The position numbers and the translations under genes are program-made. Positions 1 to 64,000 of a DNA stretch of 64,000 nucleotides are shown in pieces. The notes below the pieces were generated by a model that saw only the letters and a program-made list of their open reading frames with translations, was not told the DNA's origin and did no database searches. The stretch is taken from NCBI RefSeq assembly GCF_028890485.2, contig NZ_JARCHV010000002.1, positions 496,001 to 560,000 of the forward strand, written 5' to 3'. Source of the DNA: Planococcus sp. SK3692. GTDB lineage: Bacteria; Bacillota; Bacilli; Bacillales_A; Planococcaceae. Numbering within the stretch: the first letter of the stretch is position 1; each line of letters begins with the position of its first letter.

Positions 1-2
1 AC

Positions 3-1274
3 GGGCGTACAGTCGTCATCGACAATTCCTTTGCGGAAGTGGAACAAAGCCCGGTCGGATTCTTTGAATTGTTCAAAGCGATTCCCACAGGGATGTCCGA
101 AGCTTCAAGCATCATCTTCTATATTTTCCTAGTCGGCGGCGCATTCGGCATTATCCGTGCGACGGGCGCGATCGAATCCGGAATCGCGAAAGTGGTCGAT
201 AAGCTCGAGAAGCGCGAAAAGTTTTTGATCCCCATTATTATGATCCTGTTTTCGGTACTCGGTGCCACAATCGGAATGGCGGAGGAAGTTATCATCTTCG
301 TGCCGATCGGCATTGCCGTGGCACGGGCAATCGGCTTTGACGCCATGACCGGAACTGCGATGGTGTCACTCGGTGCAGCGTCCGGTTTTATCGGCGGTAT
401 GCTCAATCCGTTTACGGTCGGGATTGCACAAGGCATTGCGGAATTGCAGATTTTCTCTGGAATCGGCTTCCGCTTCGGTGCGTATATCTTCTTCCTGAGC
501 TTTGCAATTTGGTACGTCATGCGCTATGCGGCGAAAGTGAAAAAAGACCCGACGCAAAGTGTTATCTATGAAATCGAGAAACGTGCCCAGAAATCCTCGA
601 CAAAAGATCAGGCGGAAGCGCTCGGTGCGTTCAACTGGCGCCACGGTATGGTATTCGTGTTCCTAGCAGTCGGCCTTGGCATCAATGTCTACGGTGTATT
701 TGAATGGGGCTGGTATTTGACGGAACTTGCCGCCTCATTTGTGATTATCGGTTTTGCGGCAGGGCTCGTCGGAAACTTGGGCGTCAATCGAATGTTCGAC
801 GCCTTTGTTGACGGCATGAAATTGGTCGTCTTCGGTGCGTTGATCGTCGGGTTTGCCCGTGCGATTCTGGTCATCATGGAGCAGGGCGTCATCATGGATA
901 CGATGATCCACGGCTTATCAAGTGTTATTAGCGGCTTGCCAAATGCCTTGACCGTTATCGGCATGTTCTTCACACAAGTTGTGATCAATTTCTTTATCCC
1001 TTCCGGAAGCGGCCAGGCGGCAACGACAATGCCGATCATGACGCCTTTATCGGATCTATTGTCCATTGAGCGTCAAGTGGCAGTGCTCGCGTATCAATAC
1101 GGAGACGGCATCACCAATTCCATCATTCCGACATCCGCTGCGTTAATGGGTTATTTGGCAGTAGCGGGCATCCCTTATGAAAAATGGGTGAAATTCGTCT
1201 GGAAACTGGTCGTTGGCTGGCTGTTCATTGCGCTCGTCGCACTCGTCATCGCTGTCTTAATCGGCGTTTCATGA
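3..1274 (+). CDS. YfcC-family membrane carrier (5' end outside window)
   Basis: The reading frame is open from the first bases of the window, so the start lies upstream and the N-terminus is missing; the internal GTG at 39 is not the start. The visible part (over 410 residues) is almost entirely hydrophobic, with about ten membrane segments, and ends in a long C-terminal helix. Motifs such as GMAEE and PSGSGQAATTMPIM resemble the YfcC / C4-dicarboxylate-anaerobic-carrier-like group, often annotated as basic amino acid antiporters. The substrate cannot be read from sequence. A hairpin with a T-run follows directly. Confidence 0.8.
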   Translation, partial: GRTVVIDNSFAEVEQSPVGFFELFKAIPTGMSEASSIIFYIFLVGGAFGIIRATGAIESGIAKVVDKLEKREKFLIPIIMILFSVLGATIGMAEEVIIFVPIGIAVARAIGFDAMTGTAMVSLGAASGFIGGMLNPFTVGIAQGIAELQIFSGIGFRFGAYIFFLSFAIWYVMRYAAKVKKDPTQSVIYEIEKRAQKSSTKDQAEALGAFNWRHGMVFVFLAVGLGINVYGVFEWGWYLTELAASFVIIGFAAGLVGNLGVNRMFDAFVDGMKLVVFGALIVGFARAILVIMEQGVIMDTMIHGLSSVISGLPNALTVIGMFFTQVVINFFIPSGSGQAATTMPIMTPLSDLLSIERQVAVLAYQYGDGITNSIIPTSAALMGYLAVAGIPYEKWVKFVWKLVVGWLFIALVALVIAVLIGVS

Positions 1275-1280
1275 ATACAA

Positions 1281-1314
1281 AAAAATCTCCAGTACTAAAT
1301 ATACTGGGGATTTT
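1281..1314 (+). terminator. Intrinsic terminator of the YfcC-type gene
   Basis: The inverted repeat AAAATCTCCAGTA / TACTGGGGATTTT has one G-T wobble and lies seven bases after the stop codon. Its stem is nearly the same sequence as the terminator at 1627-1660. Confidence 0.8.
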
Positions 1315-1419
1315 CAGAGTGTTGAAGAAGTCTGTTAGACAGATATTAAATTAAAAGCTGACGATCTTTTCGACATTCAAAAATCAATGACTTATTCAAG
1401 TATTTGGAGAAGTGTTTGC

Positions 1420-1590
1420 TCGACTCCTGTGGGACTAGCGGGTTTGAGAGACCCCGCAGTGAATGATTAAGCGAAGCATCGCTGAGCCTAATCAATTGCG
1501 ACGCATCTGCTATGCAGATGTGAGAGCACACGGTTTTCGCAGCGAACGAGGAGGCTCGATTCCCGCCCCACGGAAAGCGAGCAATAAACT
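1420..1590. repeat. Structured intergenic element, GACTCC/GGAAAGC family, copy A
   Basis: It begins GTTTGCTC-GACTCC-TGTGGG and ends CCCACGGAAAGC-GAGCAATAAAC. The ends form two nested stems separated by a GACTCC / GGAAAGC internal loop. The interior holds further inverted repeats (GCATCTGC / GCAGATG). Related copies lie at 43670-43790 and 54300-54410. Very similar motifs are common between genes of Bacillales. No protein-coding gene is supported in 1315-1626. Confidence 0.7.
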
Positions 1591-1626
1591 TCAGAAAATA
1601 CAACTACTTTACTTTCTCGACAATCT

Positions 1627-1660
1627 AAAAATCCCCAGCGCTATATGCACTGGGGATTTT
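1627..1660. terminator. Bidirectional terminator of the cystine ABC operon
   Basis: The stem AAAATCCCCAG / CTGGGGATTTT has A- and T-rich flanks on both sides. It lies a few bases beyond the stop codon of the leftward ATPase gene and would also stop rightward transcripts. Confidence 0.8.
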
Positions 1661-1666
1661 CTTTGT

Positions 1667-2416
1667 TCAAATGGTGTCCGTGTCTTGAATTAAATTCAAG
1701 AAGCGTTTCGTGCGTTCTTCTTGTGGGCGATTGAACACCTCGTCCGGTGTGCCGCGTTCAACAATCCGTCCGCTGTCCATGAACAATACTTCATCAGCTG
1801 CGCCTTTTGCAAAACGCATTTCATGGGTGACGACGACCATTGTCATGCCTTCTTGCGCCAAGTCTTTCATGACTTGCAGCACTTCGCCGACAAGTTCAGG
1901 GTCGAGTGCGGAAGTTGGTTCATCGAACAGCATGACTTTTGGTTCGAGCGCGAGCGCGCGGGCAATGCCGACGCGCTGTTGCTGGCCGCCAGACAACTGA
2001 TGCGGGTACGAATCGGCTTTGTCCGACAGTCCGACTTTGTCAAGCAGTGCCAGAGCTTTTTCTTTCGCCTGCGCTTTGTCTTTTTTCTGGACGGTCACAG
2101 GCCCTTCCAAAATATTGTCAAGGGCCGTCATATGGGGAAACAGGTTGTAATGCTGGAACACCATCGCCGATTGTTTGCGGAAGGCCATGATTTGTTTTTT
2201 CGACATCGGTTTCGAGAAGTCAGCAACAAGCCCGCCAATTTCAACAGTTCCCGCACTCGGTTTCTCCAGGATGTTCAGGCAGCGGAGAAACGTAGTTTTG
2301 CCTGAACCGGAAGGACCAATGACAACGATCGTTTGCCCTTTTTCGACGTCGAGGTCGATGCCTTTCAGCACTTCCAGCTCGCCGAAGCTCTTATGCAAAT
2401 TTTTAATTGAAATCAT
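1667..2416 (-). CDS. tcyC: Polar amino acid (cystine-type) ABC transporter ATPase
   Basis: A 249-residue ATPase of the polar-amino-acid importer class. Walker A is GPSGSGKTT (about 34-42), the Q-loop lies in VFQHYNLFP, the signature is LSGGQQQR (141-148), Walker B is VMLFDEP (161-167), and the switch His is in VVTHEMRF. It energises uptake through the permease encoded just upstream. Gene order SBP-permease-ATPase matches B. subtilis tcyABC, and the solute-binding protein looks TcyA-like. Cystine is therefore the best guess, but glutamine or arginine systems have near-identical ATPases. Confidence 0.75.
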
Positions 2417-2447
2417 AATAAACTCCTATCTATAGATCGATCTGGAT

Positions 2448-3149
2448 TTAACGGGAAACATAACGGTCAAAGCGGTTTTCCAAGCGCCCTTGGACGAGTG
2501 ACAGCAAGAAACAAATAATCCAATAGATCAATGCTGCCTGTCCGTAAAGAAGCAGGAATTCATAATTGGTCGCAGCGATTTGCTGGGCGACGCGGAACAT
2601 TTCCGTAACCAAAATCAACGCGGCAAGAGACGTATCCTTGACCAGGCTGATAAAGGTATTGGAAAGCGGCGGCACCGAGACGCGCGATGCTTGAGGCAAG
2701 ATCACGCGCCGTAAAGTTTGTGAATAAGACATGCCGATTGTATCGGCTGCTTCCCATTGGCCTTTCGGAATCGACAGGATCGCCGCACGAATGACTTCCG
2801 AAGCGTAGGCACCGACATTCAAGGAAAAGCCGATGACAGCGGCCGGGAAGGGATCGATGGTGACGCCGACCGTCGGCAAGCCGTAAAACAGGATAAACAA
2901 TTGGACAAGCAGTGGCGTGCCCCGGATGATCGAGACATAGACACGCGCAATCCATTGCAGAACCCGGACGGTGGAAATGCGGGCAAGCGCTGTGACGACC
3001 GCCAGAAATAGCCCAAGGATAAAAGAAATGACCGAAAGCGGCAAAGTGAATTGCACAGCCGCTTCGATCAAAGGCAGGAAGGAGGACTGGGCAATGTCGC
3101 CAAGCCGTTCCAACCGTTCAGGGTTTGAAAAAATACTATTCAAGTACAT
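2448..3149 (-). CDS. tcyB: Cystine-type ABC transporter permease
   Basis: A 233-residue permease of the His/Glu/Gln/Arg family with about five membrane helices. The cytoplasmic EAA loop is visible ([20 protein letters not shown]), which docks onto the ATPase. The start overlaps the last codons of the binding-protein gene by about 14 bases, which suggests translational coupling, and the ATPase follows after about 30 bases. Substrate assignment rests on operon order and on the binding protein. Confidence 0.75.
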
Positions 3150-3960
3150 TTTCGCCGAACCACTTATTGGAGATTTCTTCGTATGTGCCGTCTTCGATCA
3201 TTTCAGCAAGTGCCTCATTTGCTGCTTCAACGAAAGTGTCATTGCCTTTGCGGAATAATAATCCGCTTTGTGCCGCATCGCCCGATTCATCAACGACTTT
3301 GATGCCCGCATCCGGACGCTGGTTCTGGAAATCAAGGACTGTCAAGTTATCGTTGACTGTCGCATCGACACGCCCTGACACCAATAATTCGATTGCCTGG
3401 TTAAAGCCTTCTACGCCTTCGAGCTCTGCGCCGTAGGAAGTCGCCGTTTCTGCGTAGTTGCTAGTCAATGACTGCGCAGATAGCTTGCCTTCCAAATCAT
3501 CAAAACTTTGGATTTCTTCATTGCCTTCAGCTACAACAAGAACGGCTGTTGAAGTGATGTACGGATCTGAGAAATCATAGCTTTCCTGGCGTTCTTCGTT
3601 GATGCCCACTTGGTTGGCGACCATATCAAAACGCTCAGCATCAAGGCCTGCAAACATGGCATCCCATTGTGTTTCGAGGAATTCTGCTTCGACACCGAGG
3701 CGTTCTGCGACTTCGCGGGCAATTTCTACGTCAAACCCTGTTAATTCTCCGCTATCGTCATGGAACGTGAAAGGAGGGTATGTTCCTTCTGTCCCGATGA
3801 CCAAAGTTCCTTCTTCCTGGATTTCAGCGAGCAAGTCCGTTTCGCCTTCTGAGCTGCCAGAGTCTGTATTGTCTGCGTTGTCTGTGTTATCGGAAGATCC
3901 GCAAGCTGCGAGGAATAATGCAGCTGCACCGATCGGCAAAAATGCCCATTGTTTCTTCAT
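3136..3960 (-). CDS. tcyA: Cystine-type solute-binding lipoprotein
   Basis: A 274-residue extracellular binding protein. It has a lipoprotein signal with lipobox LAAC (Cys about 20), then a Ser/Asp/Asn-rich linker, then the family-3 solute-binding domain. The ligand-site pattern [14 protein letters not shown] and GFDVEIA is typical of amino acid binders, and the overall pattern fits TcyA of Bacilli. It is first in a three-gene leftward operon. No known leader RNA was recognised in the 240 bases upstream. An alternative is another polar amino acid or arginine binder. Confidence 0.72.
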
Positions 3961-4200
3961 CGATGGTTCCCCATTTCATAAAATGATTGCCTTTATGGCG
4001 TTGTTGTTCTATTTAAGCATATTAAAGCATACCTGTATAGTAGGTTTAATCGGCTGACTAAAATAAGTAAAAGCCATTGTTTTTTTAAAGAGAACAATTT
4101 ATAATGACTCTAACGAAAAGCTTGATATGAAAGCATTTGGAAAGATAAAAATGTATTTCTAGAGCGGACAAATGTTTTATAGAAAAGGAGTGCTTGAAAA

Positions 4201-5145
4201 ATGAAACGAATCATGGTGACAGGAGCTTTAGGGCAAATCGGCTCGGAATTAGTAGGCAAATTGCGTGAAATCTATGGTGCGGAAAATGTATTGGCAACTG
4301 ATATCCGGCCTTCCGAAAATCAAGACGGTCCTTTCGAGATCTTGGACGTGACAGACGCAGAACGCATGCTGACCTTGGCACGCGATTTTAATGCCGATAC
4401 GATGATCCATATGGCAGCGCTTTTGTCTGCGACAGCAGAAGAAAAGCCGCTGCTCGCATGGAACTTGAATATGGGCGGCTTGGTCAATGCCCTTGAAGCG
4501 GCCCGTGAGCTCGATATGCAATTTTTCACGCCGAGTTCAATCGGTGCGTTTGGGCCTTCAACGCCAAAAAACGACACTCCGCAAGACACCTTACAACGCC
4601 CGACGACGATGTACGGCGTCAATAAAGTAGCAGGGGAACTGCTTTGTGATTATTACTTCACGAAATTCGATGTCGATACACGCGGTCTCCGTTTTCCTGG
4701 CTTGATTTCGAACGTTGCACCTCCAGGCGGCGGCACAACAGACTACGCCGTAGATATCTATTACCAAGCAATCGAAAAAGGCAGCTACACTTCTTATATT
4801 GCAGAAGGCACCCGCATGGACATGATGTATATGCCGGATGCGCTTCAGGCGATTATCGACTTGATGGAAGCCGACGCGGATAAGCTCGTTCACCGCAATG
4901 CATTCAATGTAACAGCGATGAGTTTTGAACCGGAAGAAATTGCTGCATCGATCCGCAAGCACATCCCGGAATTCCAGTTAAATTATGAGGTCGACCCGGT
5001 GCGCCAGGCGATTGCTGCCAGCTGGCCGGATAATATCGATGCCAGTGCCGCAAAAGATGAATGGAACTTCAAAACAGCGTATGATTTGGACGCCATGACG
5101 GCAGACATGCTCGAAAAATTAAAGCAAAAATTGCAGCAAGCATAA
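4201..5145 (+). CDS. tdh: L-threonine 3-dehydrogenase, short-chain (epimerase-like) type
   Basis: A 314-residue NAD-dependent enzyme of the extended SDR/epimerase fold. It oxidises threonine to 2-amino-3-ketobutyrate. The Rossmann glycine motif GALGQIGSE lies at residues 8-16, the acidic residue that selects NAD is in ATDIRP, and the catalytic YxxxK is MYGVNK in the middle of the protein. A strong RBS (AAAAGGAG) precedes the ATG. The usual partner kbl is not adjacent. Length and motifs match the SDR-type threonine dehydrogenases rather than the zinc MDR type. Confidence 0.85.
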
Positions 5146-5147
5146 GA

Positions 5148-5186
5148 AAAGGCGCTTTTCCGAAACCGGAAAAGCGCCTTTTTCTA
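5148..5186. terminator. Bidirectional terminator between tdh and yjiH
   Basis: The inverted repeat AAGGCGCTTTTCCG / CGGAAAAGCGCCTT has an A-run on one side and a T-run on the other, placed between two converging genes. Confidence 0.9.
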
Positions 5187-5192
5187 TCTTTA

Positions 5193-6545
5193 TTAGAACA
5201 AGAGGTGTGCCACGCCAACAACGATCGGCAAAGCGATGACTGTGCGCAACAGGAAGACGACGATCAAATCGAAAATATTGACCGGGATTTTGGAGCCGAG
5301 CAACAAGCCACCGACTTCTGACATATAGATCAATTGCGTAACAGACATGGTCGCAACGACAAAGCGCGTCATTTCGGATTCGATGCCTGATCCGAGAATG
5401 GCCGGCAAGAACATGTCAGCAAAACCGACGACCATCAATTGTGCAGCTTCTGCAGCTTCAGGAACGCCGAGAAGATTCAAATACGGTTCGAACGGTGCGC
5501 CGAGAATGACGAAGGTTGAAGTGTATTCCGCGAGAATCAAGGCGATCGTACCAAACGCCATGACGACAGGCGCTACTCCAATCCACATATCGAGTACGTT
5601 CTTCATGCCATCTGAGAAGAAGTTAGCGACTGAGCGGTTGCGGTTTGCCTTATCAAGTGCTTTCTCAAGGCCGTGTGATGCCAGGCCTTGACCATCCGGT
5701 ACATCCTCAGAAAGAGATTCTTGCGGCGAACCATCCATGAATTCCGTTTTTTTCTGTGCAAGTGGATAGATGCGCGGCATGATAAGTGCCAAAATCAAAC
5801 CTGCAAGCACGACTGTGGCGTAGTACGGGAGGAAATATGTGCCAAGGCCGATTTCTTCAATAACAACGATGGCGAACGTAATTGAGACGACGGAGAAAGT
5901 CGTTCCAATAATCGCGGCTTCGCGCTGTGTGTATTTATTGTCTTCATATTGCTTGCTCGTGAGCAAGACGCCGATTGTACCATCGCCGACCCATGAGGCC
6001 AAAGCATCAATAGAAGAACGTCCAGGAAGTCGGAACAGCGGGCGCATGATTTTAACCATCATGGTACCGAAAAACTCTAGCAAGCCAAAGTTCATCAAAA
6101 GCGGCAAGAACAGGCCGGCGAAAAGGAAGATCGTGAACAGGAATGACAGCAAGCCGTCTCCTGACAACAGCAAGCCACCGGTATTTTCGTTCCACACCGG
6201 CTCAGGGCCGACTTGGAATAGCACCATGAAAGCAAAAACAGCAGCGACAACCCGCGTCAATGTCCAGAACAAGTTGACGTTGAACAATTTCTCGAAAAAC
6301 GGAACGGTATCGGATGTGTTCTCTTTTTTGGCAATAAAGACCAAAGAGCCGAGGGCGGCGATGATCAAAATGACCAGCATGACCCAAGGGACGAATGATT
6401 CGATCTGTCCGGCCATAATGCCTGCAAGGACGGCGATCGTCACTTTCCATCCTTCATCTGTTGGAATCGGGATGAGGAACAAAAGGATCCCCAGGAAAGA
6501 CGGGATCAGGAATAATAACCAAGTAGAAGCTGAAAACTTTTTCAA
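5193..6545 (-). CDS. YjiH-family membrane protein (nucleoside-recognition/gate domain)
   Basis: A 450-residue polytopic membrane protein. The first third has four to five helices. A central GATE/nucleoside-recognition stretch (WVGDGTIGVLLTSKQYE and TTFSVVSITFAIVV) is followed by a charged cytoplasmic loop at about 270-300 and more helices. The family is annotated YjiH; its transported compound is not established. It is monocistronic and converges with tdh. About 300 bases without a gene lie upstream, AT-rich near the start as expected for a promoter. Confidence 0.75.
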   Translation of the reverse strand: MKKFSASTWLLFLIPSFLGILLFLIPIPTDEGWKVTIAVLAGIMAGQIESFVPWVMLVILIIAALGSLVFIAKKENTSDTVPFFEKLFNVNLFWTLTRVVAAVFAFMVLFQVGPEPVWNENTGGLLLSGDGLLSFLFTIFLFAGLFLPLLMNFGLLEFFGTMMVKIMRPLFRLPGRSSIDALASWVGDGTIGVLLTSKQYEDNKYTQREAAIIGTTFSVVSITFAIVVIEEIGLGTYFLPYYATVVLAGLILALIMPRIYPLAQKKTEFMDGSPQESLSEDVPDGQGLASHGLEKALDKANRNRSVANFFSDGMKNVLDMWIGVAPVVMAFGTIALILAEYTSTFVILGAPFEPYLNLLGVPEAAEAAQLMVVGFADMFLPAILGSGIESEMTRFVVATMSVTQLIYMSEVGGLLLGSKIPVNIFDLIVVFLLRTVIALPIVVGVAHLLF

Positions 6546-6784
6546 AATAGTATTCCCCTTTTCTCTTTATTGTATGAATAAACGCAAAGTATACTAATTA
6601 TACAACACTTTCCCCTTTGGAACCGCTGTCATTAGTAATGTTTATATTATCTGAAAACATCCGAAAATAATAGTATTTTTAAGAAAGAAAATCTTATTGC
6701 TGAATATGGATAATGTTGGTGAAACATCCTTTGCTGTTGGATGGTCGGTAGAAAGCGGAGGGCGTCGCCGTTTATTAACAGGAT

Positions 6785-6829
6785 AAAAAAATCCCGCCTC
6801 ACATGTCTTTTTGACATGCAAGGCAGGAT
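6785..6829 (-). terminator. Terminator of the yojF-bshB2 operon
   Basis: On the minus strand, ATCCTGCCTTGCATGTC pairs imperfectly with GACATGTGAGGCGGGAT and a T-run follows, just beyond the bshB2 stop codon. The rest of 6546-6784 shows no gene. Confidence 0.85.
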
Positions 6830-6842
6830 GCAGTTCAGGATT

Positions 6843-7523
6843 TTACTCGAAATCCTGGTCCCAACGATAAGTGTAGAAGCGTTCAAGGGTTAACCAGTTT
6901 TCGGTTTCAGTGTCGCCGTTTTGCAGCTTATGCTCCATTTCCTCGAGCATCCAGGCAGTTTGCGAAATATGAGCTTTCATTGAATTCATCTTATGTTCGC
7001 GAACAGGCTTGATATCGTAGACAATATCAGGCTCGCCGAGCACATCCAGCGTATTGTTGGCGAATGCCACGCAATGGAGTTTCGGACGGTCTGTCATGCG
7101 CCGCACAGCGCGAACTACAGCGCGCGCCGTTGCTTCGTGGTCAGGATGCACAGCGAAGTCGGGGTAGAAGGTGATGATCAAGGAAGGATTGGTTTCTTCA
7201 ATCAGTTCTTCCATCATGCGCACCATTTTTTCATCGTCTTCAAATTCCAAAGTCTTGTCGCGTAGGCCCATCATGCGAAGATCCGTCAAGCCCATCGCTT
7301 CTGCGGAGGCAAGAAGTTCTTTCTTGCGGATAGCAGGCAGGGATTCACGCGTCGCAAACGGCGGATTGCCGAGATTGCGGCCCATTTCGCCAAGCGTCAA
7401 GCAGGCGTATGTAACGGGCGTTCCTTGTTGGATATGAGTCGTGATCGTTCCCGACACTCCGAACGCTTCGTCGTCGGGGTGGGGGAAGATGACCAGTACA
7501 TGTCGTTCTTTCGGGATGGTCAT
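6843..7523 (-). CDS. bshB2: Bacillithiol biosynthesis deacetylase BshB2
   Basis: A 226-residue zinc hydrolase of the LmbE-like PIG-L family. In bacillithiol synthesis it removes the acetyl group from GlcNAc-malate. The zinc motif HPDDE lies at residues 15-19 and the second metal motif is AVHPDHEA near residue 128. It sits 12 bases behind the yojF gene, as in B. subtilis yojF-yojG, which supports BshB2 rather than the paralog BshB1. Bacillithiol is the main low-molecular-weight thiol of these Firmicutes. Confidence 0.9.
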   Translation of the reverse strand: MTIPKERHVLVIFPHPDDEAFGVSGTITTHIQQGTPVTYACLTLGEMGRNLGNPPFATRESLPAIRKKELLASAEAMGLTDLRMMGLRDKTLEFEDDEKMVRMMEELIEETNPSLIITFYPDFAVHPDHEATARAVVRAVRRMTDRPKLHCVAFANNTLDVLGEPDIVYDIKPVREHKMNSMKAHISQTAWMLEEMEHKLQNGDTETENWLTLERFYTYRWDQDFE

Positions 7524-7535
7524 TGAATTTCCTCC

Positions 7536-7886
7536 TTAATAGCTGAACGGTGTTTCGCTGATTTGCAGCGCCACCGCCAATTTTCCGGTTCCGTCGTGCC
7601 CTGCAAGCAGCAAACGGCCTTCTTCATCGATTTCGAAATGGGTGATACCCTGTGCATAGACCCAGCCTTGCGGGAGTTTCAGCCCGACACGGTGGGGGCT
7701 GTCGCCGACGACTTTTCCCAGTTCGAAGTTAATGACGACATTGCGGATGAATGCCCCGGCGTTGAAAAAGCCTTCATTGAAATGGCTGGCGTAGCTGCCA
7801 TTCGTCGTTTCCAGGTGAAGGTAGACGTCCTTGCCGACGAATGAATCGATCGCCGCTTGGAGTTGGTTGACTTCTACTAGTTCCAT
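7536..7886 (-). CDS. yojF: YojF family protein (DUF1806)
   Basis: A 116-residue protein of a small beta-rich family with no known catalytic residues. It shares an operon with bshB2 here and in B. subtilis, so a helper role in bacillithiol metabolism is inferred from context. The start has a clear RBS (TAGGAGGAAC). No signal peptide or membrane segment is present. Confidence 0.85.
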   Translation of the reverse strand: MELVEVNQLQAAIDSFVGKDVYLHLETTNGSYASHFNEGFFNAGAFIRNVVINFELGKVVGDSPHRVGLKLPQGWVYAQGITHFEIDEEGRLLLAGHDGTGKLAVALQISETPFSY

Positions 7887-7960
7887 GGTGTTCCTCCTAA
7901 TTAAATCGGTATTCTATCAGTATAAGGAACTCTGGGGATGATTGCGATTAGTACGCTCGG

Positions 7961-7990
7961 AAAAAAAGAGAGCGCCGGGGCGCCCTCTTT
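7961..7990 (-). terminator. Terminator of pdxK
   Basis: The stem AAAGAGAGCGCC / GGCGCCCTCTTT (one unpaired position) flanked by an A-run gives a T-run on the minus strand. Confidence 0.85.
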
Positions 7991-8010
7991 CTATTGTTTA
8001 TTGAATGGGA

Positions 8011-8844
8011 TTACAATTCCACAACGTCCACTTCGGATTTGTGGAATTTATTCGCCGCTCCGTGCATGACAGGGCCAACGTATTCGTTCAGCTTCCAGCC
8101 GTGCGCAATTGCTGTTGAGACAAAGATTTTCGCGTTGTATACCGCGTCTTTGACCGATTGGCCGTTGGCAAGGTTGGCTGTGATCGCCGCTGCGAATGTA
8201 CAGCCGGCGCCGTGGTTATAAGTCGTATCGGTTTTCTCAGCCGTCAACAGGTAATGTTTCTCCCCGTCGTACAGAAGATCGGCCGCTTTTTCATGCTTCA
8301 ATTGCTTGCCGCCTTTGATGACGACGAATTTTGCACCGTGTGCGTGGATCTTTTCTGCCGCTTTTTGCAGGTCTTCAACCGTGTGAAGCGTGCCGAGGCC
8401 TGATAACTGGCCAGCTTCCACGAGGTTCGGTGTCACGACTTTTGCGTGCGGCAGCAAGTATTTAACCATCGCATCGACGTTTTCAGGAAACAGCACTTCG
8501 TCTTCGCCTTTACAAGCCATGACCGGATCGATGACGACATCCGTAATACCGGATGCTTCGATGGCCTTGCCGGCCATTTCGATGATATCGACAGTCGGCA
8601 GCATGCCGGTTTTCAACGAGTCGATGCCGGTGGAGAACGCTGTTTTCAACTGGGCATCGAGCGTATCGAGCGCGATCGGGTGGATGCCGTGGCTCCAATG
8701 GTTATCAGGATCCATCGTGACGATGACTGTCAGTGCATTCATGCCGTACGTGCCATGTTCCTGGAACGTTTTGAGGTCGGCCTGGATGCCAGCGCCACCG
8801 GAAGTATCGGATCCTGCAATGGTGAGTGTCTTTTTGAGTGTCAT
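8011..8844 (-). CDS. pdxK: Pyridoxine/pyridoxal/pyridoxamine kinase
   Basis: A 277-residue ribokinase-fold kinase of the ThiD-like type. It phosphorylates vitamin B6 vitamers. The N-terminal substrate motif is AGSDTSGGAGIQADLK and the C-terminal anion hole is NHGAGCTFAAA. Wording such as YGMNALTVIVTMDP closely follows B. subtilis PdxK (YwdB) rather than hydroxymethylpyrimidine kinase ThiD. It is monocistronic with its own terminator. Residual doubt remains because PdxK and ThiD activities overlap in this subfamily. Confidence 0.87.
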   Translation of the reverse strand: MTLKKTLTIAGSDTSGGAGIQADLKTFQEHGTYGMNALTVIVTMDPDNHWSHGIHPIALDTLDAQLKTAFSTGIDSLKTGMLPTVDIIEMAGKAIEASGITDVVIDPVMACKGEDEVLFPENVDAMVKYLLPHAKVVTPNLVEAGQLSGLGTLHTVEDLQKAAEKIHAHGAKFVVIKGGKQLKHEKAADLLYDGEKHYLLTAEKTDTTYNHGAGCTFAAAITANLANGQSVKDAVYNAKIFVSTAIAHGWKLNEYVGPVMHGAANKFHKSEVDVVEL

Positions 8845-8904
8845 AAGTCAATCTCCTTTAAGCTATTTAGTCATTGAGTTAATTTTATAGAAATTTTGCA
8901 TTAT

Positions 8905-9159
8905 TTACAAAGGTTTGGGCCTGTGTGGCCATGCCAAAGCCAGCACTGTCGCAATGGAAGCAAGAGAAAATAATAGCGTGATGCCTCCGATGACCCAGTG
9001 GCCGCTAGTGAAGAGGCCAACTGCCATTACCAATGTTAAAATGGCTGCTAGAACAATCAAGCCGATCAGGCAGCCCATGCCGGCGCGTTTGGCGCTTCCG
9101 GGTGCGCTATCGCCTTTCGTTTTGGAGATATCAGAAATCCTTTGCCGCCAGTCTGCCAT
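8905..9159 (-). CDS. Small two-helix membrane protein, unknown function
   Basis: An 84-residue protein starting MADWRQR, chosen because AAAGGGGCGG precedes this ATG at proper spacing; a longer upstream reading has no RBS. A polar N-terminal third (residues 1-30) is followed by two hydrophobic helices (about 33-55 and 60-78) and a short basic tail. It lies between pdxK and divergent ung. I do not recognise the family. Confidence 0.6.
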   Translation of the reverse strand: MADWRQRISDISKTKGDSAPGSAKRAGMGCLIGLIVLAAILTLVMAVGLFTSGHWVIGGITLLFSLASIATVLALAWPHRPKPL

Positions 9160-9285
9160 GTGTATTCCGCCCCTTTGTTCCATCGTAACACGGCGGCGTG
9201 GTGAATTGAAGCGCTTGCAGACAGAGTTCGCTAGGGAGAAATCGGGTATTGAATAGAAAAATGATTTACCAAAGGAGTAGATACA

Positions 9286-9960
9286 ATGGCGAAACAAATT
9301 TTTACTAATGACTGGCAGGAAATCTTAGGTCAAGAATTCGGCAAAACTTATTACTTGGAACTAAGGGAGTTTTTAAAACAAGAATACGCCAACGAAATCA
9401 TTTATCCGGTAAAGGAGGATATTTGGAATGCCTTTGAACATACGGCTTATGGAGACGTCAAAGCGGTCATCCTTGGACAAGATCCCTATCACGGCCCGAA
9501 TCAAGCGCACGGTTTGAGCTTTTCCGTCCAGCCGGGGATTGCCCATCCGCCGAGCCTGCGCAATATCTTCAAGGAACTTGAAGACGATCTTGGCTGCACG
9601 AAACCGGTGGACGGCACCTTGACGAAATGGTCTGACCAAGGGGTGCTTATGCTTAACACCGTCTTGACGGTAAGGCAAGGACAAGCGCATTCACATCAGA
9701 AAAGAGGCTGGGAGCAGTTCACGGACGAAGTGATTCGGAAATTATCTGAGCGTGAAGAACCGGTCATTTTCATTTTATGGGGCAAGCCTGCACAGATGAA
9801 AAAACGGCTGATCGATACCGAGCGCCACGACATCATCGAAGCGCCTCATCCGAGCCCGCTCAGTGCACATCGCGGATTTTTCGGCAGCAAGCCGTTCTCA
9901 AAAGTGAACAAGCTGTTACAATCCCGCGGCGAAGAACCGATTGATTTCTGCCTGGACTGA
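9286..9960 (+). CDS. ung: Uracil-DNA glycosylase
   Basis: A 224-residue family-1 UDG. It excises uracil from DNA to start base-excision repair. The water-activating motif GQDPYHGP lies at 64-71 (Asp66), and the C-terminal leucine-loop motif HPSPLS at 188-193 carries the catalytic His. Length is normal. The RBS AAAGGAG precedes the ATG. As in B. subtilis, ywdI and ywdK follow. Confidence 0.95.
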
Positions 9961-10019
9961 CGAATCCGGCGGGCACGTGGTAAACTGGATGGGACTAACA
10001 GCGAGAGGGGCCATGACAC

Positions 10020-10295
10020 ATGGGCATCGAAACGACACGTATTTTAGACGAAATCGATAAGCATACAGCCCGCGCACGAGAAGGCGAACCCGAAAAGATC
10101 CGGGAATCTCTTGCCGCGATCCGCGCCTTATGCGACCTGCTTCTCGAAGACGGCATGCAAGCACCGAAAGAATCGAAAAAACCCCGTGCCATGCCGCTAG
10201 CCGCCACAGAAACGATAACCCGGCCGCAATCGGTTCCCGCCGCCACAAGGCTTCAGGAAGAAGGGGCGAACGGCGATTCGCTTTTTGAATTTTAA
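10020..10295 (+). CDS. ywdI: YwdI family protein (DUF5327)
   Basis: A 91-residue soluble protein. The N-terminal half (to about 45) is a predicted amphipathic helix pair rich in Glu and Arg; the rest is low-complexity and Pro/Ala-rich, ending in SLFEF. The family is conserved in Bacillales beside ung but has no assigned function. The start ATG at 10020 is preceded by GAGAGGGG; an overlapping ATG at 10013 is out of frame. Confidence 0.75.
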   Translation: MGIETTRILDEIDKHTARAREGEPEKIRESLAAIRALCDLLLEDGMQAPKESKKPRAMPLAATETITRPQSVPAATRLQEEGANGDSLFEF

Positions 10296-10316
10296 TATGG
10301 AAAGAGGACGAAACAA

Positions 10317-10694
10317 ATGAAATTTTTCTTGATAGCGGGAGCGGTCAATGGACTGCTAGCCGTCGCTTTAGGCGCTTTTGGGGCGCATATGCTCGAAGGC
10401 CGCGTAGCGGATAAATATTTGGATACTTGGCAGACAGCAGTGCAATACCAAATGTTCCATTCCATTGGCTTGATCGCCGTCGCCATTTTGATGAGCTCTG
10501 CGCTCATCGGCCCGCTCGGTTCCTTGAATTGGGCCGGGTATTTAATGCTTGCCGGCATTGTGATTTTCTCAGGCAGCCTGTATGTCCTAAGCTTGACGGG
10601 CATCAGCGTGCTTGGTGCCATCACGCCAATCGGTGGCGTCGCATTTATCGCAGGATGGGTTATGCTCATCATCGCTGCGGTAAAAGCTCTATAA
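10317..10694 (+). CDS. ywdK: DUF423 membrane protein YwdK
   Basis: A 125-residue protein with four hydrophobic helices and the DUF423 hallmarks GAFGAH near residue 20, YQMFHSIGL near 40 and GAITPIGGVAFIAGW near the end. Its function is unknown. It follows ywdI by about 20 bases with the RBS AAAGAGGA and ends at a strong terminator. Confidence 0.88.
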   Translation: MKFFLIAGAVNGLLAVALGAFGAHMLEGRVADKYLDTWQTAVQYQMFHSIGLIAVAILMSSALIGPLGSLNWAGYLMLAGIVIFSGSLYVLSLTGISVLGAITPIGGVAFIAGWVMLIIAAVKAL

Positions 10695-10705
10695 AAACAG
10701 CTGGA

Positions 10706-10782
10706 AACTGGCTGCACGCTATGTGCAGCCAGTTTTTTGTATTGATAAGAACATTTCCATTGCTCAGAACAATGGAAATTTT
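10706..10782 (+). terminator. Tandem terminators after ywdK
   Basis: The first hairpin AACTGGCTGCAC / GTGCAGCCAGTT with T6 is at 10706-10737. A second hairpin, ATTTCCATTG / CAATGGAAAT with TTTT, is at about 10753-10782. Confidence 0.85.
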
Positions 10783-10880
10783 AGCAGATTAGGTTAAGTT
10801 TTTGTAAATATGTTGTATCCCTATCACGTGTAGTCATACAATGGGTAAGGTTTAATTAACGGATAAGGGTGTAGATACAT

Positions 10881-11972
10881 ATGAAACAGCAAGCACATAT
10901 TTTTGATATACATGTCATGAGGGCAATCGGCTGCTTGATGGTCGTGCTCGTCCATGTATCAGCGTTGTATTATGTTCAGCGTGGCGAATGGGAGGATGTC
11001 ATTTTATTCCTTAACCAAGCGAGCCGTTTTGGAACGCCGATCTTTGCGATCGTCAGTGGATTGCTGTTATTTTTGCAAGTAAAAAACAAAGGGTTTTTCT
11101 TCCAACGTTTCTTCACATCGCGTTTGCAGAAAATTGTCATTCCCTTCCTATTTTGGACGGCCTTTTACTTGTTTTATTTGTGGATGGTCTTTGGTGCAAA
11201 CCCGTTGGACGCAGGGATCAAGCGCTTTTTGTTTGAAGTGGCGTTTGGGGAGACGTATTCCCACCTTTATTTCATTTCCATTGTGCTGCAATTTTATCTG
11301 ATTTTCCCTTTGCTGCAATTGATCAAAGGCAAAGCAGCGTGGATGATTGCACTGATTGCATCGGCTATCGTTCACGTTTACGCGATGAAGTTTATGGACC
11401 CTTCGCAAGTTGATGGCCTGACTGCGATGATCGTAGAGCAGCGCGCCTTTTTGCCGAAATGGATTTTCTTCTTCATCTTTGGCGGATTTCTTGCTTACAA
11501 CTGGGAAGCAGCCAAACAATGTGCGTATAAATGGCGAGTCGGGTTATTTGTCGGGGTGCTGCTGATTCTCTATTTCGCGGCAGTCGAATATGAATGGGGA
11601 CGGTATATAGGATCCAACCGTGTTTCCAATATCATCAATTTGCCGATTCTCATTTTGTTCATCATGGCCATTTCTGAGAAAATCGCACGCAATCCGTTGC
11701 TGCACACGCTTGCTTCCAGGCTTGGCGCGATGTCGATGAGCGTATATTTGATCCACCCGTTCGTCATCAATATGCTGCAGCGCAATTTGCCGGAAGGCGT
11801 ATGGACGCTTTCGTTGTTTCCGGTATGGTATGTAGTGGTTATGGCCATCACAGTCGGAATCATCATGCTCGTCCAGAAATTGCCGTTTGGCCGCGTCATT
11901 TTGACGGTGCCTTCAGTCAAAAAGGTTAAACCGGCTGCAAAGAATGGGAATAAAAGCTTAACGGAAGCATGA
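10881..11972 (+). CDS. Acyltransferase-3 family membrane protein
   Basis: A 363-residue integral membrane acyltransferase (OafA/YrhL/IcaC-like) with about ten helices. Residues LVHVSALYY near 25 carry the family histidine, and SRLGAMSMSVYLIHPFV near 290 is a typical C-terminal pattern. Such enzymes O-acetylate or acylate surface glycans; the target here is unknown. A promoter-like TTGTAT-18-TACAAT lies about 40 bases upstream. It is monocistronic between terminators. Confidence 0.8.
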   Translation: MKQQAHIFDIHVMRAIGCLMVVLVHVSALYYVQRGEWEDVILFLNQASRFGTPIFAIVSGLLLFLQVKNKGFFFQRFFTSRLQKIVIPFLFWTAFYLFYLWMVFGANPLDAGIKRFLFEVAFGETYSHLYFISIVLQFYLIFPLLQLIKGKAAWMIALIASAIVHVYAMKFMDPSQVDGLTAMIVEQRAFLPKWIFFFIFGGFLAYNWEAAKQCAYKWRVGLFVGVLLILYFAAVEYEWGRYIGSNRVSNIINLPILILFIMAISEKIARNPLLHTLASRLGAMSMSVYLIHPFVINMLQRNLPEGVWTLSLFPVWYVVVMAITVGIIMLVQKLPFGRVILTVPSVKKVKPAAKNGNKSLTEA

Positions 11973-11995
11973 CGAAGCCCAGTGATAAACTAAAT

Positions 11996-12030
11996 GAAAA
12001 AAGTTGCCTGCATATGCGGGCAACTTTTTT
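11996..12030. terminator. Bidirectional terminator
   Basis: AAAAAAGTTGCC / GGCAACTTTTTT sits between two convergent genes. Confidence 0.9.
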
Positions 12031-13053
12031 TCATTTTACTGAATTCAGCAATGCCTTCAGTTTTTCAGGGTCATCCACTTTCAACGCGATTTGGGTGACT
12101 TGGCGCGTCTTGCCGAAAAACAGCACCGCCTGCTGAGGCGTATGGAAATCGATCACGACTTGAGGTTCTGGCTCTTCGAAATCTTTGGCGACGAATGCCA
12201 GCGCATCAGCATCGGGTTTCGCGCCCCAGTGTACCGCTCGAATCGATTCGAGCGGTACACTGATTCGTTTATTCAACCCTAACGATACATTCAAGTTTCC
12301 ATCCTTGATGGTCAAAGGGTTCAATCGGGTGGCTTGGATATCGCCAATGAAATAAATGACGCTATAGACATTCAAGACGAGCAGGACAATAGAAAGTAAA
12401 GCGGATTTATCGTGGAGCCACCAATGGATGCCGATGGTCTCGATAACAATGGCGTGTATGAGCATAATGTTGAATGCGATGGAGCTGGTGTTTTTGTGGA
12501 GCGTGATGGCTGATGGATCTTCTGGGGGCTGTTTTTTCCATGTAAAGAAGGCATAGTAAAACGCGAGCGCTTCAGATAGCACGATGTGGATGAGTGGATT
12601 CGGCTTGATGTTCTCATGTACGGCGGGAAACAAGGTGAAAAGGGGGCTGCCAGATTGTTTGCTCATGGAACGTCGAATTTTTGGAATGTAGATGAGTAAT
12701 AGCCCTAGCAAAGCCAGTTCTGCCGCCAATACGAGCATTTCGATGGCGAGGCCTATGTAGAATAATGGGGCAAAGGGTTCGAAATACAGCGCAGGAATGA
12801 TGAAGCGTGCAGCGATCAACCCGGCAGCTATGACTGCGAGCAATTGTTTGACGTTTATGCGGAAAGATAGGAGCACCAATAAAGGCACAACGATGCCGAA
12901 ATCAACTAAAGAACCGGCAACGAGCCAAAACGTGTCCTCAGGAATAACGGCAGCGGAAAAAGGGGAACGATAAACCATGAAATTGCTGATCAGTACGAGA
13001 AGCAAGAAAGCGAAAGCCCATTTTGCATAGTTTGCCTGGCGCATCACGAACAT
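12031..13053 (-). CDS. Polytopic membrane protein with PH-like C-terminus, unknown function
   Basis: A 340-residue protein starting MFVMRQANYAKW. This start has GGGGTG upstream; the in-frame ATG at 13104 has no RBS. About seven hydrophobic helices fill residues 10-240. The last 90 residues alternate beta-like hydrophobic and polar stretches (DGNLNVSLGLNKRISVPLESIRAVHW), which resembles a bacterial PH-like domain; that is inference. No enzyme motif was recognised. It is monocistronic. Confidence 0.6.
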   Translation of the reverse strand: MFVMRQANYAKWAFAFLLLVLISNFMVYRSPFSAAVIPEDTFWLVAGSLVDFGIVVPLLVLLSFRINVKQLLAVIAAGLIAARFIIPALYFEPFAPLFYIGLAIEMLVLAAELALLGLLLIYIPKIRRSMSKQSGSPLFTLFPAVHENIKPNPLIHIVLSEALAFYYAFFTWKKQPPEDPSAITLHKNTSSIAFNIMLIHAIVIETIGIHWWLHDKSALLSIVLLVLNVYSVIYFIGDIQATRLNPLTIKDGNLNVSLGLNKRISVPLESIRAVHWGAKPDADALAFVAKDFEEPEPQVVIDFHTPQQAVLFFGKTRQVTQIALKVDDPEKLKALLNSVK

Positions 13054-13163
13054 ACAAACACCCCGTTTTTCTTTTAGTATACCCAAAAAATGGGAGGCGT
13101 TCATAAGGAAAGTATGTCGAAAAACAGAAAGTCTTCTTAATTAAGCTAAAGAACACAAAAAGA

Positions 13164-13199
13164 AAAACGCTACATCCTAATGAAAGGATGCAGCGCTTT
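13164..13199 (-). terminator. Terminator of hemQ
   Basis: On the minus strand, AAAGCGCTGCATCCTT pairs with AGGATGTAGCGTTTT and a T-run follows. Confidence 0.85.
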
Positions 13200-13207
13200 G
13201 GAGACAT

Positions 13208-13957
13208 TTATACTTCTAGGAATTTTACGGTTTTCTCTTTGTCGAGAATCGTACCGACGTAGAATGAGCCGAATTCGCCGTAGCGGGCGGATACTTCATC
13301 GAAACGCATTTCATAGACAAGCTTCTTGAACTGGAGAACGTCTTCGGCAAATAACGTAACACCCCATTCGTAATCATCGAATCCGACAGAACCAGAAATG
13401 ATTTGTTTTACTTTGCCTGCGTAGCTGCGGCCGATTTTGCCATGCGACAGCATCAAATCTTTGCGTTCTTGCATCGGCAACATGTACCAGTTGTCATTGC
13501 CTTCGCGGCGCTTGTCCATTGGATAGAAGCAAATGTACTGGGAGCGTTGAAGCTCTGGGTACAAGCGCGAACGGACATGCGGGTTTTGATAAGGGTCTTC
13601 ATTGCTTTCGCCTGACAGGTAGTTCGACAACTCGACAACTGAAACGTAGGAATACGTCGGCACTGTGTAGGCAATCAAGGTTAATTTATTGTATTCGGTT
13701 TCGAGCTCGCGCAATTCATCCATCGTTTCACGCAACAGCATGAGCATGAGGTCGGCTTTTTGGCCGATGATGGAATAAAGGGCGTGGGCACCGGTTTTGT
13801 TTTCGTCAGCTTGGTTAACTTTTTCCATGAAAGTATTGAACTCGTCGATCGCGAATTGGCGCTCTTCGTCGTCCAGCATTTTCCACGCGACCCAGTCCAT
13901 TGAACGGAAATCGTGGAGCACGTACCAGCCGTCTAATGTGATTGCTGCTTCATTCAT
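13208..13957 (-). CDS. hemQ: Coproheme decarboxylase (chlorite-dismutase family)
   Basis: A 249-residue enzyme that completes heme b in the coproporphyrin-dependent pathway of Gram-positives, using peroxide. The reactive Tyr145 and Lys149 lie in YPMDKRR and the axial heme ligand His172 in [10 protein letters not shown], at the same positions as in characterised HemQ proteins. The start [10 protein letters not shown] is chosen because AAAGGAGT precedes it; longer upstream codons lack an RBS. It is divergent from lipL. In B. subtilis pta lies near this locus; it is absent here. Confidence 0.93.
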
Positions 13958-14130
13958 CAGTAGAACACTCCTTTTATGTGAATCTCTCTTCCACAGTTTA
14001 TCATATGCAGGACGCAAGTTCCTATCCGAATGCGGCCTGTCACCAATTTGACATGGGCATAGCGCCTTTTCAGCCTGCATGGAAAAGGGTAAACTGAAAA
14101 CAGCGAACTCAAAAAGAGGAGAATGACAGC

Positions 14131-14952
14131 ATGGCTTTATTTATGGAAGACAAGAAATGGCGCTTTTGGGATCAATCCTTAAGCGCACGCAAACGCTCGG
14201 CGCTCGAATCATTCGCGGCGGATGACACGCTTTGTGAATTGGTCGGCTCGCAGAAAAGCCCGCCGACGGTCCGGACCTGGGTGCACGATGACACGGTTGT
14301 GCTTGGCATCCAGGACCACCGCTTGCCTCATATCGATCAAGCGATGGCGGTCCTAGAAGACAATGGCTATCAGGCAATTGTGCGGAATTCCGGCGGCCTT
14401 GCCGTTGTTCTTGATTCCGGCGTGTTGAATATCTCCATCGTCTTGTCGGAAAAGGAAGGCGCCATCGATATTCCGCAAGGCTACGATATGATGGTCGAAC
14501 TCGTCGAAGCTTTATTTCCGGAAGCGGAAATCGACGCCTATGAAATCGTCGGTTCGTATTGCCCGGGAAGTTACGACTTGAGCATTGGCGGCAAGAAATT
14601 CGCCGGCATCTCACAGCGCCGCATCCGCCGCGGCATCGCTGTGCAAGTGTATTTGTGCATCGAAGGAAGCGGGGCGGGACGGGCGGAAGTGATCCGCGAG
14701 TTTTACGAAGCGGGCAAGGGTGGGGAAGAGACCAAGTTCGGCTACCCGAAGATCCAGCCAGAAGTGATGGCTTCGCTCAGTGAACTGCTCGACCGCGACA
14801 TCACCGTTCCTGAAGTGGTGCTCGATTTGCATGCGCTGCTCGGCTCGCCTGCTCCGATGCCGCTTCAAGAAGAAGAGTTTGAGTTGTACTCGTTTTATTT
14901 GAAACGGGTGCTTGAACGCAATGAAAAAATGCTCGAACGGACACTTGAATGA
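14131..14952 (+). CDS. lipL: Octanoyl-[GcvH]:protein N-octanoyltransferase
   Basis: A 273-residue amidotransferase of the LplA/LipB fold. It moves octanoyl from GcvH to the E2 subunits of 2-oxoacid dehydrogenases in lipoate synthesis. The catalytic Cys144 is in [11 protein letters not shown] and the family Lys is in [13 protein letters not shown]. Length and motifs fit B. subtilis LipL (YwfL). The RBS AAGAGGAGAA precedes the ATG. ywfO follows after about 48 bases. Confidence 0.9.
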
Positions 14953-15000
14953 GCGTTTGTTTCGTGTAAAATAACCAGTACGATTCGAGGAGGAGTGCCC

Positions 15001-16305
15001 GTGAGCTACGCGACACAGAAATTAGCTGAAGAAAAAGTGTTTAAAGATCCGGTTCACCGGTATATCCACGTGCGCGACCAAGTCATTTGGGACCTCGTCA
15101 ATTCAAAAGAATTCCAGCGCCTGCGCCGCATCAAACAACTTGGGACATCCTATCTCGTCTTCCACGGCGCGGAGCATAGCCGTTTCAACCATTCGCTTGG
15201 CGTTTACGAAATCGTCCGGCGCATCTCGGACGATGTATTTCACGGCCGGCCGGAATGGGACGAAAGCGAGCGCTTGACGGTCTTATGTGCGGCACTGCTT
15301 CACGATCTTGGGCATGGCCCGTTTTCGCATTCATTTGAAAAAGTATTCAATGTTGACCATGAGGAATTCACGCGTGCGATTTTGACTGGCGATACGGAAG
15401 TGAACAGCATCTTGAGAAAAGTATCCGCTGATTTTCCGGCACATGTAGCAGAAGTTATCGCCAAAACCTATTCCAACAAACAAGTCGTGTCGCTCATTTC
15501 CAGCCAGATCGATGCTGACCGGATGGATTATTTGCAGCGCGATGCCTATTACACCGGCGTTTCCTACGGCCATTTCGATATGGAACGCATCTTGCGCGTC
15601 ATGCGGCCGCTCGATGACCAAGTCGTCATCAAATCGAGCGGCATGCACGCGGTCGAGGACTATATCATGAGTCGTTACCAAATGTACTGGCAAGTGTATT
15701 TCCATCCTGTCGCCAGGAGCGCGGAAGTTATTTTGCGGAAGATTTTGCAGCGGGCCAAGGAATTGAGCGAAAGTGGCTACGAATTCCAGCAGCCGCCGAC
15801 CCATTTTCTCGCCTTTTTCGACCGGAGCTTCACGCTCGCCGATTATTTGGCGCTCGATGAAGGGGTCTTGATGACTTACTTCCAGTTGTGGATAAACGAG
15901 CGCGACCCGATCCTCGCTGACCTGTGCGACCGTTTCGTTAATCGCCGCTTGTTCCAGTATGTTGATTTCGATCCCGGGACGGATTATAAAAAACTCGGGG
16001 AGCTTTCGGCTTTGTTCAAGAAAGCCGGCATCGATCCAGAATATTACTTGATCGATGATTCGACTTCCGACTTGCCTTATGATTTCTACCGGCCGGGCGA
16101 AGAAGAAGAACGCCTGCCAATTCAATTATTGATGCCAAACGGCGATATTAAGGAACTCTCAAGGCTGTCGCAGATTGTCGACGCCATTTCTGGCAAACGC
16201 CGAACCGATTATAAATTGTATTTTCCAGCGGAACTGCTCATCGATGGCAAGAAAAAAGCCATCAAGCAGCAAATCCTGGAGATGCTCAGAGAAGGAGGGA
16301 TTTAG
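15001..16305 (+). CDS. ywfO: HD-domain phosphohydrolase YwfO
   Basis: A 434-residue HD-superfamily protein related to dGTPases. The metal-binding residues fall in HSRFNHSLGV (about 59-68), LLHDLGHGPFSH (HD near 101-102) and SSQIDADRMDYL (Asp near 174). The GTG at 15001 is preferred over the GTG at 14995 because GAGGAGG sits seven bases before it. The C-terminal 150 residues are family-specific. YwfO-type enzymes hydrolyse nucleoside triphosphates. ywgA starts directly at its stop codon. Confidence 0.9.
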   Translation: MSYATQKLAEEKVFKDPVHRYIHVRDQVIWDLVNSKEFQRLRRIKQLGTSYLVFHGAEHSRFNHSLGVYEIVRRISDDVFHGRPEWDESERLTVLCAALLHDLGHGPFSHSFEKVFNVDHEEFTRAILTGDTEVNSILRKVSADFPAHVAEVIAKTYSNKQVVSLISSQIDADRMDYLQRDAYYTGVSYGHFDMERILRVMRPLDDQVVIKSSGMHAVEDYIMSRYQMYWQVYFHPVARSAEVILRKILQRAKELSESGYEFQQPPTHFLAFFDRSFTLADYLALDEGVLMTYFQLWINERDPILADLCDRFVNRRLFQYVDFDPGTDYKKLGELSALFKKAGIDPEYYLIDDSTSDLPYDFYRPGEEEERLPIQLLMPNGDIKELSRLSQIVDAISGKRRTDYKLYFPAELLIDGKKKAIKQQILEMLREGGI

Positions 16306-16812
16306 TTGCTCCAAGAACATGCAAGAATCGTCGATTTTATCGCGACGGCCGAAGGAGTAACCGGCCGAAAGAAACTGCAGAAAATGGTCTATATCATGAA
16401 AAAGCTCAATGTCCCGTTCAAAGAGAAATACGAATTCCATATTTATGGGCCGTACTCGGAAGAATTGACAGCGCGGATCGAAGAATTATGCGATATGGGC
16501 TTTTTATCAGAAGCGCTTGAAGACAAAGGTTCTTATGTGCAATACAAATACGCCGTAACGGACGAAGGGATGGAATTCCGTAATGCCGTGGCGGCCTCGA
16601 TTCCAAAAAATCCTGAAGCCGCTGCTTTGCTCAATGCCAAAAGCGCACGTTTCCTAGAACTGGCCTCGACACTTTTATATTTCGGCCATTTAGAGCGCGG
16701 CGAACAGATCTCCAAATTACATAGCGTCAAAGGAAAGCTCAATTTCACTGAAGCTGAAATCGAGGAAGCCTATCGCTTTCTAGACGAACTTGAGCAATTG
16801 AAGCTTTCGTAA
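16306..16812 (+). CDS. ywgA: YwgA family protein
   Basis: A 168-residue soluble protein starting with TTG immediately after the ywfO stop codon, with GAAGGAGG as RBS inside the end of ywfO; the two are clearly translationally coupled. The N-terminal half (GRKKLQKMVYIMKKL, IYGPYSEEL) resembles the winged-helix/SocA-Panacea-like fold seen in this family; that comparison is inference. Function is unknown; the constant coupling with ywfO suggests a shared role. Confidence 0.8.
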   Translation: MLQEHARIVDFIATAEGVTGRKKLQKMVYIMKKLNVPFKEKYEFHIYGPYSEELTARIEELCDMGFLSEALEDKGSYVQYKYAVTDEGMEFRNAVAASIPKNPEAAALLNAKSARFLELASTLLYFGHLERGEQISKLHSVKGKLNFTEAEIEEAYRFLDELEQLKLS

Positions 16813-16834
16813 ACTGAGCCCATCCATTTGCGCA

Positions 16835-16862
16835 TAAAAAAAACTCCCCTCGGGGAGTTTTT
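16835..16862. terminator. Bidirectional terminator between ywgA and ywhB
   Basis: AAACTCCCC / GGGGAGTTT has A- and T-runs on both sides. Confidence 0.9.
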
Positions 16863-16864
16863 GT

Positions 16865-17050
16865 CTACTCGTCGTTCAACAGCTTGCCGTTGACCGCGTA
16901 TTCGCTTTTTTTCAAGTCCTCGAGGAATACAAAAACCTTTTCCGGCGGGGCATCGATTGTTTCGGATACAGCGGCAGTGACCTTTTCGACGAGTGCGCGT
17001 TTTTGCTCTTCTGTGCGGCCTTCAAGCATTTTGACAGTTACGTATGGCAT
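16865..17050 (-). CDS. 4-oxalocrotonate tautomerase family protein (YwhB-like)
   Basis: A 61-residue tautomerase. After Met removal the catalytic Pro1 is exposed (MPYVTVKMLEGR), and the family Arg residues follow in GRTEEQKR. Family members act as small hexameric tautomerases. The ortholog by position is B. subtilis ywhB; the physiological substrate is unknown. It is monocistronic. Confidence 0.88.
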   Translation of the reverse strand: MPYVTVKMLEGRTEEQKRALVEKVTAAVSETIDAPPEKVFVFLEDLKKSEYAVNGKLLNDE

Positions 17051-17114
17051 AATGGATGCAGCTCCTTTTCATTGGATGTTAGGCTAATCATATCAGAATG
17101 GAGGAATTGTACAA

Positions 17115-17630
17115 ATGGCAAATGAAGAAAAGCCCAAAAAGAAATTGGGATTCACTATTATAAAAGACGATCCGACAGACGGGCATAAAGGCTACGGGAT
17201 CGGTTCCTTATCGCTAGAGAACGTTTCGCCGCTCATTATCGACGTTGAAGAACAAGACGCGGTGCTCGATATCGGCGCGATGCACGCGAGAAGCCAGACG
17301 GAACGCGGCATCAAATTCACGACCAACCGCGAAGATTCCGCAGGCGGAAAAGATTATTGGCTCGTATGGATCACCATCGACTTTAATCCGGCAGGACCTT
17401 ATTATGCGGGCGTCACGGCATGCGAAATGGTCGTCAACCGAGAAAAGCGGCGCGGTTATAAGATTTTGGCGGACCATGTCAATTTGATGGATAAGTCGAT
17501 GAAGCGCAAAATCATCGTCGACCATATGGACGCGCCGTCGAAAAAAGTGCTCGCTGATTATTTGAGGTCCCATAATCCTGAAATGTGGGAACGCAGCCTA
17601 GAACAATTGCACGATGATTTGTCACAATAA
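17115..17630 (+). CDS. ywhD: YwhD family protein
   Basis: A 171-residue soluble protein of a Bacillales-restricted family without assigned function. It is rich in charged residues, with conserved stretches KKLGFTIIKDDPTDGHKGYG at the start and DYWLVWITIDF in the middle. GGAGGAATT precedes the ATG. It is divergent from ywhB and upstream of speE as in B. subtilis, but pbpG, present between them there, is missing. Confidence 0.85.
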   Translation: MANEEKPKKKLGFTIIKDDPTDGHKGYGIGSLSLENVSPLIIDVEEQDAVLDIGAMHARSQTERGIKFTTNREDSAGGKDYWLVWITIDFNPAGPYYAGVTACEMVVNREKRRGYKILADHVNLMDKSMKRKIIVDHMDAPSKKVLADYLRSHNPEMWERSLEQLHDDLSQ

Positions 17631-17682
17631 AGAGTGGATTCTTGAACGAAATGTGAAACCTGAAATTCGGTGCTTCAGGCAG

Positions 17683-17711
17683 TTGAAGTTAAGCCGAAAA
17701 GAAAGTAAACT
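17683..17711 (+). promoter_or_regulatory. Sigma-A promoter for a candidate sRNA
   Basis: TTGAAG (17683-17688) and TAAACT (17706-17711) are separated by exactly 17 bases. No gene with an RBS follows before the terminator at 17829-17879. Confidence 0.5.
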
Positions 17712-17717
17712 GAGAGT

Positions 17718-17883
17718 ACAGCTTTTCATCTAGAAAGCTAGGACACCTGATAGCGGGCAAGTGCTATGAGCCATTGCGACAAACCCAAGCCCAATGCCTC
17801 ATGTCACTTTCTCCGCGCCCATCAGGCCAAAAAGGTTTTCTGTGCAGGGAATCGATTCCCTTTGCAGAAAGCCTTTTTTGTAT
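17718..17883 (+). ncRNA. Candidate small RNA upstream of speE
   Basis: About 165 bases lie between a near-consensus promoter and a very strong terminator (TTTTCTG-TGCAGGG / CCCTTTGCAGAAA, then T6). The transcript would hold a 5' hairpin (AGCTTT / AGAAAGCT), a long stem CCTGAT / ATCAGG enclosing C-rich single strands (CTTTCTCCGCGCCC), and the terminator. It matches no RNA family I can name. A short reading frame from 17766 has no RBS and runs through the terminator. It could instead be an extended 3' end of ywhD. Confidence 0.4.
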
Positions 17884-17984
17884 GCAATGAGTCGGAAGCA
17901 TACCCCAAAATCAATAACCACAAGGCAACTTCAATATGCATAGTCTACGCCGAATCGGGTAAAGAAAAGTGGCGGAAAAGAGTA

Positions 17985-18012
17985 TTGCACTTTTGCGGAA
18001 AACACTTATACT
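17985..18012 (+). promoter_or_regulatory. Sigma-A promoter of speE
   Basis: TTGCAC and TATACT are spaced by 16 bases and lie 46 bases before the speE ATG. Confidence 0.65.
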
Positions 18013-18057
18013 TTGTAAAGTGATTTCAATCTGATCAATAAAGGAGTTTGATTATAC

Positions 18058-18891
18058 ATGGCAGGATTCTGGTATACCGAAAAACAAACCGAGAACTTTG
18101 GCATTACAATGAAAATCAATAAAACGCTTCATACAGAACAAACTGATTTCCAATATTTAGAAATGGCTGAAACAGCTGAATGGGGCAATATGCTGTTCTT
18201 GGACGGCATGGTCATGACTTCTGAGAAAGACGAATTCGTTTACCACGAAATGGTCGCACACGTTCCATTGTTCACTCACCCGAACCCGGAGAACGTACTC
18301 GTAGTAGGCGGAGGAGACGGTGGCGTTATCCGTGAAATCCTCAAGCATCCGTCTGTGAAAAAAGCGACGCTTGTCGATATCGACGGAAAAGTCATCGAGT
18401 ATTCAAAGAAATTTTTGCCATCGATTGCATCCGGCCTAGAAGACGCGCGCGTTGAAGTGATCGTCGGCGACGGCTTCATGCACATCGCAGAATCTGAAAA
18501 CGAATTCGACGTCATCATGGTCGATTCCACTGAACCTGTCGGCCCGGCAGTGAACTTGTTCTCAAAAGGCTTCTATGCAGGCATCTCGAAAGCCTTGAAA
18601 GAAGACGGCATCTTTGTCGCGCAATCGGACAATCCGTGGTTCACGCCGGATTTGATCAAGCAAGTGCAAAGCGATGTCAGAGAGATTTTCCCGATCACGA
18701 AACTTTACCTTGCGAACATCCCAACATATCCGAGCGGTCTGTGGTCGTTTACGATCGGTTCGAAAAAATACAACCCATTGGAAGTGCCGGCTGAACGCTT
18801 CCACGACATCGAAACAAAATACTACACGCCGGAATTGCACAATGCGGCATTCGTTTTGCCGAAATTCGTGAAAGATTTGACGGGTGAATAA
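18058..18891 (+). CDS. speE: Spermidine synthase
   Basis: A 277-residue aminopropyltransferase. It transfers aminopropyl from decarboxylated SAM to putrescine. The nucleotide-binding GGGDGG lies at about 84-89, the catalytic Asp is in MVDSTEP, and the N-terminal [11 protein letters not shown] start is typical of Bacilli. AAAGGAG is at good spacing. speB overlaps or abuts its stop codon, so the pair makes spermidine from agmatine by two steps. Confidence 0.95.
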
Positions 18892-18892
18892 G

Positions 18893-19765
18893 ATGCGTTT
18901 TGACGAAACTTATTCAGGAAAAGTATTCATCAAAAGCCATCCGAATTACGAAGAGTCAAAAGCGGTCCTCTACGGCATGCCGATGGATTGGACCGTCAGC
19001 TACCGTCCAGGTTCACGTTTTGGCCCGAACAAAATCCGCGAAGTGTCGATCGGGCTGGAAGAATACAGCCCATATCTCGACCGCGAACTTGAAGACGTGA
19101 AATTTTTTGATGCAGGGGATATTCCGCTGCCATTCGGCAATCCGGAAAAATCCCTTCTCGAAATCGAGACGTATGTGCACACGCTGTTGGCTGACGGGAA
19201 AATCCCGATGGGCATGGGCGGCGAGCATTTGGTATCGCTGCCGGTCATGAAGGCGGTCGCGAGCCACTACGACGACCTCGCCATCATCCATTTCGATGCG
19301 CACACAGATCTTCGCGAAAACTATGAAGGCGAAGAATATTCACATTCGACGCCAATCCGTAAAATCGCTGATCACATTGGCCCGAAAAATGTCTACTCGT
19401 TCGGCATCCGTTCTGGAATGAAAGAAGAATTCGAATGGGCGAAAGAGCAAGGCATGCACCTCTATAAATTCGAAGTGCTCGAGCCGTTAAAACAAGTACT
19501 GCCGACACTAGACGGCCGTCCGGTTTATATCACAATTGATATGGACGTGCTTGACCCGGCACATGCACCGGGTACAGGAACAGTCGACGCAGGCGGCATC
19601 ACATCGCGCGAACTGCTTGCTTCGATTCATGCCATCGCAGCATCGGGCGTCAACGTCGTCGGCTTCGACCTCGTCGAACTCGCACCAGTTTACGATCACT
19701 CCGATCAAACAGCGAACACCGCGAGCAAACTCATCCGCGAAATGATCCTAGGGTGGGTTAAATAA
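18893..19765 (+). CDS. speB: Agmatinase
   Basis: A 290-residue ureohydrolase. It splits agmatine into putrescine and urea. The binuclear Mn ligands are in GGEHL (His112), FDAHTD (Asp135, His137, Asp139) and DMDVLDPA near 216. The ATG at 18893, two bases after the speE stop codon, gives the N-terminus MRFDETYSGKVFIKSHP seen in B. subtilis; the earlier in-frame GTG inside speE is unlikely. It feeds putrescine to SpeE. Confidence 0.95.
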   Translation: MRFDETYSGKVFIKSHPNYEESKAVLYGMPMDWTVSYRPGSRFGPNKIREVSIGLEEYSPYLDRELEDVKFFDAGDIPLPFGNPEKSLLEIETYVHTLLADGKIPMGMGGEHLVSLPVMKAVASHYDDLAIIHFDAHTDLRENYEGEEYSHSTPIRKIADHIGPKNVYSFGIRSGMKEEFEWAKEQGMHLYKFEVLEPLKQVLPTLDGRPVYITIDMDVLDPAHAPGTGTVDAGGITSRELLASIHAIAASGVNVVGFDLVELAPVYDHSDQTANTASKLIREMILGWVK

Positions 19766-19975
19766 GAAAAGCAGAAGCGCCCGTGTAGATTCGACGGGCA
19801 TAAGACGATCCGGCGAAGCGGCGCCCTTTGCCGCACAGCCGGAGTGGCTTATGACCCGAGAATCTGGGCGCTGGAGCTAGACAGTAAGAAAAGCGCAAGC
19901 CGCTGGAGCTAGACAATAAGAAAAGCAGAAGCGCCCGAGAGGCAAGCCGCTGCAGCTAGACAAGAAGAAAAGCGA
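19764..19975. repeat. Intergenic repeat cluster, AAGCGCC...GGCGCT-GGAGCTAGACA family
   Basis: A full unit (19764-19883) opens AGAAAAGCAGAAGCGCCCG and closes TGGGCGCTGGAGCTAGACA, with inner stems GGGCATAAG / CTTATGACCC and CCGGC / GCCGG. Two truncated units of the same family follow (GCCGCTGGAGCTAGACAA near 19899 and GCCGCTGCAGCTAGACAA near 19946). A second copy lacking the flanks is at 22572-22668. Related repeats occur between genes in many Bacillales. No gene is supported in 19766-20179. Confidence 0.75.
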
Positions 19976-19993
19976 AAGCGTTTATCTATTTTC

Positions 19994-20041
19994 AAAAACA
20001 AAACAAAGCCGGTCTGTGGTTTAACAGGCCGGCTTTGTTTT
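19994..20041 (+). terminator. Terminator downstream of speB and the repeat
   Basis: AAAACAAAGCCGGTCTGT / ACAGGCCGGCTTTGTTTT is a long stem with a T-rich tail. Confidence 0.85.
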
Positions 20042-20179
20042 GCCTAAAATTAAATTACAGCAATGCATGGCACTTTTTTATTTATAGAAGCAACCAAGGC
20101 TGGCTCGGATTAGATTGAAAAACCGGCTGCAATCGGGCTATAATGAAAAGGTTATTATTTATCGGAAAGGCGGATGCAC

Positions 20180-20590
20180 ATGAAGAAATCAGTGAAAATC
20201 AAATTGACGACGATCATCCGCCAGCCGGGTGCCGAAGATCAAGCGATGGAACTGCGTTCAGAAGGCGTTTTGACTGAGAAAAACGGTCGCCGCTATTTGC
20301 AATACGATGAGCGGCAGGACGACCTCGATATCCGGACAACGGTCAAACTCGGTGAAACAGATGCCGTCGTGATGCGAAGCGGAGGCTTGCAGATGCGCCT
20401 GCCGTTTCTATTGGATAAGGAACAGACCGGCAATTTGCGCCATGGGGAAGAATCGTTCATGCTCACGACCAAAGCACATGAACTGATCATGACGGAAGGT
20501 CGTTTCAAAGTGCGCTACGATTTAGCGCTCGGGAACGATTTTGCCGGCGAATACGAAATGGAAATACAGTTTACGGAGGGAACCAAATGA
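20180..20590 (+). CDS. ywiB: YwiB family protein (DUF1934)
   Basis: A 136-residue beta-rich (calycin-like) protein of unknown function that regularly precedes argS in Bacillales. The ATG at 20180 is preferred because GGAAAGGCGG lies at good spacing; the in-frame ATG at 20174 sits almost on top of the RBS. It overlaps argS by four bases (ATGA), so translation is probably coupled. Confidence 0.82.
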
Positions 20591-22248
20591 ACGCAGTAGA
20601 ACAAGTACAGCAAAACATTAAACAGGCGATTGCCGAAGCGGTCCAAAAAGCGGGTCTTACAGAAGAACCGGTTCAGGTCCAATTGGAATCGCCGAGAGAT
20701 AAAGCAAACGGCGATTATGCGACGAACGTGGCGATGCAATTGACGAAACTCGCGAAAAAGCCGCCGCGCGCAATCGCAGAAGCCATCGTGGAAAACTTGG
20801 ATACACATTCAGCGAATATCGAAAAAATTGAAATCGCAGGCCCTGGATTCATTAACATCATTATCAAAAAAGATTATTTAAACGATGTCATCAAAACCGT
20901 ACTAGAGCAAGGCGAGGAATATGGCCGCTCGAATTCCGGCGACAGCCAGCGCATCCAAGTCGAGTTCGTCTCTGCGAACCCGACAGGCGATCTTCATCTA
21001 GGCCACGCACGCGGCTCTTCTGTCGGCGATTCCATGTGCAATATTCTGGACCTTGCTGGCTATGACGTATCCCGTGAATACTACATCAACGATGCAGGCA
21101 ACCAGATCAATAATTTGGCGCTATCCATCGAAGGGCGTTATTTCGAAGCGCTTGGCAAAGGCGAAAGCATGCCTGAAGACGGCTACCGCGGACAGGACAT
21201 TATCGATATCGCGGCAGCGCTTGTTGAAGAGCACGGCGATAAATTCCTTCATATGACGGAACAAGAACGCTACAAAGCATTCCGTGAGCACGGCTTGAAA
21301 GTGGAACTCGCGAAATTGCAAAAAGACTTGGCTGATTTCCGCGTTCATTTTGACGTGTGGTATTCAGAAACGTCCCTTTACGAAAACGGCAAAATCGACG
21401 CGGCTTTGAAAAAATTGCGCGACAACGGCCATATCTACGAAGAAGACGGCGCCACTTGGTTCCGCTCAACGACATTCGGCGATGACAAAGACCGCGTACT
21501 CATCAAAAACGATGGCACGTATACGTATTTGACGCCGGATATCGCTTATCACGACGATAAAATCCAGCGCGGCTTCGACAAACTCATCAATATTTGGGGC
21601 GCTGACCACCATGGCTACATCCCACGTATGAAAGCGGCGATTGAAGCACTTGGCTACGACCGCGACACGCTTGAAGTGAGCATCATCCAAATGGTGCAAT
21701 TGTACAAAGACGGCGAAAAGATGAAGATGAGCAAACGTACCGGCAAAGCTGTTACGATGCGCGAATTGGTCGACCTAGTTGGCTTGGATGCAGTCCGTTA
21801 TTTCTTCGCGATGCGTTCAGGCGATTCGCATATGGACTTCGACTTGGATTTGGCCGTTTCCCAATCCAACGAAAACCCGGTTTATTATTCCCAGTACGCA
21901 CATGCGCGCATCTGCTCGATCTTGCGCCAGGCAGCGGAGCAGAACTTTACCGCTTCGACTGAGCACCTGGAACTGTTGACGGACGAAAAAGAAATCGAAG
22001 TATTGAAGAAAATCGGCGATTTCCCGCAAGTCATCGCAGATGCAGCTAAACTCCGTGCGCCTCACCGCGTCACGACGTATATCCACGAGTTGGCGTCGAA
22101 CTTCCACAGTTTCTATAACGCCAACAAAGTATTGGATGCCAGCAATGAAGAATTGACACGTGCGCGCCTTGCTTTGATCGAAGGGGTTAAGACGACACTT
22201 GCAAATGCCTTGAAGACAGTCGGCGTTCAAGCTCCTGAAAAAATGTAG
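20587..22248 (+). CDS. argS: Arginyl-tRNA synthetase
   Basis: A 553-residue class-I synthetase. The HIGH signature appears as HLGHARG (near 138), the KMSKS equivalent as [10 protein letters not shown] (near 380), and a DALR anticodon-binding domain fills the last 120 residues (ILRQAAEQN onward). Length is standard. Its stop codon lies just before the promoter region of the B12 riboswitch. Confidence 0.95.
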
Positions 22249-22299
22249 AAGACAAGTAGAGCTTTCGGTGTATAATGAAGTCATCAAATCAACTGAATA

Positions 22300-22470
22300 G
22301 CAATCATGAAGGTGCTTATGTCTAAGAACATGAGTTAAAAGGGAAGCCGGTGCAATTCCGGCGCGGTCCCGCCACTGTATGTGAGAGCGAACTGCAACAA
22401 GCCACTGGAAATTCCGGGAAGGCGCAGCGAGCGATGATCACAAGCCAGGAGACCTGCCTTCATGAACACC
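22300..22470 (+). promoter_or_regulatory. Cobalamin (AdoCbl) riboswitch
   Basis: The P1 stem TCATGAAGG / CCTTCATGA closes the element. Inside are the conserved GGGAAGCCGGTGCAATTCCG, the core GCGGTCCCGCCACTGTA and the B12 box AGCCAGGAGACCTGCC, in the expected order. TATAAT at 22271-22276 is the likely -10. With the terminator at 22529-22563 it forms a transcriptional OFF switch that represses the B12 salvage operon when cobalamin is plentiful. Confidence 0.95.
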
Positions 22471-22528
22471 GAACCGAAAGCTTGCGAGGACAGGCCGGAC
22501 GCGCTTGTTTTTCGCGAACCGTCCTGTT

Positions 22529-22563
22529 AGTCCCCTGCAGCCTTTATGCAGGGGACTTTTTTT
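22529..22563 (+). terminator. Riboswitch-controlled terminator
   Basis: GTCCCCTGCA / TGCAGGGGAC plus T7 lies about 60 bases behind the aptamer. An alternative stem AGGAC / GTCCT just upstream could serve as the competing structure. Confidence 0.9.
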
Positions 22564-22571
22564 ATGAAATG

Positions 22572-22668
22572 TGAAGCGCCCGTGTAGATTCGACGGGCAT
22601 AAGACAGTCCGGCGAAGCGGCGCTCTTTGCCGCACAGCCGGAGTGGCTTATGACCCGAGCGAGCGCTT
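22572..22668. repeat. Second copy of the AAGCGCCCGTGTAG repeat, inside the B12 operon leader
   Basis: It matches the unit at 19780-19875 almost base for base (GCGCCCGTGTAGATTCGAC, then the same GGGCATAAG / CTTATGACCC and CCGGC / GCCGG stems). It sits between the riboswitch terminator and btuF, so it would be transcribed in the btuF leader. Confidence 0.8.
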
Positions 22669-22703
22669 GGTAGGGAAAATACAAAACACCAGGAGGAAAA
22701 AAC

Positions 22704-23681
22704 ATGAAAAATAGATGGAAATTCGGGACGGCTGCAGGAATGGGCGCCTTAGTATTGGCTGGATGCGGCGACGGGGCAGCACCTGTCGAAGAACAAGATG
22801 TAGAAACACCGGCTGAACCGCCGTCGGAAGTAGCGGAAGCGGAGTTTCCGGTCACATTAGTCGACGCTATGGGCGATGAAGTGGTCATTGAAGAAGAGCC
22901 GGAATCATTCGTTTCGATGATTCCTTCCAATACGGAAATCGCCTATGAACTCGGGTTGGGTGAAAAAATGGTTGGCGTTTCGGATTTTGACAATTACCCG
23001 GAAGAAGTAGCGGACTTGGAAAAAATCGGTGGCCAGGAATTCAATGTAGAGAAAATCATCAGCCTGCAGCCAGATGTCGTGTTGGCCCATGAATCAGGGC
23101 TCGGAATGGGGACTGAAGGGTATCAGCAGCTGCGTGATGCGGGATTGAATGTCTTTGTTGTGGAAAACGCAGAAACATTCGATGAAGTATATGAAACGAT
23201 TTCCGTTATCGGTCAAGTGTCAGGCGCAGTCGAAGCGGCAGACGGTTTGATTGAAGAAATGGAAACGCAAGTCGCAGAAGTCGAAGAACTGGCGTCAGGC
23301 GTTGAAGAATCGAAGTCAGTGTTTGTGGAAATCGGCAGCGAACCGGAACTTTATACAGCTGGAACGGGTACGTTTATCCATGAAATGCTGACGATGATCC
23401 AAGCAGAAAATGTAGCTGGGGGCGAAGAAGGGTGGATCAGCATGGATCCGGAAGCAGTCGTTGCGACAAACCCTGAAATCATCATTACCACCGAAGGCGG
23501 GTATATCGAAAATGCTGCCGAATTGATCAAAGAGCGCAGCGGTTATGCCGATGTGACAGCCGTTCAAGAAGATGCCATTTATGAATTAAACCCTGATACC
23601 GTCACACGCCCGGGACCGCGTTTGACGGAAGGCTTGATGACATTGGCAGAAGTGATTTATCCGGAGACTTTCAGTGAGTAA
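22704..23681 (+). CDS. btuF: Cobalamin-binding lipoprotein of ABC importer
   Basis: A 325-residue periplasmic-binding-type lipoprotein (lipobox LAGC, Cys21; acidic Pro-rich linker to about 45). The class-III fold marker segments FVSMIPSNTEIAYELGLG and the C-terminal TRPGPRLTEGLMTLAEVIYP fit the BtuF/FhuD family. Being first behind the B12 riboswitch and next to BtuC and BtuD-CbiZ fixes the substrate as a corrinoid. RBS: AGGAGGAAAAA. Confidence 0.92.
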   Translation: MKNRWKFGTAAGMGALVLAGCGDGAAPVEEQDVETPAEPPSEVAEAEFPVTLVDAMGDEVVIEEEPESFVSMIPSNTEIAYELGLGEKMVGVSDFDNYPEEVADLEKIGGQEFNVEKIISLQPDVVLAHESGLGMGTEGYQQLRDAGLNVFVVENAETFDEVYETISVIGQVSGAVEAADGLIEEMETQVAEVEELASGVEESKSVFVEIGSEPELYTAGTGTFIHEMLTMIQAENVAGGEEGWISMDPEAVVATNPEIIITTEGGYIENAAELIKERSGYADVTAVQEDAIYELNPDTVTRPGPRLTEGLMTLAEVIYPETFSE

Positions 23682-24666
23682 AACGGCACTCGCCTATCTG
23701 GTCTCCCTGATTTTATTGGGCGGGGCAGTAGTGCTCGGAGTGACGGTCGGGACAGTGTCGATTTCACCTGCGGTTATCTGGAATCCGTCTTCGGACGAGG
23801 CGGCAGCGAATATTTTATGGAATATCCGCATGCCGCGCGTCGTCTTGGCGGGATTGGTCGGTGCGGCACTTGCGATTGCGGGGGCAGCTTTTCAAGGCTT
23901 GCTGAAAAACCCGCTCGCTGACCCTTACACTTTGGGAGTGTCGTCCGGTGCCGCTGTCGGCGCCGTGATGACACTCTTTTTCGGTATTTCGATCCCATTT
24001 CTCGGCATGTACACCTTGCCGGTCATCAGCATGATTGGCGCTTTGATCACCATGCTCGCGGTCATGGGCTTTGCGCGGCTTGTCGATCGTTCAATGAAAA
24101 TGGAAACGGTCATTTTAACCGGCATTATCTTCAGTTCATTTCTGGGCTCGATCATGTCTTTGATGATTGCGTTGACTGGGGAAGAACTGAGGCAAATTAT
24201 CGGCTGGCTGCTTGGCAGCGTGTCGATGCGCGGCTGGCCTTACGTTCAAATGGCGCTGCCGTTTGTGCTCGTCGGTTCATTTGTGTTATGGCTTTACCGC
24301 CGCGAATTAAACGCGATGCTATTCGGGGAAGAGCGGGCACAGCATTTGGGCGTGGACGTCAAAAAGAGCAAGCTGGCGATTTTGATCGGCGGATCGGTTT
24401 TGACCGGATCTGCAGTGGCCGTTTCCGGGACCATCGGCTTTGTCGGCTTGGTCGTCCCGCATATAACGCGCCTCGTCTGGGGCTCTGACCACCGCCATGT
24501 GCTGCCTTTATCGTTCATCAACGGAGCTGCGCTTTTAATCGTTTGCGACCTGGTGGCGCGGACGATCATTTCACCGACCGAATTGCCGATTGGTGTGATT
24601 ACCGCATTTATCGGAGCGCCGGTCTTTGCATTCATCTTTTTCCGCCAGCGCAGAGGAGGGCTTTAA
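23674..24666 (+). CDS. btuC: Cobalamin ABC transporter permease
   Basis: A 330-residue FecCD/BtuC-type permease with about ten helices. Diagnostic segments are RMPRVVLAGLVGAALAIAGA near the N-terminus, NPLADPYTLGVSSGAAVGAV, and the C-terminal GVITAFIGAPVFAFIFFRQRR. The GTG start overlaps the last eight bases of btuF. It forms the membrane channel for corrinoid uptake with BtuD. Confidence 0.93.
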   Translation: MSKTALAYLVSLILLGGAVVLGVTVGTVSISPAVIWNPSSDEAAANILWNIRMPRVVLAGLVGAALAIAGAAFQGLLKNPLADPYTLGVSSGAAVGAVMTLFFGISIPFLGMYTLPVISMIGALITMLAVMGFARLVDRSMKMETVILTGIIFSSFLGSIMSLMIALTGEELRQIIGWLLGSVSMRGWPYVQMALPFVLVGSFVLWLYRRELNAMLFGEERAQHLGVDVKKSKLAILIGGSVLTGSAVAVSGTIGFVGLVVPHITRLVWGSDHRHVLPLSFINGAALLIVCDLVARTIISPTELPIGVITAFIGAPVFAFIFFRQRRGGL

Positions 24667-26127
24667 ATGTTGCAAATTGAAAACCTGTCAGGCGGCTACG
24701 GCGACAAGAAAATCGTCGACCGCATATCATTCAGTGTCAAAAAAGGGCGGATGCTCGGCATACTTGGACCGAATGGCAGCGGTAAATCCACCTTGATGAA
24801 ATTAATCAGCGGCGTCTTGGAGCCGACCTCCGGGGTTGTCCGGGTTGATGGTCGACCAGTCGGCGATTTTCCGGCTAAAGAACTGGCCCGAAAAATGGCG
24901 GTCTTGCCGCAGCTTCATGCGCATGCTTTTTCGCACACTGTCCGTGAAACGGTTTCTCTCGGCAGGTATCCGCACCAAAGCGGCTGGTTTTCCTCTTGGT
25001 CCGCGGAAGATGAAGCGGCTGTCCAGGAAGCGATGCAACTCATGGACATCAGCCATTACGAATCCACCTTGCTTGAAGAGATGTCGGGCGGCGAACAGCA
25101 GCGCGTCTTTGTGGCTCAAGCTTTAGCGCAAAACGCTGCGGTTTTATTGCTGGATGAGCCAACCAACCATCTCGACATCAACCATCAGAAAGAATTGTTG
25201 GATACCATCAAAAAACAAGCGATCGAAAAAGAATTGACGATCATCTCAATTTTTCATGACATCAATTTGGCATCGATGTATTGCGATGAATTGTTATTAA
25301 TGGACGAAGGAAGCATCGTTCGCAAAGGCGAGCCACATGAAGTCGTCCGGACGCATGATGTCGAGTCTGTCTATCAGACTCGCGTCAGCAACCATCCCCA
25401 CCCGGAACTGCCGAAACCGCAGATTACACTATTGCCAGGCGTGCGCAGAACGCCGGCAGGGCTCAAAGTGAAAGCTGGCGATTTTCTCGTGACGCCGGAA
25501 TTTGTCGCTTACCAAAGCCAGCTTCCGCTGAAAACCGTGTCGTCTGCCGTCGTCAACGCAGGCTCCGGTTGGTTCCGCAATTTCCTCAACCGCCGTGTCG
25601 ATGCCAACTATAATGTCGACAATAGCTACGAGGAAATGGTCGATTATATTGAAGACAGCGGGTTGAAAGCGACAGATACCGTGGCGATGATGACCGCTGT
25701 CCGCACAGAGCATGCCATTGTCCGTGAATATGCGGGGGATTTCGGCAGCATAGTCGTAGCAGTGACGGCTGGTGTCGGAAACGGCGTTGACGTGTCTCAG
25801 GCCGTGGCGCGTGAACAACGCGTCGGTACGATCAACACCTGGATTATGGTCAACGGCATTCTGTCGGATGAAGCCTTTATCCAAGCAATGATTACGGCGA
25901 CAGAAGCCAAGACCAAAGCTTTGCAGCACGAACAAGTCATCGACCCCTTGACCGGAACGATCGCAACGGGCACCTCAACCGATAGCTGCCTAGTCGCCGC
26001 GACGCAACAAGGTGAAACGCTGCCGTATGCTGGCCCGATCACCGAAGTCGGGAAGCTCATTGGTACGGGTGTGTTTGAATGTACAGTGGAAGCGATCCAT
26101 CTTTACCGCGAGGCGAAGAAAGCATGA
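24667..26127 (+). CDS. btuD-cbiZ: BtuD ATPase fused to CbiZ adenosylcobinamide amidohydrolase
   Basis: A 486-residue two-domain protein. Residues 1-250 are an ABC ATPase (Walker A GPNGSGKST at 34-42, signature MSGGEQQR at 139-146, Walker B VLLLDEP at 159-165). From about 265 to the end is a CbiZ domain (VNAGSGWFRN, VTAGVGNGVD, GTSTDSCLVAAT). CbiZ hydrolyses the amide of adenosylcobinamide to adenosylcobyric acid, the substrate of CbiB encoded next. The fusion is known in Bacilli (B. subtilis YvrA type) and ties import to remodelling. Confidence 0.93.
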   Translation: MLQIENLSGGYGDKKIVDRISFSVKKGRMLGILGPNGSGKSTLMKLISGVLEPTSGVVRVDGRPVGDFPAKELARKMAVLPQLHAHAFSHTVRETVSLGRYPHQSGWFSSWSAEDEAAVQEAMQLMDISHYESTLLEEMSGGEQQRVFVAQALAQNAAVLLLDEPTNHLDINHQKELLDTIKKQAIEKELTIISIFHDINLASMYCDELLLMDEGSIVRKGEPHEVVRTHDVESVYQTRVSNHPHPELPKPQITLLPGVRRTPAGLKVKAGDFLVTPEFVAYQSQLPLKTVSSAVVNAGSGWFRNFLNRRVDANYNVDNSYEEMVDYIEDSGLKATDTVAMMTAVRTEHAIVREYAGDFGSIVVAVTAGVGNGVDVSQAVAREQRVGTINTWIMVNGILSDEAFIQAMITATEAKTKALQHEQVIDPLTGTIATGTSTDSCLVAATQQGETLPYAGPITEVGKLIGTGVFECTVEAIHLYREAKKA

Positions 26128-27077
26128 TGTATCATGTGCTGGCCATCGGCATTGGTCTATTGCTCGACCGGCTAATCGGAGATCCGCCCGAGTGGCCGCA
26201 TCCCGTTCGCTGGATCGGGTCATTAATTAATAAGCTGAAAAGCCGCCTGAATGTGCCGCAGCATGCTTTTCGCAACGGCTTTGTCCTGCTTTTTATTGTA
26301 TTGGCGATTATCACAACGGCTACGGTCGCTATCGTTGCTAGTGCCTATTCGCTCCACCCAGTGATTGGAATTTCGGTCGAAGCGCTGTTGATCGCTTCCG
26401 GCTTGTCCCAGAAAAGCTTGAAGCAGGCAGCGGAAGATGTTTATACACCGCTCGTCCAAGGAGATTTAGCTCTTGCCCGGAACAAGTTGTCGTGGATTGT
26501 CGGGCGCGACACGGACACTTTGGGAGAAAGCGAAATCACCCGAGGCGTCGTCGAAACGGTTTCCGAAAATACAAGTGATGGCATTACCGCTCCGATGTTT
26601 TGGGCGCTATTGTTCGGCGCGCCGGGATTGTGGATCTACAAAGCGGTCAATACATGCGATTCGATGATCGGCTATAAGAACGAGGAATTCCGTGACTTCG
26701 GTTTTGCCTCTGCCAAATTCGACGATGTGTTAAATTACGTGCCAAGCCGTGTGACCGGTTTATTGATTGTACTATTTACCCGAAATGAAGGCGGCATGCC
26801 CTTGAAACAACGCCTTTCCATCTGGCTGCGCGATGCCAGGAAACACCCGAGCCCGAACAGCGGCTGGCTGGAAGCGGCAACGGCCGTACAGCTTGGCATC
26901 GAGCTTGGGGGCGTGAATTCTTACGGCGGTGTGCGATCGATCCGCGCTAAAATGGGCGAACCGCTAGTCGAACTTGAAGCAAAACACATCACAAGCGCAG
27001 TCAACCAGATGAATATTGCCGCGATCAGCTTTTTCACACTGATTGCAATAGGGGGAATCCTGCTTGAAATTGCCTGA
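26124..27077 (+). CDS. cbiB: Adenosylcobinamide-phosphate synthase
   Basis: A 317-residue membrane enzyme that condenses adenosylcobyric acid with (R)-1-amino-2-propanol phosphate. Signatures: DRLIGDPPEWPHPVRWIGSL at the N-terminus, SENTSDGITAPMFWALLFG, and NTCDSMIGYKNEEFRDFG. The ATG at 26124 overlaps the previous stop codon (ATGATG). It works with CbiZ, which supplies cobyric acid, and CobD, which supplies the linker. Confidence 0.93.
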   Translation: MMYHVLAIGIGLLLDRLIGDPPEWPHPVRWIGSLINKLKSRLNVPQHAFRNGFVLLFIVLAIITTATVAIVASAYSLHPVIGISVEALLIASGLSQKSLKQAAEDVYTPLVQGDLALARNKLSWIVGRDTDTLGESEITRGVVETVSENTSDGITAPMFWALLFGAPGLWIYKAVNTCDSMIGYKNEEFRDFGFASAKFDDVLNYVPSRVTGLLIVLFTRNEGGMPLKQRLSIWLRDARKHPSPNSGWLEAATAVQLGIELGGVNSYGGVRSIRAKMGEPLVELEAKHITSAVNQMNIAAISFFTLIAIGGILLEIA

Positions 27078-28140
27078 ACACGGAGCTAATCCGCACCGCC
27101 TCTACGAACAAGCGGGGCATAAGCAACCTTCGGAAGTGATCGATTTCAGTGAGAACGTCCATCCATTCGGTCCGCCCGCTTTTTTAAAAGAGCAGTGGGC
27201 AGATTTTTATGATTTGCTTTCTTCTTACCCAGACCCGCAAGCGGAACCGTTCCGTTCAGCAGCAGCCGAATACCACGGCGTCGCAAAACAACAAGTCGCT
27301 GCCGGAAATGGGGCGGCAGAAATCTTTACTTGGCTTGCAAAGCGTTATCGGGGTAAACGAGTAACTTTGGTGGAACCGGCATTTTCTGAATACCGGAGTA
27401 CCTTGGAATCGGAAAATGTCCATATATTGGAAATTAATTTAACGCCTGAAAATGATTGGCAATTGCAACTGGAAGACATAAAAGAACAAGCGGCAAAATG
27501 CGATGCATTGTATGTCTGCAATCCGCATAATCCAACCGGACGTGTGCTGGACTTGCCGCAACTCGAAGAAATCGCCGCGTTATGCAAAGGAAAATGTGAA
27601 TTGGTCATCGATGAAGCGTTTATTGACTTTATCGGTGAACACGCTTCGTTCATTCCACTGTTGAAACACTATCCGCATGTGATCATCGTCCGGTCGATGA
27701 CTAAAATGTATGCGCTTGCGGGTCTTCGGCTCGGCTATGCCATTGCCGAGTCCCGCATTATCCGGGAATTGACGGACGCTGCGGCCCATTGGAATGTAAA
27801 CAGCTTAGCTGCCGCAGCGGGAGCGCTTTGTTTTTCCGAACAGCAGTACCGGGAGCGGATAATTGCAGCGGCTGCCAGTGAGCGCGCGAAAATGGAAGCT
27901 TTCCTGGAGTCGATGGGCTGCAAATTCGTACCTTCAGCTGCCAACTTTCTTTGTTTTCAATTGCCCGATCAAGAGCGTTCGGAACCATTTTTTCACGCGA
28001 TGCTAGAAGCCGGAATTGTCTTGCGCCATACCTATTCATTTAAAGGGATGGACGGAAAATGGTTTCGCATCGGCATGAAAAGCGCCTCAGCAATGGAACG
28101 GCTGCGAAAGGAGATGCATCAATGGCTTCAGGACAATTAG
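27064..28140 (+). CDS. cobD: Threonine-phosphate decarboxylase CobD-like
   Basis: A 358-residue PLP enzyme of the histidinol-phosphate aminotransferase fold. In this context it makes aminopropanol phosphate for the corrin side chain. The PLP-binding Lys214 is in RSMTKMYALAGLRLGY, with NPHNPTG near 153 and the Asp of VIDEAF near 183. It starts with TTG after GGGGGAAT and overlaps the end of cbiB. By sequence alone it could be confused with HisC; the operon decides. Confidence 0.88.
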   Translation: MKLPEHGANPHRLYEQAGHKQPSEVIDFSENVHPFGPPAFLKEQWADFYDLLSSYPDPQAEPFRSAAAEYHGVAKQQVAAGNGAAEIFTWLAKRYRGKRVTLVEPAFSEYRSTLESENVHILEINLTPENDWQLQLEDIKEQAAKCDALYVCNPHNPTGRVLDLPQLEEIAALCKGKCELVIDEAFIDFIGEHASFIPLLKHYPHVIIVRSMTKMYALAGLRLGYAIAESRIIRELTDAAAHWNVNSLAAAAGALCFSEQQYRERIIAAAASERAKMEAFLESMGCKFVPSAANFLCFQLPDQERSEPFFHAMLEAGIVLRHTYSFKGMDGKWFRIGMKSASAMERLRKEMHQWLQDN

Positions 28141-28670
28141 TTTTTATCTCCGGCGGTGTGCGCAGCGGTAAGAGCGCTTATGCTGAGACTCTTGTCCGGC
28201 AAGCGAAAGGTGCACGCAATGTATATATTGCGAGCGGTATCGCGCGAGACACCGAAATGGCTGAGCGTATCGCGCGCCACCGCAAAGATCGTGCGCAGGA
28301 CGGCTGGTGGACCATCGAACAGCCACAGCAATTGTCTGAAGCATTGCCGCTCATCCGTCAAAATGACGCGGTGCTATGGGATTGCATCACGACCTGGCTT
28401 GCAAATGAACTTTATGAAGGGTTTGAGCAAGGCAGCTTATGTACAGACACGCCTGGTTGCATGGAGCTAAAATGGCAGGAGCTACAAAACACTATCGATT
28501 CAATCCTTGCGAAAACGGTTTACTTTGCCATCGTTTCCAATGAAGTATTGGATGAACCGCTTGTCGACCAGGCGTATCAGGAGTGGCTCGGAAAGATTCA
28601 CCAATGGCTCGCAAGCCGTGCAGACCAAGCGATTGAAATGGAGAATGGCCTTGCCATTCGAAGAAAGTGA
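28122..28670 (+). CDS. cobU: Adenosylcobinamide kinase/guanylyltransferase
   Basis: A 182-residue CobU. The P-loop GGVRSGKS lies at 11-18, the RHRKDR segment around His53 is the guanylylated region, and DCITTWLANEL follows. The C-terminal part reads SNEVLDEPLVDQAYQEW instead of the usual TNEVGxGIVPxxxxxRxFRD, so its GTP-facing end looks eroded (see the second CobU-like gene). The start at 28122 has GAAAGGAG and overlaps cobD. Confidence 0.88.
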   Translation: MASGQLVFISGGVRSGKSAYAETLVRQAKGARNVYIASGIARDTEMAERIARHRKDRAQDGWWTIEQPQQLSEALPLIRQNDAVLWDCITTWLANELYEGFEQGSLCTDTPGCMELKWQELQNTIDSILAKTVYFAIVSNEVLDEPLVDQAYQEWLGKIHQWLASRADQAIEMENGLAIRRK

Positions 28671-28681
28671 AGGTGATGCGA

Positions 28682-29452
28682 ATGGCGAATCGAACACTTG
28701 GGGGCTTGCTGCTCGCATTCCAATTTTTTTCATCCATTCCGGTACATAAAGAGATTCAGTTGGAAAAGCCGCAAGTGACGGCCATGTACAGCTTGTTGCC
28801 GGTAGTCGGATTAGTAATGGGGGCGCTGACTTCAGCCTTGATTTGGCTAATGCAAGAGACTACTGAAATCGGCCCGTTGATGATTGCGTTTTTGCTTGCT
28901 TCATTATTGTGGGCGATAACGGGGGGCTTGCACCTGGACGGGTTGGCAGACACCGGCGATGCTTATTTTTCATACCAAAACAAGGACAAGCGTCTGGAAA
29001 TCATGGGAGATCCGCGAATTGGCGCATTTGGGGCGATGGTGCTGATATTTGCGATTGTCGGAAAGATCATCGTGCTTGCGGAACTGATCCCAACTGTTTC
29101 GCTGATCGCGCTGGCTGTTGTGCCAGTTATCAGCCGGATTGGGCTGGCTGTTTTATCAGCCATTGCAAAGCCGGCAAAAACACAAGGGCTCGCGGCTTAT
29201 TTTCAAAGCTTGATCAACCGTAGGATGCTAATGGCTGCGATGTCAGCATGGTCGCTGCTCGTGTTCATCATTGTATTCGTTTTTTGCGGATGGACATTGG
29301 CGCTGTCTTTTTTTGCTGTTGCAGTCGTTGCGACAATTATTTATAAAAAATGGTGCGACAAGAATTTCGGTGGTGTCACGGGCGATTTGCTCGGCGCATA
29401 CGCAGAAGGAATGGAGCTGTTGTTATGGGGAGTGCTTTTGTTCTTCGTCTGA
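28682..29452 (+). CDS. cobS: Adenosylcobinamide-GDP ribazoletransferase (cobalamin synthase)
   Basis: A 256-residue polytopic membrane enzyme that joins AdoCbi-GDP and alpha-ribazole. The hallmark GGLHLDGLADTGDAYFS lies near residue 80, and FGGVTGDLLGAYAEGMEL is near the C-terminus. ATG 28682 is chosen for its spacing to AAGGTG; ATG 28676 or GTG 28667 are possible. It follows cobU with almost no gap. Confidence 0.92.
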   Translation: MANRTLGGLLLAFQFFSSIPVHKEIQLEKPQVTAMYSLLPVVGLVMGALTSALIWLMQETTEIGPLMIAFLLASLLWAITGGLHLDGLADTGDAYFSYQNKDKRLEIMGDPRIGAFGAMVLIFAIVGKIIVLAELIPTVSLIALAVVPVISRIGLAVLSAIAKPAKTQGLAAYFQSLINRRMLMAAMSAWSLLVFIIVFVFCGWTLALSFFAVAVVATIIYKKWCDKNFGGVTGDLLGAYAEGMELLLWGVLLFFV

Positions 29453-30009
29453 TCCGCCACGCGCCGACCGCAGGGAATTTACGGAAGGCGTATATCGGCT
29501 GGACGGATGAACCGGTGTTGCCATTCGAAGCAAAAGCGGATCCTAACACCCATCTCGTGTGGGGCAGCGATTTGCTGCGCTGCCGGCAAACGACGCGGCT
29601 CTTGTTTCCAAATGCCCGTTACGAAGCCAATGCTGACTGGCGGGAATTGAATTTTGGAGATTGGGAAAAAAGAACGTATGACGATTTGCAATGCAATGAA
29701 CGCTACCGCAATTGGATTGATGACCCCGAGACGATACAGCCGCCGAACGGGGAAAGTTTGCAGCATCTGGCGGAGCGGATTGACCAGGCAATCGAAACTT
29801 TTCCCGAAACGGGAGACTTTACAGTCGTCACTCACGGTGGGCCGATCCGCTATATATTGTCCAAAGCAAACGGACGGCCATTCTTTTCCCAGCAAGCAGC
29901 ACACGGACATTGCTATACCGTCACATGGGCGAGCAAGTCTGCGTATAAGGAGGGCCAGCTATGCATATCGTATTCGGTGGAGCCTTTAATGGCAAACGCA
30001 AGTATGTAA
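29425..30009 (+). CDS. cobC: Histidine phosphatase, alpha-ribazole-phosphatase type
   Basis: A 194-residue member of the phosphoglycerate-mutase-like phosphatases. The catalytic RHAPT motif is at 11-15 (His12) and the second His137 in VVTHGGP. Context suggests removal of the 5'-phosphate from alpha-ribazole phosphate or cobalamin phosphate. The ATG overlaps the end of cobS and has GGAG eight bases upstream. Exact substrate is inferred from the operon. Confidence 0.85.
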   Translation: MGSAFVLRLIRHAPTAGNLRKAYIGWTDEPVLPFEAKADPNTHLVWGSDLLRCRQTTRLLFPNARYEANADWRELNFGDWEKRTYDDLQCNERYRNWIDDPETIQPPNGESLQHLAERIDQAIETFPETGDFTVVTHGGPIRYILSKANGRPFFSQQAAHGHCYTVTWASKSAYKEGQLCISYSVEPLMANASM

Positions 30010-30380
30010 AAGAACAATTGAAGCACGAATCAAGCCTTTGGGTCGAAAGCGAACTTCCAGGGATGGGTGAGTCCGCAGTGATCGCGGGATTGGAGCAATG
30101 GATCCGCAAGCAGCTGGAACAACAACGCTCAGAACAGGACATATTAGCACTGATCCGCGAACTTGCGGAAAGTTCCGGTGAACGCATCTGGATTCTGACT
30201 GACATCAGCCGCGGCATTGTACCGGTCGATCCGCTTGAGCGTGAGTGGCGCGATGTCACCGGGCGAAGCTATCAGTATTTATTCGGCAAAGCGCAGCACA
30301 TCACACGCATTTGGTATGGCATACCACAAACAATCAAAGGAGATGGTCAAGATGAATATTTACACGAAAACCGGCGATAA
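29961..30380 (+). CDS. Short CobU-like protein
   Basis: A 139-residue protein resembling both ends of CobU with the middle missing. The N-terminus has VFGGAFNGKR in place of the P-loop GGxRSGKS. The C-terminal half, SRGIVPVDPLEREWRDVTGR then WYGIPQTIK, matches the CobU C-terminal pattern that the full CobU gene here lacks. It overlaps cobC by about 49 bases and runs into the pduO start. A partner subunit for CobU is one possibility. Confidence 0.7.
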   Translation: MHIVFGGAFNGKRKYVKEQLKHESSLWVESELPGMGESAVIAGLEQWIRKQLEQQRSEQDILALIRELAESSGERIWILTDISRGIVPVDPLEREWRDVTGRSYQYLFGKAQHITRIWYGIPQTIKGDGQDEYLHENRR

Positions 30381-30942
30381 AGGACAGACAGGATTGATCG
30401 GAGGGCGGACGGACAAAGACGATCCGCGCGTGGAAGCATACGGCACGATTGATGAAGTGAACTCATTTATCGGAAAAGCGATGACCGAACTCGACCGCGG
30501 CGTATTTGCTGATTTACTGGAAGATTTGCAGACGATCCAAAATGAGCTATTCGATTGCGGCGGTGATTTGGCGGATGTCCGCAACACACCTCAATACAAG
30601 ACCAATGAGGAATCGGTCGAGCAGCTGGAACGCCGCATCGATATATTGATGGACGAGCCGCCTCTTCTTGAACGATTTATCCTTCCGGGAGGCACGCCCG
30701 CGGCAGCGACTTTGCATATCGCGCGTACGATTACACGCCGTGCAGAGCGCCACACCGTAAGCCTAGCGAAAACGGGTGAAGAATTTCCAGCGGTAATCCA
30801 GCGCTATTTGAACCGCTTGTCTGACTATCTTTTTGCGGCAGCGCGCGTTGCCAATTCACGCATGGATGTAGCGGACAATGAATATGTGCGCAGCGCCAAA
30901 GTCTTTAAGAACGGCGGGCGTTCGAAAAAGCGGGAGGAATGA
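30352..30942 (+). CDS. pduO: Cob(I)alamin adenosyltransferase, PduO type
   Basis: A 196-residue ATP:Co-rrinoid adenosyltransferase. The N-terminal YTKTGDKGQTGLIGG forms the ATP loop; FILPGGTPAAATLHIARTI and RRAERHTV carry the conserved Arg residues of the active site. It makes adenosylcobalamin, the cofactor form needed by IcmF encoded about 9 kb downstream. ATG 30352 is selected because AAAGGAG is nine bases upstream. Confidence 0.93.
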   Translation: MNIYTKTGDKGQTGLIGGRTDKDDPRVEAYGTIDEVNSFIGKAMTELDRGVFADLLEDLQTIQNELFDCGGDLADVRNTPQYKTNEESVEQLERRIDILMDEPPLLERFILPGGTPAAATLHIARTITRRAERHTVSLAKTGEEFPAVIQRYLNRLSDYLFAAARVANSRMDVADNEYVRSAKVFKNGGRSKKREE

Positions 30943-30944
30943 CA

Positions 30945-31418
30945 ATGAAGACCCAGCACATTGCCTTGGCCGCTATTTTTATCAGCTTGTCCGCAATCGG
31001 CGGTATGGTGAAAATTCCGCTCGGCATTGCGTCGATTGCGCTGGATGCCATGCCGGCGCTCGTTGCAGCACTGTTTCTTACAGCACCGCTTGCCGGCTTT
31101 GTCGCAGCGGCGGGCCACTTGTTATCGGCGTTGTTCGGCGGCATGCCGCTCGGCCCATTTCATTTATTGATCGCGCTGGAAATGTTTGCGGTCGTCTGGT
31201 TGTTTGCGAAACTGCATAGCATGGGCAAAACCTGGTGGAAATGGGGAATATTCATTATCGGAAACGGCGTGTTGGCGGCTGTACCGTTTTATTTCCTGTT
31301 ATCTCCTGCCTTTTTCTATGCTTCAGTCCCGGGCTTGTTGCTGGCCGCATCGATTAATGCCGCCGCCGCTGCACTTGTCGCCCCATTCGTCACAGAAGCT
31401 GCGAGGAGATTTGCCTGA
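30945..31418 (+). CDS. cblT: ECF transporter S component, alpha-ribazole-type
   Basis: A 157-residue protein with five to six hydrophobic helices and the ECF S-component look (ALAAIFISLSAIGG, then GFVAAAGHLLSALFGGMPLG). It sits between pduO and the alpha-ribazole kinase, the arrangement known for CblT-CblS in Listeria and Geobacillus, where CblT brings in alpha-ribazole. The ATG at 30945 has GGGAGG seven bases upstream; ATG 30939 is too close to it. The ECF energising module is not in the window. Confidence 0.8.
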   Translation: MKTQHIALAAIFISLSAIGGMVKIPLGIASIALDAMPALVAALFLTAPLAGFVAAAGHLLSALFGGMPLGPFHLLIALEMFAVVWLFAKLHSMGKTWWKWGIFIIGNGVLAAVPFYFLLSPAFFYASVPGLLLAASINAAAAALVAPFVTEAARRFA

Positions 31419-32092
31419 TGCGCAACGAATTGCTAGTCGATGGGTTGGTCATCACGACGGATAATTCAGCGGCAATCGGAGAGAAGCCGCACGACATCGT
31501 AAACGTCCCGGATGAAGTCGCCGCGAAGTTCGCGGCGCGCGTTGCATTGGCTGAACAATGGACAGCTGGGGGAGAAGCAACTGCCATCTTGCTCCATAAT
31601 TTTAGCGGTGAAGAGCACTGGCCGCGTTACGTCTCGGGCATCACGCAATTATTTTCCGAACTCAACATGTCGGTGCCGCCAGTATCAGGGAGCACTGAGA
31701 GCAATATCGAGACGCTGCAATCGGGGCTGGCAGTGACCGTTATCGGGCGAAAACTTCGAGCACTTGCTGATCCGCATGAGCTTGAATGGTTTATCTACGG
31801 AGAGCCGCTTGTCGGGGAAGCGGTTATCAATCATCCCGACCGGATCGCCGATTTGCGGATCGTAAAGAACGCACTCGATCGTAATCAGATCGAGCGCATC
31901 TGGCCGGTTGGGTCAGGTGGAATCGAACTGGAAGCGGAAAAACTATTCGGCCGTAAAATGCCGCTAGCACCGGGGATTGCGAAACAAGCATCAGGCGGTC
32001 CCGCTACTTGCTTGTTGATCGGTGTCCAAACAAGCAAGGCCGTTGAAGCAAAGCGCTTGTTCGGAAAAAATTTTTACCCATTGATTGAATAG
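31418..32092 (+). CDS. cblS: Alpha-ribazole kinase
   Basis: A 224-residue protein related to the AIR-synthase/PurM ATP-binding fold (IGEKPHDIVNVPDEVAAKFAA, then ASGGPATCLLIGV near the end). By family and position it is CblS, which phosphorylates alpha-ribazole and so replaces CobT, which is absent from this operon. It begins with a TGATG overlap with cblT and is the last gene before a terminator. Confidence 0.82.
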   Translation: MRNELLVDGLVITTDNSAAIGEKPHDIVNVPDEVAAKFAARVALAEQWTAGGEATAILLHNFSGEEHWPRYVSGITQLFSELNMSVPPVSGSTESNIETLQSGLAVTVIGRKLRALADPHELEWFIYGEPLVGEAVINHPDRIADLRIVKNALDRNQIERIWPVGSGGIELEAEKLFGRKMPLAPGIAKQASGGPATCLLIGVQTSKAVEAKRLFGKNFYPLIE

Positions 32093-32094
32093 TT

Positions 32095-32126
32095 TAAAGC
32101 CGCTTATCCAGCGGCTCTTTTTTTTT
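32095..32126 (+). terminator. Terminator of the B12 salvage operon
   Basis: AAGCCGCT / AGCGGCT hairpin followed by T9. Confidence 0.88.
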
Positions 32127-32274
32127 AGAGAAAACAGCTAGCAAATGGAATCATGAAAGTAATGCCGAGGCCGGGTGATTGTGGCTCCAATTGTTTTGAC
32201 TTGCAGGAATGCAGTGAGGGCGTGTGGAATATCAGTTATTGGAAATTATATTTCGCCAGCTCTATAGATTTCTA

Positions 32275-32303
32275 TTGACTGAATGCTCATTCACTTTTAA
32301 ACT
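32275..32303 (+). promoter_or_regulatory. Promoter with FadR-like operator before fadF
   Basis: TTGACT (32275-32280) and TAAACT (32298-32303) are exactly 17 bases apart. The perfect palindrome TGAATG-CT-CATTCA (32280-32293) fills the spacer. It matches the B. subtilis FadR box pattern TGAATGA-N-TCATTCA at both half sites, so acyl-CoA-relieved repression is expected. 32127-32274 shows nothing else. Confidence 0.75.
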
Positions 32304-32391
32304 AGAACATAGTATCGACATTCTGCCGCAGTTCACGTAAACTTTGGATAAGAATTGGGGATGTACACATTCAACAAGGGGGGACTACACG

Positions 32392-34533
32392 ATGGAGTTT
32401 TTGCTCATCGCTAACTGGGTTTTATTTATACTTGTAACCGCTTACGCTGTTTACTTGTTCATCTACTTGCTGAAGTCGCGCTATGATTACATCAAGCTCG
32501 GCAAAAAAGTGGATTTTGAAGAAAACTTCAATGAACGGGTCCGCAAAGTAATGGTCAACGTATTTGGCCAGAAGAAATTATTGAAAGATAAAAAGAGCGG
32601 CATCATACACGTGATGTTCTTCTATGGCTTCCTGCTTGTGCAGGCGAGTGCCATCGATTTCATCATCAAAGGCTTATCGCCAGATTCGCATTTGCCGCTT
32701 GGCCCATTGTATCCGGCATTCACATTGTTCCAGGAATTCGTGACTTTGACGATTCTGGTCGCTGTCGTATGGGCGTTCTATAGACGCTATATCGAAAAAT
32801 TGGTGCGTTTGAAGCGCGGCTGGAAATCCGGCCTTGTGCTAATTTTTATCGGTGGTTTAATGGTGACGGTTCTTGTCGGGAACGGCATGAGCATGATCTG
32901 GCACGGTCATGAAGGAGCTTGGACAGAACCTGTCGCAAGTGTTATCGCAGCTGGATTTGCTTGGCTACCAGAAACTGCTGCAGTGACAATCTTCTATATT
33001 ATGTGGTGGGCGCATCTATTGTTCTTATTGACATTCTTGGTCTACGTCCCGCAATCAAAGCATGCCCACTTGATTTTCGGGCCAGTCAACACATGGTTCC
33101 ACCGTTTAGATCATGTCGGCCGCTTGAAACCGATCAATTTTGAGGATATGGAAGAAGAAAACGAAGAAGATCCGGATGCCATGCCGACATTCGGTGTTGG
33201 TAAAATCACGGATTTCACGCAAGCCCAGATGATCGATTTCTACGCTTGTGTAGAATGTGGGCGCTGCACGAATATGTGTCCCGCTACCGGAACCGGCAAA
33301 ATGCTGTCGCCGATGGACCTTATTACAAAACTTCGTGACAACCTGACAAATACTGGTGCTGTCATGACGCAGAAAAAACCGTGGGTGCCGGCTATGGCAT
33401 TCAGCAATACGCAAGGAAACCAATTGGCGATGGCTGCAGGCGCTGAAGGCATCTCAATCGATGAACTTTACAGCCCGAGCTTGATCGGCGACGTAATTAC
33501 TGAAGAAGAGATTTGGGCTTGTACAACATGCCGCAACTGTGAAGACCAATGCCCGGTCATGAACGAACACGTCGATAAAATCATCGACCTTCGCCGTTAT
33601 CTTGTCATGACGGAAGGCAAGATGGACAAAGATGCACAACGCGCGATGACCAATATCGAAAAGCAAGGCAACCCATGGGGCTTGAACCGCAAGGAAAAAG
33701 AAAACTGGAGAGATGCTCGTCCAGATATCTCAATTCCGACGGTAAAAGAAGTCAGCAAAGCTGGAGAAGAGTTTGAGTACTTGTTCTGGGTCGGTTCGAT
33801 GGGCTCGTTCGACAGCCGATCACAGAAAATCGCGCTATCCTTTGCTCGTTTGATGAATGAAGCAGGCATCAAATTCGCGATTCTCGGTAATAAAGAAAAG
33901 AACTCCGGCGATACACCGCGCCGCCTTGGGAATGAGTTCCTGTTCCAAGAGCTCGCGACCGCCAATATCAAGGAATTCGAAAAAGCAGGCGTCACGAAGA
34001 TCGTCACAATCGATCCGCATGCATACAACATCTTCAAAAACGAATACCCGGATTTCGGCTTTGAAGCAGAAGTCTACCACCATACGGAAATGCTCTTTGA
34101 CCTTGTCCAGCAAGGCAAATTGAATCCGCAGCATGCAGTGAACGAGAAGATCACGTTCCACGATTCCTGCTACCTCGGCCGATACAACGATGTCTACGAC
34201 GCGCCGCGTGAAATCCTGAAAGCGATTGAAGGCGTCGAGCTCGTGGAAATGGTCCGCAATCGCCAAGACGGCATGTGCTGTGGAGCCGGCGGCGGCTTGA
34301 TGTGGATGGAAGAAGATGCCGGACACCGCGTCAACGTTGCCCGCACCGAACAGGCGCTTGAAGTGAGCCCGACGATGATTTCTTCTGGATGCCCGTACTG
34401 CTTGACGATGCTGTCAGACGGCACGAAAGCAAAAGAAGTCGAAGATCAAGTCGGCACGTACGATGTCGCTGAACTCCTCGAGATGGCAGTTCTCGGAAAA
34501 GAAGCACCGCCAGTTGAGGGAATTGTTCAATAA
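32392..34533 (+). CDS. fadF: FadF-type (Fe-S) membrane oxidoreductase
   Basis: A 713-residue protein. About six helices (residues 5-235) resemble the NarI-like cytochrome domain. A ferredoxin pair follows (CVECGRCTNMCP from Cys286, CTTCRNCEDQCP from Cys377). Then come two cysteine-rich CCG domains (DSCYLGRYND, GMCCGAGGG, SSGCPYC). It probably passes electrons from acyl-CoA dehydrogenase flavins to menaquinone, as proposed for B. subtilis FadF (YwjF). The ATG follows AAGGGGGG; an upstream in-frame ATG has no RBS. Confidence 0.88.
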   Translation: MEFLLIANWVLFILVTAYAVYLFIYLLKSRYDYIKLGKKVDFEENFNERVRKVMVNVFGQKKLLKDKKSGIIHVMFFYGFLLVQASAIDFIIKGLSPDSHLPLGPLYPAFTLFQEFVTLTILVAVVWAFYRRYIEKLVRLKRGWKSGLVLIFIGGLMVTVLVGNGMSMIWHGHEGAWTEPVASVIAAGFAWLPETAAVTIFYIMWWAHLLFLLTFLVYVPQSKHAHLIFGPVNTWFHRLDHVGRLKPINFEDMEEENEEDPDAMPTFGVGKITDFTQAQMIDFYACVECGRCTNMCPATGTGKMLSPMDLITKLRDNLTNTGAVMTQKKPWVPAMAFSNTQGNQLAMAAGAEGISIDELYSPSLIGDVITEEEIWACTTCRNCEDQCPVMNEHVDKIIDLRRYLVMTEGKMDKDAQRAMTNIEKQGNPWGLNRKEKENWRDARPDISIPTVKEVSKAGEEFEYLFWVGSMGSFDSRSQKIALSFARLMNEAGIKFAILGNKEKNSGDTPRRLGNEFLFQELATANIKEFEKAGVTKIVTIDPHAYNIFKNEYPDFGFEAEVYHHTEMLFDLVQQGKLNPQHAVNEKITFHDSCYLGRYNDVYDAPREILKAIEGVELVEMVRNRQDGMCCGAGGGLMWMEEDAGHRVNVARTEQALEVSPTMISSGCPYCLTMLSDGTKAKEVEDQVGTYDVAELLEMAVLGKEAPPVEGIVQ

Positions 34534-34588
34534 TAATAGATTTGCCAACTGACAGAAAATTGAGTAGAATAACAGCATAGAGAAAAAG

Positions 34589-34613
34589 TAAGGGAGTGCT
34601 ACACTCCCTTTTC
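34589..34613 (+). terminator. Terminator after fadF
   Basis: AAGGGAGT / ACTCCCTT with TTCTT. It may be partial, since the next genes are functionally linked. Confidence 0.7.
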
Positions 34614-34695
34614 TTATGTAAACAAGTCGAGCGAGCGTTCAGTCAACCAAGAAAAGCAAAGCCAGCCGTTGGGGCTGAAAAAATTTTAGCTATTA

Positions 34696-34709
34696 TGAAA
34701 ACGTTTCCA
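34696..34709 (+). promoter_or_regulatory. CcpA cre-like site before the thiolase gene
   Basis: TGAAAACGTTTCCA differs from the cre consensus TGWAANCGNTNWCA at a single position and lies 22 bases before the thiolase start, downstream of any likely promoter; a roadblock type of catabolite repression is expected. Confidence 0.65.
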
Positions 34710-34730
34710 AAACATGAGGAGGAATTGTAA

Positions 34731-35924
34731 ATGGCAAAAACAGTCATCATTGATGGAGCACGCACAGCATTCGGAAAATTCGGCGGGGCACTCAGTTCAT
34801 TCACAGCAAGCGACCTCGGAGCAGCAGCGATTAAAGAAGCGCTGAAGCGTTCACAAGTAAATCCTGAAGATGTCCAGGAAGTCATCATGGGCAATGTCCT
34901 GCAGGCAGGGCAAGGGCAAATCCCATCCCGCCAGGCAGCTAAAAAAGCGGGCATTCCTTACCACGTGAAATCTGAAACAATCAATAAAGTATGTGCATCC
35001 GGTTTGCGCTCTGTCACGCTAGCAGACCAAATCATCCGTTTAGGAGACGAGGAATTGATCGTCGCAGGCGGCATGGAATCGATGTCGAACGCACCATATT
35101 ATTTGCCGAAAGCACGCTTCGGCCTTCGCATGGGCGATTCACAAGTCATTGATGGAATGGTTCACGACGGTTTATCATGCTCTTTCCATCCAGATAAAGT
35201 GCATATGGGCACATACGGCAACTCGACGGCAGAAACATTCGAATTGACACGTGAGAGACAGGACGAATGGTCGGCACGGTCGCACGAACGCGCCATCAAA
35301 GCACGCGGTCATTTTGCTGAAGAAATCACGGCGATGGAAGTACCTCAACGCAAAGGCGATCCGATTACCGTTGATCAGGATGAAGCGCCGCGTGAAGGCA
35401 CGACAGCTGAAGTTTTGGCGAAGTTGCGTCCTGCATTTGGTAAAGACGGCACGATTACAGCAGGAAACGCGCCAGGAATTAATGACGGAGCGGCAGCACT
35501 CGTTTTAACGAGTGAAGAGCGAGCCCAAAAAGACGGGAAGTCCGTATTGGCTCATGTCATTGGGCATACAGAAGTCGCGGTTGAACCACATCGTTTCCCT
35601 GAAACGCCAGGGCTTGTCATCAACGAATTATTGAAGAAAACCGGCAAGACTTTAGAAGAAATCGATCTGTTTGAAATCAACGAAGCATTTGCGGCAGTAG
35701 CGCTCGCAAGCTCGAAAATTGCAGGCCTTGATGAAGAGAAAGTCAACGTCAACGGCGGGTCTGTTGCACTTGGCCATCCGATCGGCGCAAGTGGGGCGCG
35801 CATCATCTTGACGCTCGCTTACGAATTGAAACGCCGCGGAGGCGGCATCGGCATCGCCGCGATCTGCTCAGGCGGCGGGCAAGGCGACGCAGTGATGATC
35901 GAAGTACCGAAAGGGGAAAAATAA
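34731..35924 (+). CDS. Acetyl-CoA C-acyltransferase (thiolase)
   Basis: A 397-residue thiolase that cleaves or forms 3-ketoacyl-CoA. The nucleophile Cys88 is in [10 protein letters not shown], the catalytic His is in [11 protein letters not shown] near 350, and Cys382 is in CSGGGQGDA. Three genes of the same pathway follow closely. Whether the chain-length preference is acetoacetyl-CoA (MmgA-like) or longer (FadA-like) cannot be read; the length and the Hbd neighbour favour the short-chain type. RBS: AGGAGGAATT. Confidence 0.9.
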
Positions 35925-35926
35925 AT

Positions 35927-36778
35927 ATGTCTATCCAAAACGTCATGGTCATCGGAGCCGGCCAAATGGGCTCCGGTATCGCGCAAGTCTGCGCACAAGC
36001 CGGATTTAACGTAAAACTGAACGATATGAAACAAGAAGCATATGAACGCGGCATAGCCAACATTACGAAAAACTTGTCGCGCAATGTCGAAAAGGGCCGC
36101 ATGACAGAAGACGAGAAATCACAAGTGCTCGGACGCATCCAATCCTCGTTGGATTTAAAAGATGCACACGATGTCGACATCGTCATCGAAGCTGCTGTCG
36201 AGAACATGGAAATCAAATCGACGATCTTCAAAACTTTGGACGAAGTGGCACCGAAGCATGCGATTCTCGCCTCCAATACGTCTTCACTTCCAATCACAGA
36301 AATCGCCGCGGCGACGAACCGCCCGGAACAAGTTATCGGCATGCATTTCATGAACCCGGTACCGGTCATGAAACTGGTCGAGATTATCCGTGGCCTTGCG
36401 ACAACGGATGAAGTGTATCAGGCAGTCGAAGACATGACGGTGAAATTATCGAAAACGCCAGTCGAAGTAAATGATTTCCCTGGATTCGTTTCAAACCGCA
36501 TCTTGATGCCGATGATCAATGAAGCAATCTTCACGCTGCAAGAAGGCGTTGCGACAAAAGAAGCAATCGATGAAGTAATGAAGCTCGGCATGAACCATCC
36601 GATGGGGCCACTGCAATTGGCTGACTTTATCGGACTTGATACATGCCTGTATATCATGGAAGTACTGCACGAAGGTTTCGGCGATAGCAAATACCGCCCA
36701 AGCCCGCTCCTGCGCCAATACGTGAAAGCCGGCTGGCTCGGCAAAAAGACCGGACGCGGTTTCTACGAATACAACTAA
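35927..36778 (+). CDS. 3-hydroxybutyryl-CoA dehydrogenase
   Basis: A 283-residue NAD(P)-dependent 3-hydroxyacyl-CoA dehydrogenase, single-function type. The Rossmann GAGQMGSG starts at residue 10, [12 protein letters not shown] is in the substrate domain, and the catalytic His is in [16 protein letters not shown]. The C-terminal domain is normal (GRGFYEYN end). It begins two bases after the thiolase stop codon and matches MmgB/Hbd in size and layout. Confidence 0.92.
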
Positions 36779-36796
36779 GATTTAGGGGGAGCCGTA

Positions 36797-37933
36797 ATGG
36801 ACCTGCATTTTACAGATGAACAATTAATGATGCGTAATATGGTGCGCGATTTTGCCAAAGAAGAAATCATGCCTTTTATCGAACGCATGGAAGAAGGCGA
36901 ATTTCCGACTGAAATCATCAAGAAAATGGGCGGGCTCGGATTGATGGGCATCACCGCGCCTGAAAAATACGGCGGTTCGGAAATGGATTTCACTTCTTAT
37001 ATCACGGCCATCCACGAACTGTCTAAAGCAAGCGGTGTCATCGGGGTCATTCTGTCGGTTCATACTTCGGTCGGCACTAACCCGATCATCAATTTTGGGA
37101 CAGAAGAGCAAATTGCAAAATACGTTCCGAAATTGGCAACGGGCGAATATTTAGGTGCCTTCTGTTTGACCGAGCCATCCGCCGGATCCGATGCAGCGGC
37201 GTTGAAAACGCGTGCTGTTAAAAAAGACGGAAACTACATCCTAAACGGTTCGAAAGTCTATATCACAAACGGCGGCGAAGCCGATACGTACATCGTGTTC
37301 GCATCGACCAATCCGGAAGCAGGGCCTCGCGGAATTTCCGCCTTTATCGTGGAAAAAGATTTCCCGGGGTTTGTCGTCGGGAAAGACGAAAGAAAAATGG
37401 GGCTTCACGGTTCCCGGACAGTGCAATTAACGTTTGAGAACATGGAAGTGCCTGCTGAAAACCTGCTTGGAGAAGAAGGCAAAGGCTTTTCGATCGCCAT
37501 GGCGAACTTAAATGCCGGGCGCATCGGCATTGCCGCACAAGCTTTGGGCATCGCAGAAGCTGCATATGATTACGCAGTAGCTTATGCAAAAGAGCGTGAA
37601 CAGTTCGGAAAACCAATTGCCCAGCAACAAGGCATCGGGTTCAAACTTGCCGATATGGCGACGCAAGTCGAAGCGGCTAAACTGCTCGTCTACAACGCAG
37701 CCGATATGTATGCAAAAGGTATCGAGTGCAATAAGGAATCGTCAATGGCGAAGCTGTTCGCTTCAAAAGCGGCGATGGACATCACGACGGAAGCCATCCA
37801 AGTTTACGGCGGCTACGGCTACACGAAAGACTATCCGGTCGAGCGCTTATTCCGCGACGCCAAAGTCACGGAAATCTATGAAGGCACGAGTGAAATCCAG
37901 CGCATCGTCATCAGCAAACAACTACTAAAATAA
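36797..37933 (+). CDS. Acyl-CoA dehydrogenase 1
   Basis: A 378-residue FAD enzyme. [15 protein letters not shown] near 126 is the FAD/substrate signature. The catalytic Glu is in the C-terminal YEGTSEIQR region near 365, and [22 protein letters not shown] is typical of short/branched-chain members. RBS: GGGGGAGCC. The next gene is a paralog about half identical by eye. The two may split straight- and branched-chain substrates; that is inference. Confidence 0.92.
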
Positions 37934-37950
37934 TTGGGGGAAATGACACA

Positions 37951-39090
37951 ATGAACTTTCAACTATCTGAAGAACATAAAATGATCCGCAAAATGGTTCG
38001 CGACTTCGCGAAAAACGAGGTTGCTCCGACAGCAGAACAGCGCGACGAAGAAGAAAGCTTCGATATGAAAATCTTCCATCAAATGGCGGAACTCGGCCTG
38101 ACAGGCATTCCATGGCCGGAAGAATACGGCGGCATCGGTTCGGATTATTTGGCGTATTGCATCGCGGTTGAAGAATTGTCCCGCGTAGACGGTTCTGTCG
38201 GCGTTATTCTTTCTGCCCATACTTCACTTGCAGGATGGCCGGTCTATACATTCGGAACGGAAGAGCAAAAGCAAAAATACTTGCGCCCGATGGCAGAAGG
38301 CACAAAAGTCGGCGCTTACGGACTTACTGAACCATCTGCAGGGTCAGATGCAGGAAGCATGAAAACGAGCGCCAAAGAAGATGGCGATCACTACGTCTTG
38401 AACGGGTCGAAAATCTTCATCACAAACGGCGGCATCGCTGATATCTACGTCGTTTTCGCCGTGACTGACCCAGACTCAAAACATAAAGGCACAACAGCGT
38501 TCATCGTCGAGAAAGATTTCGAAGGCTTCTCTGTCGGCAAGAAAGAGAAAAAACTTGGGATCCGTTCGAGCCCGACAACTGAAATCATCTTCGACAACTG
38601 CCGTGTGCCGAAAGAAAACGTGCTCGGCGAACTGGGCCAAGGCTTCAAAATTGCTATGCAGACGCTTGACGGCGGACGCAACGGCATCGCAGCACAAGCT
38701 GTCGGCATCGCACAAGGCGCGATGGACGCAGCAGTCGACTATGCAAAAGAGCGCGAGCAATTCGGCAAGCCGATCGCAGCAAACCAAGGGATTTCCTTCA
38801 AGCTTGCGGACATGGCGACAGGAATCGAAGCCTCACGCCTGTTGACTTACCAGGCAGCATGGCTTGAGTCGAACAAATTGTCCTACAGCAAAGAATCCGC
38901 CATGGCGAAATTGATGGCTGGCGACACAGCGATGAAAGTGACGACAGAAGCGGTTCAAGTCTTCGGCGGCTACGGCTACACGAAAGATTATCCGGTTGAG
39001 CGTTTCATGCGCGATGCGAAAATCACCCAAATCTACGAAGGCACACAGGAAGTCCAGCGTTTGGTCATTTCCCGTATGGTCACGAAATAA
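37951..39090 (+). CDS. Acyl-CoA dehydrogenase 2
   Basis: A 379-residue paralog of the preceding dehydrogenase. It has [36 protein letters not shown], and a C-terminal YEGTQEVQR with the catalytic Glu. The N-terminal [20 protein letters not shown] is typical of short-chain enzymes. RBS: GGGGGAAA. Electrons would leave through ETF to a FadF-type protein; etf genes are not in the window. Confidence 0.92.
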
Positions 39091-39105
39091 ACGGAGGGTC
39101 GGCCT

Positions 39106-39747
39106 ATGACGAAAAAGCGTGAAATTCAGTCCTCCGTGAAAGACGAAAGCCTGATTGAAAAGCGCCGTGAACAGATGATCCGCGGCGCTGTCACGCTTTT
39201 TAAAGAAAAGGGCTTTCACCGGACGACGACAAGGGAAATTGCAAAAGCAGCCGGTTTCAGCATCGGCACATTATATGAATACATTCGCACGAAGGAAGAT
39301 GTGCTTTATCTTGTGTGCGACTCAATTTACGACGAAGTCAACGCCCGCCTCGACCGGCTGGATTTAGAGGAAGGTTCGCTTGAGACGCTGGTAAAGGCGC
39401 TCGAGCAATACTATACATTGATCGACGATATGCAAGATGAATTTGTCGTCATGTATCAGGAATCGAAATCCTTACCAAAAGACGCGCTGCGCTATGTATT
39501 GAACAAAGAGCTTGAAATGACGGCTTTGTTCGAACGGCTTTTGTCCAAATGCGCTGCGTCCGGGCAATTGCCGCTGTCGCAAAAAGAAATTGTCCTCGCT
39601 TCCCATCATTTGTTCGTGCAAGGGCAAATGTGGGCGTTCAGGCGCTGGGCGCTGGATGACTACACCATTGGGGAATTTATTGAAATGCAAACAAAGTTTC
39701 TGCTGCAGGGGATGGCAGGGGAAAAAATCACGATACAGGGGGCTTGA
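39106..39747 (+). CDS. TetR/AcrR-family regulator
   Basis: A 213-residue repressor. The HTH spans about 25-70 ([33 protein letters not shown]) and the ligand domain is all-helical. Located between acyl-CoA dehydrogenase and icmF, it likely senses an acyl-CoA and controls this cluster. It does not closely resemble B. subtilis FadR (YsiA), so whether it binds the palindrome before fadF is open. Start: GGAGGGTCGGCCT-ATG. It overlaps the frame start region of icmF. Confidence 0.88.
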
Positions 39748-39752
39748 TTATA

Positions 39753-42700
39753 ATGGCTACAATTCAAGAAAGTACGACGTACCAGCCGAATCATCATATC
39801 CGGTTTGTAACCGCGTCCGCTCTTTTTGACGGTCACGATGCGTCGATCAATATCATGCGCCGGATTTTACAGGCGAATGGTGTAGAAGTCATTCATCTCG
39901 GGCACAACCGCTCGGTGGAAGAAGTTGTCAATGCAGCGATACAGGAAGATGTCCAAGGAATCGCCATTTCGTCTTATCAAGGCGGCCATATGGAGTACTT
40001 CAAATACATGTATGACTTGCTTCAAGAACGTGGAGCAGGACATATTCAAATTTACGGCGGCGGCGGCGGAGTTATCTTGCCGCGCGAAATCCGCGAGCTG
40101 GAAGATTACGGCATCGCCGGCATCTTCTCTCCGGAAGACGGGCGTAAAAAAGGATTGCAGGGCATGATCGCGGAAATCGTCGAGAAATGTGATTTTTCGA
40201 CAGCGAAAGAAGATGTCTCACTTGATGAGCTGTCCGCTGACAATCCGGTCGCACTGGCAAATGTCATCACAACCGCTGAAGAAGCACATACGAGAAATCT
40301 CGACACAACCGACTTGATGAAAGCAGTCCGTGAAAAATCGAAAAACACGCCGGTTCTAGGGATCACCGGAACAGGCGGAGCCGGAAAAAGCTCATTGACG
40401 GATGAGTTGATCCGCCGCTTCTTGACGGAATTGCCGGGCAAGAAAATCGCCATTTTGTCGATCGACCCAACGAAACAAAAAACCGGCGGCGCGCTGCTCG
40501 GCGACCGCATCCGCATGAACGCGATATTCAATAAGCGTGTCTTTATGAGAAGCCTCGCCACACGTGGGTCGAGAACTGAATTGTCCGCAGCGATCGGCGA
40601 TGTGCTCGATGTCGTGAGAGCGGCAGGGTTCGATTTGATTGTGGTGGAAACGAGCGGCATCGGGCAAGGCGACGCTGAAATTGCGGGCATTTCCGATGCT
40701 TCGATGTACGTCATGACGAGCGAATTCGGTGCGCCGACACAACTCGAGAAAATCGATATGATCGATTACGCCGACCTTATCGTCATCAATAAATTCGAGC
40801 GCAAAGGCTCAGAAGATGCACGCCGCCAAGTACAGAAACAATACCAGCGCAGCCATCTGTTATGGGACAAGGACCTGGACGATATGCCGGTATACGGTAC
40901 GATCGCCAGCCAATTCAACGATAAAGGGACCAATGCCTTATTTGCGGCACTTGTCGGCACGCTCAACGAAAAATGTGGGACCGATTGGGAAACGAGCTAC
41001 GAGGCGTTTGCTAAAACACAAAAAGAAAACTTGATCATTCCAAATGACCGCCGTTATTATTTGCGGGAAATTACGGAAACGGTGCGCGGCTATCACGCGA
41101 AAAGCGCAGAGCAAGCTTCATTTGCCCGCCGCTTGTTCCAGCTGGAAGGCGCCATAGAAGAAGTCAAAAACAACGCACCGAACGATGCACTGGTCGACTC
41201 GTTGGAATCACTTGCTGCAGGCGTTCGCGATGAATTGACTGCAGAGTCAAAACGAATTCTCAACAACTGGGAATCCTTGCAGTCCGATTATGCGGGCGAT
41301 GAACTTGTCACGAAAGTGCGTGATAAGGAACTGCGCACATTGCTGCGGACCGAAAGCTTGTCGGGCATCAAGATTCCGAGAGTGGCATTGCCAAAATTCA
41401 AGGATTACGGCGAGATTCTGCGCTGGGTCTATGCAGAAAACGTGCCGGGTGCATTCCCGTATACAGCTGGCGTATTTCCGTTCAAACGCGCCGGTGAAGA
41501 TCCAAAGCGCCAGTTCGCGGGTGAAGGAACTCCAGAACGCACGAACAGAAGATTCCATTATTTGTCAAAGGGTGATGACGCTAAACGCTTGTCGACCGCT
41601 TTCGACTCAGTAACATTGTATGGAGAAGACCCGGATCACCGTCCTGATATTTACGGGAAAGTCGGCGAATCAGGGGTTTCCATCTGTACGCTTGAAGACA
41701 TGAAAAAATTGTACGATGGTTTTGATTTGTGCTTGCCTTCGACATCTGTATCGATGACCATCAATGGGCCTGCGCCGATTATTCTCGCGATGTTCATGAA
41801 CACAGCGATCGACCAGCAAGTGAAAAAGCGTGAAGAAGAGCTCGGCCGCACCTTGAACGTTGAAGAATTCACAGAAGTCCGTGAAGCGACATTGCAAGTG
41901 GTCCGCGGAACCGTTCAAGCGGATATCTTGAAAGAAGACCAAGGGCAGAACACGTGCATCTTCTCGACGGAATTCGCACTGCGCATGATGGGCGATATCC
42001 AGCAATACTTCATCGACCACAAAGTGCGCAATTATTACTCCGTTTCGATTTCGGGCTACCATATTGCAGAAGCGGGCGCGAACCCGATTTCACAGCTTGC
42101 GTTCACCTTGTCGAATGGCTTTACTTATGTCGAGTATTATTTGAGCCGCGGCATGAACATCGATGACTTTGCACCGAACTTGTCGTTCTTCTTCTCGAAC
42201 GGACTCGATCCGGAATATACGGTCATAGGGCGTGTGGCACGCCGCATTTGGGCAGTTGTTATGCGCGATAAATACGGCGCCAACGAACGCAGCCAGAAGC
42301 TGAAATACCACGTCCAGACATCGGGCCGCAGCTTGCACGCACAGGAAATCGATTTTAACGATATCCGTACGACTTTGCAGGCCTTGATGGCACTTCAGGA
42401 CAACTGCAACTCGCTCCACACGAACGCGTATGATGAAGCGATCACGACGCCGACAGAAGAATCGGTACGCCGCGCGATGGCCATCCAGATGATCATCACA
42501 AAAGAGCACGGCTTGTCGAAAAACGAAAACCCGTTGCAAGGCGCGTTTGTCGTGGAAGAATTGACACAGCTCGTCGAAGAAGCCGTCTTGACGGAATTTG
42601 ACCGCATCGATGACCGCGGTGGGGTACTTGGCGCAATGGAAACACAATACCAGCGCGGCAAGATCCAAGAAGAGTCCATGCATTATGAAATGAAAAAGCA

Positions 42701-43004
42701 TACCGGCGAATTGCCGATCATCGGGGTCAATACGTATCTGAACCCGAACCCGCAATCGGATGACGACATCAATGCGATGGAAATCGCCCGTGCGACGCAA
42801 GATGAAAAAGAGGCGCAAATCAACAATTTACGTTCGTTCCAGGAACGCAACCCATCAGAAGAGGCCTTGGAACGCTTGAAGCAAGTTGCAAAAACCGGCG
42901 GCAATATTTTCGAAGAGCTCATGGAGACAGTCAAAGTCGCAAGCCTTGGCCAAATCACCACTGCACTCTACGAAGTCGGCGGCCAGTACCGCAGAAATAT
43001 GTAA
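39753..43004 (+). CDS. icmF: Fused isobutyryl-CoA mutase (B12-dependent) with G-protein chaperone
   Basis: A 1083-residue fusion. Residues 10-150 are the B12-binding domain (FDGHDASIN with the lower-ligand His, then [11 protein letters not shown]). About 205-420 is a MeaI-type P-loop GTPase ([12 protein letters not shown], then [15 protein letters not shown]). From 530 on is the mutase TIM barrel ([31 protein letters not shown]). It interconverts isobutyryl- and butyryl-CoA, and in relatives also isovaleryl-/pivalyl-CoA. ATG 39753 follows AGGGGG; an in-frame TTG at 39744 lies nearer. The product feeds the beta-oxidation genes just upstream. Confidence 0.95.
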
Positions 43005-43008
43005 GATT

Positions 43009-43046
43009 TCATCCCCTTGCCTGGGAATAGGCGAGGGGATTTTTTG
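43009..43046 (+). terminator. Terminator of the acyl-CoA/icmF cluster
   Basis: ATCCCCTTGCCT / AGGCGAGGGGAT with T6. Confidence 0.92.
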
Positions 43047-43129
43047 TTGATGCTTGAGCGCTAATACCTTATCTTTTTTGTGCTGTATGGATTCTAGGTG
43101 TGGGGAAGTGAGCGAGGCAAGTAAGTGAG

Positions 43130-43560
43130 GTGGGGGGCGTTGATTATTTCTTCAAAAAGCAAGCGCCTCCCGCTTGGGGCTGGCCTCTCGCAATGAGCCA
43201 AGAAGACCACTTGTCTCATTGCTTCGGCTCGCCCGTTTGCGCGGTTCGGCTAATAGATTTCATCGAAGTTTTTGTGTGAAGAAGCATCTGTGTTGATTCG
43301 TTTCATCCGCTTGTAGATGCCGCTTAGCTGGACGGGAGTGTGTGGAGTGAGTTGGACGAGTGAGCGAGGTGAATGGTTCGTTGATTATTTCTTCAAAAAG
43401 CAACCGCCTCCCGATTAGGGCTAGCCTCTCGCAACAAGCCAAGAAAGACACTTGTCTTATTGCTTCGGCTAATAGATTTCACTATACTTTGCATGCGAGG
43501 AAGTATCGCTGTAAATTTTCTTCATCCGCTTGTATCGACGCTTAGTTGAACTTGATAGAT
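43130..43560 (-). repeat. About 214-240-bp repeat family, two degenerate copies (minus orientation)
   Basis: Cores lie at about 43162-43252 and 43400-43472. Each is the reverse complement of the units at 57943-58480 (GCCTCCCG..., GCCAAGAAG...CTTGTC, CTTCGGCT, then AATAGATTTCA). The second core lacks about 22 bases between two TTCGGCT repeats. The central hairpin GCAATGAG / CTCATTGC differs from GCAATAAG / CTTATTGC of the other array by paired changes. No gene is supported in 43047-43900. Confidence 0.8.
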
Positions 43561-43669
43561 ACGAAGATGCATAGTGTCTATTTAATTTGTATATTCAAAG
43601 CTGTCCAAAACTATTCATTATAATTTCAATGACAGATGAATTTCATTTCCACCCTACACTTAGAGATGA

Positions 43670-43790
43670 AGCGCAAAGGGGCGACTCCTGGAGGATCAGC
43701 GAGACAATTGAGACCCTGCAGAGCGCGCAGCGATCGAAGCGGCTCAATGCGAGCCCTCCGGAAAGCGTCCCCTTGCAGCGCAATCTCCAC
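43670..43790. repeat. GACTCC/GGAAAGC family element, copy B
   Basis: Outer stem AAGGGG / CCCCTT, internal loop GACTCC / GGAAAGC, inner stem GGAGG / CCTCC. The stems differ in sequence from copies A and C, but base pairing is kept. Confidence 0.7.
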
Positions 43791-43955
43791 CACATACATT
43801 TCCTATGCAAAATTCGAACATATTCCAGTGCTCGACACATTTCATTCATCACAATAGCAACAAGTAGAATCATCCGGCGCTTCGGTCGATTTGGCGGTAC
43901 AAGTCCGTTATAATGGAAGAAGTTGAAACTCTAAAGAAAAGAGATGGAAGACACC

Positions 43956-44117
43956 ATGCCGAAAGCTGCCCACTACATCATAATCATCATAGCGGTCGTG
44001 TTGCTCATTGTGCTGTACAATAGGGCACTCGGCTCAATACCATTTCTAATTCTGTCTGCTTACTTGTTTTATTTCGGGTGGGACCAGCTTGGACGCAGAA
44101 AAAAGAAATCCCGGTAG
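43956..44117 (+). CDS. Small single-span membrane protein upstream of rpoE
   Basis: A 53-codon frame, MPKAAHYIIIIIAVV..., with two hydrophobic stretches (about 6-21 and 27-41) and a basic tail GRRKKKSR. An in-frame ATG at 43944 would add four residues (MEDT). RBS evidence is modest (AAAGAAAAGAG before 43944). A TATAAT at about 43908 could serve as -10. The composition is strongly membrane-like and the position before rpoE is intact, so I consider it real; function unknown. Confidence 0.6.
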   Translation: MPKAAHYIIIIIAVVLLIVLYNRALGSIPFLILSAYLFYFGWDQLGRRKKKSR

Positions 44118-44178
44118 CGGACAGCAAGGACTTTGTATATAATGGATTAAGTTACGATACAAGAAGGGACGTGCACGA

Positions 44179-44781
44179 ATGAACATCCGTGAATTAACGA
44201 AAGAAGAATTGCTAGAAGAGTCGTTCGTCGACTTAACATATGCCATTTTGGAAGAAACTAAAGAAACAAAAACTTTTTCGGAGCTAGTCGCTGAATTGCA
44301 GCAATTGATTGGCCTTTCCGAAGAAGAGATGAAAGCGCATCTTGCACAGTATTACACTGATATGAACATTGATGGACGCTTCTTGATCCTTGGCGAAAAC
44401 CGCTGGGGTCTTCGCGAGTGGTATCCGGTCGAGCAGATTGAAGAAGAGTCTGCACCGACGGTCAAGGCTCGCAAGAAGAAGAAATCGAAATCGACGGACG
44501 ATGACTTCGACGATATGGACCTCGAGTTGGAAGATGAATTGGACTTCGAAGATTTCGGTGAAGATGATGGCGATGTTTCTTCGGACGACGATGACGACGA
44601 TGATGATGACGACGAAGTGGCTGTCAAAGCACCGGTCGTTGATCTTGATTTTGATTCGACAGATGAAGACGACGATGTCGATGAAGTGGAAGATGTCGGC
44701 GTACTCGTAGAAGACCTTGATGGCAACATCATCGACGAAGAAGATGACGAAGAGGAAGAAGAAGAGGATGGGCTGAAGTAG
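44179..44781 (+). CDS. rpoE: RNA polymerase delta subunit
   Basis: A 200-residue protein. The N-terminal 90 residues form the HARE-HTH core (TFSELVAELQQLIGL, DGRFLILGENRWGLREWYP). A Lys-rich linker (KARKKKKSKS) is followed by about 100 very acidic residues with runs of Asp and Glu. Delta raises RNAP recycling and specificity and helps displace RNA. The layout with pyrG downstream is the standard Bacilli arrangement. Confidence 0.95.
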   Translation: MNIRELTKEELLEESFVDLTYAILEETKETKTFSELVAELQQLIGLSEEEMKAHLAQYYTDMNIDGRFLILGENRWGLREWYPVEQIEEESAPTVKARKKKKSKSTDDDFDDMDLELEDELDFEDFGEDDGDVSSDDDDDDDDDDEVAVKAPVVDLDFDSTDEDDDVDEVEDVGVLVEDLDGNIIDEEDDEEEEEEDGLK

Positions 44782-44799
44782 TCTGAACTTTTTTTCACC

Positions 44800-44835
44800 T
44801 TGACGGAAATGGCTGTACAGGATAAGATTTTACTG
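44800..44835 (+). promoter_or_regulatory. pyrG promoter with GGGC start site
   Basis: TTGACG (44800-44805), a 17-base spacer, and TAAGAT (44823-44828). Seven bases on, the first transcribed bases read GGGCTCC (44835-44841), the same start context as the B. subtilis pyrG promoter, where CTP-sensitive G reiteration occurs. Confidence 0.8.
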
Positions 44836-44873
44836 GGCTCCTTAAAATAGGAGAGATGATTCGTATAGCTAAC

Positions 44874-44920
44874 GCGCTCCCCCTGCACGCTTTGCAGGAG
44901 GAGCGCTTTTTATTTTTTTT
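44874..44920 (+). terminator. pyrG attenuator
   Basis: GCGCTCCCCCTGCA / TGCAGGAGGAGCGC with one mismatch, then a long T-rich tract. The 5' strand holds the pyrimidine run CTCCCCCT, able to pair with a poly-G 5' end and so prevent termination when CTP is low. Confidence 0.8.
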
Positions 44921-45017
44921 AAGTGCCGCCCACTGGCGGCAAAGACCCGTGCCATCCGCCTTTTTGGATGGCCGAAGCTTTTTCTGGCTGAACACGATTC
45001 GGGACTGCAAGTTGTAA

Positions 45018-46658
<1,641 letters not shown>

Positions 46659-46712
46659 TCAGCATGTGAAAAGCCGCTTCATTTCCTGGAAGGCAGGCAT
46701 CGATCAGATGGC

Positions 46713-46746
46713 AAAAGCCTTCCCTATTCGAGGGAAGGCTTTTTTG
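46713..46746. terminator. Terminator of pyrG
   Basis: AAAAGCCTTCCCT / AGGGAAGGCTTTT, with T6. It is usable in both directions. Confidence 0.9.
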
Positions 46747-46795
46747 CGGCTCGTCAGTCTGCGAGCATTTCATCAAGTGTTAACTTAACTGCATG

Positions 46796-47239
46796 TTAGA
46801 CATAGAGAGCACCGAGCCCGTGTGGCAGCATGATACGCCCGCCATCTTCGCTGGGCAGCAAGCCTTTGTCGATGTTCATGGAGAGAAAGACATCCGCCCT
46901 TTCATTGCGGTGGCTTTCAGCCGTCAGCATCGCAAACGGAACGGCGCGTCCGGACAATTCTTGGGCTAGAGAGTCGCCTTCGTCTTTCGGGGCTAATATC
47001 CACACCCGGTCGGCAGTCGACAGTTCAGCGGATGGGTCGTAACGAACCGCCGATTCGAGCGTTTCGGCGCCGTTTAACGCACTGGCTGCGACAGCTTCGA
47101 GCTCGCCAAAAGCAGCCAGATGGATGCTCCCTTCACCGATGACCGCTTGTGCGAGAAATCGGGCCGTATCTTCGATGGCTTGTTCTTCCTTGGCGATGCG
47201 CTGGAACAAGCCGGTCAATTGTGTCGTCAATATTTTCAA
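46796..47239 (-). CDS. ywjG: DUF2529 protein YwjG
   Basis: A 147-residue protein with a SIS-like alpha/beta layout (GEGSIHLAAFGELEAVA, DRVWILAPKDEGDSLAQEL). Its function is unknown. It faces opposite to its neighbours between pyrG and spo0F, exactly as in B. subtilis. A usable RBS (GAGGTGAACC) precedes the ATG. Confidence 0.85.
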   Translation of the reverse strand: MKILTTQLTGLFQRIAKEEQAIEDTARFLAQAVIGEGSIHLAAFGELEAVAASALNGAETLESAVRYDPSAELSTADRVWILAPKDEGDSLAQELSGRAVPFAMLTAESHRNERADVFLSMNIDKGLLPSEDGGRIMLPHGLGALYV

Positions 47240-47310
47240 ATGGGTTCACCTCAAAACGAGTATAGCAGAATGGGCTGCTCTTCGAAAAAAGGTGGAAAGG
47301 AGTGGCTGAT

Positions 47311-47670
47311 GTGAAAAGGATTCTAATAGTAGATGATCAACAAGGCATCCGCCTGTTATTGAAAGAAGTATTCGAGCACGAAGGATATGAGACCTTGATT
47401 GCTGGAAGCGGAAAAGAAGCATTGGAACTTACGGAGGAAGCATGTCCTGATATGGTGCTGATGGACATGAAGATGCCGGGCATGGATGGCATCGAATTGC
47501 TGAAGCGGTTAAAGAAGCGGCGGCATGATTGCAAAGTGATCATGATGACAGCGTACGGCGAAATGGGCGTAATCGAAGAATCGATGAATTGGGGAGTGGT
47601 GCGTTATTTCACCAAACCCTTTGATGTTTTCGAATTGCGCGATGCCGTCCGTGAGCTGATTGGTGATTAA
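47311..47670 (+). CDS. spo0F: Response regulator Spo0F
   Basis: A 119-residue stand-alone receiver domain. Acidic pocket Asp8-Asp9 (VDDQQGIR), phosphoacceptor Asp52 in LMDMKMPGMDG, Thr in MMTAYGE, and the conserved Lys in FTKPFD. In spore formers it passes phosphate from sensor kinases to Spo0B. GTG 47311 is chosen because AAAGGAG is at proper spacing; the in-frame GTG 47302 overlaps the RBS. Position between ywjG and fbaA supports orthology. A short hairpin with T5 follows (47683-47703). Confidence 0.88.
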   Translation: MKRILIVDDQQGIRLLLKEVFEHEGYETLIAGSGKEALELTEEACPDMVLMDMKMPGMDGIELLKRLKKRRHDCKVIMMTAYGEMGVIEESMNWGVVRYFTKPFDVFELRDAVRELIGD

Positions 47671-47757
47671 ACAGGCACTGAGTGGCGAAATAGCGCCATT
47701 TTTGATATAGTGAAAAGGATATTGGGCTTGTGCCTATTCTGAGGAGGAAAAATAATA

Positions 47758-48621
47758 ATGCCATTAGTTTCGATGAAAGAAATGATGATAAAAGGTAAGA
47801 AGGAAGGTTATGCCATCGGGCAATTTAACCTGAACAACCTGGAATTTACACAAGCGATCCTGCAGGCGGCGGAGGAAGAAAAATCCCCGGTCATTTGCGG
47901 TGTCTCAGAAGGTGCAGCACGCTATATGGGTGGATTCACAACTGTCGTACATATGGTGAAAGGCCTGATGCATGATTACAATATCACAGTTCCGGTCGCT
48001 ATCCATTTAGATCATGGTTCCAGTTTTGAAAAATGCAAAGAAGCGATTGATGCAGGTTTCACATCAGTCATGATCGATGCATCGCATCATCCATTCGAAG
48101 AAAATATCGAAATTACGCGCAAAGTGGTCGAGTACGCTCATGCTAAAGGCGTTTCCGTGGAAGCGGAACTGGGCATAGTCGGCGGCCAGGAAGATGATGT
48201 CATCGCAGAAGGCGTCATCTACGCTGACCCGAAAGAATGCCAAGCACTTGTCGAACAGACAGGCATCGATTGCCTAGCGCCAGCACTCGGCTCGGTCCAC
48301 GGGCCATACAAAGGCGAACCGAACCTCGGATTCGCTGAAATGGAAGAAATCTCACAGCTTTGCGACGTGCCGCTTGTCTTGCACGGCGGAACAGGCATCC
48401 CGTTGAAAGACGTTCAACGTGCGGTTTCACTAGGTACTTCAAAAATCAACGTCAACACAGAAAGCCAAATTGCCGCATCAAAAGCAATCCGCGAAAAATT
48501 GGCATCTGATGCAGACGTTTACGATCCACGTAAATACCTGACGCCGGCACGCGATGCCATTAAAGCGACCGTTATCGGCAAAATGCGCGATTTTGGAAGT
48601 TCACAACAAGCAAATTCATAA
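47758..48621 (+). CDS. fbaA: Fructose-bisphosphate aldolase, class II
   Basis: A 287-residue zinc aldolase splitting fructose-1,6-bisphosphate. Metal and substrate motifs are [32 protein letters not shown] and LHGGTGIP. The N-terminal [10 protein letters not shown] is typical of Bacilli. RBS: GAGGAGGAAA. A weak hairpin with T5 (48632-48655) lies before the transaldolase gene. Confidence 0.95.
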
Positions 48622-48678
48622 AAACCTGGGAAGAGAGGCGAATCCGTCTCTTTTTCCACATACAGGAGGAAACCATAC

Positions 48679-49329
48679 ATGAAATTTTTCATTGATACAG
48701 CAAACTTTGACGAAATTAAAGAAGCACACGCCTGGGGCATTCTCTCAGGGGTCACAACAAACCCATCACTAGTCGCTAAAGAAAAAAATGTCTCGTTCCA
48801 TGACCGTTTGAAAGAAATCGCCGACCTTGTCGACGGATCGATCAGCGGTGAAGTTATCGCACTTGATTCAGAAGGCATGATCAAAGAAGGCCGTGAACTG
48901 GCTGAACTTGCGCCAAACATTACAGTGAAATTGCCAATGACGCCAGAAGGCTTGAAGGCTTGTGCAGTTCTTGCCGGCGAAGGCAAAAAAGTCAATGTTA
49001 CATTGATTTTCAGCGCCAACCAAGCACTTCTAGCGGCACGTGCTGGAGCAGCTTATGTTTCCCCGTTCCTTGGGCGTCTAGATGACATCGGGCACAACGG
49101 CATGGATTTGATCGCGCAGATTGCCGAGATTTTCGCAATCCACGACATCGATTCAGAAATCATTGCTGCTTCGATCCGCCACCCGCAGCATGTAACGGAA
49201 GCAGCGCTTAACGGCGCACATATCGGCACCATGCCGATGAAAGTGCTTGAAATGATGTTCAAGCATCCGTTAACGGATAAAGGCATCGAAGCATTCCTAG
49301 CCGATTGGGAAACCCGCTCTGTGAAATAA
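48679..49329 (+). CDS. tal: Transaldolase (TalC/FSA-type)
   Basis: A 216-residue short transaldolase of the pentose phosphate pathway (B. subtilis YwjH). The Schiff-base Lys is in [12 protein letters not shown] near 84, with the opening [16 protein letters not shown] and the C-terminal [13 protein letters not shown]. It sits between fbaA and murA and shares glycolytic intermediates with fbaA. Fructose-6-phosphate aldolases are near relatives. Confidence 0.92.
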
Positions 49330-49355
49330 GGCTGACAGGGAAAAGGAGAAATACA

Positions 49356-50654
49356 ATGGACGTTTATAAAATTAAAGGCGGCAACCGCTTGTCCGGAACG
49401 ATCAAAGTCAATGGTGCTAAAAACAGCGCTGTGGCTTTGATTCCGGCTTCGATCTTGGCAAATTCGCCGGTATCGATTGAAGGCTTGCCAGAAATTTCCG
49501 ATGTTTGGACATTGAAAAGTATTTTAGAAGAAATAGGAGGTTCCGTCACATTCGAAGACGGCGTTATGCAAATCGACCCGACTGATATGGTCGACATGCC
49601 GCTGCCAAACGGCAACGTCAAGAAATTGCGGGCTTCTTACTATATGATGGGCGCGATGCTTGGACGCTTCAAGCACGCTGCTATCGGCCTTCCGGGAGGA
49701 TGTTTCCTCGGGCCACGGCCGATTGATCAACACATCAAAGGCTTCGAAGCACTCGGTGCAAAAGTAACCAATGAGCACGGGGCAATTTATTTGCGTGCCG
49801 ACGAACTGCGCGGTGCGAAAATCTACCTCGACGTTGTCAGTGTAGGCGCAACAATCAATATTATGCTTGCGGCCGTTCGCGCGAAAGGGCAGACGGTTAT
49901 CGAGAATGCGGCGAAAGAGCCGGAAATCATTGATGTCGCGACACTCTTGACGAATATGGGCGCGAAAATCAAGGGCGCTGGGACCAACGTCATCCGCATC
50001 GAAGGCGTGGATGAATTGCACGGCACCAACCATACAATCATTCCTGACCGTATCGAAGCGGGCACATTCATGATCATGGCTGCCGCTGCCGGCGACGGCG
50101 TGACGATCGATAACGTCATTCCTTTCCATATGGAAGCTTTAACTGCGAAACTCCGGGAAATGGGCGTCGAAGTTCAGGAAGATGAGGAATCGATTCATAT
50201 TCCAAAAACCGAAAACTTGCAGCCAATCGACGTGAAGACTTTGGTCTATCCAGGATTTGCGACGGATCTGCAGCAGCCGTTCTCGGTTTTGATGACACAA
50301 GCGCACGGATCTTCGATGATCACCGACACCATTTATTCCGCGCGCTTCAAGCACATCGATGAGTTGCGCCGTATGAATGCGGTCGGGCGTGTCGAAGGGC
50401 GTGCAGCCATTATTACGGGGCCGACTCCGTTGAATGCAGCGACCGTTGTCGCTTCCGATTTGCGCGCAGGAGCCGCACTTGTTATCGCCGGCTTGCTTGC
50501 AGAAGGTGAAACGGAAGTGCGGGAGATCTATCACATCGAACGCGGCTACTCGAACATCATCGAAAAGCTGCGGGGCCTTGGCGCTGACATTCGCCGCGAA
50601 ACGATCGATCCCGTGGCGAGCGGGAAGTCCGACCTCAGTTCCGACGTGAATTGA
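49356..50654 (+). CDS. murZ: UDP-GlcNAc 1-carboxyvinyltransferase (MurZ/MurAB-type)
   Basis: A 432-residue enzyme for the first committed step of peptidoglycan synthesis, adding enolpyruvyl to UDP-GlcNAc. The fosfomycin-target Cys116 is in [15 protein letters not shown], and [13 protein letters not shown] near 22 holds the conserved Lys-Asn. The ATG at 49356 follows AAAAGGAGAA; the longer frame overlaps tal and lacks an RBS. The position next to tal and glpX marks the second paralog (MurAB) of Bacilli. Confidence 0.93.
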
Positions 50655-50727
50655 CTCGTTAAAGGCATTTGCATATATGCTACAATATAGGTGGCATATA
50701 CAAAGATTGAACGGAGGAAAATGAATT

Positions 50728-51693
50728 ATGGAACGAAGTCTTTCGATGGAATTAGTGCGGATTACAGAAGCGGCAGCAATCGCCTCTTCGAAATGGATGG
50801 GCCGCGGCTTGAAAAATGAAGCGGATGATGCGGCAACGGAAGCGATGCGGACTGTATTCGATACGATTCCGATGCGCGGAACCGTCGTCATTGGCGAAGG
50901 CGAAATGGACGAAGCACCGATGCTCTATATCGGTGAACAACTTGGTTCAGGCGATGGTCCTGAAGTGGACGTCGCGGTCGACCCTGTAGAAGGCACGAAC
51001 ATTGTCGCTGCTGGCGGCTGGAATGCGATCGCAGTATTGGCGATTGCGGACCGTGGAAATTTACTCAATGCACCGGATATGTATATGGACAAAATTGCGG
51101 TCGGCCCTGAAGCTGTCGGCAAAATTGATATCAATGCACCGGTCATCGACAATTTGCGCGCAGTCGCTAAAGCGAAAAACAAGGATATCGAAGACGTTGT
51201 TGCCACGATTATTGACCGGCCGCGTCATGCACAGATCATCAAGGAAATCCGCGATGCGGGAGCACGCATCAAATTGATTACGGACGGCGATATCGCCGGC
51301 GCTATCAATACGGCTTTCGACCAAACGGGCGTCGATATCCTATTCGGTATCGGCGGAGCTCCGGAAGGGGTTATTTCTGCAGTCGGATTGAAATGCCTCG
51401 GCGGTGAATTCCAAGGCAAGCTGGTTCCTCAAGATGACGAGGAAAGACAGCGCTGCTTAGATATGGGCCTCGAAGTCGATAAAGTATTGATGATGGATGA
51501 CTTGGTTAAAGGCGATGATGCCATCTTTGCAGCGACAGGGATCACTGACGGAGAACTTCTTCGCGGCGTTCAGCTGAAAGGTTCTTTCGCAGAAAGCCAT
51601 ACTTTGGTCATGCGTGCAAAATCCGGCACGGTTCGTTTTGTCGAAGGGCGCCACAGCCTCAAGAAAAAACCGGATCTCGTCATGAAAGATTGA
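50728..51693 (+). CDS. glpX: Fructose-1,6-bisphosphatase, class II
   Basis: A 321-residue GlpX-type phosphatase for gluconeogenesis. Metal motifs are [11 protein letters not shown] and [16 protein letters not shown] and [12 protein letters not shown] follow. RBS: ACGGAGGAAAA. A palindromic GCATATATGC with TACAAT lies about 45 bases upstream and may be its promoter. A weak GC hairpin (51711-51735) separates it from rho. Confidence 0.93.
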
Positions 51694-51809
51694 TTTCCAT
51701 ACTCCAAACCTGAGTCCGGCTTTATGCCGGGCTCCTTCTTTAATGACTCCAGAACAAGAGAAATTCCTCAGAAATCTTGAAACTAATGATAAGTGTGGTG
51801 TCCAACTAG

Positions 51810-53093
51810 ATGGCAACGATGACAATCTCTGCATTAGAAAATATGACGCTCAAAGAGCTTTATAACTTGGCGAAAGAATACAAGCTGAACAATTACAGCA
51901 AACTGACGAAAAAAGAATTGATTTTCGCCATACTGAAAACCCGAGCGGAACAAGAAGGCTTCTTTTTCATGGAAGGTGTCTTGGAAATCATCCAATCGGA
52001 AGGCTTCGGGTTCCTGCGCCCGATCAACTACTCACCAAGTTCACAGGATATTTATATTTCCGCTTCCCAGATTCGCCGCTTCGACCTGAGAAACGGCGAT
52101 AAAGTATCCGGAAAAGTCCGTCCGCCAAAAGAAAATGAACGCTATTTCGGGTTGCTCCAGGTAGAAGCTGTCAACGGCGAAGATCCTGAAGTCGCAAAAG
52201 AACGCGTCCATTTCCCGGGCCTTACGCCGCTGTATCCGGACCGCCATATCCGTCTTGAAACAGGACCGGAGCATTTATCGACACGCATTATGGATCTGGT
52301 ATCCCCGGTCGGCTTCGGCCAGCGCGGCTTGATTGTTGCACCGCCAAAAGCCGGAAAAACGATGTTGTTAAAGGAAATTGCCAATGCCGTAACGACCAAT
52401 CATCCGGAAGCGGAACTGATTGTGCTGTTGATCGATGAGCGGCCGGAAGAAGTGACGGATATCGAACGCTCGGTCGACGCCGATGTGGTGTCTTCGACTT
52501 TCGATGAAGTTCCGGAAAACCATGTCAAAGTAGCCGAGCTGGTTCTCGAGCGTGCGATGCGCCTTGTCGAGCATAAGCGCGATGTCATCATTTTAATGGA
52601 TTCGATCACGCGACTGGCACGTGCATATAATTTGGTCATTCCACCAAGCGGCCGCACGCTTTCGGGGGGAATCGACCCTGCTGCATTCCATCGCCCGAAA
52701 CGCTTTTTCGGGGCTGCACGCAATATCGAAGAAGGCGGCAGCTTGACGATTCTCGCGACAGCACTCGTCGATACGGGGTCGCGCATGGATGAAGTGATCT
52801 ACGAAGAGTTTAAAGGCACGGGCAATATGGAGCTGCATCTCGACCGCAGCTTGGCCGAACGCCGCATTTTCCCGGCACTCGACATCCGCCGATCAGGTAC
52901 ACGCAAGGAAGAATTGTTGATGGATCCGGAACAACTTGATAAACTATGGACTATCCGCAAAACCTTCTCGGATTCGCCGGACTTTACCGAGCGTTTCATG
53001 AAAAAGCTCAGCCACTCAAAAACCAACGAAGAGTTTTTCGGACAATTGCCAAGAGATGGCAAGTCATCGCGTACTCCGCGAAAGACGAATTGA
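51810..53093 (+). CDS. rho: Transcription termination factor Rho
   Basis: A 427-residue hexameric RNA helicase. The N-terminal Rho-N segment is [18 protein letters not shown], then the OSB RNA-binding domain ([19 protein letters not shown]), then Walker [13 protein letters not shown] near 176 and the R-loop and Q-loop regions. The start at 51810 lacks a clear RBS, and an in-frame ATG at 51819 is possible. Weak initiation fits the autoregulation known for Rho. Confidence 0.94.
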
Positions 53094-53243
53094 TTGCTTG
53101 CAAATACCTATAAGTTTTGATAAGATTATAAGAGTGAAACAAAACAGTACTATTGCATATACGGCCTAACGAGCCGTGTAAGGCAATAGGCAAAATAGAT
53201 TAAACTCTGTTCCAGATGGTTCAGGGCGGGAGGAGAAAACATT
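53094..53243 (+). promoter_or_regulatory. Structured leader of rpmE (L31-type)
   Basis: A hairpin CTATTGC-ATATACGGC / GCCGTGTA-AGGCAATAG (53150-53190) precedes GGTTCAGGGCGGGAGGAG and the start codon. Ribosomal protein L31 leaders of Firmicutes are known as a class; this one has the right location and size, but I could not compare it with the family model. Confidence 0.5.
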
Positions 53244-53459
53244 ATGAAAACAGGTATTCACCCAGAGTACAAAAAAGCAACAGTGACTTGCTCATGCGGC
53301 AACTCATTCGAAACAGGTTCAGTAAAGGAAAACATCAACGTTGAGCTTTGCTCAGAATGTCATCCATTCTATACTGGACGCCAAAAATTCGCAGCTGCAG
53401 ATGGCCGCGTAGACCGTTTCAACAAAAAATACGGCCTCAAAGAAGAAATCAACAACTAA
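53244..53459 (+). CDS. rpmE: Ribosomal protein bL31, zinc-binding type
   Basis: A 71-residue bL31. The four zinc ligands are intact (Cys16, Cys18, Cys36, Cys39 in CSCGN and CSECH), so this is the C+ paralog used when zinc is sufficient. [10 protein letters not shown] is the family signature. RBS: GGGAGGAGAAAA. A strong terminator follows (ATACCCGTCCG / CGGATGGGTAT, T8, 53468-53509). Confidence 0.95.
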
Positions 53460-53467
53460 GTCACTAT

Positions 53468-53509
53468 TATACCCGTCCGTCGCGAAAACGCCGGATGGGT
53501 ATTTTTTTT
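53468..53509 (+). terminator. Terminator of rpmE
   Basis: ATACCCGTCCG / CGGATGGGTAT plus T8. Confidence 0.9.
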
Positions 53510-53612
53510 CGTCAATGAACGGAAAAAATCAATTACATAGCAGAAAAATGATATTCATACCCACCGTTTTTGGTATGATATTAACAGTAAATGTTTGAAA
53601 GGGGTCTCCACT

Positions 53613-54206
53613 ATGTACGTCATGAAACAGACCGGATGGGTCGAGTTGATTTGCGGCAGCATGTTTTCAGGGAAATCGGAAGAGCTGATCCGACGCATCC
53701 GCCGCGCACAATTTGCTAAGCAAAAAATCGCGGTATTCAAGCCGAAATTGGATAACCGCTACAGCGAGGAAGCGGTCGTCTCCCATAACGGAACCACTGT
53801 CATCGCGCTGCCGATTGGGCATTCGGGCGAAATGAAAGAATATATTACCGATGAATTTGATATCATCGCCATCGACGAAGCACAATTTTTTGATATGGAA
53901 ATCGTCGATCATGTACAAAAATTGGCTGATCACGGATTCCGTGTCATTGTGGCAGGATTGGACCAGGATTTCCGTGGCGTGCCGTTCGGTCCGATGCCAT
54001 CCCTATTGTCAATCGCGGAGCAAGTGACCAAATTGCAGGCTGTCTGCACAGTCTGCGGATCTCCGGCAAGCCGTACGCAGCGCCTGATTGACGGTAAGCC
54101 TGCCGGTTCGGATGACCCGATCATCCTAGTCGGCGCTTCAGAAGCCTATGAACCGCGCTGTCGCCATCACCATGAAGTTCCGGCCGGCGTCACGGTTACA
54201 GAATAA
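53613..54206 (+). CDS. tdk: Thymidine kinase
   Basis: A 197-residue type-II thymidine kinase. P-loop [10 protein letters not shown] at 15-24, DEAQFFD (Walker B and catalytic Glu) near 90, lasso-loop Tyr in [12 protein letters not shown], and zinc Cys in CTVCGSPA. The ATG at 53613 is preferred (AAAGGGGT upstream) over an in-frame ATG at 53595. It is preceded by a TATGAT -10-like box. Confidence 0.93.
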
Positions 54207-54299
54207 GTGCCAATAAGCGTGTATACAAATAAATCACAGGCCTTGTGAAGTCAATGGACTTGATTTTTTGATGTATTTTTTGAGAAAAGATATGAAACG

Positions 54300-54410
54300 A
54301 ATAGCACAGACTCCTGGGTGAGCAGCGAAGTACTGAAATCCATTCGGGCGTCTAGCCCGAATTAGTGCAGTGCAAGCCCCCGGAAAGCCAGCTATTTCGC
54401 AGAATATCGC
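54300..54410. repeat. GACTCC/GGAAAGC family element, copy C
   Basis: Outer stem AATAGC / GCTATT, loop GACTCC / GGAAAGC, inner GGG / CCC, and an internal TTCGGGC / GCCCGAA hairpin. It occupies the gap between tdk and prfA; no gene is seen there. Confidence 0.65.
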
Positions 54411-54472
54411 GACAATGAAATTCTATGCACAGAGTTATCGATTTTATATAGAAGAAACTAGAGGTGAAAACA

Positions 54473-55552
54473 ATGTTTGACCGTTTACAGTCTGTCGAGG
54501 ACAGATACGACCGTCTCAACGAAATGTTGAGTGACCCGGATATTGTCAGCGATACGAACAAGCTGCGCGATTACTCCAAAGAGCAATCCGATTTGCAGGA
54601 AACTGTGGAAACTTACCGTGAGTACAAAGACGTCCAGACGCAATTGGCAGATTCAAAAGCCATGTTTGAGGAAAAAATGGACGCCGATATGCGCGAAATG
54701 GTTAAAGAAGAAGTCACAGAACTTGAAGGGCGTTCAAAAGAATTGGAAGAACGTCTCCACATTCTGTTGATTCCAAAAGATCCGAACGATGACAAAAACG
54801 TCATCATGGAAATCCGTGGTGCAGCAGGCGGCGATGAAGCGGCCCTGTTCGCAGGTGATTTGTTCAAGATGTATTCCCGTTTTGCCGAGGCCAACGGATG
54901 GAAAGTCCAGATCATGGACTCGAACCCGACGGAAATCGGCGGATTTAAAGAATTGGTCTTTATGGTGACGGGCAAAGGCGCTTATTCCAAACTGAAATAC
55001 GAAAACGGCGCACACCGCGTACAGCGTGTTCCGGAAACAGAATCCGGTGGTCGCATCCATACTTCGACAGCAACGGTCGCATGTTTGCCGGAAGTGGAAG
55101 AAGTCGAAGTTGATATCCACGATAACGATATCCGCGTTGACACCTATGCATCATCAGGTGCAGGGGGGCAATCGGTCAATACGACAATGTCGGCGGTGCG
55201 TTTAACGCATGTACCTACGAATATTGTCGTCACGTGTCAAGATGAGAAATCCCAGATCAAGAATAAAGCGAGTGCCATGAAAGTCCTGCGCGCCCGCGTC
55301 TATGAAAAGTTCCAAAAAGAAGCACAAGCGGAATATGATTCCGTACGTAAATCCGCTGTTGGTACAGGTGATCGTTCAGAGCGCATCCGCACGTACAACT
55401 TCCCGCAAAACCGCGTGACGGACCATCGCATCGGATTGACCATCCAGAAGCTGGATCAAATCCTGCAAGGCAAGATGGATGAAATTGTTGACGCCCTGGT
55501 GATCGATGAACAATCAACGAGGATGGAGAGTCTGAACAATGAACAAAGTTGA
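54473..55552 (+). CDS. prfA: Peptide chain release factor 1
   Basis: A 359-residue class-I release factor reading UAA and UAG. GGQ at 231-233 ([12 protein letters not shown]) triggers hydrolysis, and the codon-recognition PxT-type tripeptide region lies before it. ATG 54473 follows GAGG at good spacing; GTG 54464 is in frame but lies on the RBS. It overlaps prmC by 14 bases, and PrmC methylates this GGQ glutamine. Confidence 0.95.
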
Positions 55553-56414
55553 AACCTTAACGACAGTGGAATTTGTCTATGAAGCCCTGGAGCAAGCAAC
55601 AAATTATTTGAAACAATACGGCCGTGAAGAAACAGCGGCGCGCATTCTGTTGCAGCATGAACTCGGAGTGGATTATTCCGGTTTGGTCGCAGCAATGCGT
55701 GATCGAATTGAAGAGCGTCAATTCGAAGCCTATTGGGCCAATGTCGAAGAATTAATCGAAGGTGTGCCGGTCCAGCATTTGACTGGCGTTGAACAATTTT
55801 ACGGCAGAACCTTCCAAGTATCGCCAGCCGTTTTAATCCCGCGTCCAGAAACAGAAGAGCTGATTGAAGAAACCCTGAAGTTGAAACGGCAGCTGTTCGG
55901 CACAAAAGAAGTGCAGGCAGCAGACATCGGCACAGGCAGTGGAGTCATTGCAGTCACATTGAAATGTGAATTGCCTGAAGCCGAAGTGATGGCGACGGAT
56001 ATTTCCGAAGAAGCCTTGTTTATGGCAGAACGCAATGCTGAATCTTTGGATGCGGATGTCCATTTCGTAACAGGCGACTTGGCAGCACCGCTTGTGGGAA
56101 GAAAATGGGATATTATCTTATCCAACCCGCCGTACATCGCGCATCATGAAGCGCCGAGCTTATCTGATACTGTTCGTGAATTCGAGCCGCATGAAGCGTT
56201 ATTCGCCGACCGTGACGGGCTTGCCGCTTACGAAACATTGGCAGAGCAAGTGCCTGAATTGATTAGCCGCCCAGGGATTATCGGGCTTGAAATCGGCAGT
56301 AGCCAAGGCACGCTTGTAACTGAAATGTTCCAAAAAGCCTTGCCTGAAGCACGCGTCTATTGCAAAAAAGATATCAACAAACATGACCGCATGGTATTTT
56401 GTATTTTAGAGTAA
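55539..56414 (+). CDS. prmC: Release factor glutamine methyltransferase
   Basis: A 291-residue SAM methyltransferase. The N-terminal helical domain includes [14 protein letters not shown] and [11 protein letters not shown]. The Rossmann motif [12 protein letters not shown] is near 130 and the substrate-binding NPPY is at 196-199. It modifies Gln of the GGQ motif in PrfA and PrfB. It starts inside the prfA end, so the two are coupled. Confidence 0.94.
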
Positions 56415-56415
56415 T

Positions 56416-56573
56416 TTGTGCACAAATCACCTTATATTGAGGGGTGTTATCCACAAAATGTGGATATTGTCGCCAAAACCTTATTGTACTGGAGATGTTT
56501 AGGTGGAAACGAAAACAATTCTTGTGGATGAACATGTGAATAACGATGAAAGTTATTCACAAGCTGTGGATTA
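56416..56573. other. Cluster of DnaA boxes at the prmC/tsaC junction
   Basis: Perfect TTATNCACA boxes: 56447-56455 (+), 56535-56543 (-) and 56553-56561 (+). One-mismatch boxes: 56416-56424, 56459-56467 (-), 56523-56531 (-) and 56565-56573 (-). Seven sites in 158 bases is far above chance, and four fall inside the tsaC coding start. B. subtilis is known to have DnaA-box clusters outside oriC, one of them, as I recall, at ywlC, the ortholog of tsaC. Confidence 0.75.
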
Positions 56574-57492
56574 TATACGTGGAGGGGAAGTCGTCGCATT
56601 TCCGACCGAAACCGTTTACGGCCTCGGTGCGGATGCGATGAATGCTGAAGCTGTCGATAAAATCTTCGCAGCGAAAGGCCGCCCGACCGACAATCCATTG
56701 ATCGTTCACGTGGATTCCAAAGAAACCGCCTTGGAGTATGTCGAAGATGTTCCGGAAAAAGCGCTGCAATGCATGGACGCTTTTTGGCCGGGTGCACTGA
56801 CTTTGATCCTGCAGGCGAAACCGGATACCTTTGCTTCTAACGTAACAGCAGGCTTGTCGACGGTAGGCATTCGCGTGCCGAACCATCCAGTTGCGTTGAA
56901 TTTATTAAAGCGTTTGAAGCGGCCTGTCGCAGCACCTAGCGCGAATACAAGTGGAAAACCAAGCCCGACTATGGCTGGGCATGTCTATTTCGACATGGAC
57001 ACCAAGATTCCGCTCATCCTGGACGGTGGGCCGACACAGGTCGGCATCGAATCGACGGTTCTCGACATGACGAGCGCACCGCCAGTTATCCTGCGTCCAG
57101 GGCAAGTGACGAAAGAGCAATTAGAGGAAGTCATCGGGACTGTCCGTTTGTCTTCCGAGACAAAAGGCAATACACCAAAATCTCCCGGCATGAAGTACGC
57201 TCATTACGCGCCGGCTGCTCCGCTTTATTTGATCGAGCATAATAGCAAGCTCATCGAAAAAGCGATCGATTATATCCACGGCAAGAAGAAAAAAATCGCG
57301 GTGCTGAGCCGCGAGGATTTCGAGACAGCAGATTATTGCTTCCCGCTCGCTGTGGATAAGTTATACGACAGCTTGCGCAGATGCGATCAGACGGATGCCG
57401 ATTTGATCTTGGCTTGCGTATTGCCCGAGAATGAAGATGCTGCCCTGATGAACCGCTTGGAAAAAGCAGCGGACCATAAATGGTTCAGCTGA
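56503..57492 (+). CDS. tsaC: L-threonylcarbamoyladenylate synthase (Sua5 type)
   Basis: A 329-residue Sua5/YwlC enzyme making the threonylcarbamoyl-AMP for tRNA t6A37. The YrdC domain (20-205) shows GEVVAFPTETVYGLG, KGRPTDNPLIVHV, and SANTSGKPSPT. After SPGMKYAHYAPAAPLY comes the C-terminal Sua5 domain. GTG start with GGAG eight bases upstream. In spore formers spoIIR lies between prmC and this gene; here the gap is only 88 bases. Confidence 0.93.
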   Translation: METKTILVDEHVNNDESYSQAVDYIRGGEVVAFPTETVYGLGADAMNAEAVDKIFAAKGRPTDNPLIVHVDSKETALEYVEDVPEKALQCMDAFWPGALTLILQAKPDTFASNVTAGLSTVGIRVPNHPVALNLLKRLKRPVAAPSANTSGKPSPTMAGHVYFDMDTKIPLILDGGPTQVGIESTVLDMTSAPPVILRPGQVTKEQLEEVIGTVRLSSETKGNTPKSPGMKYAHYAPAAPLYLIEHNSKLIEKAIDYIHGKKKKIAVLSREDFETADYCFPLAVDKLYDSLRRCDQTDADLILACVLPENEDAALMNRLEKAADHKWFS

Positions 57493-57522
57493 CTCAAGCA
57501 AATGAATTGGATGACAGCATGT

Positions 57523-57554
57523 AAAGCCACTGGAAATTTCCAGTGGTTTTTTTA
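57523..57554 (+). terminator. Terminator of tsaC
   Basis: Perfect palindrome CCACTGGAAATTTCCAGTGG followed by T7. Confidence 0.92.
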
Positions 57555-57942
57555 TGTTTTAAATAAGGGAGAGTGGTGAGATTCCGCTACAAGGGGAGGG
57601 CTTCAACCGCATACTTCTTAGCATTCAGTCCAGGGTGTCTATTTTCTTTGTGTTAGAGTATCGCATGAAAAGCGTTGCTCAACTTTCGCTGTGCTCAAGC
57701 TTCGCAAATGAATGGACTCGGCTTCCCCTCGCCATCCATTCGCCCCTTTCCGCTCCATCTCTAGTCTTGGAAAGGGAACGAAACTTTTCACACATTGATA
57801 TCAGCGTGATCAGCTTTGTAACTTCAAATTGAATAGTGTTGACGTGTTTTTGTATTAACTAATCCGGATAAGCGTCCCCACGAGTGTATGAAGACAATCA
57901 ACAGCGATACTTACTCACATACGATACCCAAGTAATTTAAAA
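57555..57942. other. Gene-free stretch between tsaC and the repeat array
   Basis: No reading frame here has a convincing RBS and protein-like composition; the longest (57635-57832) looks random. One inverted repeat is visible (GAATGGA near 57709 with TCCATTC near 57740). In B. subtilis mntP lies between tsaC and ywlE; nothing like it is recognisable here. Confidence 0.55.
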
Positions 57943-58480
57943 GCCGAACCGCGCACAAGGACGAGCCGGAGCAATAAGACAAGTGTTCTTCTTGGCTTAT
58001 TGCGAAAGGCCAGCCCAAAGCGGGAGGCGGCTAGTTCGTGATGAAATGTGCAATAGACAACACGTCTCGCTATCAAGTCCAATTAAGCGTCGTAACAAGC
58101 GGATGAAAACACTCAACTATGACACTTCCTCGCATGCAAAATATAGTGAAATCTATCAGCCGAACCGCGTACAAGGGCGAGCCAGAGCAATAAGACAAGT
58201 GTTCTTCTTGGCTTATTGCGGGAGGCCAGCCCAAAGCGGGAGGCGGCTAGTTCATGATGAAATGTGCAATAGACAACATCTCGCTATCAAGTCCAATTAA
58301 GCGTCGTAACAAGCGGATGAAGGCACTCAACTATGACACTTCCTCGCATGCAAAATATAGTGAAATCTATTAGCCGAACCGCGCACAAGGGCGAGCCGAC
58401 GCAATAAGACAAGTGTTCTTCTTGGCTTATTGCGAAAGGCCAGCCCAAAGCGGGAGGCGGCTGCTTCATGAAGAAAAGAT
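57943..58480 (+). repeat. Tandem array of about 214-bp repeat, two and a half copies
   Basis: Units start at 57943, 58158 and 58372 (AGCCGAACCGCG), so the period is 214-215 bases. Each unit has a 90-base core closed by AGCCG / CGGCT with the hairpin GCAATAAG-A-CAAG / CTTG-G-CTTATTGC, then a less structured tail ending GTGAAATCTAT. The third copy stops after the core. The same family lies inverted at 43130-43560. No transposase or long reading frame is present. Confidence 0.85.
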
Positions 58481-58666
58481 CAATGAACAATTTATATCGC
58501 TCTCAAGACCAGCTCGCCGCAATGGCTTCTATAATAAGTTAACCCAATCCGCATCCATACAATAGCTCGATAAAATGCGGTATAATAATAGATAGACACA
58601 CGCTATCTGGAGAGTTCATTGAACACAAAAGATGGCGACACAGAAGCTTGGATAAGGGGGGATTGG

Positions 58667-59101
58667 ATGAAGATTTTATTCGTCTGCACAGGGAATACAT
58701 GCCGCAGCCCGATGGCGGAAGCGATTGTGCATACCCTTGATATCGAGGGTATGGAAGCCCGCTCCGCAGGAATCTATGCGGGGCAAGCGCCGCTGTCAGC
58801 CAATGCGCAGAAAGTATTGAGCGAGCAATCCATCGAATTCGACCATATCTCGAAGCCACTGGACCCGCGTGATGTAGAATGGGCAGAGTTGATCTTGACG
58901 ATGACTTATTCACACAAGATGGCGCTCATGCAATACTATCCGGAAGTAGCGACAAAGCTGCATACCGTGAAGGAATTTGCGGAAGGTTCGACTGGCGATG
59001 TCAGCGATCCCTATGGTGGTTCCATGGCTGATTACCGCAAGACGTATCAAGAATTGGAGCAATTGATCGATAAAATGGCGAAGCAATTCGACATCAAGTA
59101 A
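58667..59101 (+). CDS. ywlE: Protein-arginine phosphatase (low-molecular-weight PTP family)
   Basis: A 144-residue LMW-PTP-fold phosphatase. The P-loop CTGNTCRS (nucleophile Cys7, Arg13) carries the Thr after Asn that marks the arginine-phosphatase YwlE over tyrosine phosphatases. The general-acid Asp is in SDPYGGS. In B. subtilis YwlE counters McsB arginine phosphorylation. ATG 58667 follows AAGGGGGG; an upstream in-frame TTG lacks an RBS. Promoter-like TATAAT near 58579. Confidence 0.9.
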   Translation: MKILFVCTGNTCRSPMAEAIVHTLDIEGMEARSAGIYAGQAPLSANAQKVLSEQSIEFDHISKPLDPRDVEWAELILTMTYSHKMALMQYYPEVATKLHTVKEFAEGSTGDVSDPYGGSMADYRKTYQELEQLIDKMAKQFDIK

Positions 59102-59106
59102 CTGGA

Positions 59107-59155
59107 AAGAGCTGTCTAAGGGCATAACTGCATGTGCTTCGAGACAGCTCTTTTT
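59107..59155 (+). terminator. Terminator of ywlE
   Basis: AAAGAGCTGTCT / AGACAGCTCTTT enclosing a loop of about 24 bases, followed by T5. Confidence 0.82.
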
Positions 59156-59299
59156 CGATTGCCGGACGCGAGGATTTCAGTTGCAGAAACCAGGCATGAG
59201 GAAGTAACATGGAACTGTTCAAAAATGTTAGAATTAAATAAAAGCGGCGGCACTGATTCTAGTACTGTCCGTTAAACGAAAACGAAAAGAGGGTTAATC

Positions 59300-59737
59300 A
59301 TGAGAATAGCAATTTCATCAGACCACGGCGGCAACAACCTGCGCAAGGAGATTGTCAACCTATTGAATGAGCTGGGCATTGAATACAAAGACTTCGGTCC
59401 GCAAACAGACGACTCTGTCGACTATCCGGATTATGCACAACCGGTAGCAGAAGGTGTCGCCAGCGGAGAATTTGATAAAGGCATTTTGATTTGTGGGACA
59501 GGGATCGGCATGTCGATTTCAGCCAACAAAGTAAAAGGCATCCGCTGCGCGCTCGTACATGATGTATTCAGCGCGAAAGCGACGCGTGAACATAACGACT
59601 CGAATGTCCTCGCGATGGGCGAGCGTGTCATCGGGCCAGGACTTGCGAAAGAAATTGCGAAAACATGGCTGACGACCGATTTTGAAGGCGGCCGCCATGA
59701 AAACCGCGTGCAGAAAATCAGCGCACTCGAAAACTAA
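59300..59737 (+). CDS. rpiB: Ribose-5-phosphate isomerase B
   Basis: A 145-residue RpiB interconverting ribulose- and ribose-5-phosphate. SSDHGGNNLR at the N-terminus, catalytic Cys in ILICGTGIGMSISANK near 66, and ARE-HNDSNVLAMGERVIG. It starts the rpiB-ywlG-glyA group with gaps under 15 bases or overlaps. RBS: AAAAGAGGG. Confidence 0.93.
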   Translation: MRIAISSDHGGNNLRKEIVNLLNELGIEYKDFGPQTDDSVDYPDYAQPVAEGVASGEFDKGILICGTGIGMSISANKVKGIRCALVHDVFSAKATREHNDSNVLAMGERVIGPGLAKEIAKTWLTTDFEGGRHENRVQKISALEN

Positions 59738-59749
59738 GGAGGAGTAAGC

Positions 59750-60334
59750 ATGCAAAGCTTATGGCAGTTGCAGCTTGAAGAAGTTCTTAGCGAATTGGAG
59801 CAACAGATTGCGTTCAAGGAAGGCCAAATATTTGTTATTGGCTGTTCAACTTCTGAAGTGGCCGGCGAGCGCATCGGTACAGGCGGCGGGCTTGATATTG
59901 CGGAAAGCCTGTTCGAACCGCTGCGCGTGTTTGCGGAACGCCACGGATTGTTTCTGGCGTTCCAAGGCTGTGAGCATATTAACCGCGCACTGACCATTGA
60001 GCGGGCAGCTGCTGAACGCTATGGCCTCGAGCCGGTGTCGGTGGTGCCGGTAGCAAAAGCTGGCGGATCGATGAGTGCTTACGCCTTCATGAATATGACT
60101 GACCCGGTCGTCGTCGAGGAAATTGCTGCCCACGCCGGAGTGGATATCGGGCAGACGATGATCGGGATGCATTTAAAAAGAGTCGCCGTTCCGGTGCGGA
60201 CTTCTGTTAAACTAATAGGGGAAGCGATTGTCTCAAGTGCGACCACACGTCCGAAATTGATCGGTGGTGTCCGTGCGAGCTACGATCGCCAGGTTCTTCA
60301 ATCACGGGAGGGAAAGACAGATGGAATTGATTAA
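59750..60334 (+). CDS. ywlG: UPF0340 family protein YwlG
   Basis: A 194-residue protein of a conserved Firmicutes family without assigned function. Conserved stretches: [16 protein letters not shown] near 30, [14 protein letters not shown] near 72, and [17 protein letters not shown] near 140. It starts 12 bases after rpiB with TAAGGAGGAG and overlaps the glyA start by 14 bases. The stable link to glyA hints at one-carbon or serine metabolism, but that is inference. Confidence 0.88.
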
Positions 60335-61556
60335 GGCGCAGGATCAGGCAGTATACGAAGCAATGAACGCGGAAAAAGAACGCCAAGAAGCGAATATCGA
60401 ATTGATCGCATCGGAAAACTTTGTATCTCAGGCAGTGATGGATGCACAAGGGTCCGTGTTGACCAATAAATACGCAGAAGGCTATCCGGGCAAACGCTAT
60501 TATGGCGGTTGTGAATTTGTAGATGTAGTGGAAAATATTGCACGCGACCGCTTGAAAGAAATTTTCGGCGCAGAGCATGCAAACGTCCAGCCTCACTCCG
60601 GTTCACAGGCGAATATGGCTGTCTATACAGCGATGCTTGAACAAGGCGATACGGTCCTTGGCATGAACTTGAACCACGGCGGGCATTTGACGCACGGCAG
60701 CAAAGTCAACTTCAGCGGCATGCAGTATAACTTCGTTGAATACGGAGTCGACAAAGATACGCAATTGCTTGATTACGAAGCAGTTCGCCAGGCAGCTCTT
60801 GAGCACAAGCCGAAAATGATTGTTGCCGGCGCTAGTGCCTATTCCCGCACATTGGATTTCGCGAAATTCCGTGAAATCGCTGATGAAGTCGGTGCATACC
60901 TAATGGTTGACATGGCACATATTGCAGGGCTTGTCGCAACCGGTGCACATCCGAATCCAGTGCCTCATGCACATTTTGTTACTTCCACTACCCATAAAAC
61001 ATTGCGTGGCCCTCGCGGCGGCTTGATTCTTTGCAAAGAAGAATTCGCGAAGAAAATCGATAAAATCATTTTCCCAGGCATCCAGGGTGGCCCGTTGATG
61101 CATGTCATTGCAGCAAAAGCTGTCGCTTTCGGCGAAGCCCAACAGCCAGAATTCAAAGATTATATCGACCAAGTCGTCAAAAATGCGAATGTCTTGGCTG
61201 ATAGCTTAACGGCTGAAGGCATCGATATCGTTTCCGGCGGAACAGACAACCACCTATTGCTGCTTGATCTCCGTTCACTTAACTTGACGGGTAAAGTTGC
61301 AGAACATGTGTTGGATGAAGTCGGCATCACGACTAATAAAAACACCATCCCATTCGATCCGGAAAGCCCATTCGTCACATCCGGCATCCGTCTCGGAACA
61401 GCAGCTGTCACTTCCCGTGGCTTCAAAGAAGAAGAAATGAAAGAAATCGCTTCGATCATGGCACTTCTATTGAAAAACCCGGAAGACGAAGCTGTGAAAA
61501 AGGAAGCGGCTGAGCGTACAGCGAAATTGACAGCTGCCCATGCTTTGTATAAATAA
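60321..61556 (+). CDS. glyA: Serine hydroxymethyltransferase
   Basis: A 411-residue PLP enzyme converting serine and THF to glycine and methylene-THF. Signature [10 protein letters not shown] and [11 protein letters not shown] at the N-terminus; the PLP Lys is in [14 protein letters not shown] near 226. ATG 60321 has GGGAGGG eight bases before it. A terminator lies 35 bases after the stop codon (AAAGCCGCC / GGCGGCTTT, 61593-61624). Confidence 0.96.
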
Positions 61557-61592
61557 GCAGTTGTTGATTATTTAGATGAATATTGAAATGAA

Positions 61593-61624
61593 TAAAGCCG
61601 CCGCATACATTGGCGGCTTTTTTT
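61593..61624 (+). terminator. Terminator of the rpiB-ywlG-glyA operon
   Basis: AAAGCCGCC / GGCGGCTTT with T7. Confidence 0.9.
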
Positions 61625-61660
61625 CACCATACATAATCAGAAAAATTGGGAGGGACGCGT

Positions 61661-63835
61661 ATGCATCAATATGAAATCCAGGAAGACCGGAAAGTGATCA
61701 TAGATTGGCTGCGCCGTCTCGGGCTTGAATTCCACACGAGTTTTGTCGTCGTGAACCCGGAAATTTCTGAACATCCAATAGCCTACGCCAATGAAGCATT
61801 TTTTGAAATGACTGGGTATAGTGAAGAGGAAGTTATCGGAAGAAACGGTAAATTCCTCCATGGAACGAAAACCGATGCGAATACCGGCAGCCAGATTCGC
61901 GAGGCAACGGCATCTGCGCAGCCCGGCGTTTTTGAAATCGTCAATTACCGAAAAGACGGCACGCCTTTCTGGAACGAAATCACGGTCCAGCCACTGGCGT
62001 TTCCAGAGAAGTCAATGCGCTATACATTGATGCTTCAGCGAGATATCAGCGATCGCCGGCGGGCAGAAACATTGATCGATTTACAAAAAGAAACGTATAA
62101 AGGCATTGAAAAAGGGCATGTACTCGGGATGCTGCTGCAGAACATCTGCGAAACGGCAGAATCATTTTTCCTCGATGGTGTACGCTGTACCGTTCTCTTG
62201 GTAGATGAAGCGAAGCGTTTTCAGGTAGGGGCGGCGAAATCGATGCCGGATGAATTCACCTTAGGGATGCGCGGGCTGGAAGTATCAGCTGATTCGAGTC
62301 CTTGCGGCGCGGCATACCTGCGCCAGCAACCGGTCATAGTCGAGAATGCAGGACAGGATGCACTTCTAAGCAATCAACAAGACGTTCTCGACAGGTTTGG
62401 CATCAAAGCCATCTGGTCGGTGCCGATTTTTAACGGCAAGGAAGAAGTGATCGGCACCTTCGGGATTTACTTTCCGGCAATCTATAAGCCATCTCAAAAA
62501 GATCTGGTCTTTATGGAAGAAATCGCGTCGATTGTTTCATTGGCAGTGAAGTTCTCGCGCCAACAAGAAGAGATTTTACGGCTTGCCTATATTGACGAGG
62601 AATCAGGGCTGCCGAACCGCCATTATTTCCGCACCGAACTCAAAGAACTGTTGAAGGACGGGAAAGAAGGGTTTGTCGCGTTTATCTCCGCAGACGAATT
62701 CATCAAAATCAGCGATCAATACGGTCACCGAGCAGGCAATGATTTGTGCCGGGAACTTGGCCGCCGTCTTGTGTTAGCAGGAGGCGCCGGGGAAAAACTG
62801 GTCGCGCGTTTTTCCGATTCAAGATTGTCGCTATACAGCACCATCCCATTAACGCACGCGCCTGAATTTCTCGAGGATATCCTAAGCAGTCTAAGGGAGC
62901 CGGTGTCGATCGGTGAGATGGATTTGTTTTTAACTGTTAAAGTTGGCGTAGCGATTGTTACACCTGCCCAACAGAATGCAGAAGAGCTAGTCCGCTGTGC
63001 TGACAGTGCGTTGTCAAAAGCGAAAGAACGCATCGGCGAAGCGGTCTGCTATTTTGAAAATGAACAAGATGAGTTGATGATGCGCGATTTACGAGTCGCC
63101 AATGCTTTGACGGTAGCGCTCAAACGAAAAGAAATCAGTGTCTTCCTGCAGCCGAAAGTATCGCTCGAAAGCCGAGACATTCTCGGGTTTGAGGCGCTGG
63201 CCCGCTGGAAGTCTCCGGAACTCGGGGATATTTCGCCCGCTATTTTCATTCCCGCCGCTGAGAAGAACGGCAAGATCCGCCAACTTGAGCAGCATGTGAT
63301 CGAGCAAGTTTTGTCTTGGCTGAAAAAGCGCCAAGAACAGGAGTTGGAGCTACGCCAAGTGGCGATCAATATCTCAGCAGAACATTTCTTCCATCATTCC
63401 TTCGTGCCGTATCTGGTGGATGAAACGAATAAATTCGGTGTGGATCCGAAATGGATTCAGCTCGAGATCACCGAACGCATCGGCGTCGTCGATATCGATA
63501 CGGCCGGCACGGTATTCGATCAGCTGAAAAAATATGGGTTTGCGACTTCCATCGATGATTTTGGGACAGGCTATTCGTCTCTCAGTTATCTCCAAAAGCT
63601 GCCTGTTGAAGAAATTAAGATCGACCGTTCTTTCGTATCCAATATGGAAGAACACGGGACGCGTGCCGTCATTCGGACCATTATTCAACTGGCGGACAAT
63701 TTAGGGCTGCGGGCAGTCGCGGAAGGCGTCGAAACAGAAGACGATCGGACGCAATTGCTTGAGATGGGCTGTACCATCGCCCAAGGCTTTTTATTCCACC
63801 GGCCGATGCCGATCGATGAAGCACATTTACTCTAA
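61661..63835 (+). CDS. PAS(LOV-like)-GAF-GGDEF-EAL protein, likely c-di-GMP phosphodiesterase
   Basis: A 724-residue soluble sensor. Residues 20-130 are a PAS domain of LOV type (TGYSEEEVIGRNGKFLHG, NYRKDGTPFWNEI, LMLQRDIS), but Gly63 stands where photoactive LOVs have Cys. About 145-305 is a GAF domain. About 310-465 is a GGDEF domain with FSDSR (384-388) instead of GGDEF, so no cyclase activity is expected. From about 485 is an EAL domain with intact FEALARW (Glu511), EITE, DDFGTG, KIDRSF and EGVE. ATG 61661 follows GGGAGG. It is inserted between glyA and upp. Confidence 0.9.
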   Translation: MHQYEIQEDRKVIIDWLRRLGLEFHTSFVVVNPEISEHPIAYANEAFFEMTGYSEEEVIGRNGKFLHGTKTDANTGSQIREATASAQPGVFEIVNYRKDGTPFWNEITVQPLAFPEKSMRYTLMLQRDISDRRRAETLIDLQKETYKGIEKGHVLGMLLQNICETAESFFLDGVRCTVLLVDEAKRFQVGAAKSMPDEFTLGMRGLEVSADSSPCGAAYLRQQPVIVENAGQDALLSNQQDVLDRFGIKAIWSVPIFNGKEEVIGTFGIYFPAIYKPSQKDLVFMEEIASIVSLAVKFSRQQEEILRLAYIDEESGLPNRHYFRTELKELLKDGKEGFVAFISADEFIKISDQYGHRAGNDLCRELGRRLVLAGGAGEKLVARFSDSRLSLYSTIPLTHAPEFLEDILSSLREPVSIGEMDLFLTVKVGVAIVTPAQQNAEELVRCADSALSKAKERIGEAVCYFENEQDELMMRDLRVANALTVALKRKEISVFLQPKVSLESRDILGFEALARWKSPELGDISPAIFIPAAEKNGKIRQLEQHVIEQVLSWLKKRQEQELELRQVAINISAEHFFHHSFVPYLVDETNKFGVDPKWIQLEITERIGVVDIDTAGTVFDQLKKYGFATSIDDFGTGYSSLSYLQKLPVEEIKIDRSFVSNMEEHGTRAVIRTIIQLADNLGLRAVAEGVETEDDRTQLLEMGCTIAQGFLFHRPMPIDEAHLL

Positions 63836-63861
63836 CCGGGGCAATTGCCCTGGTTTTTTAT
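63834..63861 (+). terminator. Terminator of the EAL protein gene
   Basis: AACCGGGGCAA / TTGCCCTGGTT plus T6, overlapping the stop codon. Confidence 0.85.
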
Positions 63862-63970
63862 TTTGCCTGTGAAAGTTGACTGAATAATTCTAATGCAGGA
63901 GTCGAGCTCTAAACCTTATCATTTTCTGTTATACTGTTTAGGAAAATGTATGAAAAAGGAGAGATACACT

Positions 63971-64000
63971 GTGGGAAAAGTATTCGTTTTTGATCATCCG
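63971..64000 (+). CDS. upp: Uracil phosphoribosyltransferase, start only
   Basis: The last ten codons of the window read MGKVFVFDHP from a GTG start with AAAAAGGAGAG upstream. This is the typical N-terminus of Bacilli Upp, and upp follows glyA in B. subtilis. The rest lies outside the window. A TATACT box near 63930 may be its -10. Confidence 0.8.
   Translation, partial: MGKVFVFDHP

Follow-up and report, generated by a model that had tools for sequence, protein, structure and literature searches.

The glyA–upp locus and its predicted phosphodiesterase

The window, that is, the whole 64,000-nucleotide stretch of Planococcus sp. SK3692 DNA that was analysed, carries between glyA and upp a gene for a LOV-GAF-GGDEF-EAL protein, a predicted c-di-GMP phosphodiesterase (PDE). 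Its main features are as follows.

61600..61617, + strand: intrinsic-terminator-like hairpin 3′ of glyA and upstream of the PDE gene, kept in relatives
61661..63835, + strand: single open reading frame for the LOV-GAF-GGDEF-EAL protein of 724 residues, with orthologs in 44 further Planococcus genomes
61739..62065, + strand: LOV-derived PAS domain, residues 27–135 (PDB match YtvA 2pr5; NCBIfam YtvA_fam)
62132..62548, + strand: GAF domain, residues 158–296 (Pfam GAF_2, E 5e-16)
62585..63031, + strand: degenerate GGDEF domain, residues 309–457 (Pfam; SDSRL motif at 62813–62827)
63101..63805, + strand: EAL phosphodiesterase domain, residues 481–715 (Pfam, E 5e-65)
63834..63855, + strand: intrinsic-terminator-like hairpin after the PDE gene

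The reading frame opens with an ATG at 61661, 3′ of a Shine-Dalgarno-like GGGAGGG, and ends with its stop at 63835. Pfam bounds the PAS domain at residues 36–131, and its limits for the other three domains are those listed. The gene stands alone between its neighbours, with terminator-like hairpins flanking both ends, and the hairpin at 63834..63855 suggests a one-gene transcript. Near relatives of the genome include P. citreus, P. maitriensis and P. maritimus. Since 13 GGDEF, 8 EAL and 1 PilZ matches exceed the Pfam cut-offs in the SK3692 genome, a c-di-GMP network is present for the enzyme to act in.

The EAL catalytic set (E511, N570, E602, E605, D632, D633, K653, E688 and Q708) is complete in 93 of the 93 aligned rows that have residues there. 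The GGDEF/GGEEF motif occurs in none of the 45 Planococcus orthologs, which show the pattern S-D/G-S/A-T/R-L/I, and an active diguanylate cyclase is ruled out by SDSRL in place of GGDEF. From these nine catalytic residues and SDSRL, c-di-GMP breakdown is the predicted output. The combination of a GAF domain (Pfam), a dead GGDEF and an intact EAL described in the first-pass annotation is thus confirmed. The ortholog of Planococcus sp. 107-1 (L116:4001-5416) ends after 472 residues, before the EAL domain.

A LOV-derived domain with glycine at the adduct position

Solved LOV domains match the first 150 residues of the protein. The best PDB match is YtvA (2pr5, E 3.8e-25), and phototropins match the domain at E about 1e-22 in the PDB comparison. 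The NCBIfam model YtvA_fam reaches E 2.7e-34, below its whole-family cut-off, and the NifL HMM gives a weak match, also below cut-off. Sequence similarity of the kind that marks canonical LOV photoreceptors extends across the whole domain. All motifs named at first reading are in place (GRNGKFLHG at residues 60–68, NYRKDGTPFWN at 95–105, LMLQRDIS at 123–130 and FSDSR at 384–388), and so is the proposed substitution: the adduct-forming Cys of the GxNCRFLQ loop is absent, with Gly63 in the window protein and Gly in 45 of 45 Planococcus sequences. The codons concerned are these.

61847..61849, + strand: Gly63 codon GGT at the adduct-Cys position, aligned with YtvA C62
61859..61861, + strand: codon for His67, present throughout Planococcus where YtvA has Q66, the Gln that contacts ribityl and phosphate
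61943..61945, + strand: codon for Asn95, the counterpart of YtvA N94; pocket position conserved among LOV domains and the same in all Planococcus sequences
61973..61975, + strand: codon for Asn105, the counterpart of YtvA N104; pocket position conserved among LOV domains and the same in all Planococcus sequences
62036..62038, + strand: Gln126 codon (YtvA Q123, N5-protonation relay), Met or His in 8 of 45 orthologs

Nine residues were taken as diagnostic of LOV domains (G59, N61, R63, F64, L65, Q66, N94, N104 and Q123; list from PMC4682037). The window protein keeps seven of them. Elsewhere in its genome, three canonical LOV-STAS proteins keep all nine, and seven ordinary PAS domains keep one or two. 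This signature and the YtvA match rule out a chance resemblance or an ordinary PAS domain. The two missing residues are replaced by Lys64 (YtvA R63) and His67 (YtvA Q66). In YtvA, both positions contribute to coordination of the ribityl chain and the phosphate (PMC3836802). The flavin-pocket signature claimed in the first-pass annotation therefore holds for the seven residues and is incomplete at these two. Scores in Planococcus span five to eight of nine, so that the window protein lies one below the best of the genus. It lacks the Cys, as the LOV* class of PMC4682037 does, and its seven of nine fall under the filter of at least nine other conserved residues applied there to natural Cys-less LOV domains.

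The three LOV-STAS proteins are YtvA-like, carry GRNCRFLQG and lie at G000:C1:13309-13644 (L007), G000:C5:347080-347421 (L008) and G000:C5:146295-146615 (L009). Just upstream of the intact LOV-STAS gene of a 48-kb contig lie two short fragments of LOV-like sequence (G000:C1:12734-13010), one of them interrupted by a TAA, which are perhaps a decayed duplicate. Residue 82 (window 61904–61906), two residues past R80, is Cys in 29 of 45 Planococcus orthologs. It is Ala in the window protein, and a substitute Cys elsewhere in that protein is not supported.

Conservation within Planococcus and origin of the glycine

The ortholog set comprises 45 Planococcus sequences, the window protein and those of 44 further genomes. 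Their agreement on Gly63 rules out a sequencing error, and all four Gly codons are used. Codon changes were counted by parsimony on a tree built from the remaining domains. Codon 63 has undergone at least 15 changes without any amino-acid change, which places Gly63 under purifying selection. Codon 67 has changed at least 10 times with His retained in 45 of 45, and N62, N95 and N105 are likewise never altered, while residue 61, next to the pocket Asn62, has changed at least 13 times. Orthologs down to about 51% identity to the window protein still hold Gly63, His67, N62, N95 and N105. Mean entropy within the genus is 0.25 at pocket positions against 1.08 at random LOV positions (permutation p 0.00025), although folding may also keep loop residues. 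The first-pass annotation had named an unconserved pocket among orthologs as the mark of an ordinary PAS domain; since N62, N95 and N105 are invariant, the pocket is conserved within the genus, and the alignment at position 63 that it proposed bears out the Gly.

Other positions vary. At the position equivalent to YtvA R63, 28 of the 45 sequences have Arg, 15 have Lys and 2 have Ser. Q126 persists in 37 sequences and gives way to Met in 7 and to His in 1, while 4 sequences have His instead of the phosphate contact R80. The variation at Q126 and R80 points to a loosened constraint on some aspects of the photochemistry.

The gene order glyA-X-upp-wecB is common to Planococcus, Paenisporosarcina and Sporosarcina, and Cys-bearing orthologs occupy the same position. 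At one locus (L129), a 2.2-kb gap follows glyA. The adduct position holds the canonical Cys in four of five Paenisporosarcina sequences, Leu or Ile in Sporosarcina, and Leu, Ile, Phe, Tyr or Val in other genera of the family, where the pocket has decayed further than in Planococcus. A locus of the Sporosarcina type (glyA-PDE-upp-wecB) also appears in a record titled Arthrobacter beigongshangensis (L138), a title that looks mislabelled.

On the tree, Gly at the adduct position arose once. In the LOV tree rooted with proteobacterial LOV domains, nearly all outgroups have Cys and Paenisporosarcina is basal in the family. Since the outgroups of the rooted trees have Cys, its loss is the simplest reading of the sequences, though not proof. 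The opposite course, in which the family was ancestrally a redox flavoprotein and the Cys-bearing Paenisporosarcina proteins are derived, has been proposed in general terms for LOV origins (PMC4682037, PMC9098866). When AU tests were applied to the short LOV domain, with the mis-framed L151 left out, they rejected neither arrangement of the non-Cys rows, which leaves this course some room; nor does the domain decide between a single and a repeated loss of Cys. We nevertheless consider a gain of Cys very improbable: it would have had to restore precisely the canonical loop NCRFLQG, and, apart from one Ser variant, all sampled outgroup LOV domains have Cys, including that of a LOV-GAF-GGDEF-EAL protein with canonical Cys and intact GGDEF in another Bacilli family (L216, L218). 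A further Cys-less LOV domain, with Ser in QKNSRFLQG, is found in another Bacilli family (L232, G437:C1:1559616).

A proposed flavin-reduction switch and its rivals

The best explanation, to which we give a roughly even chance, is that the protein is a core c-di-GMP PDE of Planococcus whose LOV-derived sensor, with Gly for Cys, acts as a flavin-reduction switch on the EAL domain. The sensor would descend from a canonical blue-light LOV domain in which the adduct Cys was replaced by a selectively kept Gly, and would bind FMN, riboflavin or FAD. The domain would change conformation when this flavin is reduced, whether chemically, through the redox state of the cell or oxygen, or under blue light, through photoreduction to the semiquinone. 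Signalling would thus proceed via flavin (photo)reduction, not adduct formation, and the conformational signal would pass through the C-terminal helix and the GAF domain, with the dead GGDEF as connector, to the active EAL. Gly fixed throughout the genus, together with a largely retained flavin pocket, suggests a former light sensor that now reads the flavin redox state or an altered light chemistry. From sequence and analogy we infer flavin binding, signalling by redox or photoreduction, and control of PDE activity by the LOV-derived domain, which probably still binds flavin. The similar interpretation in the first-pass annotation is partly supported.

In favour of this switch count the YtvA match and the seven-of-nine signature, the low entropy of the pocket positions, the silent codon changes at Gly63 and His67 and the complete EAL set; against it count the score below the LOV* filter, the changes at Q126 and R80 in some orthologs and the decay of the pocket in other genera. 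Several precedents also bear on it. The relatives' loop GRNGRFLHG has as its top PDB match over that stretch the GRNGRFLQG of miniSOG, a flavin-binding LOV derivative (PMC6382843), so Gly in place of the Cys need not prevent FMN binding. Without their Cys, Vivid and the YtvA-based YF1 retain signalling through a neutral semiquinone formed by photoreduction, and reduction alters the conformation of the natural BAT-LOV* (PMC4682037). As signalling by LOV domains is possible in the absence of the Gln (PMC9098866), Met at position 126 is compatible with function in the orthologs that have it. RmcA is a GGDEF-EAL phosphodiesterase under flavin-redox control (PMC12540587). The proposed switch, at about even chances, rests on these precedents and on the predicted EAL output.

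Cys-less LOV domains and flavin-redox PDEs are thus already known, and the window protein resembles each in part. With the natural and engineered LOV* proteins (BAT-LOV*, Vivid C108A, YF1 C62A; PMC4682037) it shares the missing Cys and a signalling output, and it keeps the Gln relay. The residues named there are Ala, His and Pro, whereas Gly is fixed genus-wide here; the incomplete pocket, the c-di-GMP PDE output and the Cys-bearing orthologs at the same gene position also set it apart. Like miniSOG, a phototropin-2 LOV2 engineered from Cys to Gly, it has Gly in a GRNG-FL-G loop, but it is natural, has His for Gln after FL and is known from sequence alone. YtvA of Bacillus subtilis, a LOV-STAS protein, is the closest solved LOV domain by sequence, yet it has Cys62, R63, Q66 and a STAS output where the window protein has Gly, Lys, His and an EAL output. 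The LOV-GGDEF-EAL protein of Synechococcus elongatus presumably has a canonical Cys-bearing LOV domain and no GAF. Like the window protein, it places LOV before GGDEF-EAL with a PDE output, and its PDE activity is reportedly inducible by blue light (a 2010 paper cited in PMC10396304). The likeness to RmcA and AxDGC2 lies in the proposed logic, in which the flavin redox state of a PAS domain sets the GGDEF-EAL output; the PAS domains of these two proteins are reported to be of a redox type that binds FAD (PMC12540587), whereas that of the window protein is LOV-derived and its GGDEF is dead.

The main rival, less probable than the switch yet a serious contender, is a retired LOV domain that neither binds flavin nor senses light and would serve for dimerisation, as a structural module or for another ligand, with GAF as the real sensor. 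The progressive loss of pocket residues in other genera, with bulky residues at the Cys place, fits this account, as does the loss of Q126 and R80 in parts of Planococcus, and the three canonical LOV-STAS proteins could handle light sensing. However, purifying selection on Gly63, His67, N62, N95 and N105 goes beyond what a mere fold would be expected to require. It is unlikely, in our view, that the light-only version of the switch holds and the protein is mainly a blue-light receptor in which Gly creates a miniSOG-like flavin that controls the PDE after photoreduction to the neutral semiquinone or by making singlet oxygen or superoxide. The loop identical to that of miniSOG apart from Q to H, the light response of Cys-less LOV proteins by photoreduction (PMC4682037) and the retention of Q126 in most orthologs speak for it; the lower light sensitivity caused by Cys removal (PMC4682037), the presence of three canonical LOV proteins elsewhere in the genome and the loss of the Gln relay in 8 of 45 orthologs speak against it. 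A bolder form of the flavin-reduction switch, which we rate as rather unlikely, would make the protein nature's equivalent of miniSOG. Its LOV domain, derived from an adduct-forming photoreceptor at the same genomic position and with a Gly maintained by selection, would respond to blue light and to oxygen or the redox state by forming flavin semiquinone (or reactive oxygen), and these signals would control c-di-GMP breakdown throughout Planococcus.

The apparent loss of Cys stands in contrast to the view that LOV domains lacking it represent the ancestral condition. The finding bears on whether such domains in nature are working sensors or relics. The position between glyA and upp offers a built-in control, with one genus mostly Cys, one fixed for Gly and others with bulky residues, and this ortholog set would permit a direct test of LOV photoreduction or redox sensing.
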